Assembly: GCF_900177325.1 (NCBI RefSeq)
Contig: NZ_FXBL01000004.1
Location: forward strand, 1,860,001 to 1,924,000
Source: Mesorhizobium australicum
GTDB taxonomy: Bacteria > Pseudomonadota > Alphaproteobacteria > Rhizobiales > Rhizobiaceae
Direction of reading: 5' to 3'
Length of the DNA stretch: 64,000 nt
Below, piece after piece: positions 1 to 64,000 of this stretch (positions are counted from its first letter, which is position 1; every line of letters begins with the position of its first letter). The notes under the pieces are model-generated. The model worked only from the letters and a program-made list of their open reading frames with translations, did no database searches and was not told the DNA's origin. The translations under genes were made by a program, and so were the position numbers.

Positions 1-495
1 AGCGAGTGGCTTCACAGCTCCCAGGATCTCGCGCACGCGTACCGCTTCGTTCGACATTTCCATGGTCGGAGCATGGGACGCCGCCGTGCAGATCGCAAGC
101 ATTCCTACCCGGTGGCCTCGGGGCCTTCATCGTGCCGGGCGGCATCCCCTTCGCGGCTACTCACCGGCAAACGAGCGTGTCGATTGCGGGCAGGTCTCTC
201 CTTTGCGCGATAAGGGGCACGATCTGCGGACCTTCGGGGCAGTCCTGTCGGGGAGGCGCGAGGCCTTGCAACGGCATTCACCGTCTTTGTGCTTCAACCT
301 CGGGATAGAACCCCCAAGCTGTCCGATTAGGCGTTCGAGGCCGACGGCTTGTTATCGCGTCGAGCGTCCATCGGCACCGCTTCCTTATTGCCCTCAAGTC
401 CTAGTCGCTTGAGGAAAAGGTGGCTCGGGAAATCTGCACAGTCAGGACAAATGGATTTATGCGCGAGATCGGCATGATGCCGTGAACAGGAGACC
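1..495. other. No intact gene; eroded leader-like DNA
   Basis: I see no supportable coding region here. Around 245-300 the sequence (gcaacggcat followed by caccgtcttt) resembles the stretch at about 2392-2412 upstream of the ArdC-like gene. This may therefore be a decayed copy of such a leader, but that is a weak inference. Confidence 0.3.
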
Positions 496-672
496 ATGAG
501 CAGACGGCCACGCTGGAACCACAGACCGGCCTTCAAGGCGAAAGTGGCGCTTGCCGCGATTAGGGGCGAGAAGATGTTCGCCGAACTGGCCGGGCAGTTT
601 GACGTCCACGCCAATTAGATCATGTCCTGGCCCACGCAGCTTCTGGAAAGGGCAGCCGAAGTCTTCGGTGGC
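496..672 (+). pseudogene. IS3-family transposase OrfA remnant with amber stop
   Basis: An ATG at 496, preceded by an AGGAGA-type ribosome-binding site, opens a frame reading MSRRPRWNHRPAFKAKVAL. This is the N-terminal HTH region of IS3-family OrfA proteins. The frame meets TAG at 616-618, where the family has glutamine (DVHPNQI), then continues in the same frame through LLERAAEVFGG until about 672, where homology stops. It is a fragment: the rest of OrfA and all of OrfB are missing, and the DNA runs directly into a toxin-antitoxin relic. Single-base CAG to TAG change is the simplest explanation of the stop. Confidence 0.75.
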
Positions 673-675
673 CGC

Positions 676-807
676 CGCGGCTTTGCGCTCGGCGCCGAGC
701 GCTGGAAAGCCGTCGTCTCGGTGCTCGACGCGTCGGTTTGCGACATGCCGCATATGAGGAAGCTGCTCAACGAGCCCGGCATATTCTCCGTCTACGAGCC
801 AACGTGA
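676..807 (+). pseudogene. DUF1778-type antitoxin C-terminal fragment
   Basis: The reading frame after the IS3 remnant encodes FALGAERWKAVVSVLDA and then MRKLLNEPGIF. This matches the C-terminal toxin-neutralising tail of DUF1778 (TacA-like) antitoxins as I know them. The N-terminal ribbon-helix-helix DNA-binding part is gone, replaced by the IS3 fragment in the same frame. The TGA at 805-807 overlaps a GTG at 804 that begins a GNAT toxin relic, preserving the usual antitoxin-toxin overlap. Identification rests on short similarity and gene context. Confidence 0.6.
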
Positions 808-1273
808 GCGTCTGCAGTTTCGAGAATGTGTCGACGCGACATGCGGTCGAGAGTTTCGACTGCGGGGAAGAGGCGCTCGACCGGCTTCTGACTCGTTTCG
901 CCTTCGCCAACAGCTAAGACAACGCTTCACAGACGATTTCGCGCTGGCCGATGACGCGATCGTACGCCGGCCGTCGGCGAGGTGCGGGACGACGAAGCCC
1001 CGGAGCGTCTGCCCAAGGGTCTCGCCGTCATTCCGTGCCGATCAGATTGCTTGCCCGCCTTGCCGCTCATCGCCAATGGCAGGGGTGTCGGTGCTGGCCT
1101 GCCGCGCGATGCCGTCCTGCGCACGCATCAGGCCGCCTAGTTTGCCGGCATCCGGGGCTCGCAGTTCATGCCAAGGGCGATGCGGGGCGCGTCTTCTATA
1201 GCCGCCTCGATACGTGGAATCGCTTACCGATCCGCTGCATTTCTTCAAGCTGATCAAGGATGTGCGCGGCTAG
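804..1273 (+). pseudogene. GNAT acetyltransferase toxin (TacT-like), decayed
   Basis: The GTG at 804 begins a frame with ESFDCGEEALDRLLTRFA, the typical N-terminus of GNAT toxins paired with DUF1778 antitoxins. It stops at TAA 915-917, where CAA (Gln) would be expected. Further recognisable pieces follow in shifted frames: HSVPIRLLARLAAHRQWQG (acetyl-CoA-binding region) and LAVHAKGDAGRVFYSR near the C-terminus, ending near 1273. Several frameshifts mean no functional toxin. A second, more eroded copy lies at 1993-2248. Confidence 0.75.
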
Positions 1274-1522
1274 TAGCCTCCCTTTCCGAACATCACTGGT
1301 TTGTGATCGAGTCCGCGACGATGTGCGGCGACGGATTGAATCCGAAAAGGGGCTGCCGCGCTAACCGACGGCACCCGGCCACCGGATACCCGACAGGCCG
1401 GAGATATTCCAGTTTCTCGCAATTGCCTGAACGGCGATATTGCGTCCCGACAGATAGCCGTCTATCGGAACGACGCCCTACCGACTGTATCTTTATCTCA
1501 AGGGACGACGGGAGTTCTTGCT
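1274..1522. other. Intergenic, upstream of mucR-like gene
   Basis: About 250 bp without a gene. Nothing recognised beyond the probable promoter and leader of the downstream regulator; a GGGAG motif at about 1510-1514 is its likely ribosome-binding site. Confidence 0.4.
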
Positions 1523-1984
1523 GTGAACGAGCACATGGAGCGTGACCAGATAACTTCGCTCACCGCCGACATCGTGTCGGCTTACGTTTCCAACAATCCC
1601 GTGCCTGCTGGAGAGCTGGCCAACCTTATTGGCAATGTCCACAAATCGCTGGTCGCCGTGTCCGCGGGCGCACAGGACGCACCCGCCGAACCGCAAAAGC
1701 CGGCCGTCCCGGTGAAGAAGTCCGTCCATGACGACTACATCGTCTGCCTGGAGGACGGGAAGAAATTCAAGTCGCTGAAGCGCCACCTCAACGTCCACTA
1801 CGGCATGACCCCGGACGAGTATCGCGTCAAATGGGGCCTGCCGACCGACTACCCAATGGTGGCGCCCAACTATGCCGCGCAGCGCTCGGAACTGGCAAAG
1901 AAGCTCGGCCTCGGACGCAAGAAATCCGTGCCCGCGCCGACACCGGCGAAGCGCGGCCGCAAGAAGGCCATCGCAGGCGCCTGA
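1523..1984 (+). CDS. MucR/Ros family zinc-finger transcriptional regulator
   Basis: This 153-residue protein belongs to the Ros/MucR family, which in rhizobia controls exopolysaccharide synthesis, motility and symbiosis by binding AT-rich promoter DNA. The N-terminal half contains the oligomerisation segment ([16 protein letters not shown]). The second half carries the prokaryotic zinc-finger region [17 protein letters not shown] followed by [18 protein letters not shown], the family hallmark. The tail is Lys/Arg/Pro-rich. I used the GTG at 1523 because GGGAG lies about 10 bases upstream; an ATG at 1535 is an alternative. It is intact although both flanks are decayed GNAT toxin relics. The polysaccharide locus at 32-63 kb is a plausible but untested target. 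Confidence 0.93.
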
Positions 1985-1992
1985 CCGAGATC

Positions 1993-2248
1993 TTCGCCCG
2001 CATTCCGTTCCGATCATGATCTTTGCCCGTCCTGCCGCTCTCCGCCAGCGACAGGACAAGGATCATCGGCGCCGGGCTCATCGTGCATAATGCTGTCCTG
2101 CGCATGCTCCAGGCCGCCAATATTCGGCACGTCCGCTCGCGGGCCACGCGAAGGAAGACACGGCGCGTTCGTTCTGTTGTCGTCGACGTCACCTAAGTCG
2201 CCCACCGACCCGCTACATCTTCTTCGCTCTGATCAAGGTTCCGTGTAG
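1993..2248 (+). pseudogene. Second GNAT toxin relic
   Basis: Scattered pieces in several frames resemble the C-terminal half of the GNAT relic at 804-1273. Examples are RIPFRS/IPIMIFARPAAL (compare VPIRLLARLAA), GAGLIVHNAVLRMLQAANI (the acetyl-CoA loop and following helix) and HAKEDTARSF (compare HAKGDAGRVF). The two relics share order and spacing, so they are either an ancient duplication or two independently acquired toxin genes. No open frame longer than a few tens of codons remains. Confidence 0.6.
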
Positions 2249-2514
2249 CCTTTGGCATTCGCCCGTCGATGCGGGTTCCTCCGGAAGCCGTCGCTCTGAT
2301 CGCGCTGGTCATTCTCCTGTCGCCGTTCTGATCTGAGCCCCACCATCAGGGGCCTTCTTCGGGCTGTGCTGGCAGGGCGCTTTCGCCCTCGCAACGGCAT
2401 ACGCCGTCTTTCCGCGTTGCCCGCCCCTTCGGGGTGCAAGGGCGCTCTCCCCCTGCCTTTCCGGACGCCATCAGGCCGCGGTGGTCGCGGCCGACAAGCG
2501 AAAGGAGAACAATC
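2249..2514. other. Leader region of ardC-like gene
   Basis: GC-rich non-coding DNA with several short inverted repeats, for example around 2370-2450 (gcgctttcgccctcgc and ccccttcggggtgcaagg). It ends in AAAGGAGAA at 2501-2509, an excellent ribosome-binding site for the ATG at 2515. Confidence 0.45.
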
Positions 2515-3414
2515 ATGGCCCGCGCCCAGCAGAAATTCGACGTCCATCAGGAGATCACGAACCGCATCGTAGCCGCGCTCGAAACCGCCGGCGAATTCCA
2601 GCTTCCCTGGATCCGCAACAAGGGCGGCTCGGTGAAGCGCCCCGTCAACATCGCCAGCGCAAAAGCCTACAACGGCGTCAACATCGTCTCGCTGTGGGTG
2701 AGCGCGCAGGCGAGCGACTACCCCTCAAATCTCTGGGGCACCTACCTCCAGTGGCAGGAGCGTGGCTGCCAGGTCCGCCGCGGCGAGAAATCGTCGCTGG
2801 TTGTCGTCTACAAGAAGCTGGAATTCGTCGAGACTAACGAGAAGACCGGCGAGAGCGTGAACGCCGAGCGGCTGATGGCGCGGGCGAGCTTCGTGTTCAA
2901 CGCGGCGCAGATCGACGGTTTCAACACCGCCTCGACCGAGCCGCTTCCCGACGAACCCACCTTCGATCCGATCGCGCGGGCCGAAGCCTTCGCCAGGGCC
3001 ACGGGCGCGAAGATCGAGGAGGGCGGCGACCGCGCCTGTTATATCCCCTCACTTGACATCATCCGCATGCCGGCCCGGAAGCGCTTCACCGGCACTGAGA
3101 CCACGACACCTGCGGAAGGGTACTACTCGACCCTCTGTCACGAACTGGTTCACTATTCGGGCGCGAAGCACCGGCTCGACCGCGATCTGACCGGCCGCTT
3201 TGGCACCGAGAGCTATGCCGTCGAGGAGCTCGTCGCCGAACTCGGCGCGGCGTTCCTGTGTGGCGACCTCGGCATCACGCCCGAACCCCGCGTCGACCAT
3301 GCCCAATACATCGCGAGCTGGCTCAAAACCCTCAAGGACGACAAGAAGGCCGTGTTCACCGCGGCGTCGAAGGCGTCGGAAGCCGCGAACTGGCTCCTTG
3401 CCCAGGGTGGATGA
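2515..3414 (+). CDS. ArdC-like antirestriction / ssDNA-binding protein
   Basis: 299 residues. The N-terminal about 130 residues match the ArdC ssDNA-binding domain (DUF1738): FDVHQEITNRIVAALE, then LPWIR, AYNGVNIVSLW and YLQWQERGCQVRRGEK. The C-terminal half is the zincin-like domain with HELVH at about residues 209-213 followed by YSGAKHRLDRD. ArdC proteins protect incoming conjugative DNA from restriction, and such genes sit near the leading region of mobile elements. The ATG at 2515 is chosen because of the strong AAAGGAGAA motif 6 bases upstream; in-frame sequence further upstream has no such signal. It is intact and full length for the family, in contrast with its surroundings. Confidence 0.92.
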   Translation: MARAQQKFDVHQEITNRIVAALETAGEFQLPWIRNKGGSVKRPVNIASAKAYNGVNIVSLWVSAQASDYPSNLWGTYLQWQERGCQVRRGEKSSLVVVYKKLEFVETNEKTGESVNAERLMARASFVFNAAQIDGFNTASTEPLPDEPTFDPIARAEAFARATGAKIEEGGDRACYIPSLDIIRMPARKRFTGTETTTPAEGYYSTLCHELVHYSGAKHRLDRDLTGRFGTESYAVEELVAELGAAFLCGDLGITPEPRVDHAQYIASWLKTLKDDKKAVFTAASKASEAANWLLAQGG

Positions 3415-3605
3415 TACCAGCGGGAAAGATCATTCGCCGTCTATTACGTTCGCGCGCAGAATTGTTCGCGCCGGATGGGATTTCATATTGCCAACCCGTT
3501 TCTGCCGCTTCAGGATTTGCGCTGAGAAAGCCCGCCACTTTCGGCTACCGCAACCGTTGGCCCAAAAGCGCGCCGGTCGCCTGCATTCTGAAAGAGCATG
3601 TCGTT

Positions 3606-3845
3606 GTGAATAACGGCGAATTCCTGAGCGAGGTCGCCCGGACCATCCGCTGGATCGAAACCCTCCCAAGCCAGGACCAGACCTATTCCCTGGCGTATAA
3701 GCTCGTCGCGGAACGTCCTGGCGCGTTCGCCGAAGCCGTCTTGCAGGGGCTTTCCGAACGCCGGCGCCGCAATCTTCGCCTGGCCGTCACGCTCGCCGGC
3801 GTTCCGCGCCTTCGGTTGACGGTGGCATCGGCAGGAAGTCGCTGA
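3606..3845 (+). CDS. Small hypothetical protein
   Basis: A possible 79-residue product starting at GTG 3606 (VNNGEFLSEVARTIRWIETL) with a helical, charged sequence and no family I recognise. The last 59 bases overlap the 3' end of the LysR fragment on the other strand. A weak AAAGAG motif lies about 10 bases upstream. Codon use is compatible with a real gene, but it may be a remnant. Confidence 0.35.
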   Translation: MNNGEFLSEVARTIRWIETLPSQDQTYSLAYKLVAERPGAFAEAVLQGLSERRRRNLRLAVTLAGVPRLRLTVASAGSR

Positions 3846-4251
3846 ACCAGCCGGCGATCCCGGAACTACGGATCATCTTTTCAAGCGCTGCCGGTTTGAC
3901 CGACTGCTCGCCGAACCAGGGATATTTGTCGGCGTCGAAGCAGTCGCCGAGCCAGCCCAGCAGCCGCCGGTGGCGGGCCGACTTCTGCAGTTCCGGGTGT
4001 ATCGCGATCCAGATCGGGACCTTGAGCGCGAACCCCACATCGACATGTTCAAGCCTCGCTCCGACGAGGCGGGCATAGTTGGGCAACGCGCCGATCCCGC
4101 CGCCACGCGCGACGGCCCAATAGTGCGCCGACGAGAAGTTGGTTTTCAGGAGCGCGATGCGCTCCTGTGAAGCTGGCCCGAAGATCTGGTCGAGCGGATA
4201 TTGTCGGAGCTGTTCGGTCTCCTGTTCGATGATCCGGTGTGACGCCCGCAT
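3787..4251 (-). pseudogene. LysR-type regulator, C-terminal fragment
   Basis: The 154-residue frame corresponds to the effector-binding half of a LysR-type regulator: ALPNYARLVGARLEHVDVGF, IWIAIHPELQKSARHRRLLGWLGDCFDADKYPWF. The winged-helix DNA-binding N-terminus (about 130 residues) is absent. The DNA upstream of 4251 is transposon-derived, so the gene was probably truncated by the IS481-type insertion. It cannot bind DNA as a LysR regulator without its N-terminus. Confidence 0.75.
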
Positions 4252-4567
4252 TCCCCGCTGAGGGCAGGTCGCATCAGGGAGTTTCTGCTCGCCACGAGCG
4301 TAACGTAAAATTCCCTGCCGAGCCGGTTAATTGATTTGAAATATAGATCTGACAGTTTGAAGACAACTCGCCGAGGGAAACAGCAATCGGCGAATCCTTT
4401 GAGCTCGACCGGTCCCTAAAACCGCGTCGGGCTTTTCTTTGCAGGACGCTGGATTTGGCTGATCGAGAGGTGAACAGAGGTAGGGCGCAAACAAGATTGC
4501 GCTGGATAGATGTTACGATCATCGCGTTTATGATCTGCGGCGCGGCGCTGCCTGTGATAGCTACGCT

Positions 4568-4888
4568 TTCCACCATATCTTCGATCGGGTCTGCGAGGAG
4601 AACGGCATCGAGAACAGGCTGACCAAGATCAAGCATCCCTGGACGAACGGACAGGTGGAACGGATGAACCGGACCATCAAGGAGGCCACCGTCAAACGCT
4701 TCCACTACGACGACCACGGCCAGTTGCGTCGGCATCCTCAGGACTTCATCGACGTGTACAACTTCGGCCGCAGGCTCAAGACCCTAAACGGCCTCACGCT
4801 ATGCGAGCCCATCTGCAAACGATGGACTTCAGAGCCCGATCGATTCATCATCGATCCAATCCATCAAATGCCGGGACTGAACACTTAG
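4568..4888 (+). pseudogene. IS481-family transposase, C-terminal remnant
   Basis: The frame reads FHHIFDRVCEENGIENRLTKIK, HPWTNGQVERMNRTIKEATV and continues to IHQMPGLNT before TAG at 4886-4888. This is the distal part of an IS481-family integrase-core transposase, including the catalytic glutamate in NGQVERMN. The N-terminal HTH and the first two catalytic aspartates are missing. The remnant abuts a 5'-truncated DUF2493 gene, so its right end marks an insertion junction. Confidence 0.85.
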
Positions 4889-4907
4889 AGCGCCTGATCG
4901 CGAGGGC

Positions 4908-5462
4908 ATGACGCTGATTGAGCGACAGAACGCTTTCAAACTTGTGCGCGACCAGGCCGCAGATCACGAGGAGCGCCACGTTGGCAAGGCTTGGTTCCCG
5001 CGCAGCGGATTGAAGGTCAACCATCGCAATCTGACCTCGGCGATAATCGACAGCCGCGATTTCCCGATCGCGAAGAGGCGCGCCGACCAGGAGGTGCTCC
5101 TGCCGCCCGGACCGAAGATCGTCGTGACCGGCGGGCTCGACTTCGATGACCACCTGCTGATCTGGGCCAGACTCGACCAGGTCCATGCGAAGCACCCCGA
5201 CATGGTGCTCATTCACGGTAGGTCGCCGAACGGCACCGAGAAGATCGCATCCCTTTGGGCGAGAAATCGCAATGTCCCGCAGATCGGCTTTGCGTCCAAC
5301 TGGACCAAGTACAGCCGCGCCGCACCATTCAAGCGCAACGACCAGATGCTGGAAATCCTGCCAAAGGGCGTGACGCACTTCCCTGGTACCGGCATCAACG
5401 ACAACCTCGCCGACAAGGCCAGGAAGCTCGGCATTCCGGTCTGGCGTGTCGGCTGTGTGTGA
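4908..5462 (+). pseudogene. DUF2493 (SLOG/YpsA-like) protein, 5'-truncated
   Basis: 184 residues remain, with the DUF2493 Rossmann-like nucleotide-binding domain at the C-terminal end: KIVVTGGLDFDDH, DMVLIHGRSPNGTEKIASLWAR, PFKRNDQMLEILP and FPGTGINDNLADKARKLGIPVW. Family members on rhizobial plasmids and ICEs are about 300 residues; the N-terminal third has been replaced by the IS481 remnant. The first ATG of the remaining frame (MTLIERQNAFK) falls inside the normal protein. A shortened product could still be made if a promoter lies in the IS end. SLOG-domain proteins are thought to bind nucleotides or nucleotide-like signals; the role in mobile elements is unknown. Confidence 0.75.
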
Positions 5463-5832
5463 GCGCCGCCTATCTGCGCCAGTCAATGGCCATGAAGAAG
5501 CTTCATCAGGCGACCAGAAAGGAAGTGCGCTCCATTTCTTCACTCCTCGATCATCTCGCGTCGACATGCCGACCATCGAGGGACGCCCCCAGCCACCGCG
5601 TCTTGGCCGGCGCCGAGATCGGCCCGGTCGGGCTAGCGTGGTAGCGAGACGCGCGGCTGGTCTGGACCACTTCGTCGTGCAGAAGGCCTTCCAACGGCGT
5701 CTCGAAAATATTGCGAAACACAATATAATAGCAATATAGATTGACAAGACAGGAGGCTTGTGGTGTATGCCCTCGCCGGCTTCCAGCGCGCCAACGCCCG
5801 GCCGGCTGAAGTTCAAACGAGGGAGGAGTGAT
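5463..5832. other. Intergenic, promoter region of transporter operon
   Basis: No gene recognised. The distal part becomes AT-rich (5705-5740) and holds a dyad and a TTGACA hexamer described separately, directly upstream of the ehuB-like gene. Confidence 0.45.
5708..5770 (+). promoter_or_regulatory. Candidate operator dyad and promoter of transporter operon
   Basis: ATATTGC at 5708-5714 and GCAATAT at 5731-5737 are perfect inverted arms with a 16-base AT-rich spacer. TTGACA follows at 5741-5746, with a poor -10 match (TGTATG, 5764-5769) 17 bases later. The dyad would overlap the upstream edge of RNA polymerase binding, as expected for a regulator site. No regulator gene of the transporter is adjacent. 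Confidence 0.4.
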
Positions 5833-6708
5833 ATGAGCGTCTCGATCGTGACAAGGATAGCGTTGCTCGGGATGGCGGCGGCCGCACTCATGGTTGGAAG
5901 CGGCGCTGGCGGCGCCTATGCCGAAACGACCAAAGAGCGCGTCCTGCGGGAAGGCAGGATCGTCATTGGTATTCACAACCGCTCGCCTTGGGGCTTTCGC
6001 GACGACAAGACCGGCGAACCAACGGGATGGCATCCTGATATCCTAAAAGCCGCATTCGCCGACCTGGGCGTCAAGAACCTCGAATTCCAGGTAACCGAGT
6101 TTGGAGCCCTGATCCCGGGCCTCCTCGCGGGCCGCTTCGACGCCGTGGCATCGGGTCTCGCGATCACACCTGAGCGCTGCAAGCAGGTGGCCTTCGGCGC
6201 GCCGGACCTGCAGGCCCCGGACGCGGCGATCGTGCTGGCCGGCAATCCGAAGGAGATTCACGGCTATGCTGACATCGCCGCCCATGAAGAGATCATCATG
6301 GGCGCCGGACGCGGCAGCGTTGTCACCACCAACGCCAAGGCGGCCGGTGTGCCCGAGAGCCGCATGCTTTTGTTTCCGGATATCGAGTCGAATCTCTCCG
6401 CCCTGCGTGCCGGCCGCATAGACACCGCCCTTATGGCGTCGCCGACGGTCATCGGCCTTTTGGCGGGGAAGGGCGCAGAGGGGCTCGAACGTGCAGCGCC
6501 GTTCGACGTCGGACAAGCGCATACCAACTTCGCGGCGATCGCCTTCCGAAAGGAAGATGTCGATCTGCGCGCCGTCTACGATGAACAGCTTGCCAAGCTG
6601 AAACCCACCGAGACGTTCGCCGCCATCATGAAAAAATACGGCTTCGGCGCTCCGGAAGCCGTTCCTCCCGGTGTCACCACCGCCGACCTCTGCAACAGAC
6701 AGCCATAG
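5833..6708 (+). CDS. ABC transporter substrate-binding protein, EhuB-like
   Basis: 291 residues of the polar amino-acid (family 3) periplasmic binding-protein class. It has a signal peptide (hydrophobic stretch ALLGMAAAALMVGSGAGG with a likely cleavage after AYA), then KERVLREGRIVIGIHNRSPWGF, WHPDILKAAFADLGVKNLEF, IPGLLAGRFDAVASGLAITPERCKQV and a C-terminal lobe ending AIMKKYGF. The pattern is closest to EhuB-type ectoine/hydroxyectoine receptors as I know them. The ATG at 5833 is preceded by GGGAGGAG; the upstream in-frame extension lacks a signal peptide. It is the first gene of a five-gene operon ending in a DoeB-like hydrolase, so the ligand may be a diaminobutyrate-type compound. Confidence 0.88.
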   Translation: MSVSIVTRIALLGMAAAALMVGSGAGGAYAETTKERVLREGRIVIGIHNRSPWGFRDDKTGEPTGWHPDILKAAFADLGVKNLEFQVTEFGALIPGLLAGRFDAVASGLAITPERCKQVAFGAPDLQAPDAAIVLAGNPKEIHGYADIAAHEEIIMGAGRGSVVTTNAKAAGVPESRMLLFPDIESNLSALRAGRIDTALMASPTVIGLLAGKGAEGLERAAPFDVGQAHTNFAAIAFRKEDVDLRAVYDEQLAKLKPTETFAAIMKKYGFGAPEAVPPGVTTADLCNRQP

Positions 6709-6710
6709 GC

Positions 6711-7376
6711 ATGCAGATGAGCCTGTTCGACATCTGGCTGGGCATCCTGGAAGGGCTTGGTACCACCGCCGCGGTCACTGCCTATGGCCTGGTCTTCGCC
6801 GTCCCATTTGCGCTGGCGTTTGGCGTCGCTCAATATCTTACGCGCGGCGTCGCCCGACTGCTGGTCACGGTCGTCATCGAGTTCTGGCGCAGCTCCGCCG
6901 TCATCATCCTGCTGTTCGTCTTCTACTACGCGCTGCCTGTCGTCGGCGTCACCTTGTCGGCCCTGACGGTCAGCGCCATGGTTCTTGGTCTCAACGCCGG
7001 CGGCTATGCCAGCCAGGCGGTGCGCGCCGGTCTCCAGGCGCTCCCGTCGGGCCAGAGGGAGGCCGGCGCAGCCCTTGGCCTGTCGCGTCCGGCAATCCTT
7101 CTACTGATAGAATTGCCGCAGGCTCTGGTCGCGATGAGTCCGACCTTCGTCAACACGCTGATCCAGCTGGTGAAGGCGACGGCTCTGGTATCGCTCGTGA
7201 CGCTGACCGACATGACCTTCCGTGCCAAGGAAATCGCGCAGGTCGAGAACAATCCTGTTGCGATCTACACGGCACTGCTCCTCGCCTTCTTCGTCGTTTG
7301 CTATCCGATCACGCTTGCCGGACGCTGGCTGGAGGCGCGGATTGTTTCACCAGGGAGCCGCGCCAATGGGATTTGA
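6711..7376 (+). CDS. Amino-acid ABC transporter permease, EhuC-like
   Basis: 221 residues with about five membrane helices and the HisM/GlnP-type permease signature: VIEFWRSSAVIILLFVFYYALP, then LQALPSGQREAGAALGLSRPAILLLIELPQAL, the EAA loop that docks the ATPase. It starts 2 bases after the binding-protein stop and overlaps the next permease by 11 bases, so the three are translationally coupled. Polar amino-acid importers use two such permeases as a heterodimer. Confidence 0.88.
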   Translation: MQMSLFDIWLGILEGLGTTAAVTAYGLVFAVPFALAFGVAQYLTRGVARLLVTVVIEFWRSSAVIILLFVFYYALPVVGVTLSALTVSAMVLGLNAGGYASQAVRAGLQALPSGQREAGAALGLSRPAILLLIELPQALVAMSPTFVNTLIQLVKATALVSLVTLTDMTFRAKEIAQVENNPVAIYTALLLAFFVVCYPITLAGRWLEARIVSPGSRANGI

Positions 7377-8025
7377 TCTGGCTTTCGCCGTGTCCAGCCT
7401 GCCACGGATTCTAAGCGCGGCCGGAACGACCCTTGGTGTCGCGCTCGTCAGTTGCGTAGGGGCCGCTGCAATCGGCTTCTTCTTTGAGATGGTGCGCCGC
7501 GCCGGTGGGATTGCCGGCATCGCGATCGGCTTCGTGATCGACTTCATCCGGTCGACGCCTGTGCTGGCCTGGCTCTACTTTCTCTATTTCGTTCTACCCT
7601 TCTACGGCGTCCGCCTCGGCTCGATGACAGTCGGTATCCTAGGCCTCAGCCTCTATTACAGCGGCTATCTGGCCGAGGTTTTCAAAGCGGGGATCGACGC
7701 CATCCCGAAGGGTCAGCAGGAAGCGGCCCGGGCGCTGTCCTTGGGCCGGCGCGATACCGTCATCTATGTGATTGCGCCCCAAATGCTGCGCAACATTGCC
7801 GCCCCACTGGGCAACTACTTCGTCTCGATCCTCAAGGCGACGCCGTATCTGGCGGTACTGGCTGTTCCCGAAATGCTCGGACGCGCTTTCGACATCGCTT
7901 CCGAAACCTATCGCTACGCTGAGCCGCTGAGCGTGGCCGCGCTGATCTTCCTGGCGCTCGCCCTGGTCATTTCCCATGGCGTCAAGCGGCTGGAGCGGCG
8001 GCTGCTTGCAGTCGGCACACGATAG
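7366..8025 (+). CDS. Amino-acid ABC transporter permease, EhuD-like
   Basis: 219 residues, the partner permease: N-terminal helix, VIDFIRSTPVLAWLYFLYFVLPFYGVRLG, LYYSGYLAEVFKAGIDAIPKGQQEAARALSLG (EAA loop) and a C-terminal helix. The start at ATG 7366 follows CAGGGAG and lies inside the end of the preceding gene. It forms the membrane channel with the product of 6711-7376. Confidence 0.88.
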   Translation: MGFDLAFAVSSLPRILSAAGTTLGVALVSCVGAAAIGFFFEMVRRAGGIAGIAIGFVIDFIRSTPVLAWLYFLYFVLPFYGVRLGSMTVGILGLSLYYSGYLAEVFKAGIDAIPKGQQEAARALSLGRRDTVIYVIAPQMLRNIAAPLGNYFVSILKATPYLAVLAVPEMLGRAFDIASETYRYAEPLSVAALIFLALALVISHGVKRLERRLLAVGTR

Positions 8026-8048
8026 ATCACGAAAACTCAGGTCAAGCC

Positions 8049-8798
8049 ATGCTCGCACATTCGGAAATCATCGTCGGCATCGAGGGCCTCAACAAATGGT
8101 TTGGCGCGCTCCACGTGCTGAACGACATCGATCTCGACGTGGCAAGCGGCGCGCGCGTCGTCGTGTGCGGCCCGTCAGGCTCGGGGAAATCGACCCTCAT
8201 CCGCTGTATCAACGGTCTCGAGAGCTACCAGGAGGGGACACTTCGCCTCGCGGGAACGACGCTCGGCCTTAATGGCCGTGAGACGGCCGCCGCGCGCCGC
8301 CAGACCGGCATGGTGTTCCAGAGTTTCAACCTGTTTCCGCACCTGACCGTGCTGTCCAACTGCACGCTGGCCCTACGCCGTGTCACCGGCAGAAGCCGCA
8401 GCGAGGCCGAGGACATCGCCATGGCGCATCTGGAAAAGGTCAGGATTCCGGAGAAAGCCATGTCATATCCCGCGCAACTCTCGGGAGGTCAGCAGCAGCG
8501 TGTGGCGATCGCGCGCGCGCTCTGCCTCAATCCCCGCATCATGCTCTTTGACGAACCGACATCGGCGCTCGATCCGGAAATGATCAAGGAGGTGCTGGAC
8601 GTCATTGTCGCACTTGCCCGCGACGGCATGACGATGGTCTGCGTCACCCATGAGATGGGCTTCGCCCGTGAAGTGGCCGACCAGGTCGTCTTCATGGACG
8701 GCGGGCGTATCCTCGACCGCGCGCCGGCGCGCGACTTCTTCGGCGCATCCGGGCATCCCCGCTCGCGCCTGTTCCTGGAAACGATCCTGAAGCATTGA
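8049..8798 (+). CDS. Amino-acid ABC transporter ATP-binding protein, EhuA-like
   Basis: 249 residues with all ABC ATPase motifs: Walker A GPSGSGKST at residues 41-49, Q-loop VFQSFNLFPH, signature LSGGQQQR, Walker B IMLFDEP and switch histidine in CVTHEMGFA. It powers import through the two permeases upstream. Length and motifs are typical for GlnQ/EhuA-type subunits. The next gene starts 10 bases after its stop. Confidence 0.92.
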   Translation: MLAHSEIIVGIEGLNKWFGALHVLNDIDLDVASGARVVVCGPSGSGKSTLIRCINGLESYQEGTLRLAGTTLGLNGRETAAARRQTGMVFQSFNLFPHLTVLSNCTLALRRVTGRSRSEAEDIAMAHLEKVRIPEKAMSYPAQLSGGQQQRVAIARALCLNPRIMLFDEPTSALDPEMIKEVLDVIVALARDGMTMVCVTHEMGFAREVADQVVFMDGGRILDRAPARDFFGASGHPRSRLFLETILKH

Positions 8799-8808
8799 GG
8801 AAGCGTCG

Positions 8809-9822
8809 ATGACGGGGTACACACAGGTTTGGTCGCCGCTCGACTTCGAGGCGGATGGAAAACAATGTGATTGGCTGCGCGCACCCTATTCGACGGACCT
8901 GTCGGGCTATGGCGTGGTGCCGATCCCCATCGTGTGCATCAGGAACGGCAAGGGTCCCACGGCCCTTCTCATGGCTGGCAGCCATGGCGACGAATATGAA
9001 GGACAGGTCGCGCTTGCCGCCCTGGCTCGTGAAGTCGACCCGGCCGATGTGAGGGGCCGGATCATCATCCTGCCCGCACTCAACGCGCCCGCCGTCGAGG
9101 CCGGTCGGCGCGTCTCGCCGCTTGACGAGGGCAACCTCAACAGATCCTTCCCGGGAGATTCGGTTGGTGGACCGACTGCGATGATTGCGCATTACGTCAC
9201 CACGGTTCTCCTCCCCATGGCGGACCTTGCCATCGACCTCCACGCAGGCGGACGATCATGTGACTACCTGCCATGCGCCCTGATCAGAAGCGGAGGAACC
9301 GAGAAGGAGCAACGCGAGCTTGCCGACCTCGCGGCCGCATTCGGCGCCCCGGTCACTTCCATCAGCGACGGTTCCGGAGGCGGCGGCAGGACCACGTTCT
9401 CGGCAGTCGGCCAAGGTCGTGGGGTGCCTGTCCTCACTGCCGAGCTCGGCGGCCGCGCAGCCCTGTCGCGCGAGGGGCTGGCCATCGCCGAACGGGGACT
9501 GCGGCGGGTCCTGAAGCGGTATGGTATACTGCCTGACATCGAGACCGACGCTGCTACGCCGACTCGTTTCATGCGGGTCCGGGGTCGCGGGGCTTTCGTC
9601 TACGCCGTGCGCAAGGGTTTGTTTGAACCGGCGGTCGATCTTGGCGCGGTCGTGCAAGCTTGTGAGCTTGCGGGTGTCATCCATGCCGTCGATCGGCCAT
9701 GGCAGACGCCGGAGCCGGTCGCGTTCACCGAGCACGGGATGGTTGCCTGCCGCCGCGCGCCCACGCTCACCGTGCCGGGCGATTGCCTTTACAAGCTCCT
9801 CGTCGACGTCGATCCCTGCTGA
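8809..9822 (+). CDS. DoeB-like N-acyl-diaminobutyrate deacylase (AstE/AspA family)
   Basis: 337 residues of the succinylglutamate desuccinylase/aspartoacylase zinc hydrolase family. Zinc ligands are visible as AGSHGDEYEGQ (H59, E62) and DLHAGG (H145). In ectoine degradation DoeB removes the acetyl group of N-alpha-acetyl-L-2,4-diaminobutyrate, and the ehu-type transporter genes upstream support a related substrate. No ectoine hydrolase (doeA), diaminobutyrate transaminase (doeD) or semialdehyde dehydrogenase (doeC) is present, so this operon alone cannot catabolise ectoine. The substrate may be another N-acyl diamino acid. Its 3' end overlaps the oppositely oriented GNAT gene by 34 bases. Confidence 0.82.
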   Translation: MTGYTQVWSPLDFEADGKQCDWLRAPYSTDLSGYGVVPIPIVCIRNGKGPTALLMAGSHGDEYEGQVALAALAREVDPADVRGRIIILPALNAPAVEAGRRVSPLDEGNLNRSFPGDSVGGPTAMIAHYVTTVLLPMADLAIDLHAGGRSCDYLPCALIRSGGTEKEQRELADLAAAFGAPVTSISDGSGGGGRTTFSAVGQGRGVPVLTAELGGRAALSREGLAIAERGLRRVLKRYGILPDIETDAATPTRFMRVRGRGAFVYAVRKGLFEPAVDLGAVVQACELAGVIHAVDRPWQTPEPVAFTEHGMVACRRAPTLTVPGDCLYKLLVDVDPC

Positions 9823-10313
9823 TCAATGCAAAGGCGCTGGATCGGAGCAATCATGATTCTTTGACGCCCAAACCGGCCCTCGACAATCTGTCCCGTGGGC
9901 GTCAGTCCGCAGGCAAGGTTCAGGTGGAGCGCCGCGAGATTGTCGACGTTCACGCTCGACATGACATGTGTGATGGCCGGCCGCTCTCGTGCGATCCATT
10001 GTGCGGCGAGGCGGATGGCGGCCTTTCCGTAGCCGCGGCCCTGGAGGTGCCTGTCGATCCGCAGGTTGTTCAACGTCATGCAGCCTTTTTCCGCCCAGGC
10101 GGGCAGGGCTGCCTCTTCGCGTGCGACGATGAATCCCACGACCCTGTCGCCATCGACAACCGCAAAGGCATGCTGGCGGGGCGGCGAGGCTCGCAGTTGA
10201 TCGAAGACATCGCTGATGGGTCCGCCGGAATAGGACTCCGTGTCAGGATCAACGGTGATGCCGGCGACAAGAGTTTGATCATCGAGACTGATCGGGCGCA
10301 ACGAGACTGCCAT
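9789..10313 (-). CDS. GNAT family N-acetyltransferase
   Basis: 174 residues. The GNAT core is visible: VVGFIVAREEA (beta 4), LRIDRHLQGRGYGKAAIRLAAQWI (acetyl-CoA pyrophosphate loop, R/Q-x-x-G-x-G/A) and SSVNVDNLAALHLNLACGL. The arrangement resembles BltD/PaiA/SpeG-type amine acetyltransferases. The ATG at 10313 has GGAGGTG 6-12 bases upstream, so longer upstream extensions are rejected. It is the last gene of the minus-strand quorum-sensing operon and faces a DoeB-like deacylase, so acylation and deacylation of the same small amine is an attractive but unproven idea. Confidence 0.8.
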   Translation of the reverse strand: MAVSLRPISLDDQTLVAGITVDPDTESYSGGPISDVFDQLRASPPRQHAFAVVDGDRVVGFIVAREEAALPAWAEKGCMTLNNLRIDRHLQGRGYGKAAIRLAAQWIARERPAITHVMSSVNVDNLAALHLNLACGLTPTGQIVEGRFGRQRIMIAPIQRLCIDQQGSTSTRSL

Positions 10314-10402
10314 CTGACCCACCTCCAAGCGACAAGCCGATGCCAGTCTGGCATCCCCTCTTGCTGGCCGGATTGACGGAATCCCGGGATGGACTTGCCG
10401 GG

Positions 10403-11095
10403 CTACCAATCGGGCGCGAATGCGTAGCCAGCCGACCGGACAGTGCGGATGACATCATGGCCGATGACCGCGGTCAGGCGCTTCCGTAGTCTTGCGACGT
10501 GCACATCGACGCCGCGGATATCCGTTTCCCCGGCATGGTCCGGCCATGCGGCCTTGATCAGGCTTTCGCGACTGAGCACGGCTCCCGGTCTTGCCATCAG
10601 GCTGCGCAGCAGATTGAATTCTATCGGCGGCACAGCGATATCTTGACCCCTGTACAGGATGCGGTGGGAGCGCCGCTCCAGCACGAAGTCGCCGTGTACG
10701 AGATCGCCGGCCTCGCTTTCGACAGAGGTCTTTGCCGCAGCCGCTCTGCTCTGCAGCCAGGTAAGGAGCTTCTCGGGCGGGAAGGGGCGAGAGAAGATTT
10801 CGTCCGCACCGGCCTTAATAAGGTCGAGATGAAGGCCGCTGGCGCCGGGTGCGACGAGCCCGACGACTGCGGCTGTCCTTGTCTCCAAACTGCCTTTGAA
10901 ACTGGCACAGAGTCTGGCCACCGTACGGTCGCCAGGCTGGCAGTCCATGACCACGGCAAGTGGAACAGCCTCGCCCCGCGGCAGCTCATTTTCGGCCGAA
11001 AGCAGTTGGCTGTCGAAGCCGGCGACGCCGAGTATATGGCCGAACACCAGGAAAAAATCCGGGTCCTTCGAATAGATCAGGACTCGTGGCCTCAT
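10403..11095 (-). CDS. OmpR-like regulator with degenerate receiver domain
   Basis: 230 residues from ATG 11095 (a GTG at 11179 gives a 28-residue extension). Residues 1-120 fold like a response-regulator receiver, and about 135-230 form an OmpR/PhoB winged helix (VPPIEFNLLRSLMARPGAVLSRESLIKAAWP, VDVHVARLRKRL, IRTVRSAGYAF). The receiver has D51 at the phosphorylation position, but the usual acidic pair is replaced (YSKDPDF) and the conserved lysine before proline is arginine (FSRPF, R103). Phosphorylation-independent behaviour is therefore likely. It follows luxI in the same direction, with 15 bases between luxI and the GTG start. No partner histidine kinase is present. Confidence 0.82.
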   Translation of the reverse strand: MRPRVLIYSKDPDFFLVFGHILGVAGFDSQLLSAENELPRGEAVPLAVVMDCQPGDRTVARLCASFKGSLETRTAAVVGLVAPGASGLHLDLIKAGADEIFSRPFPPEKLLTWLQSRAAAAKTSVESEAGDLVHGDFVLERRSHRILYRGQDIAVPPIEFNLLRSLMARPGAVLSRESLIKAAWPDHAGETDIRGVDVHVARLRKRLTAVIGHDVIRTVRSAGYAFAPDW

Positions 11096-11194
11096 GAGTG
11101 GATCGATCTGCAGCGTTGCCGTCTGCAAGCTGACTACCGTGCCAATAGCCGCAGTGACAATACGGTCACCTGCGATCACTACAATTTCAGGCGG

Positions 11195-11818
11195 TCAGGG
11201 CGAGGCCGCAGCGTCGGACAGGATCGGTCCGTGGATGTCGTAGGCGCGGCGTGTACTTGCGATCGCTTCCGGCGTGACGTCGATCAACAGTGCGACGATG
11301 TCTCCATCCTCGTGCTGCAGGACATCGCCCAGTTCGGCGACGCTCCATCCAAGGGCGCGCAGGCGCTTCGGCCAGAACGCTTCACATACGACGCTGATCT
11401 GCCGAATCCCGAGTCTGAGCGCAACCTCCAGCAAGCCGCACAATACGACGCCCGCGACGGGAGACGGTCCGCCGCGACCGCGCAGGGCGGGACTGATGAA
11501 AAAGCGCGTCCATTCAAAGATGTCCGGCGCCCGCGGTGGCCCGTCGGACGCGAGCCCCGGAAACACGTCGCCGAGCAGATGTGGCTGTAGCGTCGGAACC
11601 AGGCGCGACCCGCCAACGATCTTGCCGAGGCTATCGAGCGCCAGCAGGTAGATGGCATGCTCGGTGTCGAACGCATCCATTTCGATATTGATGGGTCGTG
11701 CCACCGCGCGCCATTGCCGCCGTTTCACGTAGATGTCGTAGCGAATCCGAAAATAGCGCTCCAGCACAACCCTGTACTGTTTTCTGTTGGCCCAAGTGAC
11801 AACCGCAATTCGAACCAT
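11195..11818 (-). CDS. LuxI-type acyl-homoserine-lactone synthase
   Basis: 207 residues. It makes an N-acyl-homoserine-lactone signal from S-adenosylmethionine and acyl-ACP. The invariant residues of the family can be followed: R and W in RYFRIRYDIYVKRRQW, acidic residues in MDAFDTEHAIYLLAL, R in GGSRLVPT and E/R in IFEWTRFFI. The ATG at 11818 is preceded by GGAGG. It lies 66 bases downstream of luxR in the same orientation, with a lux-box-like dyad between the genes. The acyl specificity cannot be read from sequence. Confidence 0.93.
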   Translation of the reverse strand: MVRIAVVTWANRKQYRVVLERYFRIRYDIYVKRRQWRAVARPINIEMDAFDTEHAIYLLALDSLGKIVGGSRLVPTLQPHLLGDVFPGLASDGPPRAPDIFEWTRFFISPALRGRGGPSPVAGVVLCGLLEVALRLGIRQISVVCEAFWPKRLRALGWSVAELGDVLQHEDGDIVALLIDVTPEAIASTRRAYDIHGPILSDAAASP

Positions 11819-11864
11819 GACGCCTCCAGGCGTCGGGAGTAGGTCACCGTCCCCTGGATTCCTT

Positions 11865-11882
11865 ATGCCGGAATTCCGGTAT
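11865..11882. promoter_or_regulatory. lux-box-like dyad upstream of luxI
   Basis: The 18-base element ATGCCGGAATTCCGGTAT pairs 16 of 18 positions as an inverted repeat (perfect core CCGGAATTCCGG at 11868-11879). It sits 47-64 bases upstream of the luxI start codon and just beyond the luxR stop, the position expected for a LuxR-family activator site. Its minus-strand reading contains ATTCCGGCATA, which also occurs in the dyad before the fseA-like gene at 20368-20378. Confidence 0.55.
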
Positions 11883-11884
11883 TG

Positions 11885-12613
11885 CTAAATCTGAATTTCG
11901 TGCCTGCGCAATGCCTTCACGATGGCATGGGCGACGTTGATGGCATCGAGCTTGTCGCGAATGTTGCGATGGTGGCTCTCCACCGTGTTTGTCGTCACCC
12001 CGAGGATGCAGGAAATGTCCTCAGTCGATTTGCCTTGGGCGCTCCATTGCAGAAGTTCGCGCTCCCGCGGCGTCAACGGCGCTGTACCCTCCTCGCCGCG
12101 TTTTGTCTCCAGGCCGCTCAGCTTGCGAAACGTGTGGACGCAGAGCGCCTCGATCAGAGGCATGGCTTCCGGCGGGACCTCGAGGCGATCGCTTGCCGCC
12201 GTCACCACGGCTGGGCCGGCAAGCGGGACATGGATGGGAACGCAGAGCCCGTCCTTCATGCCGAATTCGGCCGCTTCGTTCATGACAAGGCGCCCGCGGG
12301 CCTTTAGGCTGTCCGGTTGCAATTGATGCCAAAGGAAGGGCTCCGCAGTGAGGCGGCTGCGCGCTGCGCACGGATCGTTGAGGAAGTGACTTTCGGATTC
12401 GTAGCGCAGGAACCATTCGCGTGGCCATCCGTCACATAGGATCGCGCGATGCCATTCGCTGTCGTGCGGAACTGGCAGTCCTGTTATGAGAAAGCTGTTC
12501 AGGCCGTAGGTTTCGAGAACAACGCGGAATACCTGGAGAACCCTGTCAGACGAGCGCGCGGAATCGATGTCCGAAATCGTCGCGAGAAGCTCCAAGACGG
12601 CCGCGTTGTTCAT
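11885..12613 (-). CDS. LuxR-type quorum-sensing transcriptional regulator
   Basis: 242 residues. The N-terminal autoinducer-binding domain keeps the expected aromatic/acidic signature (WPREWFLRYESESHFLNDP and EPFLWHQL). The C-terminal GerE/LuxR helix-turn-helix reads LTPRERELLQWSAQGKSTEDIS, then GVTTNTVESHHRNIRDKLDAINVAHAIVKAL. It should bind the lactone made by the adjacent LuxI product and regulate the operon from the dyad at 11865-11882. Targets beyond luxI may include the element's excision genes. The ATG at 12613 gives normal family length. Confidence 0.92.
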   Translation of the reverse strand: MNNAAVLELLATISDIDSARSSDRVLQVFRVVLETYGLNSFLITGLPVPHDSEWHRAILCDGWPREWFLRYESESHFLNDPCAARSRLTAEPFLWHQLQPDSLKARGRLVMNEAAEFGMKDGLCVPIHVPLAGPAVVTAASDRLEVPPEAMPLIEALCVHTFRKLSGLETKRGEEGTAPLTPRERELLQWSAQGKSTEDISCILGVTTNTVESHHRNIRDKLDAINVAHAIVKALRRHEIQI

Positions 12614-12763
12614 CGATAGACCTCATCGGGTCCTGCAATGTCGGCTTCAACTTAAGGGCGAGTAGTAAGCCGATTCAACGCCTAGGGCGTCGAATGTCTA
12701 TCAAAGGAGTCAGAGTCGACTCCCTATTTGCAATTTGTCCTCTTTTGCGACGGCGCGTCTTGA

Positions 12764-13030
12764 CTAGGCACGTTCATCGCTGGTCTGGCGTTTCGCTGAA
12801 CGGCGCTCGCGACTGTCCGGACCGTTCGCCGTTATCAGTTCCTGTGGTTCGACGCCCAATGCGTCAGCGAGAATCTCCAGCGTGTCCAAGGTGGCGTTGC
12901 GCCGCCCCGCTTCCACGCTGCTGATATAGGCCCGCGTGCGCCCCGAGGCGAAAGACAACTGTTCCTGCGAGAGCTTTCTTTCCCTGCGGAGCCGCTGCAC
13001 GTTCAGGCCAAACACAGCGCGGAGTTTCAT
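12764..13030 (-). CDS. XRE-family HTH regulator
   Basis: 88 residues starting at MKLRAVFGLNVQRLRRERKLSQ (ATG 13030; a start 15 bases upstream is possible). One XRE/Cro helix-turn-helix spans about residues 8-62: LRRERKLSQEQLSFASGRTRAYISSVEAGRRNATLDTLEILADALGVEP. Small single-domain proteins of this kind act as repressors or controllers in mobile elements. It is divergent from the threonine-synthase gene with about 125 bases between starts, so it may regulate that promoter. Confidence 0.85.
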   Translation of the reverse strand: MKLRAVFGLNVQRLRRERKLSQEQLSFASGRTRAYISSVEAGRRNATLDTLEILADALGVEPQELITANGPDSRERRSAKRQTSDERA

Positions 13031-13155
13031 CCCGCAAAAGTGCAAAGACGCGCACTATGGTGCGACACACTCTAGTGAACATTCGGCATTGACAGGGGCA
13101 CCATCGCCTGTTTGAAACGGCTGGCGATCGAACGACGCTGCACAGAGGAAAAGCG

Positions 13156-14571
13156 ATGCCTGGCCAGCTACTTGGCAAGCTTGCAGGAGAAGCGTCGCAA
13201 GCTCTTGAAGGTCGACCAACGCCGGGGAGCCATCAGCCCGACGGGCGCGTGGTGGCTGGTGCGTCCAACATTGTCGGGTTCACCTGCATCCGATGTGGCG
13301 CTGCCTATCCAGCTACCATCGAGATCGACTCCAGAGGCTGTCCGGTTTGCCATGAAACCGCTCCAGCCAATCTCAAGCCAGTCTATGTGAGGCCCGCCGA
13401 CCTTGGGACAAGCGCAGCCAATGCGCCGCGATCCTTGTGGCGGTACGCCTATGCCCTGCCATGCGCGGTCGCGGATTCCGTCTCGCTTGGGGAAGGTCAG
13501 ACGCCCTTGATTGACGCGACCCGGCTCGGCGATATGTTGGGTGTTCCGAACCTCGCCATCAAGGACGAGGGCCGAAACCCGACCTGGTCGCACAAAGACC
13601 GATTCTCGACTGTGGCGGTGTCGGTCGCGCGGGCACAGGGCGCAACCGTGGTGGCAACGGCCTCGTCCGGCAATGCCGGAGCGTCACTCGCCGCCTACGC
13701 CGCACGCGCTGGGCTGCACTGTGTCGTTACGACCTTTGCCGGGACGGCCGGTGCGATGCTGGCGCAGATCAGAAAATACGGCGCAACAGTTCTGCCGCTC
13801 GTCAACAAGAGGGATCGCTGGACCTTGCTTGCCGAAGCAGCGTCACGTCATGGCTGGTTCGTCGCATCGCCCTATCGCGCTCCTGTCGTCGGAAGCCACG
13901 CCCTTGGCATCGAGGGTTACAAGACCATCGCCTATGAAATCGTCGAGCAGTCGGGTGGCGTCGCCCCCGACTGGTGTGCGCTGCCTGTCTGCTACGGTGA
14001 TGCACTGTCCGGCGTCTGGGCGGGCTTCCAGGAGCTGTTTACGCAGGGCGCAATCCCGCGACTGCCCAGGATGGTGGCAGCGGAGGTGCACGGATCTCTG
14101 GCTCGTGCGCTTGTCGCCGGTAGTGACAGGCTCGAAGAACGCAGCATGGCCTTTGAAAGCCTTGCCGTCTCGATCGGGGCGCCAGGCAGCACCTATCAGG
14201 CGCTGAAGGCACTGCGCGAGTCTTCCGGTCGCGCCGTTCCGGTAGACAATGTTGGGCTGGTTGCGATGCAGGAGCGCTTGGCGCGCAGCGAGGGGATCTT
14301 CGCCGAACTGGCGTCGGTCACGCCACTTCTTGCGATTGCAGGATTGCGCAGAGAGAGCGTTATTGCCCCCGAAGATCGAGTGGTGGCGGTCATTACCGCG
14401 AGCGGATTGAAGGATCTCGATCGATCGGTCGCCCAGCCCACGGATAACCCGATCTTTCAGTCGGCGGACGAAGCCTGGGAATGGCTTGGACGCAAAGACG
14501 GTAGGCTGATGGCTGAGCAGGCAGAGACAGTGCCCGGCCATCAGCGAGAAAGTCCTTCATCTGTGGATTGA
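13156..14571 (+). CDS. Threonine synthase family PLP enzyme
   Basis: 471 residues. An N-terminal zinc-ribbon-like segment (CIRCGAAYP and GCPVCHE) precedes a ThrC/tryptophan-synthase-beta fold. The PLP lysine is K147 in WSHKDRF, the phosphate-binding loop is TASSGNAGASLAAYAARAG, and the substrate-binding LGEGQTPLI is present. Canonical threonine synthase converts O-phosphohomoserine to threonine. A housekeeping copy should exist on the chromosome, so this copy in a quorum-sensing gene neighbourhood may serve a dedicated pathway with the kinase and PLP enzyme encoded opposite. The ATG at 13156 has an AGAGG motif upstream. The 3' end overlaps the convergent gene by 31 bases. Confidence 0.85.
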   Translation: MPGQLLGKLAGEASQALEGRPTPGSHQPDGRVVAGASNIVGFTCIRCGAAYPATIEIDSRGCPVCHETAPANLKPVYVRPADLGTSAANAPRSLWRYAYALPCAVADSVSLGEGQTPLIDATRLGDMLGVPNLAIKDEGRNPTWSHKDRFSTVAVSVARAQGATVVATASSGNAGASLAAYAARAGLHCVVTTFAGTAGAMLAQIRKYGATVLPLVNKRDRWTLLAEAASRHGWFVASPYRAPVVGSHALGIEGYKTIAYEIVEQSGGVAPDWCALPVCYGDALSGVWAGFQELFTQGAIPRLPRMVAAEVHGSLARALVAGSDRLEERSMAFESLAVSIGAPGSTYQALKALRESSGRAVPVDNVGLVAMQERLARSEGIFAELASVTPLLAIAGLRRESVIAPEDRVVAVITASGLKDLDRSVAQPTDNPIFQSADEAWEWLGRKDGRLMAEQAETVPGHQRESPSSVD

Positions 14572-15593
14572 GCAAGGAGGACCTGGTTGAGGCTGCGTCT
14601 CGCCCAAGGGAACCACGTCCAATCCGCCTCGGACGCGGGCTCGACGGCCCTGAGCAGTCTGGGTTCGGACGGCGGCTTGCATGGCCAGCCAGGCAAGGAG
14701 GCAAGCCAGGCATCATCATAGACCGTTTCAGTGTAACGGTGACCCTCGTCCGGCATGATGATCGCGACACGGGCGCCGGGTCGGCTGCTTGCGGCCCAAC
14801 TGCCGACAAGGGCGGCAGCGGCGCTGGTTGGGCCTTGAAAGATGCCGTGCGCTCGCAGCAGGCGATGAGCCTCACAAAAGGCCGGATATGCGCCGACCCA
14901 GTGGATTTCGTCGACGAGGTCGTGGCGGAGATTGCCGGGGATCAGGCTGTTGCCGAGACCGCGCAATAGCCGCTTGCCGGCGGGCTGTCCGAACAGAATG
15001 CTGCGGTGGGTATCGACGGCTATAATGACGAGATGCGGAAAGACCGTGCGCAGAAACGTCCCCGTGCCGCACAGCGAACCACCGCTCCCGACGCAGCCGA
15101 CGAGACAATCGATCTTGCCGAACGTCTGGACCAGAAGTTCGGCCAGCCGCGCATAGGCGAGCGCGTTTGCTGGATTGTCATATTGGCGTGGCCAGAAACA
15201 ATCCGGTTCTTCGCGCCGAATACGCTCAAGCCGCTGCAGACGCCGAAGCTGATCGCCATTGCCGTCAGGATCTTCGGTAATGATCATCGTTGCGCCGATC
15301 CCTTCCAGGCGCGCCCGATACTTCGCGTCGATGAGGGTTGAAGCAGTGACCAGGGTGAGCCGGTATCCCCGGGCAGCCGCCAGCAGCGCGAGAGCCATGC
15401 CGAATGTGCCAGACGTCGTCTCGACGATCCGCGCTCCGGTCTGGAGCGCGCCGTCGGCTGCAGCACGATCCAGAATGTATCGCGCGGGCATGAGCTTCAT
15501 CAGCGGGAAGGCTGCCGCGACCAGATTGGGAGACAGCACGGCCATGCGAGGGGTCTCGAGCGCGCGGAAATAGTCGGCTTCCAGATCTACCAT
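14541..15593 (-). CDS. Cysteine-synthase-like PLP-dependent enzyme
   Basis: 350 residues of the fold-type II PLP family (CysK/SbnA-like). The putative PLP lysine is K33 in FPLMKLMPARYILDRAAADG. The phosphate-binding loop region is VETTSGTFGMALALLAAARGY, and GCVGSGGSLCGTGTFLR forms the glycine-rich loop. Substitution of the usual GSxKDR by MKLMPAR and a basic/aromatic C-terminal tail of about 50 residues set it apart from housekeeping cysteine synthases. Such enzymes carry out beta-replacement on activated serine or threonine. The ATG at 15593 overlaps the kinase stop (ATGGTAG), showing translational coupling. Substrate unknown; O-phosphothreonine or O-phosphoserine is an inference from the upstream kinase. 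Confidence 0.82.
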   Translation of the reverse strand: MVDLEADYFRALETPRMAVLSPNLVAAAFPLMKLMPARYILDRAAADGALQTGARIVETTSGTFGMALALLAAARGYRLTLVTASTLIDAKYRARLEGIGATMIITEDPDGNGDQLRRLQRLERIRREEPDCFWPRQYDNPANALAYARLAELLVQTFGKIDCLVGCVGSGGSLCGTGTFLRTVFPHLVIIAVDTHRSILFGQPAGKRLLRGLGNSLIPGNLRHDLVDEIHWVGAYPAFCEAHRLLRAHGIFQGPTSAAAALVGSWAASSRPGARVAIIMPDEGHRYTETVYDDAWLASLPGWPCKPPSEPRLLRAVEPASEADWTWFPWARRSLNQVLLAQSTDEGLSR

Positions 15594-16525
15594 CTTGCGC
15601 CGTCTTCGTTGATCTGGTGAATCTCGACGTCGCAAAAGCCGGACCGCTGTGCTGACGCCGCCGCGCGGCCTGCGCGATGCCGCAAATCCTTGCCGGCGCG
15701 GTCGAAGAGGATGCCGAGCAATGAGCCGCTATGCGCCACCTGGACGCCGCAGGCGCCGGCATCCTCGGCGATCTCGATGACCCGGTCGAAGTGCCGCTTT
15801 GGAAGGTGCCGCTGACTGATCCGCGCGCTGACGGTCGCCGCGCGCCCAAGGCAGTCCGGATCCTGATAGCGGACGGCTCTGGAAATCAGCGCGCGTAGGA
15901 CACGGAATTGTTGGATCTCCGTACTGTCGTAACGTGCCGGCGGCAGCTTGAGCGTATCGATCGGCCGGCCGCCGCTTGCCTTGAAGCCGACGAGAAGCAG
16001 TGGCGGCAACGAGCCGCCGAAATGCTCCAAGACGACGCCCTCCCGCTGGGCGAAGAGGACGGCGTTTTCATCGAAGGCAATGGCGTCGCTGGCCTGTTCG
16101 GCAGCGACCGCGAGTTGGCCGATGCGGGAGGGCCGCAGTTTGGCGTTGTGGGCCGCCGCGACAGCGCGAATGGCGGCGACGACATCGGCGGTCGACGAAC
16201 CGTATCCATGTCCGACCGGAATGCCGCTCTCGATGCGAAGGACACCTCCTTCGGCGATGTCGAGACGGTCGAGTGTCAGGCGGGCAGCCAGCCCCGCCTT
16301 GGTCTTATCATCCGGATGCGCGGTAATGGTGCTTGTACCCGTGAGCGTAAATGTCGCCTTCGATGTCAGCCTTGCGAGCGGGAGGGTGACCAGGCCACGA
16401 TGGAGTTGCCCGTTCCGGTCCTCGAAGACCCCTTGCAGCAGTTCTCCATGATGACCGATTGCCGTCCCGACACCGCTCTGCAGCGACGGTTCATCAACAC
16501 GCAACGATCTGCCGACTCCAGCCAC
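15587..16525 (-). CDS. GHMP kinase, L-threonine-kinase (PduX)-like
   Basis: 312 residues. The GHMP-family ATP loop PVGHGYGSSTADVVAAIR lies at about residues 103-120. The N-terminal GHHGELLQGVF resembles the GxxGELLQG of PduX, the L-threonine kinase of cobalamin assembly. The C-terminal motif GVQVAHSGSLLGILFD corresponds to the third GHMP motif. It probably phosphorylates a small hydroxylated amino acid. No cobalamin genes are near; instead the gene overlaps one for a beta-replacement PLP enzyme. The start is a GTG at 16525; the frame is open a little further upstream but has no better start. It is the first gene of a two-gene operon. Confidence 0.8.
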   Translation of the reverse strand: MAGVGRSLRVDEPSLQSGVGTAIGHHGELLQGVFEDRNGQLHRGLVTLPLARLTSKATFTLTGTSTITAHPDDKTKAGLAARLTLDRLDIAEGGVLRIESGIPVGHGYGSSTADVVAAIRAVAAAHNAKLRPSRIGQLAVAAEQASDAIAFDENAVLFAQREGVVLEHFGGSLPPLLLVGFKASGGRPIDTLKLPPARYDSTEIQQFRVLRALISRAVRYQDPDCLGRAATVSARISQRHLPKRHFDRVIEIAEDAGACGVQVAHSGSLLGILFDRAGKDLRHRAGRAAASAQRSGFCDVEIHQINEDGARW

Positions 16526-17007
16526 GATCCAATCCCAGCGATCCAGGTCTGGGGCAATAGTGGCGTCAGCAACGCCGATCCGCCGTCCTCATATTCCGGG
16601 ATTGACCCAAGTATCCGATGTCTCGGTCGGCATGTCGTGGCTCCCTCGTCTGGTTCTCTGACCGAGCTGTTACAGCGGGCTGTGGAGTTGCCGCCGGGCT
16701 GCGTGTCCGCTCGGCAGTGCCTGGCCGAACCGGTGGCCACGTCGGTATCCTTCGTGGGACTTTAGGACATGGAGCGCGGGTGAAATCGGCCCGGCGGATG
16801 ATCATGTCGCTCTCGCCAATCTGGATGCCAAGACCGCAATTGCCTTTGGAGGGCCGCCGGATGATGGCGACCGAAGGGAGGGGAGGCTCGAGGATTGGGG
16901 TGCGCTTCTTCGAAGCATGCACAGAACGAAGTCGTGACGTCGGACGAAATTGTCGGCCCTTGGTCCGGCGATCGGTGCTGCTGACTAGGCCTGGTACGGG
17001 TCAGGGG
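16526..17007. other. Intergenic, no gene recognised
   Basis: About 480 bases upstream of the kinase/PLP operon. Overlapping open frames exist on both strands but none has a recognisable domain or ribosome-binding site. The promoter of the kinase operon should lie in the left part. I see no clear lux-box dyad in it. Confidence 0.4.
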
Positions 17008-17217
17008 TCATTCGTCTCCTGCGAGACCGTCATATGCCTCGAGCAGGGCATCGACGATCGCTTGACCAAGCGCCCGAGCAGTTTCGCCGATCTGAGCTTC
17101 GTCTCCGTTACGGGCGGCGGTGGCTAGGTCCGAACCCTGATCAGCTAGGATCGCATTGACCCGATCAATCGCCCATCGCGCGAAATCATCTCGGCCGTCG
17201 ACAATCCTGGGTTCCAT
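17008..17217 (-). CDS. Small hypothetical protein
   Basis: 69 residues, acidic and probably all-helical: MEPRIVDGRDDFARWAIDRVN, then ALGQAIVDALLEAYDGLAG. A GGGAG motif about 10 bases upstream of the ATG at 17217 supports translation. No family recognised. It lies next to a VapBC-type pair but in no obvious operon with it. Confidence 0.5.
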   Translation of the reverse strand: MEPRIVDGRDDFARWAIDRVNAILADQGSDLATAARNGDEAQIGETARALGQAIVDALLEAYDGLAGDE

Positions 17218-17423
17218 GAAAACATGCTCCCGCGTTTGCGATTCCTTTGATCGATCTCGGGCGCGCGGTAGGTATTGCGTCGCGCAAACATGCTCTCAGA
17301 CCCTGCTGAACAGGCCGTTGCGTTTCACCCGATCGAGAAGACCTTCAACGTGAGGCAGCCATCGAGTCGCGCCACGTATCCGCTTTTCCAGCCTTTCCAA
17401 CTGGCCCGACGTTCGAACCAGAT

Positions 17424-17846
17424 TCATGCGGTCCACGGATCGAATAGTTCGTTTGCCAAGCCTTCGAAGTCCTTCGTGTTCCGCGTTGCCAGGGTGAGAT
17501 TGTGTACGATCGCGGTGGCAGCGATCAATCCGTCCATCGACGACAGGCCGCGGCCGCTTCGCTTGGCGAGGCCCATCAGATCACCCCAGGCAAGCGCAAC
17601 ATGTTCATCGACTGGAAGAACGCGATGTTCGAAGCGTTGGGGCAAATCGTCTGCGTGCCATGCGGCCAGAGCCTCGCGTTTCCGACCAGGGTCCATGAGG
17701 GCGACGCCGCGGTGAATCTCGGCGATCGATACGACGCTTATGAACGAGCGATCCTCATCTAGTCTGTCCAGCCATTCCAGAACACTCGTATCCGGCGCCG
17801 GCCGCGTCACGTTGGACAGGACGTTGGTGTCGAGCAGGAGCCTCAC
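17424..17846 (-). CDS. VapC-type PIN-domain ribonuclease toxin
   Basis: 140 residues of the PIN fold. Catalytic acidic residues are visible as LLLDTNVLS (D6), SIAEIHRGV (E43), SSMDGLIAATA and the downstream RNTKDF. VapC toxins cleave tRNA or rRNA and are neutralised by a co-transcribed antitoxin. The gene starts 4 bases inside the upstream antitoxin gene, the usual coupling. Full length for the family (FitB/VapC-like). Confidence 0.92.
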   Translation of the reverse strand: MRLLLDTNVLSNVTRPAPDTSVLEWLDRLDEDRSFISVVSIAEIHRGVALMDPGRKREALAAWHADDLPQRFEHRVLPVDEHVALAWGDLMGLAKRSGRGLSSMDGLIAATAIVHNLTLATRNTKDFEGLANELFDPWTA

Positions 17847-18127
17847 CGGGGCAGATCGTGCGGTTCGTCTCGGAGCCGACCAAGATCCAACTCGGCGCCG
17901 CGCAGCGGCGATTCCAGCAGAAACTCCGCCAGAGTGCCTTTACGCGCCGTCTTACGCTGCCATTCCTCGGCCGATACGACGACGACGCTCGGCTTGCCGT
18001 TGCGCGTGATCGTCTGCGGCGCCGATTGCGCGCGTTCGATGACCTCCGAAAGGCGTGCCTTTGCGCGAGCGACGGTCCAACTCGGGTCGTCTCTGGATGC
18101 TGACAGCACGCTGGCCTCCAAGCCCAT
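17843..18127 (-). CDS. Phd/YefM-family antitoxin
   Basis: 94 residues from ATG 18127 (MGLEASVL). The Phd/YefM fold is recognised from WTVARAKARLSEVIERAQSAPQTITRNGKPSVVVVSAEEWQR. The C-terminal tail LAEFLLESPLRGAELDLGRL is the toxin-binding segment. It pairs with the overlapping vapC-like gene and should autorepress the operon. Confidence 0.88.
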   Translation of the reverse strand: MGLEASVLSASRDDPSWTVARAKARLSEVIERAQSAPQTITRNGKPSVVVVSAEEWQRKTARKGTLAEFLLESPLRGAELDLGRLRDEPHDLPR

Positions 18128-18179
18128 GTTGACTAACGTGCTATAGGGGCGAGCTGGCCGATTCAACAGGGCAAAGGGT

Positions 18180-18929
18180 GGGTGCTTTCAGGACTCTGGG
18201 CCTTGGAGAGGTAGACCCGGAATCGGTCGCGCCCGCGCTTATGTCCGCGCGTCATCTCTGCCGAGGCGTGACAGGCTGCTTCTGGACCCAGGCGGCAAAC
18301 GCCGTGCTTGACAAGGCGCGCAACCTCCTGGTCACTCAGCCATTCGCCTTGCTCCTGCGGTTAGGGGGGCGAAACAACTTCCCATGCATGATCTGGCTAA
18401 GTCTCAGCCTGATCTCAAGCGCGACGACAGGGCAGGCGGTATCAGAGGAACCACTGCCGACCCCACTTCCCGCTAGCTGGTTTTGCCGCGCAGCGACAAT
18501 GGCCTTTTCCGCAAACTCGAGCCCGCCATCGAAGGCCATCACCTTGCGAAGCCGCACCGGTGAGGGCTGGGAATAGCACGGAAGATGCGGATGGTGTCGC
18601 GACCGTGCGCGACGCTTCCTTTGGTGCACCCGGGCGCAGTCCGAATGTCGACTGGTTGACGTCATAGCTCCTGGATGCATCGACAAGCGCGAAACGAAGC
18701 GGCTTCCGATTGGCCTGATCTGGCAAAAGGCCGGCTGCGCCTCGATCGCCTATGACGCAACAGCGTCGTCCAAACTTTCATCCCCTGGCGGCCGGGCCGC
18801 CATTCCTCGCGAAGCAAGAAAGTTCCGTCTCAGCTGTCCAGCCCTTCGGGTGCGCCGTCGCTCGCCTTCCACCGGACGATGGCCATCGAAGCCGCATGGT
18901 GCGGCTCGAGAGCACCAAGGAGAAATGAC
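18180..18929. other. Long intergenic stretch with gene debris
   Basis: About 750 bases without an intact gene. Short fragments on the minus strand (for example DQANRKPLRFALVDASRSYDV at about 18655-18725) look protein-like, but I cannot assign them. The last about 150 bases before 18930 form the leader of the DUF736 gene and end in an AAGGAGAA ribosome-binding site (about 18917-18924). Confidence 0.35.
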
Positions 18930-19253
18930 ATGGCAACCATCGGCATCTTTCGGAAGTCGGGCGAAGAATTCACCGGTGAAATCGTCACCCTGACGGTCCA
19001 CGCCAAGAACGTCCGCATCACCCCTGAAACCCGCTCCACCGGCGACAACGCGCCGAGCCACCGGGTCTTCGTCGGGAAGGCGGAAATTGGCGCCGCCTGG
19101 GCAAAGCGCTCCAACGAGGGCCGCGACTATCTCGGCCTGAAACTCGACGATCCGAGCTTTACCGCTCCGCTCTTCGCCAATCTCCTCGATGACGAGAAGG
19201 GCGACGGCTACAGCCTCATCTGGTCCCGCCCCAGCCGCCGAAGCGGGGAGTAA
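18930..19253 (+). CDS. DUF736 family protein
   Basis: 107 residues. The DUF736 signature is clear: MATIGIFRKSGEEFTGEIVTL, NAPSHRVFVGKAEIGAAWAKRS, YLGLKLDDPSFTAPLFANL and YSLIWSRP. These proteins occur widely on rhizobial plasmids and ICEs near replication and transfer genes; function unknown. ATG 18930 is chosen for the AAGGAGAA upstream. A second member, only moderately similar, lies at 23773-24120. Confidence 0.9.
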   Translation: MATIGIFRKSGEEFTGEIVTLTVHAKNVRITPETRSTGDNAPSHRVFVGKAEIGAAWAKRSNEGRDYLGLKLDDPSFTAPLFANLLDDEKGDGYSLIWSRPSRRSGE

Positions 19254-19264
19254 CGACCCAACCC

Positions 19265-19293
19265 GCTCTCGCCCGACCCCGTCGGGCGAGAGC
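19265..19293. terminator. Bidirectional hairpin terminator
   Basis: GCTCTCGCCCGAC and GTCGGGCGAGAGC form a perfect 13-bp stem with a CCC loop. It lies between the convergent ends of the DUF736 gene (stop 19253) and the XRE gene (stop 19306). No T-tract follows, so termination may need Rho or rely on stem strength. Confidence 0.7.
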
Positions 19294-19305
19294 CATCGAC
19301 CGGAC

Positions 19306-19557
19306 CTAGGTTCGATCGGATCGCCGAGCCAGGCGCACGCCGACACCGCCACCGTTTTCCGCGATGAACTCTATCCCGGCGGTCTCCAGCGACCGAATTA
19401 GCGCTTGCAGTGTTGTGGCGCGGGGAACCGTCTGTCCGCTTTCGATTCGCGCCAAAGTTCGAATCGTAACACCTGACGCAGCTGCCAAGTCGTCGCGGGT
19501 CCAATTGATAAGCGCACGGGCCGCTCGCAGCTGTTCGGGCATAATGTCCCTTTTCAT
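19306..19557 (-). CDS. XRE-family HTH regulator (QseC-like position)
   Basis: 83 residues: MKRDIMPEQLRAARALINW, TRDDLAAASGVTIRTLARIESGQTVPRATTLQALIRSLE is the XRE helix-turn-helix, ending with IEFIAENGGGVGVRLA, a tail common in small phage-like repressors. The ATG at 19557 has the GTCAC dyad 20 bases upstream, suggesting autoregulation. In ICEMlSymR7A a small DNA-binding repressor (QseC) controls the antiactivator of the quorum-sensing excision circuit. Position near the fseA-like pair suggests a similar role, but sequence alone does not prove it. Confidence 0.8.
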   Translation of the reverse strand: MKRDIMPEQLRAARALINWTRDDLAAASGVTIRTLARIESGQTVPRATTLQALIRSLETAGIEFIAENGGGVGVRLARRSDRT

Positions 19558-19576
19558 GACATTTCTTCTTGATAAA

Positions 19577-19591
19577 GTCACAAAAAGTGAC
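19577..19591. promoter_or_regulatory. Operator-like dyad upstream of XRE gene
   Basis: GTCAC AAAAA GTGAC is a perfect 5-bp-arm inverted repeat located 20-34 bases upstream of the XRE start codon. Its position suggests an autoregulatory operator. Confidence 0.45.
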
Positions 19592-19742
19592 ATAAGATCG
19601 TCAATGCAAATTCGGCTGCACAAAATGGCTTCAACATCCTGTGCAGCCTGACCACGTCTAAGCTGTCTGGAGCTCGGATCATGGCTGATTCCGACATTAC
19701 CACGACTTTGCCTTTCGTCACGCGTGCGCGGACGCGAAGCCA

Positions 19743-20303
19743 ATGACGGCCGACTCTGCGGATTTGCACGCCCGAGCGGAGAGCGCAGATCCCTCGTTAC
19801 AGGCCGCGCTTGCCTGGACGGAAGCTCATTCCCAGACGATGCAGCATTGCATGAGGCAGCAGAGGCTCGAGGCCCGCCTGGGCCGATCGGGTCACCGCAG
19901 CGTGATTGCCCGCCGAGCCTATGACGAAGCGATAGCGGCCGAGCAGCTTGCAGCCGAAACAGAAGCGGCGCACTTGAACAATATTGCCCGAACACCTGCC
20001 AGCTCGCTTACCGGCATAGCCGCCAAGCTCGCCGTCATCGTGCGGGAGGCGGAAGACAATACGGACCTGTCGGAATTTCCCGTTGTGCATGTCCGGTCTG
20101 CACTGGACGACCTCCGGCGGTTGATGGATCAGGCGACATCGGATCAGTTGCCGGTTCTAGCCCCGGGTATGACGCCTGACGGTCGGCTTGTGCCGGCGTC
20201 GCCATCGCTCGCCGCATGGTGCGCGTTTCAAGCCTGGAGCCAAGCCGACGAGAAGCGCTATCGCATCTGGATGACGGCTTTCCGGGCTCTGATCGACCTT
20301 TAG
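19743..20303 (+). CDS. Hypothetical protein of mobile-element block
   Basis: 186 residues, largely helical and charged (LARAESADPSLQ-type N-terminus, then SLTGIAAKLAVIVREAEDNTDLSEFP and HVRSALDDLRRLMDQA). No signal peptide or membrane segment. I recall similar uncharacterised proteins on rhizobial mobile elements but cannot name a family. It is in the same direction as the fseA-like pair, whose upstream dyad begins 59 bases after its stop. Confidence 0.6.
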   Translation: MTADSADLHARAESADPSLQAALAWTEAHSQTMQHCMRQQRLEARLGRSGHRSVIARRAYDEAIAAEQLAAETEAAHLNNIARTPASSLTGIAAKLAVIVREAEDNTDLSEFPVVHVRSALDDLRRLMDQATSDQLPVLAPGMTPDGRLVPASPSLAAWCAFQAWSQADEKRYRIWMTAFRALIDL

Positions 20304-20361
20304 GTTCCACACCGTTGGCCAGCCGTCCAGGCTTTGCCGCGTCCACCTATTTGCAGTCAAT

Positions 20362-20383
20362 CGCGGTATTCCGGCATACCGCG
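20362..20383. promoter_or_regulatory. Dyad upstream of fseA-like gene, possible LuxR-family site
   Basis: CGCGGTAT (20362-20369) and ATACCGCG (20376-20383) are perfect 8-base inverted arms around TCCGGC. The element ends 34 bases before ATG 20418 and 49 before ATG 20433. The centre contains ATTCCGGCATA, identical to 11 bases within the dyad upstream of luxI (minus strand of 11864-11874). The centres of symmetry differ between the two sites. Confidence 0.5.
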
Positions 20384-20417
20384 CAGTCCGCTACCGACCT
20401 ATCACTTCTTCAGAGAT

Positions 20418-20636
20418 ATGGGATCGGAAGCGATGAAGCCGGATACGTCGAAATGGGACAACCCGTCGGCCTACGACTTCATCAAGGATTCTGCTGCCGA
20501 CAGCATCGCCTGGGAGTTTCTTCGGCGTAACAAGCGATATCAGAAGGATTACCGGGACATGCAGATGGCCGCCGCGAAGGATATGCCGTCAAATGCCCTG
20601 GATCGCTGGGGCCTCAGCTTTCGCGGCAAGACCTGA
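20418..20636 (+). CDS. DUF6499-type protein, 5' half of FseA-like activator
   Basis: 72 residues from ATG 20418 (or 67 from ATG 20433, MKPDTSKWDNPSAYDFIKD, the usual family N-terminus). It contains SAADSIAWEFLRRNKRYQKDYRDM, the DUF6499 domain, and terminates at TGA 20634-20636. In ICEMlSymR7A the homologous gene msi172 is joined to the overlapping DUF2285 gene msi171 by programmed +1 frameshifting to give FseA. Here TTT C at 20619-20622 (codons AGC TTT CGC) lies just before this stop, and slipping +1 leads straight into the DUF2285 frame. Confidence 0.8.
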   Translation: MGSEAMKPDTSKWDNPSAYDFIKDSAADSIAWEFLRRNKRYQKDYRDMQMAAAKDMPSNALDRWGLSFRGKT

Positions 20637-21192
20637 TCAAGCCGCCAGCCAACAGCCGATCTTCTGGACGCCTGAGACGGATCCCGGCGTCATTAACCTC
20701 GTGCAAACCCCTAAACCGCTGACCGCTGCTGCGGCGAGTGGCATCGACGTCCCTTTCGTAGCGCTACGACGAAATGGGATGGGCTTGCATACGCGCGTTC
20801 CGTTGCCGGGCGGCAGCCAGCTGATGCTTGTCCACGGCACCCACCCTGATCGCCCGCTGGCCGTCATTATCCCGCTCGACAGCGCGGCGCGTGATCGGCT
20901 CTCCGCCGTCGAGCGCTTCGTCCGGTCACAAAGCGGCCACAGCGTCCGGGACACGCGGCTCACCGCCGCGCAGCGCCGCCGCCTCGCGCAGATGCTGCGC
21001 GCGCTGGACGGGCGCAGGGAAGGGGCCTCCTACCTGCAACTGGCCATCGCGCTTTTCGGCCGGCGGCTCATCGACCCGGCCAATTGGCAGGAATCGTCAT
21101 TCCGTTACACGACGCTGCGCCTCGTCCGTGACGGTCTGATGATGGTCGACGGCGGCTATCGACAGCTGCTCCGGGCGCGTCGCTCCACTTGA
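20593..21192 (+). CDS. DUF2285 protein, 3' half of FseA-like activator
   Basis: The conserved part begins at about 20623 (AARPDQAASQQPIFW) and includes ETDPGVINL, FVALRRNGMGLHTRVPL, the LQLAIALFG and FRYTTLRLVRDGLMMVDGGYRQLLR helices of DUF2285. The first ten codons before 20623 lie antisense to no family and are probably not translated alone. In most alphaproteobacterial elements DUF6499 and DUF2285 are one protein; here they overlap by 44 bases in the +1 frame. Fusion at TTT-C gives about 252 residues from ATG 20433. Expected role: activator of the downstream RdfS-like excisionase gene. Confidence 0.8.
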   Translation: MPWIAGASAFAARPDQAASQQPIFWTPETDPGVINLVQTPKPLTAAAASGIDVPFVALRRNGMGLHTRVPLPGGSQLMLVHGTHPDRPLAVIIPLDSAARDRLSAVERFVRSQSGHSVRDTRLTAAQRRRLAQMLRALDGRREGASYLQLAIALFGRRLIDPANWQESSFRYTTLRLVRDGLMMVDGGYRQLLRARRST

Positions 21193-21196
21193 CCCG

Positions 21197-21237
21197 GATC
21201 AGGTGCAAAATCACCGGTCGCGATTTCGCACCTGATC
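21197..21237. promoter_or_regulatory. Large dyad between fseA-like and rdfS-like genes
   Basis: GATCAGGTGCAAAATC (21197-21212) and GATTTCGCACCTGATC (21222-21237) pair at 15 of 16 positions, separated by 9 bases. It starts 4 bases after the DUF2285 stop and ends 69 bases before the rdfS-like ATG. It could be a terminator for the upstream gene, an operator of the excisionase promoter, or both. There is no T-run, which favours a protein-binding role. Confidence 0.6.
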
Positions 21238-21306
21238 AGGGGGCCTTCGCTCCTCCATCGTCGCCGCGTGTCGCCGTTGACTGGCGATCACACACTGGAG
21301 AAGCCG

Positions 21307-21588
21307 ATGAAACCCGACGACGCCGTCCTGCCACCACGCTATCTGCGCACCCCCGAGGCGGCCCGTTTCCTTGGCCTGTCCGCTCGCACCCTGGAGAAGC
21401 ACCGAAGTTACGGAACCGGTCCCGCCTACCGCAAACTCGGCGGACGCGTCGTCTACGCGCTGGAGGATATCCAGGCGTGGGCGGCGCGGGGCACCAAGAC
21501 CTCGACCTCCGATCCGAACGGATCGGTCCTGCCGGCCAAACGCCATCCCCCCCGGCTCATCCCCTATGCCGGCCACGAAAAGCGCTGA
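21307..21588 (+). CDS. AlpA/HTH_17 family excisionase, RdfS-like
   Basis: 93 residues. The winged helix-turn-helix of the MerR/AlpA (HTH_17) type is clear: PPRYLRTPEAARFLGLSARTLEKHRSYGTGPAYRKLGGRVVYALEDIQAWAA. The C-terminal tail is basic and proline-rich. Recombination directionality factors of Mesorhizobium symbiosis ICEs (RdfS) are of this class and sit at the head of a transfer operon, as here: RepA, DUF2840, TraF, relaxase follow. Binding would convert the integrase reaction from integration to excision. ATG 21307 is the first codon matching family N-termini. Confidence 0.85.
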   Translation: MKPDDAVLPPRYLRTPEAARFLGLSARTLEKHRSYGTGPAYRKLGGRVVYALEDIQAWAARGTKTSTSDPNGSVLPAKRHPPRLIPYAGHEKR

Positions 21589-21591
21589 TAG

Positions 21592-22665
21592 GTGGCAGCG
21601 ATGCAACACGATCCCTTGTCCGAGCGTGTGCAGCTCGAGCCCTTTCAAGCGCTTCCCGGCGGTTTCGTGCCGCGCGATGCGCAGGACCTGATGGCCTATC
21701 CATTTTTCTCACTGTCGAAATCACACCGTACGTCGCCGATCGACTTCTCCGCCGGCACCATCTCGATCCGTGTCGAAGCCGTTCCCGATCATGGCATGGC
21801 GACGATCTGGGACGCCGACATCCTGATCTGGGCCGCCAGCCAGATCGTAGAGGCGCGCGACCAGGGCCTGCGCACCTCGCGCCTGATGGCAGCAACACCC
21901 TACGAGATCCTCACCTTCATCGGCCGCGGCACGTCGCTTCGCGACTATCTTCGCCTCAAGGCGGCTCTTGACCGATTACAGTCGACGACTGTCGCGACGA
22001 CGATCCGCCAGCCGGAAGGACGCCGCCATCGCTTCTCCTGGATCAACGAGTGGCAGGAGCGAACAGACCGGCTCAACAAGCCGGCGGGCATAGAACTGAT
22101 CCTGCCGGACTGGTTCTACCGCGCCGTCATGGACGACGCGCTCGTACTGACCATCGATCGAGCCTATTTCGGCCTGACCGGCGGCATCGACCGATGGCTC
22201 TACCGTCTGGTCCGCAAGCATGGCGGACGCCAGCGTGCCGGCTGGCGCTTCGACTTCCGCCATCTCCATCTCAAGTCCGGCAGTCTGTCGCCGTTCAGAC
22301 GCTTCGCGTTTGAGCTTCGGGACATCATCTGCCGCCAGCCGCTCCCCGGCTACACGCTGTTCACTGAAGTTGAAATCAGCGGCCGCGTTCTGCTCGCCTT
22401 CGAGCCAGTTGCACGGCCTGTGGACCGGCTCGTGCCATCGGGAACCCGCCCCATCGTGCCATCGGGAACGGCGGCCTCGTGCTATCGGGAACAGGCCAAG
22501 CCGCTAAGCCGTCGCGATCACACGAGAATCTCCGCGCCTAACTTGGAATCTAACACCGAGTCTAACCTCTTTTCGCGCGCTGGCGTCGGGCACAAGCAAA
22601 GCCAGTTCGATGTCCGCTTGCCTGCCTCGCCGAGGCAAGGACCGCGCAAGGCGGACCAGTCATGA
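21592..22665 (+). CDS. RepA-like replication initiator (RPA family)
   Basis: 357 residues from GTG 21592 or 354 from ATG 21601. The replication-initiator-A family is recognised from LMAYPFFSLSKSHRTSPIDF, ISIRVEAVPDHGMATIWDADILIWAASQIVEA, TPYEILTFIGRGTSLRDYLRLKAALDRLQSTTV and LTGGIDRWLYRLVRKHGG. Such proteins drive theta replication of plasmids and assist some ICEs after excision. The C-terminal 100 residues are low-complexity (VPSGTRPIVPSGT repeats) and variable. It follows the rdfS-like gene with no gap and overlaps the next gene by 4 bases. No obvious iteron array is seen nearby. Confidence 0.87.
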   Translation: MAAMQHDPLSERVQLEPFQALPGGFVPRDAQDLMAYPFFSLSKSHRTSPIDFSAGTISIRVEAVPDHGMATIWDADILIWAASQIVEARDQGLRTSRLMAATPYEILTFIGRGTSLRDYLRLKAALDRLQSTTVATTIRQPEGRRHRFSWINEWQERTDRLNKPAGIELILPDWFYRAVMDDALVLTIDRAYFGLTGGIDRWLYRLVRKHGGRQRAGWRFDFRHLHLKSGSLSPFRRFAFELRDIICRQPLPGYTLFTEVEISGRVLLAFEPVARPVDRLVPSGTRPIVPSGTAASCYREQAKPLSRRDHTRISAPNLESNTESNLFSRAGVGHKQSQFDVRLPASPRQGPRKADQS

Positions 22666-23162
22666 GGGTTTTCGGTAAGGCAACAGGCCGGGTCGCCGAT
22701 GGCGACCTCACCACCGTTGAGCTGACCTGGGTGGAGAAGCGGGTCGAACATCGCATCCGCTTCGGTCGACCTTTGCGCATCCACACCATCGACCGGCGAC
22801 GGCGTGTCGTCAGCTTCGCGCCGGATCGCGTCTTTGCCTTTGTCCGCTGGTCAGCGAACGACTTCGGAACGATCGTCTCTCGTATCGACATCGTGCGAAC
22901 TGTCACCGTTGGCGAAGCCTATCAGACGCTGCCCTTCGTGCGGCCGGGCGGCGAGGTTCTGCTCAAGGTCCATGGTTGGCCGAAGGTCGAGCGTGTTCTC
23001 CAGCTCATCGACGCCATCGAACGTATCGGCATCGATCCGGAAGCGGTGTCGCCCGATCACTGGCATCACGTCCACAACCGATTGACCGCCGGACAGGAAC
23101 CGCGCGGCTACACGCTCGATCATCACCGCGCCTTCCTCGCGCGCCGGAGGGCCGAACCATGA
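22662..23162 (+). CDS. DUF2840 domain protein
   Basis: 166 residues: LTTVELTWVEKRVEHRIRFG, FVRWSANDFGTIVSRIDIVR, YQTLPFVRPGGEVLLKVHGWPKVERVL and DPEAVSPDHWHHVHNRLTAG. This is DUF2840, found almost only between repA and traF in alphaproteobacterial mobile elements. Function unknown. ATGA overlaps couple it to RepA upstream and TraF downstream. Confidence 0.85.
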   Translation: MRVFGKATGRVADGDLTTVELTWVEKRVEHRIRFGRPLRIHTIDRRRRVVSFAPDRVFAFVRWSANDFGTIVSRIDIVRTVTVGEAYQTLPFVRPGGEVLLKVHGWPKVERVLQLIDAIERIGIDPEAVSPDHWHHVHNRLTAGQEPRGYTLDHHRAFLARRRAEP

Positions 23163-23704
23163 GCCGCGCCAAACTGTTCCTCGCGACAGCACTCGCGGCT
23201 CTAGGCGTCGGCGTTCCAGGCCTCAGGCCAATGCCGACCAAGTGGATCTGGAATGCGTCGGCAAGCGCGCCGGTCGGCCTCTACACGATCGATCTCGACG
23301 GACCGTTCGAAATCACCGATCTTGTCGCCATCAACCCTTCCGAACCGCTTGCGAGCCTCTTCGCCGAGCGTGGCTATCTGCCGAGGGGCACGCTGCTGAT
23401 AAAGCGCATCCTAGCCGTTTCAGGCCAGATCGTCTGCCGCGCGAACCTCACCATCACGGTGGATGGCATCGAGGTTGGTGCTGCGCTCGAACGCGACCGG
23501 GCCGGCCGCGATCTTCCCGCCTGGCAGGGCTGCCGCCGCGTCCAACGCGGGGAAGTCTTCGTCATGAACTGGCAGGTCCCAGACAGCCTCGACGGCCGCT
23601 ACTTCGGCTTGACTTTGACCGACCAGATCATCGGCCGCGCCCTTCCGCTGTGGACCGACGAGGACGCAACCGGCCGCTTCCGATGGTGGGCGCCAACACG
23701 CTGA
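23159..23704 (+). CDS. TraF-like conjugal-transfer signal peptidase (S26)
   Basis: 181 residues with an N-terminal membrane anchor (LFLATALAALGVGVPGL). The S26C catalytic serine is S36 in SASAPVGLY, and the general-base lysine is K82 in GTLLIKRILAVSGQ. TraF peptidases process and cyclise the conjugative pilin. In Mesorhizobium ICEs traF lies in the rdfS-led operon, as here. No pilin or type IV secretion genes are in the window, so they would have to be elsewhere. Confidence 0.9.
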   Translation: MSRAKLFLATALAALGVGVPGLRPMPTKWIWNASASAPVGLYTIDLDGPFEITDLVAINPSEPLASLFAERGYLPRGTLLIKRILAVSGQIVCRANLTITVDGIEVGAALERDRAGRDLPAWQGCRRVQRGEVFVMNWQVPDSLDGRYFGLTLTDQIIGRALPLWTDEDATGRFRWWAPTR

Positions 23705-23729
23705 CCGCTCTCCCGTCGGCGGGAGCGGT
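23704..23729. terminator. Hairpin between traF-like and DUF736 genes
   Basis: ACCGC-CT-TCCCG and CGGGA-GCGGT form a GC-rich stem around TCGG, with a two-base bulge, directly after the traF-like stop. It could attenuate transcription or stabilise the upstream mRNA end. Confidence 0.45.
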
Positions 23730-23772
23730 GCCCGTCAACGGTTTTGCCAACATCGCCGCTGAGGAGAAAGTC

Positions 23773-24120
23773 ATGCCGCAGATTGGACAATTCACCCGTG
23801 AACAAACCGGCTTCGTCGGGCGCATCCAAACTCTGACGCTGTTCCGTGCCATCGCGGTCATTCCGGCCGATCCGTCCGAAGCAGAGAATGCGCCGGACTA
23901 TCGTGTTCATGCGCGCGACGACGGCAGCGACGAAATCGGTCCGGCGATCGGCGCGGGTTGGAAACGTACCGGCGAACGCGCCGGGGAATATGTCGCGTTG
24001 CTAGTCGACGATCCGGCTTTATCGCAGCCGATCCGCGCATACCTGTTTCGCGACGACGAGGCCGGCCATGGCTGGTCGTTGCACTGGTCTCGCCCCCGCG
24101 ATCGCGCCGAGAAGGATTGA
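23773..24120 (+). CDS. DUF736 family protein, second copy
   Basis: 115 residues: MPQIGQFTREQTGFVGRIQTL, NAPDYRVHARDDGSDEIGPAIGAGWKR, YVALLVDDPALSQPIRAYLF and WSLHWSRPRDR. It belongs to the same family as 18930-19253 but is clearly divergent from it. GAGGAG just upstream supports ATG 23773. It sits inside the transfer operon, with only 3 bases to the next gene. Confidence 0.88.
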   Translation: MPQIGQFTREQTGFVGRIQTLTLFRAIAVIPADPSEAENAPDYRVHARDDGSDEIGPAIGAGWKRTGERAGEYVALLVDDPALSQPIRAYLFRDDEAGHGWSLHWSRPRDRAEKD

Positions 24121-24123
24121 GCG

Positions 24124-24903
24124 ATGAGTGCCGGGCGCCACTCGACGTTCCGTCCGCCTGCGTTCGGGCTGCACAGAACCGTTCGCAGCACGGCTCTCCT
24201 TCTCCTTTCCGGCCTGTCCCTGGCGAGCGTCATGCCGGCGAGCATGATGGCACAGGACGCGCCGTTCGCCCGACCGTCGCAACGCGATCCTTATGCCGGT
24301 CACGTCGCCGAGGCATCGCGGCGCTTCGGCATTCCGATTGCTTGGATCAAGGCGGTAATGCGCGCCGAAAGCGCCGGTGACCGCCGCGCAATATCCTTTG
24401 CCGGGGCGATGGGCCTGATGCAGATCATGCCCGCGACGTGGACCGACCTGCGCACTCGCCATGGCCTCGGCCGTGATCCCTATGACCCGCGCGATAACAT
24501 TCTCGCGGGTACGGCTTATCTGCGCGAGATGCTTGACCGGTACGGAACTGTCGGCGGCATGCTCGCCGCCTACAATGCCGGCCCGGCGCGCTATGACGAA
24601 TACGTCATGACCGGCCGCCCGCTGCCGGCAGAGACGCGCGCCTACGTCGCTTCGTTCGCACCGCGCATCGACGGTTCCGGCGACACGAATTCAGCAGCCA
24701 TGGTCGAGGTCTACCGATCGGACTGGACACGTTCGCCGCTGTTCTTCGCACAGTTCGCGCCCGTCTCCGCAACCGCTTTCGTGTCGGCCGATCGATCGCT
24801 CGATGGCCGCCCGGTTGCGACCACTGTGCGTACTGTCTCCGTGAGCGCGCCGCAACCGAACGGCCTGTTCGTGGCGCGCGCCGCAGCCGGAGAGCCGCGA
24901 TGA
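24124..24903 (+). CDS. VirB1-like lytic transglycosylase
   Basis: 259 residues. A signal peptide (TALLLLSGLSLASVMPASMMAQDA) exports it to the periplasm. The SLT domain spans about residues 60-180: IAWIKAVMRAESAGD with the catalytic glutamate, FAGAMGLMQIMPATWTDL, DPRDNILAGTAYLREMLDRYG and MLAAYNAGPARYDEY. It opens peptidoglycan for assembly of the conjugation apparatus. The following DNA begins with an ATGA overlap (24900), but no convincing gene follows. Confidence 0.92.
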   Translation: MSAGRHSTFRPPAFGLHRTVRSTALLLLSGLSLASVMPASMMAQDAPFARPSQRDPYAGHVAEASRRFGIPIAWIKAVMRAESAGDRRAISFAGAMGLMQIMPATWTDLRTRHGLGRDPYDPRDNILAGTAYLREMLDRYGTVGGMLAAYNAGPARYDEYVMTGRPLPAETRAYVASFAPRIDGSGDTNSAAMVEVYRSDWTRSPLFFAQFAPVSATAFVSADRSLDGRPVATTVRTVSVSAPQPNGLFVARAAAGEPR

Positions 24904-25004
24904 CGGCGCGCAACAGCTTTCGCATCCTGTCGCGCTCCAGCGTATCGGAGAGGGCGAAGAGGCGGGAGACAGGGAACACGACCGGGGGAGGGCAGGATAA
25001 AGGG

Positions 25005-25136
25005 GCGCGATGTGCGCTGCGGTTGGGGGATGGAATTTCAACGACTTGCAGGTCATTTGCGCGATGTGCGCTTGCAGCGCTTACATCGCGCAAGCTGCAC
25101 TTGTGCACTGTTCTCAGCACCTTGGCGCGATGTGCG
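25005..25136. repeat. Three iteron-like direct repeats upstream of relaxase
   Basis: The 12-mer GCGCGATGTGCG occurs exactly at 25005-25016, 25059-25070 and 25125-25136 (spacing 54 and 66 bases), plus an inverted partial copy at 25083-25091. Three exact 12-mers in 132 bases are unlikely by chance even in GC-rich DNA. They immediately precede the relaxase ATG at 25148. Confidence 0.6.
25058..25092. repeat. Strong hairpin upstream of relaxase gene
   Basis: TGCGCGATGT (25058-25067) and ACATCGCGCA (25083-25092) are perfect 10-base inverted arms. The loop contains an inner stem GCGCT-TGC-AGCGC, leaving only a two-base bulge. It lies 56 bases before the relaxase start and overlaps one of three direct GCGCGATGTGCG repeats. 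This is a good candidate for an oriT/relaxase recognition hairpin or an operator. Confidence 0.55.
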
Positions 25137-25147
25137 GGGTCTCGGCT

Positions 25148-26887
25148 ATGAGCGACGAACGCGAGTTCCGCGCCCGCCCTGGCCGCATCCGATCGAGCAA
25201 GGCGCAGCGCGCGCGGCCCTTCATTGCCCAGGCACTCGCCGCCGCGCAGAAGGCCGGCGGCTCGGTGTCCCGTCAGGGCAGGATAGGTCCTGGCAACCGC
25301 TCGCGTTTCGGCCGCGGACAACGGGCTTCCGTTCAGGCCAACCGGCTACTCACGGCGCGCTCGCGCGGTGCGGTGATCAAGGCCCGCGTCGTGCGCATGA
25401 ACCTGCGCGGCGGCAATCTGCCCAACCACCTGTCCTATCTCCGCCGCGAGGGCGTGACCCGGGATGGGGAGAAGGCGAGGCTCTTCGGTCCGGGCGTCGA
25501 GGATGCAGACGCCGAGGATTTCGCCGAGCGCTGCAAGGACGACCGTCATCATTTCCGCTTCATCGTCTCGCCCGACGACGCGCTGGAGATGGCCGACCTC
25601 AAATCCTTCACCCGCGATCTCGTCGGTCAAATGGAGAAGGACCTCGGCACCAGGCTGGACTGGGTTGCGGTCGATCACTGGAACACCGAGCATCCGCATG
25701 TCCACCTGATCGTACGCGGTGTGCGCGACGACGGCCAGAACCTGGTGATTTCGCGCGACTACATCAAGGAGGGTATGCGCGATCGTGCGCGCGACCTCAT
25801 CACCCAGGAGCTCGGCCCGCGCACTGACAAGGACATCCGCCGCGCGCTCGAACGCCAGATCGAGGCCGAACGCTGGACCAGTCTCGACCGGCAGCTCAAA
25901 CGCGACGGCCTGAAAAGCGGCATCATCGATCTTGCCCCCCGCGCCGGCGAACAGCCCGACGACTATCATGCGCTCAAGATCGGGCGGTTGCGCACCCTCG
26001 AGATCTTCGGTGTCGCCCATCAGGTCGGCCACAGCCAATGGTTCCTGTCTGATGATGCGGAAGCCACGATGCGACAGATGGGCGAGCGCGGCGACGTCAT
26101 CAAGCGAATCCACCGTGCGCTCGCCGAGCGCGGCATCGAGCGCGGCGCCGCGAGCTTCGTGCTGGCGGGCGAGCGGATAAACCAGGCCGTCATCGGGCGC
26201 TTGGTCGATCGTGGGCTCGACGACGAGTTGGATGGAACGGCCTATGTGGTGATCGACGGTGTCGACGGCCGCACCCACCACATCAAGCTCCCAGACCTCG
26301 ACGCGGCTGGCGACAGCGCGCCGGGCTCGATCGTCGAGCTGCGGAAGTTCGAAGACACGCAAGGCCGGCAAAGAGTAGCGATCGCCGTGCGCTCGGACCT
26401 ACCGATCGAGAACCAGATCTCGGCAACCGGGGCGACATGGCTCGACCGTCAGGCCGTCTCCCGCGATCCGGCGGCGCTCGGCGAGGGCGGCTTCGGCCGG
26501 GAGGTGCGGGAGGCGCTCGACCGCCGCGCCGAGCATCTGGCCGAGAAAGGCCTCGCCCAGCGCCAGGGCAGCCGGGTCATCTTCGAACAACGGCTTCTCG
26601 ACACGCTGCGCCGCCGTGAGATCGAGGCAGTCGGCGAGAAGCTGGCATCCGAACTCGGCCGGCCCTTCAATAAGGCGGCAACGGGAGACGTCGTTGCCGG
26701 CACATATCGCCAGCGCTTCGCTATGGCGTCGGGTCGCTTCGCCATGATCGACGATGGGCTCGGCTTCCAGCTCGTCCCATGGACGCCTTCGCTCGACAGG
26801 AAACTCGGGCAGCATATCTCGGGCGTCGCCCGCGGCGACACAGGTGTCGATTGGAGCTTCGGCCGGAAGCGAGGTCTCGGACGATAA
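25148..26887 (+). CDS. DUF3363 / VirD2-like relaxase, RlxS-like
   Basis: 579 residues. The relaxase core begins after a basic N-terminus (RIRSSKAQRARPF, RGAVIKARVVRMNLRGGNLPNHLSYLRREGV). It contains HHFRFIVSPDDALEMADL and the metal-binding histidines HPHVH at residues 182-186 (DHWNTEHPHVHLIVRG). DUF3363 follows (LKRDGLKSGIIDLAPR, RLRTLEIFGVAHQVG, GRFAMIDDGLGFQLVPW). It should nick oriT and pilot the strand during conjugation; RlxS of ICEMlSymR7A is of this type. The upstream start at 25010 is rejected because it would read through the hairpin/repeat region; ATG 25148 begins family-like sequence. The gene is intact but no traG coupling gene follows. Confidence 0.92.
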   Translation: MSDEREFRARPGRIRSSKAQRARPFIAQALAAAQKAGGSVSRQGRIGPGNRSRFGRGQRASVQANRLLTARSRGAVIKARVVRMNLRGGNLPNHLSYLRREGVTRDGEKARLFGPGVEDADAEDFAERCKDDRHHFRFIVSPDDALEMADLKSFTRDLVGQMEKDLGTRLDWVAVDHWNTEHPHVHLIVRGVRDDGQNLVISRDYIKEGMRDRARDLITQELGPRTDKDIRRALERQIEAERWTSLDRQLKRDGLKSGIIDLAPRAGEQPDDYHALKIGRLRTLEIFGVAHQVGHSQWFLSDDAEATMRQMGERGDVIKRIHRALAERGIERGAASFVLAGERINQAVIGRLVDRGLDDELDGTAYVVIDGVDGRTHHIKLPDLDAAGDSAPGSIVELRKFEDTQGRQRVAIAVRSDLPIENQISATGATWLDRQAVSRDPAALGEGGFGREVREALDRRAEHLAEKGLAQRQGSRVIFEQRLLDTLRRREIEAVGEKLASELGRPFNKAATGDVVAGTYRQRFAMASGRFAMIDDGLGFQLVPWTPSLDRKLGQHISGVARGDTGVDWSFGRKRGLGR

Positions 26888-27035
26888 TAGTTATTCGCCG
26901 CAGGCCCAAAGCGGCCGGTTGGTGCGTGATGGATATGCGGCAGCTTGGCGCCTCCATGTCAACCATTCCGGATACCGTTGACGCCGCCTAGACGCAATCA
27001 ATCCTAACCCTTGTGGTCCAGTCCAGGCGGCTACG
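26888..27035. other. Intergenic after relaxase
   Basis: Short gap. No terminator or gene recognised; transposon debris follows. Confidence 0.3.
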
Positions 27036-27332
27036 TCACCAGGTCTCGTGATCGCGTGCGAAGACTTGAAACCGGGCGAAATCGACGGTTCCGCTGAACT
27101 TCGCATAGCTCATTTGACCGGCGAGCGCCTCTGCCCGCCCGATGTCGGAAAGTTGCGCCCGCGCTAGCTCAATCGCAATCCACGCGGCAAGCAGCATGGT
27201 CACCGCGTAGAGCACGACTGAAAATCCCAACTCGAACAATTCGGCACGGGTTGGCGCGGCTGCGTCCGTGCGGTCCACAAGCGAGACGACCTTCGGTTCC
27301 GCCAACCCGCTCGGCCCGGGTGCGAACGCCAT
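27036..27332 (-). CDS. Small membrane protein, hypothetical
   Basis: 98 residues with one predicted membrane helix (FSVVLYAVTMLLAAWIAIELA) in the middle and a charged C-terminus (RAEALAGQMSYAKFSGTVDFARFQVFARDHETW). No family recognised. The DNA just upstream (27333-27577) has protein-like pieces in two other frames (VARHLIAAAVAAHQEIGSDHV; FAFVDGVRTRAERVGG), so the gene may be the end of a larger frameshifted gene. Confidence 0.45.
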   Translation of the reverse strand: MAFAPGPSGLAEPKVVSLVDRTDAAAPTRAELFELGFSVVLYAVTMLLAAWIAIELARAQLSDIGRAEALAGQMSYAKFSGTVDFARFQVFARDHETW

Positions 27333-27719
27333 CGACGAAGGCGAAATCGGCGCCCTCGTTGAGATTGCTTTTCGCGTGGTCTAGGGCGGCGGCCGGTCCC
27401 CTCGGGCTGGAGCGCGTCGGTGCGGCCGATGAAGACGTGGTCCGAGCCGATTTCTTGGTGCGCGGCGACGGCAGCGGCAATGAGATGTCTGGCCACGCGC
27501 CGGGACAACCCGGCCATCTGCCCGCACCGCTTCGGGCTTCGTCGTGTCGCGGCTGCCGACAAGAACGCGCAAGTCATCTTCGCGAAACTGACGGTGGGAA
27601 CGTATTACCGGGCGGCCTGGCGGGCGTCCGGAGAGGTGTTGAACGATCGGAGAAGTGTTCCCGCCGACGTGATCCGGGCGTGAGGGACCTGGTTTTCATA
27701 ATGCCTTATGTAGCCGCCC

Positions 27720-27970
27720 AGATGCTGAGGCTCACGCCGCGCGGATTACCCATTTGAGCGCGCCGACATTCTTGGCGATGCCGGATAGATATTGGCACCC
27801 AAGTCCGCCGGGAACTTGCTCGAATCGCTTGTCCCGGGAGAGCAGTCGATAGATGTAGAACGTCGCGTCCGAGATGCCCCCTGGCGGTGTATCTCCGCGA
27901 CCGTCGTGCCTTCCTCGGCATGTCACAGGATTAAGGCGATCTGCGCCTCCGTAAACTTGGAACTCTTCAC
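27720..27970 (-). pseudogene. IS3-family OrfA remnant
   Basis: Reading leftwards from GTG 27970: VKSSKFTEAQIALIL, then TGA at 27925-27923 where CGA (Arg) is expected, then HAEEGTT and frameshifted pieces to about 27720. About 75 bases upstream of the start (to about 28045) are nearly identical to the sequence before the IS3 remnant at 35338, including TTCTGAGCTGGAATTTTCCAC. These are therefore the left ends of two copies of the same IS in opposite orientation. Confidence 0.75.
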
Positions 27971-28045
27971 GGAATCCTCCTTCTCCTGATACCGGGATCA
28001 TACGTGGAAAATTCCAGCTCAGAACGGTCCGAAAATCGGGGCAGG

Positions 28046-28200
28046 TCAAGATGGTGTTGTCGCTGATCGGCATGCCGAGCCGTTGCATCAAGCGCTCGCC
28101 AGGACGGCCGCCAGTGCTATGGCCGAGCAGGCCGACAATCTCTCGACCCTTTTCGTCCGGCGCACATAAGGAGTAGCGATCATCGGCAACTGGTCAGTAG
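28046..28200 (-). pseudogene. ISL3-family transposase fragment
   Basis: Minus-strand reading gives EIVGLLGHSTGGRPGERL and MQRLGMPISDNTIL, typical of the central part of ISL3 transposases, with LPMIATPYVRRTKR upstream in another frame. It abuts the end of the IS3 remnant, marking an insertion junction near 28045. Only about 50 codons survive. Confidence 0.65.
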
Positions 28201-28336
28201 ACGTTTCTCGCCCACATTTTCGATATGAGCATCGCCAGCGGCTCAGCAGGAGCTTCATCGTCACTGGCCTGCCCTAGTCTCAAAGATACTGACCAGCCAT
28301 ACCGACCTCGCCTGTCGTCGACCGCAATCGGGACGA

Positions 28337-29359
28337 GGCTGTGTGAAAACCCCTGATTATGCTATGATTTGGCACTTCTTCGGAGGTGCCAGATGGGACG
28401 TTTTGTCGAGGCTGCCGACCGTCATCCACCGAGCTTTCTGCCGGCGTGTCTTGAGGACTATGTCGACCCAGACAACCCGGTCCGCGTGATCGACGCCTTC
28501 GTCGACGAGCTCGACCTGGCCGAACACGGCTTTGCCCGCGTCCAGCCGGCCTCGACTGAAAGGCCCGGCTACGGTCCGGGCACGATGCTCAAGCTCTATG
28601 TCTATGGATACCTGCATCAGCTGACCTCGAGCCGGAAGCTTAAACGCGAGGCGGGCCGCAACATCGAACTGATGTGGCTGACCGGAAGGCTGGCACCCGA
28701 CTTCAAGACCATCGCCGACTTCCGCCATGACAATGCCAGTGCGATACAGATCGCGTGCCAGCGCTTCGTTACCATCTGCCGCGTCCTCGGCCTGGTCGGC
28801 GGCGGCGTGGTCGCCATCGACGGGTCACGCCTGCGCGCGGTGAACACGCACGAGAAGAACTACACCAAAGGCAAGCTGGCGCGCCGGAAGGCCCATATCG
28901 AGGAAAGCATCGCGCGCTATCTCGCCGAGCTTGAGGATGCCGACTGTGCAGAGACCGGTCCGGCTACGCCGCGGATCGAGCACCTGACCGAGCGACTGGC
29001 TTCGCTGCGCGGGCGCCTCGGGGAACTTGAGGAGATTGGCCGGCAATTGGAGGCCTCTCCCGACCAGCAGGTCTCGCTCACCGATCCGGATGCCCGACGC
29101 GATGGCGGTCCGCCGCTGCACCGTCGAGCACGTCTTCGGCACCATCAAGTGCTGGATGGGCGCCACCCACTTCCGAACGCGCGGCCTCAGGAACGTCTCC
29201 ACCGAAGCCAGCCTGGCGATCCTGGCCTACAACATCAAGCGCACAATCGCCGTTGCCGGCGTTGCCTCGACCCTCAAAGCGATAACGGGCTGAGTGGAGC
29301 TAACACGCTCCATCGCAAGCCGTCCTCGGCCACGAGACGTAACGAGTTCTCACACAGCC
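28337..29359. mobile_element. IS1182-family element, internally deleted
   Basis: Terminal inverted repeats GGCTGTGTGAAAAC (28337-28350) and GTTCTCACACAGCC (29346-29359) match at 13 of 14 positions. Between them lies an IS1182-type transposase gene with an internal deletion. At about 1.02 kb it is much shorter than complete family members (about 1.6-1.7 kb). It could be mobilised in trans because both ends remain. Confidence 0.8.
28393..29293 (+). pseudogene. IS1182-family transposase, frameshifted by deletion
   Basis: ATG 28393 follows GGAGGTG. The N-terminal about 235 codons are intact: PPSFLPACLEDYVDPDNPVR, STERPGYGPGTMLKLYVYGY, PDFKTIADFRHDN and VVAIDGSRLRAVNT with a catalytic aspartate. 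At about 29090 (LTDPDAR) the reading jumps to another frame continuing AVRRCTVEHVFGTIKCWMGATHF to KRTIAVAG, the C-terminal part with the catalytic glutamate. The intervening segment of about 200 codons is missing. No active transposase can be produced. Confidence 0.85.
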
Positions 29360-30086
29360 CCGGGACAAATGCAGATCGCGATTCCGACAGCTGAATTACT
29401 CACCCGTCACCGACGGTGCGCGCGAAACCCAGAATCCTGACCCCTGGGCCAAGCGACTATTTCAATTTCGTTCGCATGCCTTCCCACAGCGACACCGTCG
29501 CTAAGAGCGCTTGAACTACACAATGTGAGGGAGAACGAATTTTTCTGCTCATTGCACAAGACTGGACCTATCGACTTGACAATGCTACTCAGCAATTTAG
29601 TCTAGACAAGACAATGGTTTGAAGGCGGATTCAATGACCTTAGCGGTTCTTGGCATTAGTGGATTCCGCATATGCGGCGACAGTTCGTCGCGCCACCGCA
29701 GCCGGTGTATGAACCTGGTCCATTCACACCCAGATCGCCATGGTATTATGAACGGGATGCGGCATCTGGTGAAGGTGATTTGACACATGCCACGTATCCG
29801 AAACACGTTGCTTTCTTTCTGCGCCAACCCTTTCGTTCCCTTCGATGACGCGTTCGGCATGGGGTCTTGGTCATGACAGGGCATCGGCCCGTGTCTCGCC
29901 GGGCGCGTGTCCTTGTAGGTCAGGGATCTGGTCGCTCACGCTGTCTGAAACAGTCATCTATGTGAAGAGCTTTTTCCGAGTTCGATCAGAGTTCGATTGA
30001 ATTTCAGTCGCGGTTTTTTCGCAGTGACGATGTAGTACGAACTGCTCCCGGTTGTTCACCGGGAGTGCGGTAGCCGTCGCGAGCTA
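29360..30086. other. Intergenic, nothing recognised
   Basis: About 730 bases with lower GC than the surroundings. Open frames on the minus strand (for example 29597-29884) have no recognisable domain and no good ribosome-binding site. A GC-rich inverted repeat, CTCCCGG-TTGTTCA-CCGGGAG, lies around 30045-30065 and could be a terminator. Confidence 0.35.
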
Positions 30087-30706
30087 TCGGATTGAATCTA
30101 ACACTTGGTGCTCGCGCTTGACGGCGGTGAACAGCGTCGTGGAGCCGTTGCACTTGTAGTCATGAGTCATCGTGCCAGCATGGCCCTTCTTTAGCTGCAG
30201 CCCGGGTTGGGTATGATCGAGCGCCAGCATCTGGCTCCTGTCATCAACCGAAAGCACAATGGCGTGGGCAGGCGGATCTATGTAAAGCCCGACTACATCG
30301 CGCAGCTTGGCGACGAACTTGGGATCGGTGGAGAGCTTGAACTACTGCATCCGATGCGGCTAGAGTTCGTGCGCCCACCAGATGTGCTGGACCGAGCTGA
30401 CGCGGATCCCCGACGCTTCGGCCATCATCGCACCGGTTCAGTGGGTCGCTTCGACCGGCGGATGCCCGAGACAGCTGTGTGTTGTCAAGCAACAGTCCGG
30501 CGAAGCCTTCCTCTATGAAGCGTTCCTGCCAGCGCCAGACGCAGGTCTTGGACTCTCCGGTCCGACGCATTGTCTCATTGGTGCCCACTCCCTTAGCGGT
30601 CAACAGGACAATCTCGGCCCGCCAGGCGTGCTTCCGGGCCACTTTGCGGTCCGCATCAAGGCTTGCAGCTGGCGTCGGTCGGCTAGCGAGAAGGTGACAG
30701 AAATCT
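30087..30706 (-). pseudogene. IS630-family transposase, frameshifted
   Basis: Minus-strand pieces in order: ARKHAWRAEIVLLTAKGVGTN, ETMRRTGESKTCVWRWQERF (helix-turn-helix), EEGFAGLLLDNT, then in other frames DPLNRCDDG/HWTGAMMA, QHIWWAHEL, LSTDPKFVAKLRDVVGLY and ALDHTQPGLQLKKGHAG. This is the N-terminal two-thirds of an IS630-type transposase with several frameshifts and no C-terminal catalytic end. Confidence 0.75.
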
Positions 30707-30719
30707 AGTCAGCATCCGT

Positions 30720-31729
30720 CAAATTCGCACATGCCAAAGCCAACTGGAATTCCCACAGAGGTATAATCGTTCGGTTTTATCCACAAGTTCGTGAAAGCAA
30801 TTGCCGACTAAGTTGGTACGTTTTGGAGCGTTATCGGAGTTTTGCATGGCTTTAGGAGTCTCGAGAGGCGCTAAATGGACTTTCCGCAGCCCAAGAGAGC
30901 GGCTTTTTTGTTGATGCAATGAAATCAATGACTTAGGTGATGGTAGATTTGCAGCTCTGGAAATCGCGACGGCCCCTCAAAAGGGTCTTGTGAAGTGCAC
31001 TCGATCCGGCGGCTGCGGCGTATCGCAAAGACGCCGAACGATGCCGCAATCCACCGCAGCGCCACGGCACCTCACGCGGTCCCTGGCGCAGTCCCTTATA
31101 GGTACCTTCAGCATGGGGTGCGGTTCGAAATTAAGCTGGTGGCTCGGACGCCCAGGGCCAATTTCGCCAGCCGGTTATTTTGCAAACGACAGGCGCCGGC
31201 CAAAAACGTCAACGACCCAGTTCGCGAAAACCCGGGTGACAAATTGGAGCGAGGTGGCCGGCCTAAGGCTGGCTCTCCGTCCTGTGCCGGCGCTCGGCTC
31301 CGGCTTTCCACCACGAGATATAAAGGCGGCCGAACTTGAACACAGGTATCTTCCGGTCCCGTTCGAGCGTGCGCAGATGCTGTTCGGTTCTTAGTTTCAG
31401 TTTGCCATTTGGCAGTTGGATAGAAAAACGCATTGTCACAAAATCCCATACCCTGAATTCAGTGTAGCAGATTGAGTCATTGTTGTCGATTCAGGGGTGC
31501 TATCCGGAAATCAACTTCGCTAGAATTGGCAAGTTGGGACCGATTGGAAACGTGGCTATCGCTTTCATAATGAAACCGGAAATCCAGTACAGGAAGTTCT
31601 TTTGCAACGGGAATTACAGCGCGTTTTGAACACCATTCCGTATCCGAAACATCGCGTTCATTCACTGTTTCTCATGCCGCCAATCTCGTTTCTCAGGCCA
31701 GGGGATGAGAGCTGACCGGGTCGAGCGAA
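30720..31729. other. Long intergenic region before polysaccharide cluster
   Basis: About 1 kb without a supportable gene. Open frames on both strands between 30990 and 31450 show no domain. The promoter of the first polysaccharide genes probably lies at its right end, but I see no convincing -35/-10 pair. Confidence 0.35.
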
Positions 31730-32161
31730 ATGAGGCAGGGCGTCATCAGGACGGTGTTGATCGTCTTGTTCTGGGCGGAATTGGTGCTTGTGCTTTATGG
31801 CGTCACCATTGGTATCGAATTGCAGCGGGAGATCCTCAGCATCACGAATATCAACAGCGGCTGGCTTCATGTTGTGGCCTTTCTGGTAATGGCGCTGACC
31901 GCGTTCCTTATTTGGGATCGGACGTTTCTGATCGTGGCAGCGCTTGTGCTGCTCGCCGTTCTCATAGAGGCGGCACAACTGGTCATTCACGGCCGCACGG
32001 CATCCGTTCTGGATGGCGTGGCGTCGTCGGCGGGTATCGTCTTCGGCTCGGTCTACTGGCTCCTCTATCGGCGCTTATGGCCGAGCGCGGGTGACCCGAA
32101 TGTGTATGGCGATGGCGGTGGTCAAACCCCCGCGATTACCAGTCCACGGGACACCGAGTGA
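31730..32161 (+). CDS. VanZ-like membrane protein
   Basis: 143 residues with three to four predicted membrane helices (LIVLFWAELVLVLYGVTIGIEL, WLHVVAFLVMALTAFLIW, FLIVAALVLLAVLIEAAQLVIHGR, GIVFGSVYWLLYRRLW) and the VanZ-like EAAQ...HGRTASVLDGVASSAG motif. Similar small proteins often accompany exopolysaccharide genes; function unknown. It lies 99 bases before the initiating transferase gene in the same orientation. Confidence 0.7.
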   Translation: MRQGVIRTVLIVLFWAELVLVLYGVTIGIELQREILSITNINSGWLHVVAFLVMALTAFLIWDRTFLIVAALVLLAVLIEAAQLVIHGRTASVLDGVASSAGIVFGSVYWLLYRRLWPSAGDPNVYGDGGGQTPAITSPRDTE

Positions 32162-32260
32162 AAGACTTTGGCAGATGGCGTGTCATGCGTGTGACCTACG
32201 CGTGCTGGGATCTTCTTTTATTCCCCGCGAAATGAAGCTTTTGCAGAAAAGTTGGGAACG

Positions 32261-33583
32261 ATGAATTCCGAAGCCGCAATCAAAACCCACGTAAAATCTC
32301 CGAGCACCAAGGCGCGGACAAAGCCGGCGCCTTATTGGTTGAGCCAGCTGTTACGTCTGAGGTTCCAGTTGATCGGGCTTTTGACCGTGGCGGCGCTCCT
32401 GCCTGCGTTTGTCAGGGGAGGCTACACGTTTGCCGGAATGGCAGCTGGAAACAATCTGCAAACTTTGACTGGCGTAGCGGCGGCGTCCGTGCTCGGTTGG
32501 TTTCTGCACAGACGTCTCAGCGATTTTCCGGGCACGCTTTCCACAAGCTATATTGGCTCGGCTTTCGCTGGGTCTTTTGGCGTTACCGTACTGATCTATT
32601 TTCTGTTCCGGATCGACTATAGCCGCTCGATCTTCGTCGTCGGATTTGCGGTAAGCATTGTCTGGATGTATCTGGTCTGCATCCTTGAGAACAGGTACAA
32701 GAGATTCAAGCTTGGATTCATCCCCCTTGGCGCAACCGGCAATCTGGATGACCTTGACGGCGTGGTATGGCACCGAATTGAAAATCCGGCTGGAGCGCTC
32801 GACGGTCTGGACGGCATCGTGGTCGATCTCAGGGCAGACCTCGATGATGTGTGGGAGAGGTTCATTGCGGATGCCGCTCTACACGGAGTTCCGGTCCACC
32901 ATGTCAAACAGATACGCGAATCCCTGACGGGCCGACTGGAAATCGAGCATCTGTCGGAAAACACTCTCGGTTCGCTGAACCCCAACCAGGTCTATCTGAA
33001 GGTGAAGCACGCTGCGGATTGGATTGCTTCCGCATTGGTACTGGTAGTGATTTGGCCGTTGCTGCTAATTGTCGCGGTTGCGATCCGTATCGACTCCCCA
33101 GGTCCGGCACTGTTTATTCAGGAAAGGCGTGGATATCGCGGCATAAACATCAAGGTGATTAAGTTCAGGACTATGCGCGTCGGTGAGATCGATCCTACCG
33201 ACCGTGAGTCCGCCAAGACGGTCGTGGCCGATCCGCGCGTCACACGAATTGGCCGCTTTCTGCGCGTTGCACGCATCGACGAACTTCCACAACTGTTCAA
33301 CATATTGCGTGGTGAGATGAGCCTTATTGGCCCGCGGCCCGAAGCTCTGCCGCTTTCGCAGTGGTATGAATCGGAGCTACCCTTCTATCGCTACCGCCAT
33401 ATCGTCAGACCCGGAATCAGCGGTTGGGCGCAGGTCAACCAAGGCCATGTCACGGAAGTCGACGAGGTTCTGGACAAGCTTCACTATGATTTTTACTATA
33501 TAAAGAATTTCTCGCTTTGGCTCGATCTGCTCATTATACTGAAGACCGTGCGGACCGTGATTGGCGGTATTGGTGCCCGCTGA
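32261..33583 (+). CDS. Polyprenyl glycosylphosphotransferase initiating EPS synthesis
   Basis: 440 residues from ATG 32261 (a TTG at 32252 is less likely). Four N-terminal membrane helices (about residues 30-150) precede a CoA-binding-like linker. A further helix (DWIASALVLVVIWPLLLIVAVAIRI) leads into the catalytic bacterial sugar transferase domain: SPGPALFIQERRGYRGINIKVIKFRTM, RIGRFLRVARIDELPQLFNILRGEMSLIGPRPE and YRHIVRPGISGWAQVNQG. It transfers a sugar-1-phosphate to undecaprenyl phosphate, the first step of repeat-unit assembly (WcaJ/WbaP/ExoY class). Length and motifs are complete. Confidence 0.92.
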   Translation: MNSEAAIKTHVKSPSTKARTKPAPYWLSQLLRLRFQLIGLLTVAALLPAFVRGGYTFAGMAAGNNLQTLTGVAAASVLGWFLHRRLSDFPGTLSTSYIGSAFAGSFGVTVLIYFLFRIDYSRSIFVVGFAVSIVWMYLVCILENRYKRFKLGFIPLGATGNLDDLDGVVWHRIENPAGALDGLDGIVVDLRADLDDVWERFIADAALHGVPVHHVKQIRESLTGRLEIEHLSENTLGSLNPNQVYLKVKHAADWIASALVLVVIWPLLLIVAVAIRIDSPGPALFIQERRGYRGINIKVIKFRTMRVGEIDPTDRESAKTVVADPRVTRIGRFLRVARIDELPQLFNILRGEMSLIGPRPEALPLSQWYESELPFYRYRHIVRPGISGWAQVNQGHVTEVDEVLDKLHYDFYYIKNFSLWLDLLIILKTVRTVIGGIGAR

Positions 33584-33680
33584 GACCATGTAGTTGCCCC
33601 ATCCTATTCGTCATGGCGACTGGGACGAGCAAAATTACTGTGGACGTGATCGCGCCCGCCTATTGGGGTTCAACTGGCCA

Positions 33681-34664
33681 TCACCGAAAGTAGCCGCCGG
33701 TCCTATACCAGCGCCAGGCATCAGCAATCATTTGTTGGAGTGTCGAGCGCTCGGGCGTCCAGCCCAGCTCCTCAGCCGCCCGCCGGCTGCCAGACACCAA
33801 AGCGGCGGCGTCGCCCGCGCGTCGCGGGCCGTAGTTATGAGGGACGTCATGTCCTGTTGCGGCTTTGCCCTCGGCGATGACCTCTTTGACAGAGAAGCCG
33901 GTGCCTGTTCCCAAGTTGAACGCCCGGCTGCCTTTGCCCTCTTGCAGCCATTCCAGACCTTTGATGTGGGCATCGACCAGATCCATCACATGCACATAGT
34001 CGCGCACGCATGTTCCATCCGGCGTGGGATAATCCGTGCCGTGGATGGTCAATGCCTCACGCGCACCAGCGGCGACCTCGATCATCACTGGGATCAGATG
34101 GGTTTCTGGCTGGTGGCATTCGCCGATTTCTGCGTCAACGTCCGCGCCGGCAACGTTGAAGTACCGAAACACCACCGTTCTCAGCGCATGGCTCACGCCA
34201 AAGTCGCGCAGGATTTCCTCCACAGCCCGCTTTGACGCCCCGTAGGCACTGAGTGGCATCTGCGCGCTCTGCTCATCCAGCACAACGCCGTCTTGGTCGC
34301 CATAGATCGCGCAAGTCGACGAAAACACCATTTGTTTGCAGCCGGACTCTACCATTGCCTCAACTAGGTTGAGCGATCCAAGCACGTTGTTGCGCCAGTA
34401 GCGCCCCGGCTCTCTCGTTGACTCGCCCACCTGGCTCAGCGCTGCGAAATGCATCACAGCAACGGGTTCATACTCTGCGAAGGCAGCGTCCAGTGTGCCA
34501 CGATCCAATAGATCGCCCCGAATGAATGGACCGAATTTCACCGCACTGGTCCAGCCCGTCACAAGATTGTCGAAGCTCACCGGAACGTAGCCTTTCTGCA
34601 ACAGAAGTTTGCAAGCATGTGAACCGATGTAGCCCGCACCGCCAGTGACCAAAACATGCTTCAT
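33681..34664 (-). CDS. galE: UDP-glucose 4-epimerase
   Basis: 327 residues. NAD-binding motif MKHVLVTGGAGYIGSHACKLLLQKGY, MHFAALSQVGEST, catalytic serine region SSTCAIYGDQD and YGASK with the catalytic Tyr/Lys, RYFNVAGAD and RDYVHVMDLVDAH are all typical of GalE. It interconverts UDP-glucose and UDP-galactose, supplying UDP-galactose for the polymer. ATG 34664 is preceded by GAAGGGG. It runs opposite to the cluster and leads away from a decayed nusG-like gene. Confidence 0.93.
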   Translation of the reverse strand: MKHVLVTGGAGYIGSHACKLLLQKGYVPVSFDNLVTGWTSAVKFGPFIRGDLLDRGTLDAAFAEYEPVAVMHFAALSQVGESTREPGRYWRNNVLGSLNLVEAMVESGCKQMVFSSTCAIYGDQDGVVLDEQSAQMPLSAYGASKRAVEEILRDFGVSHALRTVVFRYFNVAGADVDAEIGECHQPETHLIPVMIEVAAGAREALTIHGTDYPTPDGTCVRDYVHVMDLVDAHIKGLEWLQEGKGSRAFNLGTGTGFSVKEVIAEGKAATGHDVPHNYGPRRAGDAAALVSGSRRAAEELGWTPERSTLQQMIADAWRWYRTGGYFR

Positions 34665-34726
34665 GCATACCGCCCCTTCAAATGATAGACTAATACCTGC
34701 GGCTTGTTTCATATCGACCGCATTTA

Positions 34727-35140
34727 GTCCGCTCCTCCCGCAACGCGGGTCTGGCCGCCCCTGATTTCCACGAAGACCAAGACACCCCGGTCCAGCGCCA
34801 TCTTATCCACGTCCGCCTCGAAAGTCGCAAACGGCCCCTTTGTCTGCATCACCTGATCGCCAGATATAAGAAGCTTCCGAGGCAAAGAGGCACTGCCGCC
34901 TGCTTCCTTGCCGAATTTCACCAGCCGCGCAATCTCTTTTGGTCGATTTTGACGTTACGCCCAAGGCCTCTCGCCACATCAAAGGCCACGAAAATGTAGT
35001 CCGGAAAAAGCGGGCGCATGGCGGTGACAACTTGAGGCTGCCCTGGCATGCTTCCCCATCGGCATAAAAGTCGTGAAGCCCTTCCGCCTGAGGTTCCGGT
35101 CGGCGATAGGGGTGCAGTTCGGCTTTGGCTGGCTGAGCCA
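34727..35140 (-). pseudogene. NusG/RfaH-like transcription antiterminator, decayed
   Basis: Minus-strand pieces in order reconstruct a NusG-family protein. PKPNCTPIADRNLRRKGFTTFMP is the N-terminal NGN domain; PQVVTAMRPLFPDYIFVAFDVARG follows in another frame. Then LVKFGKEAGGSASLPRKLLISGDQVMQTKGPFATFEADVDKMALDRGVLVFVEIRGGQTRVAGGAD gives the linker and KOW domain. At least two frameshifts break it. Specialised NusG paralogues (RfaH, LoaP, UpxY) suppress termination in long polysaccharide operons, so this was probably the cluster's own antiterminator. The upstream end is cut by IS3 debris. Confidence 0.75.
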
Positions 35141-35337
35141 GGAACTATCTTCTCTCGTGATCGTGGAATGCTATTTTGAACCTCTGAACAGCCTCGCGTG
35201 CCTCACATCGCTCAAGTCGAACGGATGCGAGCGAGGTTCCTCAAGAAGGCAAGTGACCTGCATCCGGATTTCCGGACCGTTCTGAGCTGGAATTTTCCAC
35301 TTATGATCCCGGTATCGGGAGAAGGAGGATTCCGTGA

Positions 35338-35577
35338 AGAGGTCGAAGTTTACGGAGGCGCAGATCCCTTTCATTCTGCGCCAGGCTGAGGAAGGCACGG
35401 CGGTCGCTGAGGTGTGTCGCAAGCCGGGCATTTCGGACGCCAATCTATTACTGGAAGAAGCGCCACGGCGGCCTGACGCCGTCCGAGGTCAAGCGGATGC
35501 GCCAGTTGGAAGACGAGAACAACCGGCTGAAGAAGATCGTCGCCGACCTGACGCTGGGCGACGCCATGTTGCAGGAA
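35338..35577 (+). pseudogene. IS3-family OrfA remnant, frameshifted
   Basis: VKRSKFTEAQIPFILRQAEEG, VAEVCRKPGISDA, then a frameshift to the frame with MRQLEDENNRLKKIVADLTL ending GDAMLQE at about 35577. The sequence before it (35262-35337) matches that before the IS3 remnant at 27970. Its OrfB partner may be the gene pieces at 37111-37624 and 38446-38800, which would make the DNA between (hydantoinase fragment and IS110) a later insertion. Confidence 0.8.
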
Positions 35578-35659
35578 TGTCGTGTGCCGAAATGTATGGT
35601 CCGCTTCGTCCTTGCAAGGCTTTTGGGGGTCTCGTGGGGAGCACAGGACGCTGCGTCGC

Positions 35660-35820
35660 CTGGGCGGCGTCGATCGCGCACAGGAACGACATCGGCGGCA
35701 AGACGCCGGGTTCGATGGAGGTCGACGTCTCGGAGATCTTCCAGGAGGGGCTCAGGCTGTCGGCCGTGCCCCTGATGCAGGACGGCAGGCCGATCGGCGC
35801 GGTGTTCGATATCTGCTTAA
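35660..35820 (+). pseudogene. Hydantoinase B/oxoprolinase fragment
   Basis: About 53 codons reading AWAASIAHRNDIGGKTPGS, MEVDVSEIFQEGLRLSAVPLM, then a short tail. HxxDIGGxxPGSM and EIFQEGLR are hallmarks of the HyuB subunit of N-methylhydantoinase/oxoprolinase (normally 500-600 residues). Nothing else of the gene is present, so this is debris carried in by transposition. Confidence 0.6.
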
Positions 35821-36052
35821 ATGTATCCGGCCTCTCGCGAGTGGGCTGCTATTGCAGCCACGCCAAGATGAGATTCGCGCGCACAGTTCCTGTATAACTT
35901 GATCGTGCCTGAGCACGCTTTCGGCAGGAAAGCTTACAGTGCGCCGATCAACTGTTTCGTCATCGGCTCCTCGAACCTCTCAGTCTGTCGACCGAGAACT
36001 CACGCTGTCGCGGGGTCACGACGTTCGTAGATCGCTCCCGGCCGATTGATGA

Positions 36053-37048
36053 TTACCCACGCGCGCGAGCGACCTTGGCCGCCGGCGCGACGGCGACCTT
36101 GTTGACGTGCATTCGCTTCTGCAATCCGTCGATCCAAGCACCAAGGCGGTCTCGGCTTCGATCGAGGTGCATGACACATGATAGAGCACCGTGGATCAGC
36201 AGGCGCCGAAGATAGTGATTGCCACGTCGACTGATACCCAGAAGGGTGGGCTTCCCACCGGTCGAATGCTGGCGCGGAACGAGCCCCAGCCATGCAGCCA
36301 TGTCGCGGGCCGATCGGAACTGCCGACCATCTCCGGCTGAGGCAAGAATCGACGTAGCCACAAGCGGCCCGACGCCCGGTACTGTCATCAAACGGCGGGA
36401 TCGTTCGTCCTGGGCTGCAGTGGCTTCGATCTCCCGGGTCACAGAAGCGATACGCTCTTCGAGGCGACGTAAGTCGTCGAGCAGATCTGCCAGGAGCCGT
36501 CGCATCATCGGCGTCAGATCGTTCTCCTCGTTGCTCAGCACGCGCGGTATGTCAGCCTTGAACTTGCCGATGCCCTGGTGGATCGCGACGCCAAACTCGA
36601 TGCACATCGCCCGCATCTAACAGACCAACCGGGTTCGGTTGGCGACCATGCGGTCACGGATTCGGTGAAGTGCCTGCAGCTCGGCCTGAGCGGCAGACTT
36701 GATCTCGACGAAGCGCATCGTCGGCCGCGTTACCGCCTCCGCGATTGCCGCGGCGTCGATGACGTCGTTCTTGTTCGACTTCACGTAAGGCTTTACGAAC
36801 TGCGCAGGGATGATGCGAACTCGGTGTCCGAACGCCTGCAGATGGCGTGCCAGCCACTGCGATCCCGGACAGGCCTCCATGCCGATCAGCGCCGGCGCTG
36901 CAACTCTGAAGAACTGCAAGAGAGTGTCTCTCCGGAGCTTCCAGTTGCCGATGATTGCGCCGTCTGCATCGGCGCCTGCAATGTGGAAGACGTTCTTGCC
37001 GAGATCGATACCGCAGACCGCGGCGTTCGTGGGTTTGCGATGGGTCAT
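36053..37048 (-). pseudogene. IS110-family transposase with internal amber stop
   Basis: Reading leftwards from ATG 37048: NAAVCGIDLGKNVFHIAGAD with the first DEDD aspartate, IGMEACPGSQWLARHLQ, PAQFVKPYVKSNKNDVIDAAAIAEA and QALHRIRDRMVANRTRLVC. TAG at 36619-36617 follows. The same frame resumes MRAMCIEFGVAIHQGIG, VPGVGPLVATSILASAGD and AAWLGLVPRQHSTGGK to the normal end. The stop sits where the family has glutamine (CAG). Otherwise the gene is full length (about 331 codons), so the lesion is recent; an amber suppressor would restore it. Confidence 0.88.
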
Positions 37049-37110
37049 GATCACTCCTCCTGTCTGCATCGCTATCGTCGCACTGGCGGACGGAGCGGAC
37101 CATCCTATTA

Positions 37111-37624
37111 GCTATGAGGCCTGCCCGTCGGCGGCGGCTTGTGGATGAGGTCCGGGCGGATTGGAAGTTGTCTATCCGCCGGGCCTGTGCGACGTTCCGG
37201 ATCGATACGTCGCTCTATCACTACAAGTCGAAGCGCGGCGAGCAGGCCGACCTCAAAGCCAGGATCAGCGAGATCGCCCAGACGCGGGTGCGTTATGGCT
37301 ATCGGCGCGTACATGTCCTGCTGCGTCGCGAGGGCTGGGTGGTCAATCCGAAACGGATCTATCGCCTTTACAAGGAGATGGGCCTTCAGCTGCGGAACAC
37401 TGAAGCGGACAGGCAATCGATCCAGTGAATCGATTGCCCGCCGAAGGCCAAGCGCCGGGTGAAGGCGAAGCTGCGAGAGGACCGGACCGATGCGACACAG
37501 GGCAACCAGGTCTAGGCGATGGACTTCGTCCATGCCAACTGGCGACGGGCCGCAAGATCCGTGTGCTCACCGTCGTCGACACCGTTTCGCGTTTCTCGCC
37601 AGTGGTCGATCCACGGTTCAGCTA
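37111..37624 (+). pseudogene. IS3-family OrfB, 5' part (interrupted by IS5)
   Basis: RPARRRRLVDEVRADWKLSIRRACATFRID, ARISEIAQTRVRYGYRRVHVLLRREGW and NPKRIYRLYKEMGLQLRN are the N-terminal half of an IS3-type OrfB (HTH_21 region). After a frameshift near 37420 come KAKLREDRTDATQ, then TAG at 37513-37515 where NQVWAMDFVHD is expected, and the first catalytic region VLTVVDTVSRFSPVVDPRFS. The gene is cut at CTAG 37622-37625 by an IS5-type element and resumes at 38446. Confidence 0.82.
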
Positions 37625-38445
37625 GGCTCAGGACCTATTAATTTGGTTTGAGATGTGATTCACGGCTTCCGACAGGAGGCCTGGTGATGGGTGATTTGTT
37701 TCTGCTGAGCGAGCGCCAGATGGCGCGGATTTCGCCCTTCTTCCCGCTGTCGCACGGGGTGCCGCGTGTCGATGACCGCCGGGTGGTGAGCGGCATCGTC
37801 TACGTGATCCGCAACGGACTGCAGTGGAAGGACGCGCCGGCTGGCTACGGGCCGCACAAGACGCTCTACAACCGCTTCATCCGCTGGAGTTGGCTCGGCG
37901 TCTTTGACCGCATCTTCGCCGGCCTCGCCGGCGAAGGGCCTAGGCCCGAGCGCATCATGATCGACGCGACGCATCTTAAAGCCCACCGCACGGCTGCGAG
38001 CCTGCATAAAAAGGGGATGTTCCCCGTCGTATCGGGCGAACAAAAGGCGGGCTGAACTCGAAGCTTCACACGGTTTGCGACGGTGAAGGCCGGCCAATCA
38101 TCCTGCTCCTGTCGGAAGGCCAGATGAGCGACCACAAAGGCGCCCGTCTCGTCCTTGGCGCATTGCCGCCGGCCGATCGCGGCTATGACCGCGCCTGGTT
38201 CCGCGAGGAACTCGAAGCACGAGGAATCGAACCGTGCATCCCGTCGAGCCGAAGCCGCAAAGTCCCGTACGCCTACGACACCGCGCTCTACCGCCAGCGC
38301 CACAAGGTCGAGAACCTATTCGCCAAGCTCAAGGACTGGCGGCGCATCGCAACCCGCTACGACCGATGCGCCCACACCCTCTTCTCGCCATCTGCATCGA
38401 AGCCGCCGTCATCTTCTGGCTTTGATCAATGAGTCCTGACCCTAG
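37622..38445. mobile_element. IS5-family (IS427-like) element inserted in IS3 OrfB
   Basis: The element occupies 37626-38441. Imperfect terminal inverted repeats begin GCTCAGGACCTATTAA (left) and GGTCAGGACTCATTGA (right end, complement). It is flanked by CTAG on both sides (37622-37625 and 38442-38445), a 4-bp target duplication typical of IS5 relatives. Removing it rejoins the IS3 OrfB reading from VVDPRFS to GEDVVKTLELACK. About 816 bp, normal for IS427-type elements. Confidence 0.85.
37687..38432 (+). CDS. IS5-family transposase, two overlapping frames
   Basis: The first frame (37687-38055) encodes MGDLFLLSERQMARISPFFPL, VDDRRVVSGIVYVIRNGLQWKDAPAGYGPHKTLYNRF and RIMIDATHLKAHRTAASL (catalytic DATHLK). 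The second, in the -1 frame (from about 38020 to 38432), encodes LNSKLHTVCDGEGRPI, MSDHKGARLVLGALPPADRGYDRAWFREEL and YRQRHKVENLFAKLKDWRRIATRYD (catalytic glutamate). IS427-type elements join such frames by -1 frameshifting, and AAAAAGGGG at 38008-38016 is the likely site. The last about 15 residues shift again (the family ending AICIEAAVIFWL is in the third frame), which may mean it is inactive. Confidence 0.8.
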
Positions 38446-38800
38446 AGCGGCGAGGATGTGGTCAAGACCTTGGAACTTGCCTGTAAGACGATCGGCTATC
38501 CGACCGCGACCAAGGTCGACCAGGGCTCCGAGTTCACCTCCCGCGACCTCGACGTGCGGGCATACCAGAAGGGTGTCGAGCTCGACTTCTCGCGGCCGAG
38601 AAAGCCCACGTACCATGCATTCATCGAGTTGTTCAACGGCAAGTTCCGGGCAGAGTGTCTCAACGCCCACTGGTTCCTGAGCCTTGACGACGCCCGGGCA
38701 AGATGGAGGAATGGCGTTACAACGCGGTCCGACCCCACAGCGCGATCGGCAACAAACCGCCGGTATCGCTCATGAAAGGCTCCTCGGCGGCCGCGCCACC
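38446..38800 (+). pseudogene. IS3-family OrfB, 3' part
   Basis: Continuation of 37111-37624 after the IS5 element: GEDVVKTLELACKTIGYPTATKVDQGSEFTSRDLDVRAYQKGVELDFSRPRKPTYHAFIELFNGKFRAECLNAHWF. The integrase core D and E residues are present (VDQGSEF; HAFIELFNGKFR, where the family has NAFIESFNG). A frameshift near 38705 breaks the last about 30 codons (YNAVRPHSAIGNKPPVSLM is in another frame). Confidence 0.85.
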
Positions 38801-39032
38801 ATGAGCTCCCACCTCGGAAGTTTCTGCTGGGGCGATTCAAAGACGGGGAGCAGCTCAGTGTCGGACTTGTCATTCAGGCAAGAACTTGAATATTGACGCT
38901 TCGACGCACGGCGCACTTGGCGCAGCCTGAGATTGATGGGCGCGCCTCCCGTTAGTTCCGTTGTTGATGCGGTGGACGGCTCTCCTCCTCCCTGCGGTAT
39001 GATCGCGGGATCAGAGCTGGAGGAGCACCACG

Positions 39033-39542
39033 ACGAGCAACATCACGGCAATCGGTCTGGATATCGCGAAGTCCGTATTTCAGGTTCACGCAGTGGATTC
39101 GGCCGGCGAGGTTGTCGTTCGCCGGAGGTTGACGCAAGGGCGTGTCCTCGCCTTCTTCGAGAGCCTGCCGCGATGCCTGGTCGGGATCGAGGCCTGCAGT
39201 TCCTCGCATTATTGGGCTCGCGAGCTGATCGCACTCGGCCATGATGTGCGGCTGCTGCCGGCATAGTACGTAAAGCCCTATCTGAAGCGACAAAAGAATG
39301 ATGCAGCGGACGCAGAGGCAATCTGCGAGGTCGTGACCCGACCCACCATGCGCTTTGTGCCGGTGAATTCGCCCGAGCAGCAAAGCGTGATGATGCTGCA
39401 CCGGGTCCGGTTGATGCTCGTGCAGCTGATGGCCCGGCGAACGACCAAGGTTGCAGCCGTTGCGCTCGCCAACAAGACCGCTCGGATGGTCTGGGCATTG
39501 ATGACAGGCGGCGAGCGATACAGGGAGCCGATCATAGCATAG
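39033..39542 (+). pseudogene. IS110/IS1111-family transposase remnant
   Basis: ITAIGLDIAKSVFQVHAVDSAGEVV, CLVGIEACSSSHYWARELIALGHDVRLLPA, then TAG at 39264-39266 where family members have glutamine (PAQYVKPY), then YVKPYLKRQKND, AICEVVTRPTMRFVPVNSPEQQSVMMLHRVR. Shortly after, the reading jumps to KTARMVWALMTGGERYREP, normally near the C-terminus, so about 170 codons have been deleted. It is distinct from the IS110 copy at 36053-37048. Confidence 0.85.
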
Positions 39543-39986
39543 AACAAGACAAGGCGAGCGATCGCCGACGAGGTTAAAAAGGGCGGACAGAGCTGATGCA
39601 CAAAGCTGGTTGATACCGCCGGATCAGGAAAACCGACTGGGGCCGTGCACTTCGAGTGCGGGCTGTCGATCGGGACCTGAGACGCGCGAATGGCATTATG
39701 GCCAGCGGCACATGAAAGGCCGCACCCACAGGCCGGCTACATGGCCGCACCAACCAGCAGATGCAAAAGGCTCCAAAATCCCTTGCAACGGAGAGCCGTC
39801 CATACACGGCTCCATTAGCACACAGCTTTCTGCGGTTCTTGACGAAGTAGTCGTCCACGAGCTCCTGGTGCCACCCATTCTGCGACTTGTAAGGGTGCAC
39901 GGCGTCTGCTATCGCTCGAAACTGAACGATGCTAAGTATCCTTCACATCGATTTGCGCAAGCCAAGGTGTTCTGCGAGATTTGGAA
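39543..39986. other. Intergenic, upstream of EPS regulator
   Basis: About 440 bases. No domain found on either strand. It should hold the promoter of the long plus-strand polysaccharide operon starting at 39987. Confidence 0.35.
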
Positions 39987-40355
39987 ATGAGCAAGCGTAA
40001 TATGATTCAGGAGGACACGCATTTCCGCGTGCTTCGCCACCTGCAGGACAACCCTGAAATGTCACAACGGGAACTGGCGGAAGCTGTAGGGGTCAGCGTT
40101 GGTGGGATGCACTACGTTCTAAACGCACTGATCGAAAAGGGTTTCGTGAAACTTGGGAATTTTACTGCAGCAGAGGACAAGCGGCGGTATGCTTACTTGC
40201 TAACGCCCCAAGGCATTAGAGAAAAATCACTAATTACTGGCAGATTCCTTAAACGGAAATTTACGGAATACGAGGCACTGAAGGCAGAGATTGAGACGCT
40301 TCGCCACGAGCTTGGCGACGAGGTCATGCCCGAAGTTGCAGGCAAGAAATATTGA
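39987..40355 (+). CDS. MarR-family EPS-associated transcriptional regulator
   Basis: 122 residues: MIQEDTHFRVLRHLQDNPEMSQRELAEAVGVSVGGMHYVLNALIEKGFVKLGNF is the winged helix-turn-helix, followed by DKRRYAYLLTPQGIREKSLITGRFLKRKFTEYEALKAEIE. This matches the MarR subfamily repeatedly found at the start of exopolysaccharide operons. ATG 39987 (MSKRNM) is preferred over the one two codons earlier. It heads the main polysaccharide operon and may autoregulate it. Confidence 0.88.
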   Translation: MSKRNMIQEDTHFRVLRHLQDNPEMSQRELAEAVGVSVGGMHYVLNALIEKGFVKLGNFTAAEDKRRYAYLLTPQGIREKSLITGRFLKRKFTEYEALKAEIETLRHELGDEVMPEVAGKKY

Positions 40356-40382
40356 TCGCCTGTTATCAGCGGAGGTTATTCC

Positions 40383-40946
40383 ATGAATGACGGTCGAAAG
40401 CGACTTTCGATCCCTGTGGAAGGGCCGACTTTGCGGCTGAGGCTGATCGATCCGGGCGACGCTGCTTATTTGCATGGCCTGCGCACTGATCCCGCCTATA
40501 GCCGGCACCTGTCCACAGTCGAGGGGACGGTCCTGGATCAGCAGCGATGGATCGAGGCTTACAAGCATCGAGAGGCGGCCGGGCAAGAGCTCTATTTCAT
40601 CATCGAACGACACGACGACACACGGTGCGGCACGGTACGGCTTTATGACATCGGGATAGAGCGCTTCACCTGGGGAAGTTGGATCCTCGACCAAAACAAG
40701 CCGCAAAAGGCGGCGGTGGAAAGTGCGTTGCTATCGTTTGGTGTGGGATTCGACGTGCTGGGTATCAGCTTGGCGCAGTTGAAAGTGCACGACCAGAACC
40801 AGCACGCGATCAGCTTCTACCGGCGCTTTGGCATGACAGAAATCTTACACTTCGGATCCGAAATACATTTCGACTATCCGCGCACCCGGTTTGAGGCGGA
40901 CCGGGCCACCTATCTGGCAATCCTTCAAAACGAGCCCCGAGCATGA
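40383..40946 (+). CDS. GNAT-family acetyltransferase
   Basis: 187 residues of the RimJ/RimL-like GNAT type: GPTLRLRLIDPGDAAYLHGLRTDPAYSRHL, LYFIIERHDDTRCGTVRLYDI, GSWILDQNKPQKAAVESALLSFGVGFDVLG and QLKVHDQNQHAISFYRRFGM. In sugar clusters such enzymes N-acetylate amino sugars. It overlaps the FdtA-type gene by 4 bases (ATGA), so it is a candidate N-acyltransferase for the 3-amino sugar made downstream. Confidence 0.82.
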   Translation: MNDGRKRLSIPVEGPTLRLRLIDPGDAAYLHGLRTDPAYSRHLSTVEGTVLDQQRWIEAYKHREAAGQELYFIIERHDDTRCGTVRLYDIGIERFTWGSWILDQNKPQKAAVESALLSFGVGFDVLGISLAQLKVHDQNQHAISFYRRFGMTEILHFGSEIHFDYPRTRFEADRATYLAILQNEPRA

Positions 40947-41701
40947 CCGGATTTCCGACCGACGGCATTATTCCCGAAACCGCCCGAATCGACCCGACTG
41001 TCATGATCGGGCCGCGTGTAGTCCTCGCAGGTGATGGGATCGAGCTGCGTGCGGGTGTTAGGTTGGATGCCGCATGCGTTATCGGCGAAGGAATAACTGT
41101 TGGACAAGGCGCTTGGGTTCGAGCAGGCGCCGTGGTGCTGCGCTCGGTCCCCCCAAACGCGATCGTCGAGGGTAATCCGGCTCAGGTCGTAGGCTATCTC
41201 GATGGCGCCATTTCCGACCGGCGCCCGGACCCACGTCATGTCGATAGAGACATTTACAATCACCGTTCAAGACCGGCCAGCGTGCCGCTCGAAGTCGGGG
41301 ACTGCGCGCTTTACTTGATGCGCAGGATCGAAGACGCCCGTGGCGCCGTAACCGTCGGCGAGATACGCAAAGAGATGCCGTTTTCTCCGGCGCGTTATTT
41401 CGCCGTTTTTAATGTGCCATCGGTCGAATTGCGGGGAGAGCACGCTCACAAGAAGTGTCAGCAGTTTCTGATATGCTTGCACGGTTCCTGTCGCGTTCTT
41501 CTGGATGACGGAAGTCATCGTTGCGAGGTAACGCTTGACCGGCCAGATATGGGCGTGTTCATGCCAGAGATGATCTGGGGCACACAGTATCGCTACAGCC
41601 CGGATGCCGTGCTTCTCGTATTCGCATCCCGGCCCTACGAGACCGATGATTACCTACGCACCTACGATGAATTTCTAGCCGCTCGGCTAGGGGCCAAGTG
41701 A
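40943..41701 (+). CDS. Fused acyltransferase / dTDP-sugar 3,4-ketoisomerase (WxcM-like)
   Basis: 252 residues in two domains. Residues about 10-95 are left-handed beta-helix hexapeptide repeats (ARIDPTVMIGPRVVLAGDGIELRAGVRLDAACVIGEGITVGQGAWVRAGAVVLRSVPPNAIVEGNPAQVVG), an acyltransferase fold. Residues about 115-250 form the FdtA/QdtA cupin (GDCALYLMRRIEDARGAVTVGEIRKEMPFSPARYFAVFNVP, RGEHAHKKCQQFLICLHGSC and the ending SRPYETDDYLRTYDEFLA). FdtA converts dTDP-4-keto-6-deoxyglucose to the 3-keto isomer; the acyltransferase domain would acetylate the later 3-amino group. The helix domain is shorter than usual for a stand-alone enzyme. Confidence 0.87.
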   Translation: MTGFPTDGIIPETARIDPTVMIGPRVVLAGDGIELRAGVRLDAACVIGEGITVGQGAWVRAGAVVLRSVPPNAIVEGNPAQVVGYLDGAISDRRPDPRHVDRDIYNHRSRPASVPLEVGDCALYLMRRIEDARGAVTVGEIRKEMPFSPARYFAVFNVPSVELRGEHAHKKCQQFLICLHGSCRVLLDDGSHRCEVTLDRPDMGVFMPEMIWGTQYRYSPDAVLLVFASRPYETDDYLRTYDEFLAARLGAK

Positions 41702-42798
41702 TGAGGACCCCCTTTTTGGACGTTGGTGCCGCCTACCATGAGTTGAAGGTTGAGATCGACGCCGCAGTAGGACGTGTGCTTGAGAGTGGCTGTTATATTC
41801 TTGGTGCGGAGGTCGAGGCATTTGAGGCCGAGTGGGCCGCCTATTGCGGCGCGCGACATGCCGTTGGTTTGGCAAACGGGCTTGACGCGCTCATTCTTGC
41901 GCTTCGCGCGCTAGAGATTGGACCGGGCGACGAGGTGATCGTGCCCTCCAACACCTATATCGCCACTTGGCTTGCAGTGTCGGCCGTCGGCGCCCGGCCA
42001 GTGCCAGTCGAGCCAGACCCCGCGACCTACAACATTGACCCAAAATTGATCGAGGCGGCGATCACGCCGGCGACGAAGGCGCTGCTGCCGGTGCACCTCT
42101 ATGGCCAGCCTGCTGACATGGACCCGATCCTCGCTTTCGCGCGATCACGGGGGCTGCGCGTATTGGAAGATGCGGCACAGGCGCACGGCGCGGGCTACAA
42201 GGGGCAGCGCATTGGCGCTCACAGTGATGTGGTGTGTTGGAGCTTCTATCCAGGCAAGAACCTCGGCGCTCTTGGGGACGGCGGTGCGATAACGACCAAC
42301 CAGGCCGATCTAGCAGAGCGGATCAGTGTTCTGCGAAATTACGGCAGCAGGGTGAAATATGTCAACGACGAGCAGGGGGTGAACTCGCGCCTTGATCCGA
42401 TCCAAGCAGCTGTCCTGCGCGCAAAGCTTCAGCATCTGGATGCTTGGACGGTGCGCCGCCGCACCATCGCAGCGTTCTACAATGAGCGTCTGAAGGATAT
42501 TGGCCTAATCCTTCCCTATGTGCCTAAATGGGCGGATCCTGTTTGGCACCTATATGTCGTCAGATCGGAGAACCGCGAAAGGCTCCAGAACCGCCTAACG
42601 CGAGAGGGGGTGGGAACCCTTATCCACTACCCGATTCCGCCTCATATGCAGGCGGCCTATGCAGCACTTGGCCATTCGCCTAACACATTCCCGCTTGCGC
42701 GGACGCTCGCGAACGAGGTTCTGAGCTTGCCGATGGGGCCCCATCTAGACCTGAAGCAAGCTGAAACCGTGTGCAAGGCAGTTTCAGGCGTGGCTTGA
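41701..42798 (+). CDS. DegT/DnrJ/EryC1 sugar aminotransferase, FdtB-like
   Basis: 365 residues from ATG 41701 (TGATG overlap with the previous stop). PLP-dependent aspartate-aminotransferase fold: VGLANGLDALILALRAL, EVIVPSNTYIATWLAVSAVGARPVPVEPD, VLEDAAQAHGAGYKGQRIGAHSDVVCWSFYPGKNLGALGDGGAI with the PLP lysine in PGKNLG, and NSRLDPIQAAVLRAKL. With FdtA-type activity it yields dTDP-3-amino-3,6-dideoxyhexose (Fuc3N or Qui3N). Confidence 0.93.
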   Translation: MRTPFLDVGAAYHELKVEIDAAVGRVLESGCYILGAEVEAFEAEWAAYCGARHAVGLANGLDALILALRALEIGPGDEVIVPSNTYIATWLAVSAVGARPVPVEPDPATYNIDPKLIEAAITPATKALLPVHLYGQPADMDPILAFARSRGLRVLEDAAQAHGAGYKGQRIGAHSDVVCWSFYPGKNLGALGDGGAITTNQADLAERISVLRNYGSRVKYVNDEQGVNSRLDPIQAAVLRAKLQHLDAWTVRRRTIAAFYNERLKDIGLILPYVPKWADPVWHLYVVRSENRERLQNRLTREGVGTLIHYPIPPHMQAAYAALGHSPNTFPLARTLANEVLSLPMGPHLDLKQAETVCKAVSGVA

Positions 42799-42817
42799 TC
42801 GCATATCAGAGTTTGCC

Positions 42818-44371
42818 GTGAGCATACTGACGAAAGAGATGTATCTGTCGCTGGCCGTGATGTGGGCAGCCCATTCCGTCAACAGCATCATTTCGCTAGT
42901 GCGAATGAAGCTGATAGCGCTGCTCGTTGGTCCCGCAGGCATCGGGGTTCTAGGCCTCTTCCAGAGTTTCCAATCGACAGCGACAACACTCGCTGGGCTT
43001 GGCCTGACCACGAGCAGTGTCCGCGAACTGGCTGGTGCGCGATCGGATGAGCATGTATTCTCAGTAGTTCAGTCAGCACTGTTCGTGGGCCTGTTTCTTC
43101 AGGGAAGCATTGCCATGCTTGCGGTTTGGTTACTGCGTTCTCAGATCGCGATATGGATATTCAACGATCCGTCTTTCGACTTCGAAATCGGAGTCCTCGG
43201 GATCACGATCCTGCTGACGATGATCGGATCCTCGCAAGTAACACTTCTACAGGGACTGCGCCGGGTCAAGGATCTTGGAAAGATCATGACAATTAGCGCG
43301 CTGATCAGCACTGTTGTTGGTGTCACTGTCATCTGGTGGATCGGAGACCGCGGGATCGTCTGGTTCATGCTGACCCAATCGGTGATCGTGATCGTGGTCG
43401 CTCATGCCTACGTCCGAAGACTCGGAAACACCGGACGCCCGAAATTGGATCTGCGAGCGCGTATAAGGCGCTGGTCCCAAATGGTCCATTTGGGAATACC
43501 GTTCATGCTGGGTGCTTTGGTTGCTGCGTTTTCGCTACTGACGGTTCGAGCTGCGCTTGTCGAGAGCGCGGGGCTGGATGTTGCCGGGTATTTTTCCGCG
43601 TCTTGGTCGATTTCTCTTTTGTATGTCAATTTTATCTTGCAGGCGATGAATACCGACTACTTCCCACGACTGAGCGAAACCGATGCCGATCACAGGAAGA
43701 CCTCGGAACTGATCAATACCCAGATTCTGGTCAACCTGTCCATCGGCGGCCCGATTATCTTGGTGACAATTGTCTCGGCACCCTGGTTGATCAGGTTGCT
43801 TTATTCCGCTTCTTTCGCGCCGACAGCTGAACTCCTTCAGTGGCAAGCGCTCGGCAACGCGCTCAAGCTTTTCAGCTTGCCGCTCAGTTATGTTCTAGTG
43901 GCGCGTGGCCACTCCATAGTGTTCTTCCTAGCTGAGGTTTTCTGGAACGGATTGTTCATCGGCATCATCGTCGGAGGGTTCGAGAGCCTTGGGTTGACGA
44001 TTGTCGGGGTCGCTTATCTCGTGGCCTATGCCATTTTTCTTGCTCTCCACGTTCTATACCTGAGAGCCAAGCTGCAGCTGTTGGTTTCGCAGGATGCTGT
44101 GCTGATCGGCGCAACAGTGTTCGTTGCTGCCGCGATCGTGATGTTTCTGTCGCGCAATTTCGGCGTCTACGGTCTCGGCTTTGGCGTGGTTTTCTCGCTG
44201 GCTGGCAGCGCGTTCGGAATTCGGGTTGCTTTTGCGAGGATGGCGCGTGCGAACACCCCAGTGCCAGCACGTATCAGACGTATATACGCGATGATCGGTT
44301 GGCATCTGCCGGCGTCAAGCTCGGCCACTGATGGAAATGAACCGATCGTCATCAGACCCAGGCCACTGTGA
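42818..44371 (+). CDS. wzx: Wzx-type polysaccharide flippase
   Basis: 517 residues with about 12-14 membrane helices, starting at GTG 42818: MYLSLAVMWAAHSVNSIISLVRMKLIALLVGPAGIGVLGLFQSFQS is the typical N-terminus of O-antigen translocases. LQGLRRVKDLGKIMTISALISTVVGV and MNTDYFPRLSETDADHRKTSELINTQ are also characteristic. It moves the lipid-linked repeat unit across the inner membrane. It overlaps the following glycosyltransferase gene by a TGATG-type junction. Confidence 0.9.
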   Translation: MSILTKEMYLSLAVMWAAHSVNSIISLVRMKLIALLVGPAGIGVLGLFQSFQSTATTLAGLGLTTSSVRELAGARSDEHVFSVVQSALFVGLFLQGSIAMLAVWLLRSQIAIWIFNDPSFDFEIGVLGITILLTMIGSSQVTLLQGLRRVKDLGKIMTISALISTVVGVTVIWWIGDRGIVWFMLTQSVIVIVVAHAYVRRLGNTGRPKLDLRARIRRWSQMVHLGIPFMLGALVAAFSLLTVRAALVESAGLDVAGYFSASWSISLLYVNFILQAMNTDYFPRLSETDADHRKTSELINTQILVNLSIGGPIILVTIVSAPWLIRLLYSASFAPTAELLQWQALGNALKLFSLPLSYVLVARGHSIVFFLAEVFWNGLFIGIIVGGFESLGLTIVGVAYLVAYAIFLALHVLYLRAKLQLLVSQDAVLIGATVFVAAAIVMFLSRNFGVYGLGFGVVFSLAGSAFGIRVAFARMARANTPVPARIRRIYAMIGWHLPASSSATDGNEPIVIRPRPL

Positions 44372-46005
44372 TGACAAAGGTCACTCCGAAAAATGGTGCG
44401 GGCAACAAGTCGCAACCGATTCATGACTTAAATTTCGAGAATAGTTCCGTAATATTGTCTCAGCTGCCCCCCCCGCCGCCGCCGATGCCTACGGAAGGCT
44501 TACCGTTTCCGCGGATCAATCTGAGCGAAGTGACGGACTTCTACGAAAATCTAGTCTCACGTGCGTTGGCGCTGGTCGACAAAGGTAGGATGTCAGAGAC
44601 CCTAGCCATGATCGCTGAGGCAGCGAAGATCGCCTACCTGATCAATTGGCGCTTTCAAGACGCGCGCCTTGAGGGTGCCCTCGAACGCGTCAGCGCCTCG
44701 TTGCTTCCAACCGAGAACTGTCCGCCATCTAGCGGCGAACGGATTGTCTTCTTCGACAGCTGGGGAATGGATGTTCGTGGTCTAAGCCTTCAATATGTGC
44801 GTGCTCTGAACGCGGTCGGAGCCAAGATTCTTTTCATCTGTGAGAGCCGCAACGACGCGGGGTCGGTAGGCCTGCGCGATGAACTGTCTAGCGCCCCAGA
44901 GACGCAATCACTTTACCTTAACGGAGTGACTGACGAGATAGAAAAGGCACGGCGAATCCATAAGTCAATATCCGGCTTCGGTCCGAGCCGGATCATGATG
45001 CACATGAACCCTTGGGCGGTGGGCGCGATTACCGCGTTCCACGCCTTTCCAGGGGTGCCAAAATACCAGATTAATCTGACAGACCACGCCTTTTGGCTCG
45101 GCACCGGCTGCACTGACTATTCGGTGGAGTTTCGCGACTACGGTCTGATGATTAGCCAGAATAAGCGCGGTATTCCCGCAGCCCGGACTATCCTGAACCC
45201 CTATTACCCGATCGTCGAGGACAGCCATATCGGTTCGGTTCCCGAACGGGGAGACGACGACGTTGTCATCTTCACCGGCGGTGCATTCTACAAGATGTAT
45301 GGGCGTGAAGGGTATTTCTTTGACCTGATTTCGAGCCTACTTGACGATTATGAGAACGTAGTGGTGTGGATTGCCGGCAATGGACGGACGACATTGCTGG
45401 AACAGTGCTTGCGCCGCCATCTCGAGACCGGGCGGGTTAAGTTGATCGGAAACCGCAAAGATATCAACGCGGTATTCAGGGCGACCGACATTTACCTCTC
45501 AACCTATCCGTTTTGTGGTGCGCTGATGGCGCAGCTCGCGGCCGCAAACGACGTTCCGATCCTGTCGTTCACCAGCCCCGATTTGGTCACCAACAATCTT
45601 GAAGACATCGTCGGTACGGATGGCGTTCCCCAGATCACTTTCACCGATGTCGGCAAGTTCCGGCAGGCGGCTGCCGAGCTGATCACGGACGTAAACAAGC
45701 GGACATCTGCCGCCTCGGCGGCCAAGGCAGCTATGCACAATCGGGCCACTTTTGAAAGGCGCATGGTTGAAATCCTGTCGCGCACCGAAGATCGCCCACG
45801 AACTGCGTCGAATCTGATGCAGATAGACTATAATGCCTTTACAAGCCTTTACTTGGAGATCGAAAACCATTTTCAGGACGAGCTTGCAAAACGGCTCTTG
45901 CGGAACTCGACGCTTCATTCGGCACTTAAGTTTCCCCTGTTGACTGCTAAAGCGGCCATTCAGGTCGCGTCTTTCTCACTGTTAAAGCGAGCGAACAAAG
46001 CGTGA
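44371..46005 (+). CDS. Glycosyltransferase (GT-B-like) with polyproline N-terminus
   Basis: 544 residues. The C-terminal half looks like a GT-B glycosyltransferase nucleotide-sugar domain: VVIFTGGAFYKMYGREGYFF, VVWIAGNGRTTLLEQCLRRHLETGRVKLIGNRKDINAVFRATDIYLSTYPFCGALMAQLAAANDVPILSF. The N-terminal region includes SQLPPPPPPMP (about residues 30-40) encoded by a C8 tract at 44467-44474 followed by GCC repeats. Family-specific sugar cannot be predicted. The polyproline run would need EF-P, and the tract could slip during replication. Confidence 0.72.
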   Translation: MTKVTPKNGAGNKSQPIHDLNFENSSVILSQLPPPPPPMPTEGLPFPRINLSEVTDFYENLVSRALALVDKGRMSETLAMIAEAAKIAYLINWRFQDARLEGALERVSASLLPTENCPPSSGERIVFFDSWGMDVRGLSLQYVRALNAVGAKILFICESRNDAGSVGLRDELSSAPETQSLYLNGVTDEIEKARRIHKSISGFGPSRIMMHMNPWAVGAITAFHAFPGVPKYQINLTDHAFWLGTGCTDYSVEFRDYGLMISQNKRGIPAARTILNPYYPIVEDSHIGSVPERGDDDVVIFTGGAFYKMYGREGYFFDLISSLLDDYENVVVWIAGNGRTTLLEQCLRRHLETGRVKLIGNRKDINAVFRATDIYLSTYPFCGALMAQLAAANDVPILSFTSPDLVTNNLEDIVGTDGVPQITFTDVGKFRQAAAELITDVNKRTSAASAAKAAMHNRATFERRMVEILSRTEDRPRTASNLMQIDYNAFTSLYLEIENHFQDELAKRLLRNSTLHSALKFPLLTAKAAIQVASFSLLKRANKA

Positions 46006-46038
46006 CCGCTAGCGGCAAAACTTGCGAGGCAAATTGAA

Positions 46039-46671
46039 ATGGGCAGGAGACTGATCCATTTTGTAGCGCAGGTCGCGCTCGTGCTTTTTTTTCCAGTCTT
46101 GTCACATAAGGGGATCTTCTGGCGATATAAGGTTATGGGTCTAGCTTTTACTGCCCGCAATCGCGGAAAATTCAAACGCATGGACAAAGACGTGTTTCTT
46201 TCCAGCGACCTCATCCTTAGGGGGCCGGAATTCATCGAGATTGGTCGTGGTGCGAGTGTCGGTCCGAGATGTTCTCTAACCGTCTGGGATGTCGGGATGA
46301 ATAGTGGCCGAGTTTGCCTGAAAATCGGCGACGACACCTCAATCGGGGAAGGGGCGCATATCACCGCAGCCAACAGCATCCAGATCGGCAACAATGTCCT
46401 GTTCGGTAAACACATCACTGTCTCGGACAACAATCACGGTGATACCACGCTTGCCGCGGTCGAGGTGCCTCCCCCTCAGCGCCCCCTAGTGAGTAAGGGG
46501 CCGGTGGTAATCGAAGACAACGTGTGGATTGGCGACAAGGCGACCATTCTTGCAGGCGTGACAATTGGTCGAGGCGCTATCGTCGCCGCCAATTCGGTCG
46601 TGACTCACGACGTTCCGGTCGCCTGCGTCGTTGCCGGCGTGCCGGCCAGATTGGTGAAGAGAATGGAATGA
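46039..46671 (+). CDS. Hexapeptide-repeat acyltransferase
   Basis: 210 residues of the maltose/galactoside O-acetyltransferase-like left-handed beta-helix family: FIEIGRGASVGPRCSLTVWD, LKIGDDTSIGEGAHITAANSIQIGNNVLFGKHITVSDNNHG, GPVVIEDNVWIGDKATILAGVTIGRGAIVAANSVVTHDVPVACVVAGVPARLVKRM. A hydrophobic N-terminus (FVAQVALVLFFPVL) may associate with the membrane. It probably acetylates a sugar of the repeat unit. Confidence 0.87.
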   Translation: MGRRLIHFVAQVALVLFFPVLSHKGIFWRYKVMGLAFTARNRGKFKRMDKDVFLSSDLILRGPEFIEIGRGASVGPRCSLTVWDVGMNSGRVCLKIGDDTSIGEGAHITAANSIQIGNNVLFGKHITVSDNNHGDTTLAAVEVPPPQRPLVSKGPVVIEDNVWIGDKATILAGVTIGRGAIVAANSVVTHDVPVACVVAGVPARLVKRME

Positions 46672-46740
46672 GCGAAGGCCTTAGCCCAGCCTCGATTCAG
46701 CCCGCTATATTGAAGCCGTTGAAAGAATGAAAACACCGCA

Positions 46741-48036
46741 ATGAGTTCTTCTTCCCAATCGATCTTTCAACCTGACACAGACCGGTGCATCTTTACTATC
46801 TGCACTAAGAGTTACATCGGTCTTGCGAATGCTCTCGGGGCGTCATTACATGCGCGAGGCGTTGCAGCCGACTACGTGATCGTCATTGTCGATCACAACA
46901 TCACCGACGTGTCTAGCCCATTTGGAAGGCTGGTGCCCGCCACCGAGATCTGTGGTTACGACACGGCGCGATGGGCTGAGCGCGCATTCAAGTATGACCT
47001 CGTCGAACTCTGCACGTCGATCAAGGCGCGATGTTTCCAGGCGCTGTTCGAGGCCGGATATGATAAGGTCATCTACTTCGATCCAGACATCATCGTGTTT
47101 GATGATCTGCATACCGTGTTCACCGGCCTAGAGGATCACGATGTCGTCGTCACACCGCATCGGCTGGCTTACGACAGTGACATGCCCGCCCGCGGAGGTG
47201 TGTTCAACATCGGCTTTCTCGCCGCACGCAGGAGCCTAGCGAGCGACCGGGTGTTAGCTTGGTGGGACGCGCGCCTTGAGAACCGGTCGCTGAGCGATCC
47301 GATACGTGGCTTTTTCACCGACCAGAAATGGCTGGACCACCTGCCGGTTCTGCTGCGCGACGGGCGACTGATGGTGTCTGGGCATCCCGGCATGAACTTG
47401 GCGCCATGGAACTTCGGCGAACGCACCCTTGATCGCCGGGGCGAAGGTTGGGTCGTGTCGTTGCGTGGGCATGAGGCAGAACCAAAGCCACTTAGCTTCG
47501 TTCATTTCTCAGCCTTCAATTACCGGATGCTTGCACAGGGATTGGTCGACCCGAGCACCGCCGAAGCAGTGGCGCAAGTGCCGAAATTTGCTGAAATATC
47601 TGAGGTTCTCGCGAGTTATCTAAGGCAGGGTCGATTTCTCGATTATTCGTCAATTCCTTATGAATTCTCGACTTTTTCGGACGGTCGACCGATCTTGCAA
47701 GGTCATCGACGGATTTTCCAGAGACTGCAGGAGCGAGGCGAGAGCTTGCCCGAGCCCTTTTCGACCCAAGGTTTGTTTTACCTGATATTGCAGCGTAGTG
47801 GTCTGCTGGCAAGGAAAAGCGCGGGGGGCACAGAGAAGATCCGGGGGAAAGAGCTGGAACGAAAAATCGATCGCGCAGCCTCGCTTCTTGATTCAGTCTC
47901 ACGGCTAGCCTTGCGCATGGTCGGCTATCCGCGGTTCTCACAATTGAGCAAACTTCTGGTCCGATATTTCCACACGAACAATCATGCACGGCTTCTCCAG
48001 TATCGCGGTGAAAAGATTGATGTCGAGTATTTCTAG
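46741..48036 (+). CDS. Glycosyltransferase, GT-A-like
   Basis: 431 residues. RCIFTICTKSYIGLANALGASL begins a GT-A fold; the metal/nucleotide-binding motif is VIYFDPDIIVFDDL (DxD), followed by FNIGFLAARRS and FFTDQKWLDHLPVLL, which resemble GT8-type enzymes. The C-terminal 150 residues are helical and unassigned. The donor sugar is unknown. It overlaps the downstream gene. Confidence 0.75.
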   Translation: MSSSSQSIFQPDTDRCIFTICTKSYIGLANALGASLHARGVAADYVIVIVDHNITDVSSPFGRLVPATEICGYDTARWAERAFKYDLVELCTSIKARCFQALFEAGYDKVIYFDPDIIVFDDLHTVFTGLEDHDVVVTPHRLAYDSDMPARGGVFNIGFLAARRSLASDRVLAWWDARLENRSLSDPIRGFFTDQKWLDHLPVLLRDGRLMVSGHPGMNLAPWNFGERTLDRRGEGWVVSLRGHEAEPKPLSFVHFSAFNYRMLAQGLVDPSTAEAVAQVPKFAEISEVLASYLRQGRFLDYSSIPYEFSTFSDGRPILQGHRRIFQRLQERGESLPEPFSTQGLFYLILQRSGLLARKSAGGTEKIRGKELERKIDRAASLLDSVSRLALRMVGYPRFSQLSKLLVRYFHTNNHARLLQYRGEKIDVEYF

Positions 48037-49234
48037 TTCGGGGGAGAACCGGAGCTCTTCAGTGGTGCCTGGCGTAAGAATGCCCCTTGCCGGCTCAGCA
48101 AGCTTTGGAGCGTTTCTTGACGACATCGCCTGTCTTGGAGTCGACATGGCGGAGCCCGCTCCTAATGGGATGATGTATGGCGTGTTCCGAGCCCGCTCAA
48201 ACGATCGTTACTGGCTCGCGCCGCTTTCACCGCGGGGCGCGACACGGGCGGGGCTCGAGATGTTTCAGCCTGTCACCAGCGTCGCGACGCTGGCGAAGCA
48301 AGCGGCACTCTTGTCGATTGGGCTGCGTGTAGATTCGTTCTGGGCGCGGCAGCGTATCCGCCTTTCTGGCCTGCCGCGACTAAACGTCATTTTCTGCAAA
48401 CCCGTGGCGGCAGTCGCATATTTCACCGGCACAGAAGGCCCTCATCGCAAGACCGCGATTCAGTTCATGACGCACGCGGGGGATATTTTGGGCTACGGCA
48501 AACTCACCCGAAGCGACGAGGTCGCCCACTATCTTGTCGCCGAGGCGTCCACTCTCGACCGCGTGGCCCAGATGAGGCTGAAGAGTGCGGGCATACCGCG
48601 TAAGCTCGGACAGGGAGTGCTGGGCGGGGCGACGTGGATTGTCACGGACAGCCGAAGAGGACGGGCTACGAGGGTCGATTGCAGCTTAGGTGCCGCACAT
48701 GTTGACTTCCTGAGAGAACTTGCCGTGGGGACGGGGCGATCTGGGAGCACGGAGATCGTGGCGGCCCTTCTGGATCGTGCCTCCGCCCAGGCCGATGCGA
48801 CATGGTCGCGTCGTTTCCTGCGCGGCAGCGCCCTGGCGAGAGCCTGGCGGGACGGCATCGAGACGTGCTTCGCGCATGGTGACTTTACCCCTTGGAACTG
48901 CTTCATCGATGCGGAGGGGCTCTATGTCTTCGACTGGGAATACGCCTGTGAGGGCTATCCGGTTGGTTTCGACTTGGTTCGCTTTCTGCTTGCTCACCCA
49001 GCTCAGGTTGAGCCTCGGGAAGAGAACGAAGCGGTCCTCGCGCAACTGGTAGGGGTGCATTTCGCGGGGGACATGGCGCGCGCTGAGCGACATTATCTTC
49101 TGTCATTGTTGGTCCACGCGGCATTCTATCAGGAACGCCAGCTGCGTGTCGGTGCTCCGTCTGATCGGTGGAGCGATGCCGATCGCTATGCTCGCCTTGT
49201 CGACGCCGCGACACTTGCGGAGGTACGGCAATGA
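48020..49234 (+). CDS. APH-family phosphotransferase in polysaccharide cluster
   Basis: 404 residues from ATG 48020 (an ATG at 47984 is possible). The C-terminal half carries the aminoglycoside/choline-kinase catalytic signature: CFAHGDFTPWNCFIDAEGLYVFDWEYACEGYPVGFDLVRF, containing the HGDxxxxN catalytic loop and a DWE metal-binding motif. The N-terminal lobe is divergent and lacks an obvious Gly-rich loop. It is translationally nested between two glycosyltransferase genes, so a sugar or lipid-linked glycan is a more likely substrate than an antibiotic. Confidence 0.75.
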   Translation: MSSISSSGENRSSSVVPGVRMPLAGSASFGAFLDDIACLGVDMAEPAPNGMMYGVFRARSNDRYWLAPLSPRGATRAGLEMFQPVTSVATLAKQAALLSIGLRVDSFWARQRIRLSGLPRLNVIFCKPVAAVAYFTGTEGPHRKTAIQFMTHAGDILGYGKLTRSDEVAHYLVAEASTLDRVAQMRLKSAGIPRKLGQGVLGGATWIVTDSRRGRATRVDCSLGAAHVDFLRELAVGTGRSGSTEIVAALLDRASAQADATWSRRFLRGSALARAWRDGIETCFAHGDFTPWNCFIDAEGLYVFDWEYACEGYPVGFDLVRFLLAHPAQVEPREENEAVLAQLVGVHFAGDMARAERHYLLSLLVHAAFYQERQLRVGAPSDRWSDADRYARLVDAATLAEVRQ

Positions 49235-50532
49235 TCCGGTCGACGAGTTCCACCGCAATGAATCGCCAACAAAGCACCAGAGCTAAGCAACCGATGGGAA
49301 TTCTGGTGTCCGCCTATTCTTGCGAGACCGGCAGGGGCAGCGAGGGTGAGATCGGCTGGCGCTTCGTGACCCACCTTGCCCGCGATCACGAAGTCTGGGT
49401 CATAACCCGTGCCAATCTACGCGCCGTTCACGCGAGGACCTTTGAGACGGAGCCACGGCCGAAAAGCTTGCACTTCATCTATTTCGATCTGCCGTGGATA
49501 TTCCGCTTCTACAAGAGAGGCAAACGGTTCTTTCTCGTTTACTATTATTTCTGGCAGATCGGTGTAGGCTTGCGGGCACGGCGTCTGATGCGGGAGCAGC
49601 GCTTCGACGTCCTGCATCATCTGATTGGCGGCATGGACTGGATGCCCGCCGGAATCTCGCTGGCGCCTGGTCCATTCGTCTGGGGGCCAGTAGGCAGCGA
49701 AAATACCCATCCGCTAATCTTTGCCGACCTGCCGCTCGCGTCGCGTGTCAAGGACCGGAGCCGGCGGGCGATTCGGTGGGTTCTGCGCGGTTTCGACCCG
49801 TTCCTGCGATTCACCGCAAGTCGTGCAAGTGTGATCCTGAGCCAAACGCCAGAGACCATGCCGCGTCGTTACAAGCAGCGGATGCGACCGTTCGAGCAAA
49901 CCGGTATCGCCGACCTCCCGAGCCTGGCGCGACCCAAGAGCGATTTCGAGCGCGGCGAGCGTTTGCAGATCGTATTCGCGGGTGAACTGAAAGACTGGAA
50001 AGGGGCATGGTTTGCCTGTGCCGCCGCTCTCAAGTTCTTCGAGAACGACGCGCATTCGGATCTGATCGTTGTTGGTGATGGTCCATTGCGCGCGGATCTC
50101 GAGTCGATGGCTCTCCGCCACCCGCAGGGACATAGGGTCCGTTTCCTCGGCGAGATCGCCATGGATCAACTTATCGAAGTCTTACGTTCGGGCGATGTGT
50201 TCCTCTACCCCTCCTTCCACCACGGAATGGCGACAGTGGTGCTGCAGGCGATGTTAACGGGCCTTCCGGTAGTCTGCATCGAAGGCGATGCGATCGGGCG
50301 GGCTATTAAGCAGGAGGCCGGCATCACGGTGACGCTAAGCCCCGACAGCGATCCGGTGGACGGTATCGTTTCGGCCCTCTCCGAGCTTGCCAAGGACGAC
50401 GCCCGCCGACAGCGGCTCGCCAAGTCGGCACAGACCATCGCCCGCGAGCGCTTTTCCTACGAAACCCTCTCGGCCGCATTATCGAAAATCTACAAGGAGA
50501 TCGTGTCCGTCGATGTCGTGCGCGCGCGATAA
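49231..50532 (+). CDS. Group 1 (GT4) glycosyltransferase
   Basis: 433 residues from ATG 49231, overlapping the upstream stop (ATGA). GILVSAYSCETGRGSEGEIGWRFVTHLARDHEVWVIT is the N-terminal Rossmann region. LQIVFAGELKDWKGAWFACAAALKFF, LIVVGDGPLRADLESMA, VRFLGEIAMDQLIEVLRSGDVFLYPSFHHGMATVVLQAMLTGLPVVCIEG is the GT4 C-terminal domain with the EX7E-like region. It retains the donor side. Acts at the cytoplasmic face on the lipid-linked unit. Confidence 0.9.
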   Translation: MIRSTSSTAMNRQQSTRAKQPMGILVSAYSCETGRGSEGEIGWRFVTHLARDHEVWVITRANLRAVHARTFETEPRPKSLHFIYFDLPWIFRFYKRGKRFFLVYYYFWQIGVGLRARRLMREQRFDVLHHLIGGMDWMPAGISLAPGPFVWGPVGSENTHPLIFADLPLASRVKDRSRRAIRWVLRGFDPFLRFTASRASVILSQTPETMPRRYKQRMRPFEQTGIADLPSLARPKSDFERGERLQIVFAGELKDWKGAWFACAAALKFFENDAHSDLIVVGDGPLRADLESMALRHPQGHRVRFLGEIAMDQLIEVLRSGDVFLYPSFHHGMATVVLQAMLTGLPVVCIEGDAIGRAIKQEAGITVTLSPDSDPVDGIVSALSELAKDDARRQRLAKSAQTIARERFSYETLSAALSKIYKEIVSVDVVRAR

Positions 50533-50763
50533 CTCTCGGCGGAAGCCTGCAAAACCAAGTGATAGAGCAATCCTATCGCGAGTATCAATGGTCGTCGGTG
50601 GAGCAAGACATACGCCTGCTGGTGCAGACATACGGGAACGTCGAGGTCCTCATGATCCAGGACGAATTGATAGATCGGACTCCGGCAAACTGTCAGGAAC
50701 AGCAGTGTTGATATACGGATCACCTTCGCCGAATCTGCTAAAGGCGCGCCGAAGGAAGAACGT

Positions 50764-51858
50764 TTGAAGCAACAACTCGACGAAATTCAGATCCTGCGCG
50801 CAGTGGCCGCGCTGGCGGTTCTCGTGTTCCACACCGAGCGAGAGATTGCCATGCTGGACCCCGTCGGAGTCATCTGGTTCCTCCGTAATGCCGCCTGGCT
50901 CGGGCAGTTCGGGGTCGATATCTTTTTCGTGATCAGTGGCTTCATCATGTTCTATGTTCATAGGACAGATTTTGGGCACCCTAAACTGATTGGCCAATTC
51001 TTTTTGCGTCGAGTGATCCGTATCGTGCCGTCGTATTGGCTACTCACGGCGATCTCTGTGCTCGGGCTGATCTTGATCCCCGCGGCTTTCAACTCAAGGG
51101 TGTTGGACTGGCCGTGGATCGTCGCCTCGTTTCTGTTCGTTCCTTGGACGGGGCCCAATGGTGTCGTCGCCCCCGTTGTCGGCCCCGGATGGACGCTCAA
51201 CTATGAAATGTTCTTCTACCTCGTGTTTGGCGCGTTGCTGGCTTTTCCGAAACGTGCGGCGCTGCTGACGATGGCAGCTCTTCTTTCGGGATTCGCGTTT
51301 TTGGGCGTATTGCTCGACCCTGCGGCGCCGGTTCCGGCCTTGATCACCAGCACCCTACTTCTCGAGTTCTTGCTGGGCGTCGGGATCAGCTGGTTGCTCT
51401 TTCACGGGGTCTTTTTGCCGCTACGCTTCCGGTTAGGCATCCTCGTGGTTTCGATCCTGATCCTGATGATTGCGATTGTGGTCTATCGCGCGGGGCTTCT
51501 CGACACGATCTGGCGGCTAGGATTTTTTGGCTTGCCCGCTGCGGGAATCGTGGTGGCGGTGTTGCTACGCAGCACCACGGTTGATGCCGCGCCTCGGCGA
51601 GGATCCCTCTGGCGGTTGCTCCTGGCGATCGGCGATTCCTCCTACGCCTTGTATCTGACACACGTCTTCACACTGCGGATTGGCGGGCTTGTCTTGGAAG
51701 GATTTCTTCCACAGTTGCCTGCCAGCATGGACTTCCTGGTGCTGACCGGGCTGGCGATCTTAGTTGGGCATCTGTTCTTCGTGATGTTTGATCAGCCCGT
51801 ATATGCGTGGCTAAAACGCCGGTTGCCACTGCATCGCCCCGCGACGGTCGTGCCATGA
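50764..51858 (+). CDS. Acyltransferase 3 family membrane protein
   Basis: 364 residues from TTG 50764, about ten membrane helices. IQILRAVAALAVLVFHTERE has the catalytic histidine, FGVDIFFVISGFIMFYV and FFLRRVIRIVPSYWLLT are the family signatures (OafA/ExoZ/NodX), and GDSSYALYLTHVFTL lies near the C-terminus. It O-acetylates or otherwise acylates the polysaccharide. A 230-bp gap separates it from the upstream glycosyltransferase gene. Confidence 0.9.
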   Translation: MKQQLDEIQILRAVAALAVLVFHTEREIAMLDPVGVIWFLRNAAWLGQFGVDIFFVISGFIMFYVHRTDFGHPKLIGQFFLRRVIRIVPSYWLLTAISVLGLILIPAAFNSRVLDWPWIVASFLFVPWTGPNGVVAPVVGPGWTLNYEMFFYLVFGALLAFPKRAALLTMAALLSGFAFLGVLLDPAAPVPALITSTLLLEFLLGVGISWLLFHGVFLPLRFRLGILVVSILILMIAIVVYRAGLLDTIWRLGFFGLPAAGIVVAVLLRSTTVDAAPRRGSLWRLLLAIGDSSYALYLTHVFTLRIGGLVLEGFLPQLPASMDFLVLTGLAILVGHLFFVMFDQPVYAWLKRRLPLHRPATVVP

Positions 51859-52130
51859 AGGTGGAATCGTATGCCGTGCAGGTAGACGCTGGAACCATTT
51901 CGCTTGAAGAGAATGGGAGAGGTCCGGAAAAATTGCGACGATCCACGCTTTCGCGTGGGCTGAGTCGAAGAAAATCCCCTGTGAAAGGGGCAAATTGAGT
52001 GGCGGCCTGCCGATTCGTAGATCAATCCGGACTGGGGCAATATGAAGTTTGACCTTCACGAAGAGAGTGCGTCTGGTTAACCGGGGTGGACGCTTCTGAC
52101 GGGGTTGTTACGAGCAGGAAAGTGGAAGAT

Positions 52131-53195
52131 ATGATCTCGACGAACCCGCAGAGCATTAAGTATAACCTGCAGACAGAAAAATTTATCGGAACGCTTGAAA
52201 CGATACAATTGCTTAGATTTATTGCGGCTGCACTTGTTTTATTTACGCACATAAGCTTCTACGTTCATCAAAGAGCCGATAAAAGCTTTGAGATTTGGCA
52301 CGATGGGACACAAGGGGTTGGGTTATTTTTTGTGATCTCGGGTTTCATCATGACCGTGACAACACATCATTCCTATGCCAGCGATGGGGCCGCTTGGAAG
52401 TTCACGGTATCGCGACTCATTCGCATCGTTCCGCTCTACTGGGCCGTGAATGCCGCGAAGCTGCTGGGACTGGTCGTCGTTCCTGAAATGATCGTCGCGA
52501 ATCCCGACGTAAAGAACGTGATTCTCTCATTGTTGTTCCTGCCGAGCAGGAACACAGCGGGGCAGGTCGAGGCCTTCTACGGAGTGGGTTGGACGTTGAA
52601 CTTCGAAATGATGTTCTACGCTCTCTTCGCACTTGCGCTGGTCCTGCGTCTTCGCCCTTCACTCATGGTGATACCGATACTTCTGATTGCTGTACTCCTT
52701 TCGTTTGCAAAAAATGACAGCTGGCCCGCAGCCGCCTTCCTACTGGACTGGCGTCTACTCTATTTCGTCTGGGGCATTTTGATTGGTCAATGGTATGTTG
52801 CAGGGCGAACCCTCCCAGTCGCGGTCGCGATAGGCCTTATCATCTTCGGTTTTATGTCAATGTTCTTTCCGCTGGGCGTATATGAAATCCTGTTGATGCC
52901 ACAACTGCATATTGCCGCTCTCATTATGGGATTCGTCGCCCTTGAGAGAAGGATAAGTCATAAAATCCCGAGATTCGTGTCCTTTCTGGGCGACACATCA
53001 TACTCTCTTTACTTAACGCATCCTATGATTGGCGTTCTCGCAGTTCTCGCACTCCACCGTTTTGCTGGCGAGATGCCGAGCTGGATGCTGTTCGTCCTTG
53101 CATCCGCAATCTGTATCGCACTCTCGGCCCTGACCTTTGTTATCTTCGAGCGTCCGGTCACGCAGCTGCTGCGCAAGCGTTTCATGCCCCGATGA
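52131..53195 (+). CDS. Acyltransferase 3 family membrane protein, second
   Basis: 354 residues from ATG 52131. The same signatures as the preceding gene: IQLLRFIAAALVLFTHISFYVHQ, GVGLFFVISGFIMTVTTHHS, FTVSRLIRIVPLYWAVNAAKL, GVGWTLNFEMMFYALFAL and LGDTSYSLYLTHPMIG. Sequence identity to the neighbour is clearly limited and its codon usage is more AT-rich, so it was probably acquired separately rather than duplicated in place. Confidence 0.9.
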   Translation: MISTNPQSIKYNLQTEKFIGTLETIQLLRFIAAALVLFTHISFYVHQRADKSFEIWHDGTQGVGLFFVISGFIMTVTTHHSYASDGAAWKFTVSRLIRIVPLYWAVNAAKLLGLVVVPEMIVANPDVKNVILSLLFLPSRNTAGQVEAFYGVGWTLNFEMMFYALFALALVLRLRPSLMVIPILLIAVLLSFAKNDSWPAAAFLLDWRLLYFVWGILIGQWYVAGRTLPVAVAIGLIIFGFMSMFFPLGVYEILLMPQLHIAALIMGFVALERRISHKIPRFVSFLGDTSYSLYLTHPMIGVLAVLALHRFAGEMPSWMLFVLASAICIALSALTFVIFERPVTQLLRKRFMPR

Positions 53196-53231
53196 AAGGT
53201 GAAGCGAGTGGGCTGGTGTAGTAGGTTGGAT

Positions 53232-53249
53232 ACACACACACACACACAC
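53232..53249. repeat. (AC)9 dinucleotide tract upstream of wzy-like gene
   Basis: Nine uninterrupted AC units, 41 bases upstream of the wzy-like ATG at 53290 and just after the acyltransferase gene. Dinucleotide tracts of this length are rare in GC-rich alphaproteobacteria. TGA at 53263-53265 is in frame with wzy between the tract and the ATG, so slippage could change leader or promoter spacing but not fuse an upstream frame to wzy. Confidence 0.8.
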
Positions 53250-53289
53250 GACTTATTCCCTCTGAGCAAACAAGCGCCGTTGCGAGGCC

Positions 53290-54564
53290 ATGAAGATAAC
53301 GATCCAAAACGTCCTAGTGTTTGTCGTGGTGAGTTACGCGATCGTACTGGCTCCGTTCCTCGACGCCGGATTCCGCAACTATCTAGTATTGCTGGCCGCC
53401 TTTGCCGGGGCGTTTTCACTTTTCGTTTTTCACGTTCAAGTGGCTCATGTGCAGCTGTGGAGCTTGGTCGTGATCGGCTACATGTGTCTCGTCGCGCTGG
53501 CAAACAGCGGGCTCCCGGGGCTTGGTTCGGTAGCACTGACATTTGCCTACCTGATGGGCCAGTTTACAGTCGCCTCGATCGCGAAAAGGTCTTGGTTCGA
53601 TGCACGATTCGCGGCGACCCTGCTCGGCAGGATCGTGATAGCCTATGCCATCGTATCCGTCCTTCAGATGATTGCGTCGTTCACTGGCCTGTCGGTGCCA
53701 AATCTAATAGCAAGCAAAGGCTTGTGGAGCTACAACTCACTCGCTTATGAGCCGTCACATCTTGGTCGTGCGATCGGCATTACGATGCTGGCCTACCTGA
53801 TCGTTGTTCGCGGGGAGTCCGGCGGTCGCCTTTCCTTCAGATCCGGGTCCATGAACAGAAAGGTCCTCATCGCCTTCTTTGTCACGATGTTGCTAAGCGG
53901 CAGCGCGGTAGCTGCGATTGCCATCCCGATAGCATTGATCTTCGCGTTGAGACCGCGGTGGTCGGTCCCGCTGATGGTCATCACGTTCCTGGTTTGGCCG
54001 TCGCTGACGTACATCGACTATGAACCGTTGCAACGCGCAATCCGGTTGATCAGCAACTTAGACACCCTTGATATCGAAAGACTTGCCGAGGCCGATGGCA
54101 GCGGTGCCGCTAGGTTGATACCCTTTCTTATCTACCTGGATCTTGCTGACCCCTGGACATGGACATTCTGGTTTGGCTATGGCGCCCAGGGCGCAGCGAG
54201 TGTCTTTGTCGACCGCGTTAAGGGGATCGCCGACTACGAAGGCGGCGTCTCGTTCTTGCCTGGGTTCCTCGTGACATACGGCTTGGTTGGGTCCGCATTT
54301 TTTCTATGGGTCCTTTTAATAAGCGCTTGGAATAGCACTACTTTTCCAATTATCGTCTTCTGGTTCGTTTTCTTTACAAGCGTTCCGTGGAATATTCAGT
54401 TGTTCTGGTATGGACTCATCGTCCTTATTTTGGTCAATGAAGCAATCTCCAAACGAAACAGATATCTGCTTGGTGGTGAGCGGCGTGATCTCAAGAGGAG
54501 GCCAAACTGGGTTCGCCTGAAGATCGATCCCGTTTCCGATTCAAGAGGTACAAGAAAGCGATGA
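53290..54564 (+). CDS. Wzy-like polysaccharide polymerase / O-antigen ligase family
   Basis: 424 residues with about ten to twelve membrane helices and a large periplasmic loop near SLAYEPSHLGRAIG and YGAQGAASVFVDRVKGIADYEGGVSFLPGFLVTYGLVG, an arrangement typical of Wzy polymerases. Such proteins have low sequence conservation, so assignment rests on topology, position and the absence of another polymerase. GAGG lies a few bases before ATG 53290. Confidence 0.75.
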   Translation: MKITIQNVLVFVVVSYAIVLAPFLDAGFRNYLVLLAAFAGAFSLFVFHVQVAHVQLWSLVVIGYMCLVALANSGLPGLGSVALTFAYLMGQFTVASIAKRSWFDARFAATLLGRIVIAYAIVSVLQMIASFTGLSVPNLIASKGLWSYNSLAYEPSHLGRAIGITMLAYLIVVRGESGGRLSFRSGSMNRKVLIAFFVTMLLSGSAVAAIAIPIALIFALRPRWSVPLMVITFLVWPSLTYIDYEPLQRAIRLISNLDTLDIERLAEADGSGAARLIPFLIYLDLADPWTWTFWFGYGAQGAASVFVDRVKGIADYEGGVSFLPGFLVTYGLVGSAFFLWVLLISAWNSTTFPIIVFWFVFFTSVPWNIQLFWYGLIVLILVNEAISKRNRYLLGGERRDLKRRPNWVRLKIDPVSDSRGTRKR

Positions 54565-55052
54565 AATCCAGTTCTGCGTTGGGGGCACAATCTTTGACAA
54601 CGGTGAACGAATTGAACCCACACAGCAGAATCACCGGGTATGCCCGCAATTACACTCCGTTATTCCGGAAAATGGCGTGGTGGCCAAAAGAAAGACAGAG
54701 TGCGACAGGCATGGAACGTGCAATTATGGGCATGCCTATCTTTAGAACCGCGGCCCGTTCTTTTTGGATCGACTTATTGGAGCTTTGTGATGATGCTGAG
54801 AGGGTTTGCGTCCATGAACCCGCAACGAAGCGGGAAGGCTGAAAAGGAAATGTCTAGCGTTTCTTCATCATTGCTATCCGGTCGTCCGGAAGAGCGTCGT
54901 AAGAAGAGCGCATTCCGCCGCATCGAATGTAAGTATTCGTAAAGTAGCCGTCTGCTATACCTTCTACTGGCTGTTGTATTTTTATTGATGGCAATAATCG
55001 AAGGCATTTGAAAATATCTGAGATGGAGACTTATTGGGGTAGAAACCAAACT
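54565..55052. other. Region with short uncharacterised frames
   Basis: Two overlapping small open frames (54561-54842 and 54640-54942) encode no recognisable domain and have no clear ribosome-binding sites. The sequence may be a remnant of a lost gene. The right end holds the leader of the following glycosyltransferase gene. Confidence 0.35.
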
Positions 55053-56045
55053 ATGAATATCACCGACGAAACCGTGAACCGGCCCGCCATATCCATTATC
55101 GTGTGTGCCTACAACGAACAAAAGCACATTCGCGAGACTCTCGATAGCCTAATCGGCCAGACCTATAGCAACCTCGAGATTCTTGTTATCGATGATGCCT
55201 CAACCGATTTGACGCCGCAGATTTGTCGCGACTACACAACACGCGATGCCCGGGTGCGCGTCATCACCCACTCCGAAAACCGCGGCCTCGCTCATGGACG
55301 AAAGACCGGCGTAGCTGAAGCCCGCCATGAACTCCTGACCTTCATCGACGCGGATGATATTGCCATGCCCGACATGATCGAACGGCTTGTGGCGGTCCTG
55401 CTAGCGGACGGTGATTGTTTGGGCGTATCAGCCTACCGCATATATTTCGACGACGAGCGCGACCTCGGCGTGCAGAAGATCGGCCCGACCAGCCGAGATG
55501 ACTACCGACGGCTCTATGACGGACGGAAGCTTATCTTTCTCTCCTACCCCAACCTTGTGAGAAAGGCAGATGTGCTGGCGGTTGGGGGCTACCGTGTTAA
55601 CATAATGCCAAACAACGACGGCATTCGATTTGAGGACTTTTGTGAGGACCTTGATTTGTGGTGCCGGATGTCGGACCTGAGCGCCGACGGTCGCTTTTTT
55701 ATTACTTTGGAGGAGCCATTATCACGCTACCGCAAACCCGCTGGTTCGATGTCGACGGCGAACGTGAAAATCATGCAGGATAAGATGCGCTGGATCAAAG
55801 ATTGCCTGCGCCGCCGTCGGGCCGCACAGCCAGAGCGATGCCTAGCCGATTTTCTCGCCTCGCGAACGGCGTTTGATCGATTTTCCGACTGGCGTGCCGA
55901 CACCGCCGCAGGGTTCTATAAGAAGGCGGGGTTTGCCTATTCTAAGCGTAATTATCTGAAATTCGCATGGTATGTTGCGTTAACAGCTACGATGTCTCCT
56001 AAGTTGATCCTTCAGAAGCTAGCCACGCAGAGTGCGAATTTATGA
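55053..56045 (+). CDS. Family 2 glycosyltransferase
   Basis: 330 residues from ATG 55053. GT-A fold: ISIIVCAYNEQKHIRETLDSLIGQTYSNLEILVIDDASTDLTPQI, LLTFIDADDIAMPDMIERL with the DxD motif, and RFEDFCEDLDLWCRM near the acceptor-binding region with the catalytic-base-like ED. It adds one sugar to the repeat unit. It overlaps the next gene by 4 bases. Confidence 0.92.
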   Translation: MNITDETVNRPAISIIVCAYNEQKHIRETLDSLIGQTYSNLEILVIDDASTDLTPQICRDYTTRDARVRVITHSENRGLAHGRKTGVAEARHELLTFIDADDIAMPDMIERLVAVLLADGDCLGVSAYRIYFDDERDLGVQKIGPTSRDDYRRLYDGRKLIFLSYPNLVRKADVLAVGGYRVNIMPNNDGIRFEDFCEDLDLWCRMSDLSADGRFFITLEEPLSRYRKPAGSMSTANVKIMQDKMRWIKDCLRRRRAAQPERCLADFLASRTAFDRFSDWRADTAAGFYKKAGFAYSKRNYLKFAWYVALTATMSPKLILQKLATQSANL

Positions 56046-57427
56046 TGGATGTATCAACGGGTAGCCCAGAAATCTTAGAAGGGAACGCTCTGCGCCGACT
56101 GTTTTCGGGGCTCGATAAGAACAAGATCCGCTATGCCGTGCTGCGCAACCACGAACAGTTGCCGGATCGAGTCGGATCGCGAGATATCGACCTGCTTGTG
56201 CATCCAGACGACCGATCCGCTGCCAGAAGGGTGACCGTAGCCGTTGGGAAAGAACTCGAATTGAAGCTATCGGATGTGTTCGATGACGATATGTTTTCAT
56301 CGATCTGGTTATTTCGCAGGGCCGGCCACGGTGCCCCCTTTGCCCTGAGCGTCGACTTTTTTCCGGGTCGCAGGGTTTACGGGGTTGAACTCTATTCCGT
56401 TCAGGATGCGCTTTCCAACCTCCGCCTTCACCGTGGCATCCCTGTGGTCCGTGAGCCCTTCGTTTTTCTCGACAAATGGCTTTATCACCTCGTGGTCGGC
56501 AGGTCCACGCCGGCTAGATACGATGAGTTGTTCGCAAGCATAGTAGTCCGGCATCACGACGAACTCTTGGCTTATATTGAAACCTTCCTTGGCCGGGAGG
56601 AGGCTGAGGCGGCATTGAGTGTCGTTCGCGCCGGTCAGTCTTCGACCCTTCCGGCGCGATCCGCACGCGAGCGTCTAAGGATGCTGCGTGCACGCCTTAA
56701 TGTCAGAAGCCTCAAGAGCCTTTCCGGTCCGCTTTGGTTCCTGGCGTACCGCCTGCGAGATCAATTCAAGCTGCGCGGGTTGTTTGTTTCGATAAGCGGG
56801 CCGGACGGATCCGGCAAGACGACGGTGATCCGCGAAGTTGCCGCTCAGCTCGAAACGATTTTCGGTGCAGGCGAAGTAAGAAATGCTCACTTCCGCCCGA
56901 CAGTGCTCCCTCGTATCGCTAAAGTAGCCAAGAAGGCGCGCGCGATAAATACTGTGGACGAGAACTACGAACAGCCCCACCGCGCCAAGCCCTCTGGTGT
57001 GATCGGGTCTGCAATGCGACTGATCTATTATTGGTTTGACTACCTCGGCGGCTATTTTCGGCACATTCTTCCTGTACTGAAGCGTCGCGAGGTGATGCTG
57101 TTCGACCGCTACTACTTCGACATGATCGCGGATCCTTCCCGAAGCCGGATTGCGTTGCCAAAGCGGCTCATGCGGGTCTTGGGGCGCCTCTTACCGCTGC
57201 CGGACTACGCTTTTTTCATCCGAGTCGACCCTGAAGAGATCCGGCGCCGCAAGCAGGAACTCACAATCGAGCGGATCGTCGAGCTGAACGGGCAATACGA
57301 AGACCTCGTCAGGCGCGGCTGGTTGATCCCGATCGAAAACAATGGCTCCCCCGAAGAAGCGGCAGCTGCGATCGTCGATTGCATTATTGCCGATCGACAT
57401 GCGAAAGCAATCCGGGCGCTTCGGTGA
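56042..57427 (+). CDS. Fusion of nucleotidyltransferase-like and thymidylate-kinase-like domains
   Basis: 461 residues. The N-terminal about 200 residues resemble the nucleotidyltransferase-like segment found in polysaccharide clusters (IRYAVLRNHEQLPDRVGSRDIDLLVHPDD). The C-terminal 210 residues are a P-loop kinase: SISGPDGSGKTTVIREVAAQL (Walker A at about 256-264), MLFDRYYFDMIADPSR (DRYY as in thymidylate kinase) and a lid-like EEIRRRKQELTIERI. This two-domain form is not a normal Tmk. The substrate is unknown; phosphorylation of a sugar-nucleotide precursor or lipid carrier is possible. Confidence 0.75.
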   Translation: MMDVSTGSPEILEGNALRRLFSGLDKNKIRYAVLRNHEQLPDRVGSRDIDLLVHPDDRSAARRVTVAVGKELELKLSDVFDDDMFSSIWLFRRAGHGAPFALSVDFFPGRRVYGVELYSVQDALSNLRLHRGIPVVREPFVFLDKWLYHLVVGRSTPARYDELFASIVVRHHDELLAYIETFLGREEAEAALSVVRAGQSSTLPARSARERLRMLRARLNVRSLKSLSGPLWFLAYRLRDQFKLRGLFVSISGPDGSGKTTVIREVAAQLETIFGAGEVRNAHFRPTVLPRIAKVAKKARAINTVDENYEQPHRAKPSGVIGSAMRLIYYWFDYLGGYFRHILPVLKRREVMLFDRYYFDMIADPSRSRIALPKRLMRVLGRLLPLPDYAFFIRVDPEEIRRRKQELTIERIVELNGQYEDLVRRGWLIPIENNGSPEEAAAAIVDCIIADRHAKAIRALR

Positions 57428-58530
57428 TCGTATTTTGCCACCTACTCAACGACCGTTCGGGCAGCCCAACAGTGCTGCGCGCCACGCTCGAGGCGCTGGG
57501 CGCTCGTGAGAGCGGACTGCTGTTCGTAGGCTCGCAAGGGTGCGGCGTTCTGGATCAGGCCGGGGTGTCGACGCGACGCTATTGGTATCGCCGAAGCCGC
57601 TACCGAATCGTGACGCTGTTCACCTATTTCGCCAGCCAGCTGGCGCTTTACCGCGCGCTGAGCCTGTCGCGCGACATTCCCAGCGATGCCACGATCTTCG
57701 TGAACACACTGCTGCCCTTCGCTGCTATGCTTTGGGGAAAGAGGACCGGGCGGCGGGTGATCGTGCACGTACACGAGATCTCGATTACACCGGGTCCACT
57801 GCGCTGCTTTCTGACGCGTTGTGCGGGGCGCTGCGCAAGCCTGCTGCTTTATGTGTCGAATGATCACCGTGCGCGCCTACCCATCGACGGACCGCGGGCG
57901 CTGATCCTGCCTAACCCGGTCAGCCCGGAAATCGCGGTGCGCGCTCGTGATCATGCGCCCGGACGTGCCGGCGGGGACTTCCGGGTGCTGATGCTGGCCT
58001 CACTGCGCGGCTACAAAGGCGTCGAGGAGTTCATGGCACTGGCGGCGGCGCTGAGGGAACGCGCTGATATTTCCTTCGACCTTGTTCTGAACGCAGGAAC
58101 AGAAGAGGTGTCAGCCTTCACCGCGCGCCACCCCGACACAGTAAATGTCACGATTCATCCCAGAACCGACGACCCCACGAGCTTTTATGCCCGTGCCGAC
58201 CTGGTGCTAAACCTCTCAAGGGTGGATCAATGGATTGAGACGTTCGGTTTGACGATAGTTGAGGCCATGACCTTCGGTATTCCGGTCATCGCCCCACCCG
58301 TAGGCGGCCCGGCAGAGATTGTGACCAACGGGGACCAGGGCTATTGTATCGACTCACGAGACGGCCTAGCCCTGCGTGCGGCCATCACCGGCTTGGCTGA
58401 TAATTCCGAAACCTATGCGGCTATGTCGCGGGCGGCACGGGTTCGCGCGCGCGATTTCACTTTCGACGTCTACGCGACCGCCCTGCGCGCTGCCCTGGAC
58501 TGGACCGAAGGGGCACAGGGCAAATCATGA
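57424..58530 (+). CDS. Group 1 (GT4) glycosyltransferase
   Basis: 368 residues from GTG 57424, overlapping the previous stop (GTGA). N-terminal VIVFCHLLNDRSGSPTVLRATLEAL, linker HVHEISITPGPLRCF and C-terminal GT4 domain: FRVLMLASLRGYKGVEEFMALAAAL, DPTSFYARADLVLNLSRVDQWIETFGLTIVEAMTFGIPVIAPPVGGPAEIV with the EX7E motif. It adds a sugar from a nucleotide donor. Confidence 0.9.
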   Translation: MIVFCHLLNDRSGSPTVLRATLEALGARESGLLFVGSQGCGVLDQAGVSTRRYWYRRSRYRIVTLFTYFASQLALYRALSLSRDIPSDATIFVNTLLPFAAMLWGKRTGRRVIVHVHEISITPGPLRCFLTRCAGRCASLLLYVSNDHRARLPIDGPRALILPNPVSPEIAVRARDHAPGRAGGDFRVLMLASLRGYKGVEEFMALAAALRERADISFDLVLNAGTEEVSAFTARHPDTVNVTIHPRTDDPTSFYARADLVLNLSRVDQWIETFGLTIVEAMTFGIPVIAPPVGGPAEIVTNGDQGYCIDSRDGLALRAAITGLADNSETYAAMSRAARVRARDFTFDVYATALRAALDWTEGAQGKS

Positions 58531-59606
58531 AGATTGCGTTGCTGGGCACGGTTGGCGTGCCGGGCCGCTACGGCGGCTTCGAAACCCTTGCCGAGAACTT
58601 CGTCCATTACCACGCGGACAGCGGGCGCGACGCCACGCTTACGGTGTGGTGTTCGTCTAGAGGCAAGGTGGACCGCCCTACCCGGTTCAAAAGCGCGGCG
58701 CTGCGTTATATCGGTCTGGAGGCGAACGGAATGCAGAGTATCCTGTATGACGCACTGAGCCTGCTGGATGCCGTGCGGACCCGGCATGACCGTATCGTCC
58801 TGCTGGGGGTCTCCGGCGCAATGATGCTGCCACTGATCCGGCTGATCAGCCGAGCCCGGATTGTTACCAATATCGACGGGATTGAATGGAAGCGCGAAAA
58901 GTGGAACGGCCCTGTCCGTGCTTTCTTGCGAGCGTCGGAGTGGGCGGCAGTGAGATTCTCGCACGCCGTGATCGCCGACAACCAAGCCATCGCCGACCAC
59001 GTGCGCGCGGCCTATGGCAGCAATTCTTATGTCATTGCCTATGGCGGCGACCAAGCGGTGGCCGATGGGGCCGTGGGCGAGGCCCCCGCGGGCCTGCCTG
59101 AACGCTACGCTCTAGCCCTCTGCCGGATTGAGCCGGAAAATAACGTGCGCATGATACTTGAGGCATTCGCTGGAATCGATGAACCGCTGGTCTTCGTCGG
59201 AAACTGGGACAGCAGCGCCTATGGCCGCAACCTTAGGGCGCGCTACTCCAACCGCGCAAAGCTGCACCTGCTGGACCCGGTCTACGAGCCCGGCGCACTG
59301 CATTCGCTCCGCGCGAGGGCTTCAGTCTATGTGCATGGCCATTCCGCGGGGGGCACCAACCCTTCGCTGGTCGAGATGATGCATTTCGGAGTGCCTGTGC
59401 TGGCGCATGGCTGCGCCTTCAACCGGCACAGCACTGAGGGCAAGGCACGCTATTTCGAAACGTCTGAAGAACTTGTGGCGCAGGCGCGGGGCCTTGCCCC
59501 TGAAGATGCCGCCGAGATCGGGGCAGCCATGCAGGATATAGCGGCACGTCGCTACACATGGGATAAAATTGGGAAAGCCTATTTCGAGCTGTTGGATCGC
59601 GTGTGA
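58527..59606 (+). CDS. DUF1972 / rhamnosyltransferase-like glycosyltransferase
   Basis: 359 residues: KIALLGTVGVPGRYGGFETLAENFVHYHA is the DUF1972 N-terminal signature, with SRARIVTNIDGIEWKREKWN following. YALALCRIEPENNVRMILEAF, LVFVGNWDSSAYGRNLRARY and YVHGHSAGGTNPSLVEMMHFGVPVLAHGCAFNR form the donor domain. Family members often transfer deoxyhexoses such as rhamnose; the adjacent rmlC/rmlB genes fit. It overlaps the upstream gene by 4 bases. Confidence 0.88.
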   Translation: MKIALLGTVGVPGRYGGFETLAENFVHYHADSGRDATLTVWCSSRGKVDRPTRFKSAALRYIGLEANGMQSILYDALSLLDAVRTRHDRIVLLGVSGAMMLPLIRLISRARIVTNIDGIEWKREKWNGPVRAFLRASEWAAVRFSHAVIADNQAIADHVRAAYGSNSYVIAYGGDQAVADGAVGEAPAGLPERYALALCRIEPENNVRMILEAFAGIDEPLVFVGNWDSSAYGRNLRARYSNRAKLHLLDPVYEPGALHSLRARASVYVHGHSAGGTNPSLVEMMHFGVPVLAHGCAFNRHSTEGKARYFETSEELVAQARGLAPEDAAEIGAAMQDIAARRYTWDKIGKAYFELLDRV

Positions 59607-59665
59607 GCTGACGTAGGAGACCAGCTCGACGATGCTCTAGCGCAAAACAGAAAGATGATCACGAC

Positions 59666-60232
59666 ATGAAGATAGAGGACACAAATCTGGTAGGGGTGAA
59701 GATCCTGACTCCAGTTCGTCATAGCGATCCCCGAGGATTTTTCAGCGAGAGCTGGAGCAAGGCAAGAATGGAAGCCGCTGGCCTTCGTTATGACTTTGTA
59801 CAAGACAATCATTCTATGTCCGTTCATGTTGGCACCGTGCGCGGGCTGCATTTTCAGTCGCCGCCGCATGCTCAGGCCAAGTTGGTCCGCTGCGGCAAGG
59901 GTCGGCTGTTTGACGTCGCGGTGGATATCCGCAAAGGATCGCCCACCTTCGGTCAGTGGGTGGGTGTCGATCTGAGTTTCGAAAATGGTAAGCAGTTGCT
60001 GATCCCCGCCGGGTTTCTACACGGGTTCATTACGCGAGAACCGTCAACAGAGATCATCTACAAATGTTCAGATTACTTCGCGCCGGAAAGTGATGGCGCG
60101 GTGCGTTTCGACGATCCCGACCTTAGCATCGACTGGGGGCTTAAGGAGGATGCGTATCTGTCCGAAAAGGATGCCAGGGCCGCGTTTCTGAAGGACTTCA
60201 ACTCACCGTTCATCTGGGAAGGCGACGCGTGA
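59666..60232 (+). CDS. rmlC: dTDP-4-dehydrorhamnose 3,5-epimerase
   Basis: 188 residues, intact. Cupin fold with the catalytic histidine in TVRGLHFQSPPHAQAKLVRCGKGRLFDVAVDIRKGSPTFGQWVGV, then LLIPAGFLHGFITREPSTEIIYKCSDYFAPESDGAVRFDDPDLSIDW. It epimerises dTDP-4-keto-6-deoxyglucose at C3 and C5. It overlaps rmlB by 4 bases. It is the only member of the rml set here without visible lesions. Confidence 0.95.
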   Translation: MKIEDTNLVGVKILTPVRHSDPRGFFSESWSKARMEAAGLRYDFVQDNHSMSVHVGTVRGLHFQSPPHAQAKLVRCGKGRLFDVAVDIRKGSPTFGQWVGVDLSFENGKQLLIPAGFLHGFITREPSTEIIYKCSDYFAPESDGAVRFDDPDLSIDWGLKEDAYLSEKDARAAFLKDFNSPFIWEGDA

Positions 60233-61284
60233 AGATCCTTTTGGCAGGCGGCGCGGGCTTTATCGGGTCCGCAGTAGTGCGGCTGGCTGTGACTCGGGGC
60301 TATCAGGCGGGGAATGTCGGCGCGTTAACCTATGCTGCTTGCCTCGCCAATGTGGCTTGCCTGACAGATAGCCGGCTTTACGCCTTCGAGCAGGCGGATA
60401 TCCGCGACCGCGCGGCGCTGGAGCTCATCATTGCTGCCCATCAACCCGATATCGTGATGCAGCTGGCGGCCGAATCCCATGTCAACCGCTCGATTGACGG
60501 ACCCGCCGATTTTATCGAGACCAATATCATGGGCACCTTCAATATGCCGGAAGCGGCGCGCAAATGCTGGGGCGCGCGAGGCACTTCAGAGGGTCTCCGC
60601 TTTCACCACATCTCGACCGACGAGGTCCTCGGCTCATTGCCCGCCGACCCCGCGCTGAAGTTCACGGAAGCCACGCCATACGATCCGCGCAGCCGCTATT
60701 CCGCCTCTAAGGCCAGCTCGGATCGCCTAGTGCGCGCCTGGTTCGAGACTTATGGCTTGCCGGTAGTACTGAGCAACTGTTCAAACAATTGCGGGCCCTA
60801 TCATTTTCCGGAGAAACTGATCCCGGTGGTGATCCTGAACGGACTGGCCGGCAAGCCGCTGCCGATCTATGGCGATGGTAGCAACATCCGCGACTGGTTC
60901 TATGTGGAGGATCACGCCGATGCGCTGCTGCTGGTGGCCCAGAAAGGCCAGATTGCGCGCAGTGACAACATCGGTGGTGAGAACGAACGCAGCAACCTAG
61001 AGTTGGTGCAAACGATCTGCAGCATCCTCGACCGGCTGCAGCCCCGCAACAGCGGCCGCTATGCCGAGCTGATCACCTTTGTGACCGATCGCCCCGGCCA
61101 TGACGCCCACTATGCGATTGACCCGAGCCGCATCAGGTCTGAGCTTGGCTGGACGCCCTCTGTCACCGTGGAAGAGGGAATGGAGCATACCGTGCGCTGG
61201 TATATTGAGAACGAGGATTGGTGGCGTCCGCTGCTCTCGCGGCAGGGGGTGGGGATGAGGTTGGGCCAAAGTACCTCTGCTTGA
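60229..61284 (+). CDS. rmlB: dTDP-glucose 4,6-dehydratase with unusual substitutions
   Basis: 351 residues, full length. Rossmann motif LLAGGAGFIGSAVVRLAV, HHISTDEVLGSL with the catalytic Asp/Glu, YSASKASSDRL with Tyr/Lys and LPIYGDGSNIRDWFYVEDHADALLL are present. Several near-invariant positions differ from the family as I know it. The NAD-ribose aspartate of NLDALTYA is glycine (NVGALTYA, G31), SHVDRS is SHVNRS, CSNNYGPY is CSNNCGPY and YNIGG is DNIGG. These look like relaxed selection. It makes dTDP-4-keto-6-deoxyglucose for both rhamnose and the FdtA/FdtB branch, if active. Confidence 0.9.
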   Translation: MKILLAGGAGFIGSAVVRLAVTRGYQAGNVGALTYAACLANVACLTDSRLYAFEQADIRDRAALELIIAAHQPDIVMQLAAESHVNRSIDGPADFIETNIMGTFNMPEAARKCWGARGTSEGLRFHHISTDEVLGSLPADPALKFTEATPYDPRSRYSASKASSDRLVRAWFETYGLPVVLSNCSNNCGPYHFPEKLIPVVILNGLAGKPLPIYGDGSNIRDWFYVEDHADALLLVAQKGQIARSDNIGGENERSNLELVQTICSILDRLQPRNSGRYAELITFVTDRPGHDAHYAIDPSRIRSELGWTPSVTVEEGMEHTVRWYIENEDWWRPLLSRQGVGMRLGQSTSA

Positions 61285-61338
61285 ACCGAATCAAGATGGG
61301 GTGAACGCAACAACTGTCTTTCGAGTTAGGAATAACGA

Positions 61339-62175
61339 ATGTTGATTGCAAACATTGAAAGCGTCGCACGCTTCCTTCGCTGTTACCTGCACATCTTTCT
61401 TAGAATCATGAGAAAAAAGCCGATAAGATATATACGAATAACACCTTGGTTTTCTTTTTTAAAATATGTAGTATTATTTGATATGAAGAATCTCACGTTT
61501 TTTAATCTTCATATTCGCTCAAGAACAGAGAGTATTGTAGTTGATCAGATACTTGTAGAGCGATGCTATGACACTAGTGAAATGCGGAGGCACGGTGAAA
61601 TCGTTCGCAGATATGATGAAATAGTTCAATCGGGAAAATTACCATTTATTCTTGACTGTGGAGGAAATATTGGGATATCGGCGCGATGGTTCAGCGAACA
61701 GTTCACAGAAGCAAAAATTGCTTGCGTCGAGCCTAGCTTTAAGAATATTGCTTTAGCTAACCTTAATGCACCAAATGCAGATATGATTCAGGGCGCGGTT
61801 GGGTCAGATGCCGGAATTTGTGAGATTTCCAACCCCGACGCTAATTCCTGGGCATTTCAGGTGAGTATAGGGTACGGAAGTATTCCCGTTCTTTCCGTCG
61901 AGGACGTGCTGAGGCGGTATCCAAAAGAAGAATTCACACCATTTATTATAAAGATAGACATAGAAGGTTTCGAGGAGGATCTCTTTTCAAGAAATACTGA
62001 GTGGATCACTGATTTCTTCGTGATTATTGTCGAGTTGCATGATTGGTTGTTACCCAATAAGGCAACGTCTCAAAATTTTCTAAAGTCGATTTCTCAAGAG
62101 AGGCGTGACTTCATACTAAGTGGCGAGAATATTTTTAGCATTCAATGTGCCCGGCAGATGGCGATAAATCGATGA
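61339..62175 (+). CDS. FkbM-family methyltransferase
   Basis: 278 residues, strikingly AT-rich compared with both neighbours. SAM-binding region: GKLPFILDCGGNIGISARWFSEQFTEAKIACVEPSFKNIALANLN, then VLSVEDVLRRYPKEEFTPFIIKIDIEGFEEDLF, the FkbM pattern with D-I-E-G. It probably O-methylates a sugar of the polymer. It is wedged between rmlB and rmlD, whose usual adjacency it interrupts. Its stop overlaps the rmlD ATG at 62172. Confidence 0.87.
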   Translation: MLIANIESVARFLRCYLHIFLRIMRKKPIRYIRITPWFSFLKYVVLFDMKNLTFFNLHIRSRTESIVVDQILVERCYDTSEMRRHGEIVRRYDEIVQSGKLPFILDCGGNIGISARWFSEQFTEAKIACVEPSFKNIALANLNAPNADMIQGAVGSDAGICEISNPDANSWAFQVSIGYGSIPVLSVEDVLRRYPKEEFTPFIIKIDIEGFEEDLFSRNTEWITDFFVIIVELHDWLLPNKATSQNFLKSISQERRDFILSGENIFSIQCARQMAINR

Positions 62176-63058
62176 TTCAGCATAAGGCAGGTTCCATGCT
62201 GGTCTTTGGCCGAAGCGGTCAGGTCGCAACAGAACTGCAGCGACTAAACGATGTAGTGGCGCTGGGACGCGATCAGGTTGATCTCTTGTATCCGGCCGCC
62301 TGTGCTGCGGTCGTGCGCGCCCACCGCCCCCGAGCCGTGATCAATGCCGCTGCCTATACCGGCGTCGATGCCGCAGAGGAGGACGAAGCGATGGCCACAG
62401 TGATCAACGCCAACGCCCCCGCGGCTATGGCTCGGGCCTGCGCGGCGCTGGATGTCCCTTTCGTGCATATCTCGACCGACTATGTATTTGCCGGCACTGG
62501 CAGTCAGTCTTGGACGCCTGATGACAGCGTCGACCCCCAAAACGCATATGGCCGCAGCAAGCTGGCGGGCGAAGAGGCGATCCGTGCGGTGGGTGGCCGC
62601 TATGCCATCATGTGCACCTCTTGGGTGTTTTGCGCCCATGGCGGCAATTTCGTCAAGACCATGCTGAGCTTGTCGGAAAGCGGCGCCAGCTTACGCGTGG
62701 TGGACGACCAGATCGGTGCCCCACCCCCGTCCGCGCGGTTGCCGCAGCCTGCCTCAACATCGCCGATCAACTGGGCCAAAGCCCCACTAAATCGGGCACA
62801 TATCACTTCAGCGGAGCGCCCGATACCAACTCGTGCGATTCCGCCCGCGCGATCCTTGCCATGGCCAAGCGCGCCACCATCGTCCAGCAGATTGCCACCG
62901 CTGACTATCCCACGCCAGCCGCGCGGCCGCTGAATTCGCGGCTGGATTGTCGCCAGACCGAACAGGCCTTTGGGTTAGCCCGCCCCGATTGGCGCAAAGC
63001 GCTGACCGACGTCATTCACGAGTTGGAGCAGCAGATATGTGCACTCGAAAATGAATAA
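62172..63058 (+). pseudogene. rmlD: dTDP-4-dehydrorhamnose reductase, frameshifted
   Basis: From ATG 62172 (or 62196, MLVFGRSGQVATELQ) the frame encodes AVINAAAYTGVDAAEEDEAM, VPFVHISTDYVFAG, PQNAYGRSKLAGEEAIRAVGGRYAIMCTSWVF and VKTMLSLSESGASLRVVDDQIGAP. There it leaves the correct frame at the C-rich run near 62720-62727. The remainder continues one base shifted: PVRAVAAACLNIADQL, GTYHFSGAPDTNS, NSRLDCRQTEQAFGLARPDWRKALTDVI to TAA 63056-63058. A one-base loss in a CCCC run explains it. It may be a true lesion, a slippage-switchable site, or a sequencing error. Confidence 0.88.
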
Positions 63059-63248
63059 TCTTGGCAGGTGGGTTGGGCACGCGGCTTCACCCGATCGCCA
63101 TGGGTATCTCGAAACAGCTTTTGTCGATCTACGACAATCCGATGGTCTATTACCCGCTGACGGTGCTAATGCTGGCGGGCATCCGCAATATCTTGATAAT
63201 CACCACCCCGCATGACCAAGAGCAATTCCAGCGCGCGCTTGGCGATGG
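63051..63248 (+). pseudogene. rmlA: Glucose-1-phosphate thymidylyltransferase, truncated by IS66
   Basis: Only the N-terminal about 65 codons remain: [63 protein letters not shown]. The normal ATG (63051, MN...) is out of frame with TTG 63061 (LAGG), indicating loss of a few bases in the first codons. The gene is cut at 63248, where GTAACCGC of the IS66 end begins. Full-length RmlA has about 290 residues, so no enzyme can be made from this locus. Confidence 0.9.
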
Positions 63249-64000
63249 GTAACCGCTGTTCTCAGGCCACGGCCTTGAGTGGCGCGGGGGCATAGGCCCA
63301 GGGCAGCAGGTCGTCGAGCTGGCTTTGCGGATGGCCTGCAACGATGAGGGTGATGACGTCGGCGAGGTAGGCGTACGGGTCGACACTGTTGAGTTTCGCG
63401 GTTTCTACGAGCGAGGCGATGGTCGCCCAGTGCTCGCCACCGCCGTCGGAACCGGCGAAGAGCGCATTCTTCCGATTGAGGGCGATTGGCCTGATCGAGC
63501 GTTCGACGACGTTGGAGTCGATCTCGACGCGGCCGTCGTCGAGGAAGCGACCAAGTCCGGCCCAGCGCGAGAGCGGGTAGCGGATTGCTTCGGCGAGCTT
63601 GCTCTTCTGGCTGATCAGGGCGAGCTTCTCGCGCAGCCATGGCTGGAGGGTATCGATGACGGGGCGGCTTCTTTCCTGGCGGGCGGTGCGCCGCTCTTCG
63701 GGCGAGCGTCCCCGTATCTCGCTCTCGATCTTGTAGAGTTCGGCGATGCGCTGGAGCGCCTCCGTGGCGATCGGCGCAGGTCCGGACTGGGCCAGTTCGT
63801 AGAAGCGTCGACGGACATGCGCCCAGCAGAACGCCAGGCTCACGGCATTGCGCTCGGCCAACGCCCGGTATCCGGCGTAGCCGTCGACTTGCAGGATTCC
63901 GACGAAGCCCTGAAGGTGCCGCAGTGGCTGTTCGGCCTTGCGGTCGGGCGCATAGAGATAGGCGACGCCAGGTGGAGCGATCCCGCCCCAGGGGCGATCG
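63249..64000. mobile_element. IS66-family element, left end (continues beyond window)
   Basis: GTAACCGCTG at 63249 matches the usual GTAA-type end of IS66 elements and abuts the interrupted rmlA. IS66 makes 8-bp target duplications, so GGCGATGG (63241-63248) is the predicted left copy; the right copy is outside the window. Only the tnpC distal part lies within the window. Confidence 0.8.
63262..64000 (-). CDS. tnpC: IS66-family transposase TnpC, C-terminal part (partial)
   Basis: The frame is open from the window edge (64000) leftwards to the stop at 63262, about 245 codons. PWGGIAPPGVAYLYAPDRKAEQPL, GILQVDGYAGYRAL with a catalytic aspartate, LAFCWAHVRRRFYEL, RYPLSRWAGLGRFLDDGRVEIDSNVVERSIRPIALNRKNALFAGSDGGGEHWA with the catalytic glutamate and the C-terminal TnpC motif AYLADVITLIVAGHPQSQLDDLLPWAY are intact. 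The 5' end of the gene and tnpA/tnpB lie outside. Confidence 0.92.
   Translation of the reverse strand, partial: DRPWGGIAPPGVAYLYAPDRKAEQPLRHLQGFVGILQVDGYAGYRALAERNAVSLAFCWAHVRRRFYELAQSGPAPIATEALQRIAELYKIESEIRGRSPEERRTARQERSRPVIDTLQPWLREKLALISQKSKLAEAIRYPLSRWAGLGRFLDDGRVEIDSNVVERSIRPIALNRKNALFAGSDGGGEHWATIASLVETAKLNSVDPYAYLADVITLIVAGHPQSQLDDLLPWAYAPAPLKAVA

Follow-up and report, generated by a model that had tools for sequence, protein, structure and literature searches.

In the 64,000-nucleotide stretch of Mesorhizobium australicum DNA that was analysed (the window), a DUF6499 and a DUF2285 domain are encoded in overlapping reading frames that differ by one base. Does this locus make a single protein, joined by ribosomes that slip from one frame to the other, or two? 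According to the original prediction, the pair is an FseA-like excision activator probably produced by programmed +1 frameshifting. The literature already describes FseA, including its +1 frameshift and its distribution (4,709 homologues, approximately 61% of which need the shift; PMC10359603; this paper and the others cited are covered here in partial text), and the gene in the window is a further example of that mechanism, not a new one.

The split gene and its putative slip site

The overlap of the two frames was predicted to be 44 bases, and the coordinates (20593-20636) together with Pfam matches to PF20109 in the first ORF (68.7 bits) and to PF10074 in the second, +1-frame ORF (97.4 bits) bear this out. 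Around the site, frame 0 reads GAT CGC TGG GGC CTC AGC TTT CGC GGC AAG ACC TGA, where TTT occupies 20619-20621 and the following C is 20622, as originally read. A computed +1 slip at TTT-C leads into the DUF2285 frame as WGLSF-AARPDQ...QPIFW, which also agrees with the prediction; the fused sequence is WGLSF-AARPDQAASQQPIFW. Only the start of the gene was probably placed too early, by 15 bases. We consider ATG 20433 more likely than the predicted 20418, because MKPDTS is encoded at 20433 also in three related loci (L114, L115 and L116), and the ATG at 20418 is absent from L114. The numbering F63/A64 is consistent with the start at 20433.

Table 1. Features of the split gene and its surroundings, in window coordinates
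Feature	Position	Strand	Basis
LuxI-type synthase, candidate TraI	11195-11818	-	
LuxR-type regulator, candidate TraR	11885-12613	-	
22-bp near-perfect palindrome CGCGGTATTCCGGCATACCGCG upstream of fseA, candidate LuxR/TraR-type operator	20362-20383	+	sequence only
fseA part 1 (msi172-like), DUF6499/PF20109, frame 0, ends at TGA	20433-20636	+	Pfam, IAWEFLRRN motif, start alignment
fseA part 2 (msi171-like), DUF2285/PF10074, +1 frame, own ATG 20593	20593-21192	+	Pfam
5' context TGG GGC CTC AGC (family consensus TGG GGG TTG CGA)	20607-20618	+	
Putative slip site TTT-C (tRNA-Phe from UUU to UUC), predicted fused-protein junction F63/A64	20619-20622	+	
Frame-0 TGA stop, a codon shared with L114, L115, pMLb and pML2037 but not with L116	20634-20636	+	
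Candidate FseA box GGTGCAA-N17-TCGCACC, inside a 41-bp imperfect palindrome (21197-21237)	21202-21232	+	geometry, comparison with other loci
rdfS-like recombination directionality factor (HTH_17)	21307-21588	+	PDB sequence match, Pfam
Transfer block, start to end	21592-26887	+	RPA replication initiator, DUF2840, S26 peptidase, DUF736, SLT transglycosylase, RlxS
TraF-like S26 peptidase	within 22976-23704	+	
RlxS relaxase	25010-26887	+	

FseA is characterized by an N-terminal DUF6499 with an AWEFLRRN-like motif, a C-terminal DUF2285, a conserved +1 frameshift site and inverted hexamers upstream of rdfS. In the window, the motif is IAWEFLRRN, the DUF2285 domain lies in the +1 frame of what is predicted to be a single chain, and the frameshift site is represented by TTT-C without its usual 5' context. 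The hexamers are represented by a candidate box, recognized by geometry and by comparison with other loci. With the family, the +1 offset, TTT-C, an RdfS-like gene and an FseA-box-like repeat all present, the predicted FseA-like identity stands.

Taken as a whole, it is highly probable that the gene is an ICEMlSym-type fseA with a +1 slip, which activates rdfS and thereby excision of an integrative and conjugative element (ICE). We infer the following course of events. Ribosomes would read the DUF6499 frame until, at UUU-C, the P-site tRNA-Phe shifts its pairing from UUU to UUC, one base further on. A fraction of them would thereby enter the DUF2285 frame and complete an activator of approximately 252 residues, FseA, while the remaining ribosomes would terminate at the UGA after WGLSFRGKT. 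FseA would bind the inverted repeat downstream of its gene and activate rdfS together with the transfer operon that follows, RdfS would let the integrase excise the probable ICE of approximately 115 kb from guaA, and LuxR with the LuxI signal would probably switch fseA on. Because the gene is split over two frames, annotation would list it as a pair of small, unrelated proteins.

Conservation of the junction

The closest comparison is provided by a locus of a Rhizobiaceae bacterium (L114; CAJPFN010000083.1), the best segment of which is 88% identical to the window and in which the frames, TTT-C and TGA are all as in the window. TTT-C was found at the junction in five of five relatives (L114, L115 from Mesorhizobium sp. 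M2E, L116 from M. loti LU, pMLb and pML2037) by a script that required TTT and left the following base free, and TGA occupies the position of the window's stop codon in four of them. The pair of pMLb (M. japonicum, NC_002682.1) is 57% identical to that of the window and shares with it TTT-CGC, the TGA at the same codon and a FAARPDQ junction; unlike the window, it has GGT TTG CAG as 5' context, and no rdfS is listed directly behind it in a gene table that is itself incomplete. When the window is aligned with L114, 6/5/15 substitutions fall at codon positions 1/2/3 in the 63 frame-0 codons before the site, and 10/13/46 in the 189 +1-frame codons after it. One Ala codon just before the site is GCC/GCT in the two loci, a difference that is synonymous in frame 0 and would change a residue in the +1 frame; upstream of the junction, frame 0 looks like the frame under selection.

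These comparisons bear on another reading, in which the locus produces no FseA and the frame difference stems from an assembly error or from a recent indel in a pseudogene under decay. The absence of the family 5' context from the window site and the presence of transposase genes or pieces further downstream would fit such decay. It is nevertheless very improbable, given that a separate assembly (L114, 88% identical) and two named Mesorhizobium plasmids show the same frames, TTT-C and TGA, that third positions carry most of the substitutions relative to L114 in both frames, and that the integrase, relaxase and Trb-like genes are open. The L114 and plasmid comparisons already largely refute this reading, and the sequencing error that was named as a possible refutation of the original prediction is made very unlikely as the source of the frame difference by L114, pMLb and pML2037.

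The junction was then compared across the family. In three overlapping genome samples, PF20109 was detected in 61 of 297 genomes at order level, 17 of 289 at class level and 43 of 398 at phylum level. A first survey of loci from the genome itself and from the order and class samples yielded 86 distinct pairs, 83 of them with a +1 offset, three in frame and none offset by two, and four DUF6499 matches without a DUF2285 partner. Phe stood at the scored position in 75 of the 83 +1 rows and was encoded by TTT in all 75, whereas TTT makes up 25.1% of the 578 Phe codons at other positions of these genes; C followed TTT in 73 of the 75. Eight rows lacked TTT at the assumed position, six of which had been anchored at a wrong Trp or had a different spacing and showed TTT-C after re-anchoring, leaving L002 and L080 as real exceptions. 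Clustering of the DUF2285 sequences at 55% identity gave 38 clusters, and TTT was found in 34 of the 34 with Phe at the scored position.

With the phylum sample and other loci added, the set comprised 127 distinct pairs (97 with a +1 offset, 29 in frame and one offset by two), and ten DUF6499 matches had no DUF2285 partner. TTT-C was present in 91 of the 96 anchored +1 pairs, including that of the window, versus four of the 27 anchored in-frame homologues, a contrast to which codon bias may add, the in-frame homologues being mostly from other families or classes and the loci being mostly the best-scoring matches of each search plus chosen extra places, not a random sample. The five +1 pairs without TTT-C comprised four with TTT-T and L002 with TTT TAT CCC CGT. 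Not anchored were the +1 pair L080, the junction of which is TGT-C, and the in-frame pairs L100 and L134; L118, the pair offset by two, has an additional frame break downstream and was omitted. Among the four in-frame genes that have TTT-C, two (L180 and L181) are identical at the site. It had been proposed to check the pairs for conservation of TTT-C and to regard random breakpoints as a refutation; the breakpoints are not random, and TTT-C at the junction is, judged from these sequences, more than a matter of chance.

The same survey speaks to the alternative of two separate proteins, in which translation of DUF2285 would begin at ATG 20593 or further downstream, and no frameshifting would be needed for the halves to act. 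The ATG at 20593 is preceded by an SD-like 4-mer, as is some start in seven of the 79 +1 loci with TTT-C, and this arrangement has been proposed for rihF1a/rihF1b of Azorhizobium, the halves of which are said to have their own starts and stops, with frameshifting absent (PMC9601964, partial text). However, separate initiation does not explain why TTT-C is kept in nearly all anchored +1 pairs, 31 of the 79 loci have no +1-frame start codon between the last stop and the junction, and the substitutions before the junction fall mainly at frame-0 third positions when the window is compared with L114. We regard two separate proteins as unlikely; ribosomes very probably join the two frames by a one-base slip. 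Given the widespread TTT-C in the surveyed pairs, the rihF1a/rihF1b junction deserves inspection.

The predicted junction was also said to match naturally fused proteins, and this held in part. Both Pfam domains were present on a single chain in eight of 77 protein matches, and WGL or FGL is joined to the DUF2285 part in seven of these eight, P0075 having no such motif. Phe occupies the slip position in only two, however (P0079, FGLRFPIDPDL, and P0071, WGLQFLADPDL), and the exact string FAARPDQ was found in split relatives (P0005, pMLb and L115). Modelling with AlphaFold2, based on 31 aligned sequences, predicted that the DUF6499-DUF2285 fusion folds well: the best of five models had a pLDDT of 89.0 and a pTM of 0.87, with residues 61-80 at pLDDT 92-94, and two of the five models were lower (pLDDT 75-77). 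The fused protein shows a weak sequence match (E=0.01) to RovC of Yersinia (PDB code: 6xz5), which likewise has a DUF2285-type DNA-binding end and, unlike FseA, regulates a type VI secretion system (PMC10359603).

Sequence upstream of the slip codon

Upstream of the slip codon, the +1-type genes share the consensus TGGGGGTTGCGATTTC at the nucleotide level. Compared with in-frame homologues, the preceding Gly codon is GGG in 70 of 96 versus three of 27 (Fisher p 7e-9), the Leu codon is TTG in 50 of 87 versus eight of 25 (p 0.04), and the Arg codon is CGA in 48 of 59 versus 0 of 10 (p 1e-6). Pairing with the anti-Shine-Dalgarno sequence CACCUCCUU, computed for the 15 bases up to and including the CGA codon, had a predicted median of -9.6 kcal/mol in the 96 +1 pairs and -4.7 kcal/mol in the 27 in-frame pairs. 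The +1-type context thus appears able to pair with the anti-Shine-Dalgarno sequence and is largely missing from the in-frame homologues, a difference to which, here as for the codons, codon bias may add. The published FseA texts contain no description of this context in the parts covered, and a prior report is possible; an exact-string literature search for TTGCGATTTC returned nothing on fseA frameshifting among the matches listed.

The window site, TGGGGCCTCAGCTTTC, lacks the family 5' context, as does L114, and ranks 69th of 75. Its run of G has only four G, and its anti-Shine-Dalgarno energy, -4.7 kcal/mol, equals the median of the in-frame genes, which need no shift. Because the 5' context is absent, shifting in the window gene may be weaker or less frequent, or it may be helped in another way.

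The slip site can be compared with that of prfB, which encodes release factor 2 and in which an AGGGGG lies three bases before CTTT and has been lost from in-frame prfB genes (PMC12421855, partial text). Both genes would slip in the P site at a pyrimidine tetranucleotide, and most +1-type fseA sites resemble prfB in having an SD-like GGGGG upstream that is lost in genes without need of a shift. They differ in the slip sequence (CTTT in prfB, TTT-C in fseA), in the A-site codon (UGA versus a sense codon) and in the spacer (3 nt versus 6 nt). Tentatively, and with more doubt than confidence, we propose that most split fseA genes carry a stimulator, an internal SD-like GGGGG(U) separated from the slip codon by six bases, together with CGA in the E site, that would be analogous to that of prfB, one codon further away and without an A-site stop, that the lineage of the window has shed it, and that ICEs may tune excision in this way. 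If this is true, the excision rate would be tunable by evolution of the 5' stimulator, and the window lineage would rely on a bare TTT-C. The comparison of split with in-frame genes offers a testable upstream signal that may set the shift frequency, with the window copy as a natural variant without it.

The conserved nucleotides could instead form an FseA-binding sequence inside fseA, serving autoregulation and not frameshifting, an idea suggested by the visual resemblance of GGGGGTTGCGATTT to the left half of FseA boxes (GGGGTGCGATTT). However, where the box region contains TGCGA or TCGCA, the slip site has TGCGA in six of 23 loci, compared with 22 of 43 where it contains neither, a difference in the opposite direction (Fisher p=0.068). 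Most in-frame homologues lack the context, as does the window. We rejected an intragenic binding site, an extremely improbable reading, as box type and site type are not positively associated.

The rdfS region and the surrounding element

The candidate FseA box lies between fseA and rdfS, 74 nt before the ATG of the latter. FseA boxes are described as inverted hexamers with spacers of 15 or 16 bp (PMC10359603), and within the candidate the hexamers TGCAAA and TTCGCA stand 15 bp apart. Its left arm is GTGCAA, not GTGCGA; at other loci, comparable repeats (GGTGCGA...TCGCAC and variants) precede rdfS. In an automatic inverted-repeat search, only 33 of 66 loci had their best repeat at 74-93 nt upstream of rdfS, and two of the 33 (L043 and L048) look spurious; boxes were therefore also judged by eye. 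The RdfS-like gene expected downstream of the pair is present: the only PDB sequence match of the HTH_17 protein at E<=1 is RdfS (PDB code: 8dgl; E=2.8e-9), with the Pfam and PDB searches run on 21310-21588, one residue short. The match begins only at chain residue 18 of 8dgl, and the N-terminal helix of the ICESym type is probably absent. The RlxS relaxase of the transfer block is divergent or shortened: it does not reach the length of the NCBIfam model, and its score of 578 bits lies below the cut-off of 850.

An integrase gene (432 aa, with an arm-binding domain) lies directly behind guaA, and the 15 bp ATCGAGTGGGAATGA at the end of guaA recur at C4:1969468. The end-repeat search also gave three chance-looking matches of 14-15 bases, and length alone is no proof of an end; the 15-bp repeat was accepted because it comprises the end of guaA with its stop codon and its second copy lies just beyond the Trb genes. 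At this right end, genes for a coupling protein and TrbB-, E-, L-, F-, G- and I-like proteins are found nearby. The ICE thus probably spans C4:1854799-1969482, approximately 115 kb, with the whole window inside. A tRNA attachment site was set aside, since neither the window nor the stretches on either side of it yielded a tRNA. guaA is listed among the Mesorhizobium ICE sites (PMC8627217, partial text). Outside the symbiosis islands, the locus provides a further ICE in which the switch for excision very probably relies on +1 frameshifting. The stretch 32252-62933 carries polysaccharide and glycosyltransferase cargo (sugar transferase, epimerase, aminotransferase, flippase-like and glycosyltransferase genes).

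The arrangement was compared with ICEMlSymR7A by the published description of the latter, since a scan of genome contigs gave three loci, none of them of R7A. As in the window, FseA of ICEMlSymR7A (msi172-msi171) has DUF6499 followed by DUF2285 in overlapping frames with a +1 shift (PMC10359603, PMC11963761), an inverted repeat lies upstream of rdfS, TraF and RlxS are encoded downstream, and LuxR and LuxI are encoded on the element. Unlike in R7A, rdfS in the window stands directly behind fseA, the element is inserted at guaA and not at tRNA-Phe (PMC8627217), and no QseM-like DUF2285 gene was found in the window's ICE at E<=0.001. The palindrome upstream of fseA is identical in L114 and was not found in L115. 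A second palindrome, on the luxI side (11864-11881), shares ATTCCGGCATA with it in a different register, and both are candidate LuxR-type operators.

The same genome contains two more fseA-rdfS modules, L009 (C4:436 kb) and L010 (C4:164 kb), each beside a lone-DUF2285 (QseM-like) gene. Their candidate FseA boxes, GTGAGGA..TCCTCAT from the automatic search and GGGCGA..TCGCCC by eye, differ from that of the window, and such distinct boxes would let the three switches of one genome stay separate. The junction of the module at C4:164 kb (L002/L010) reads TTT TAT CCC CGT CGA and has no TTT-C, so that a shift there would need CCC-C or TTT-T.
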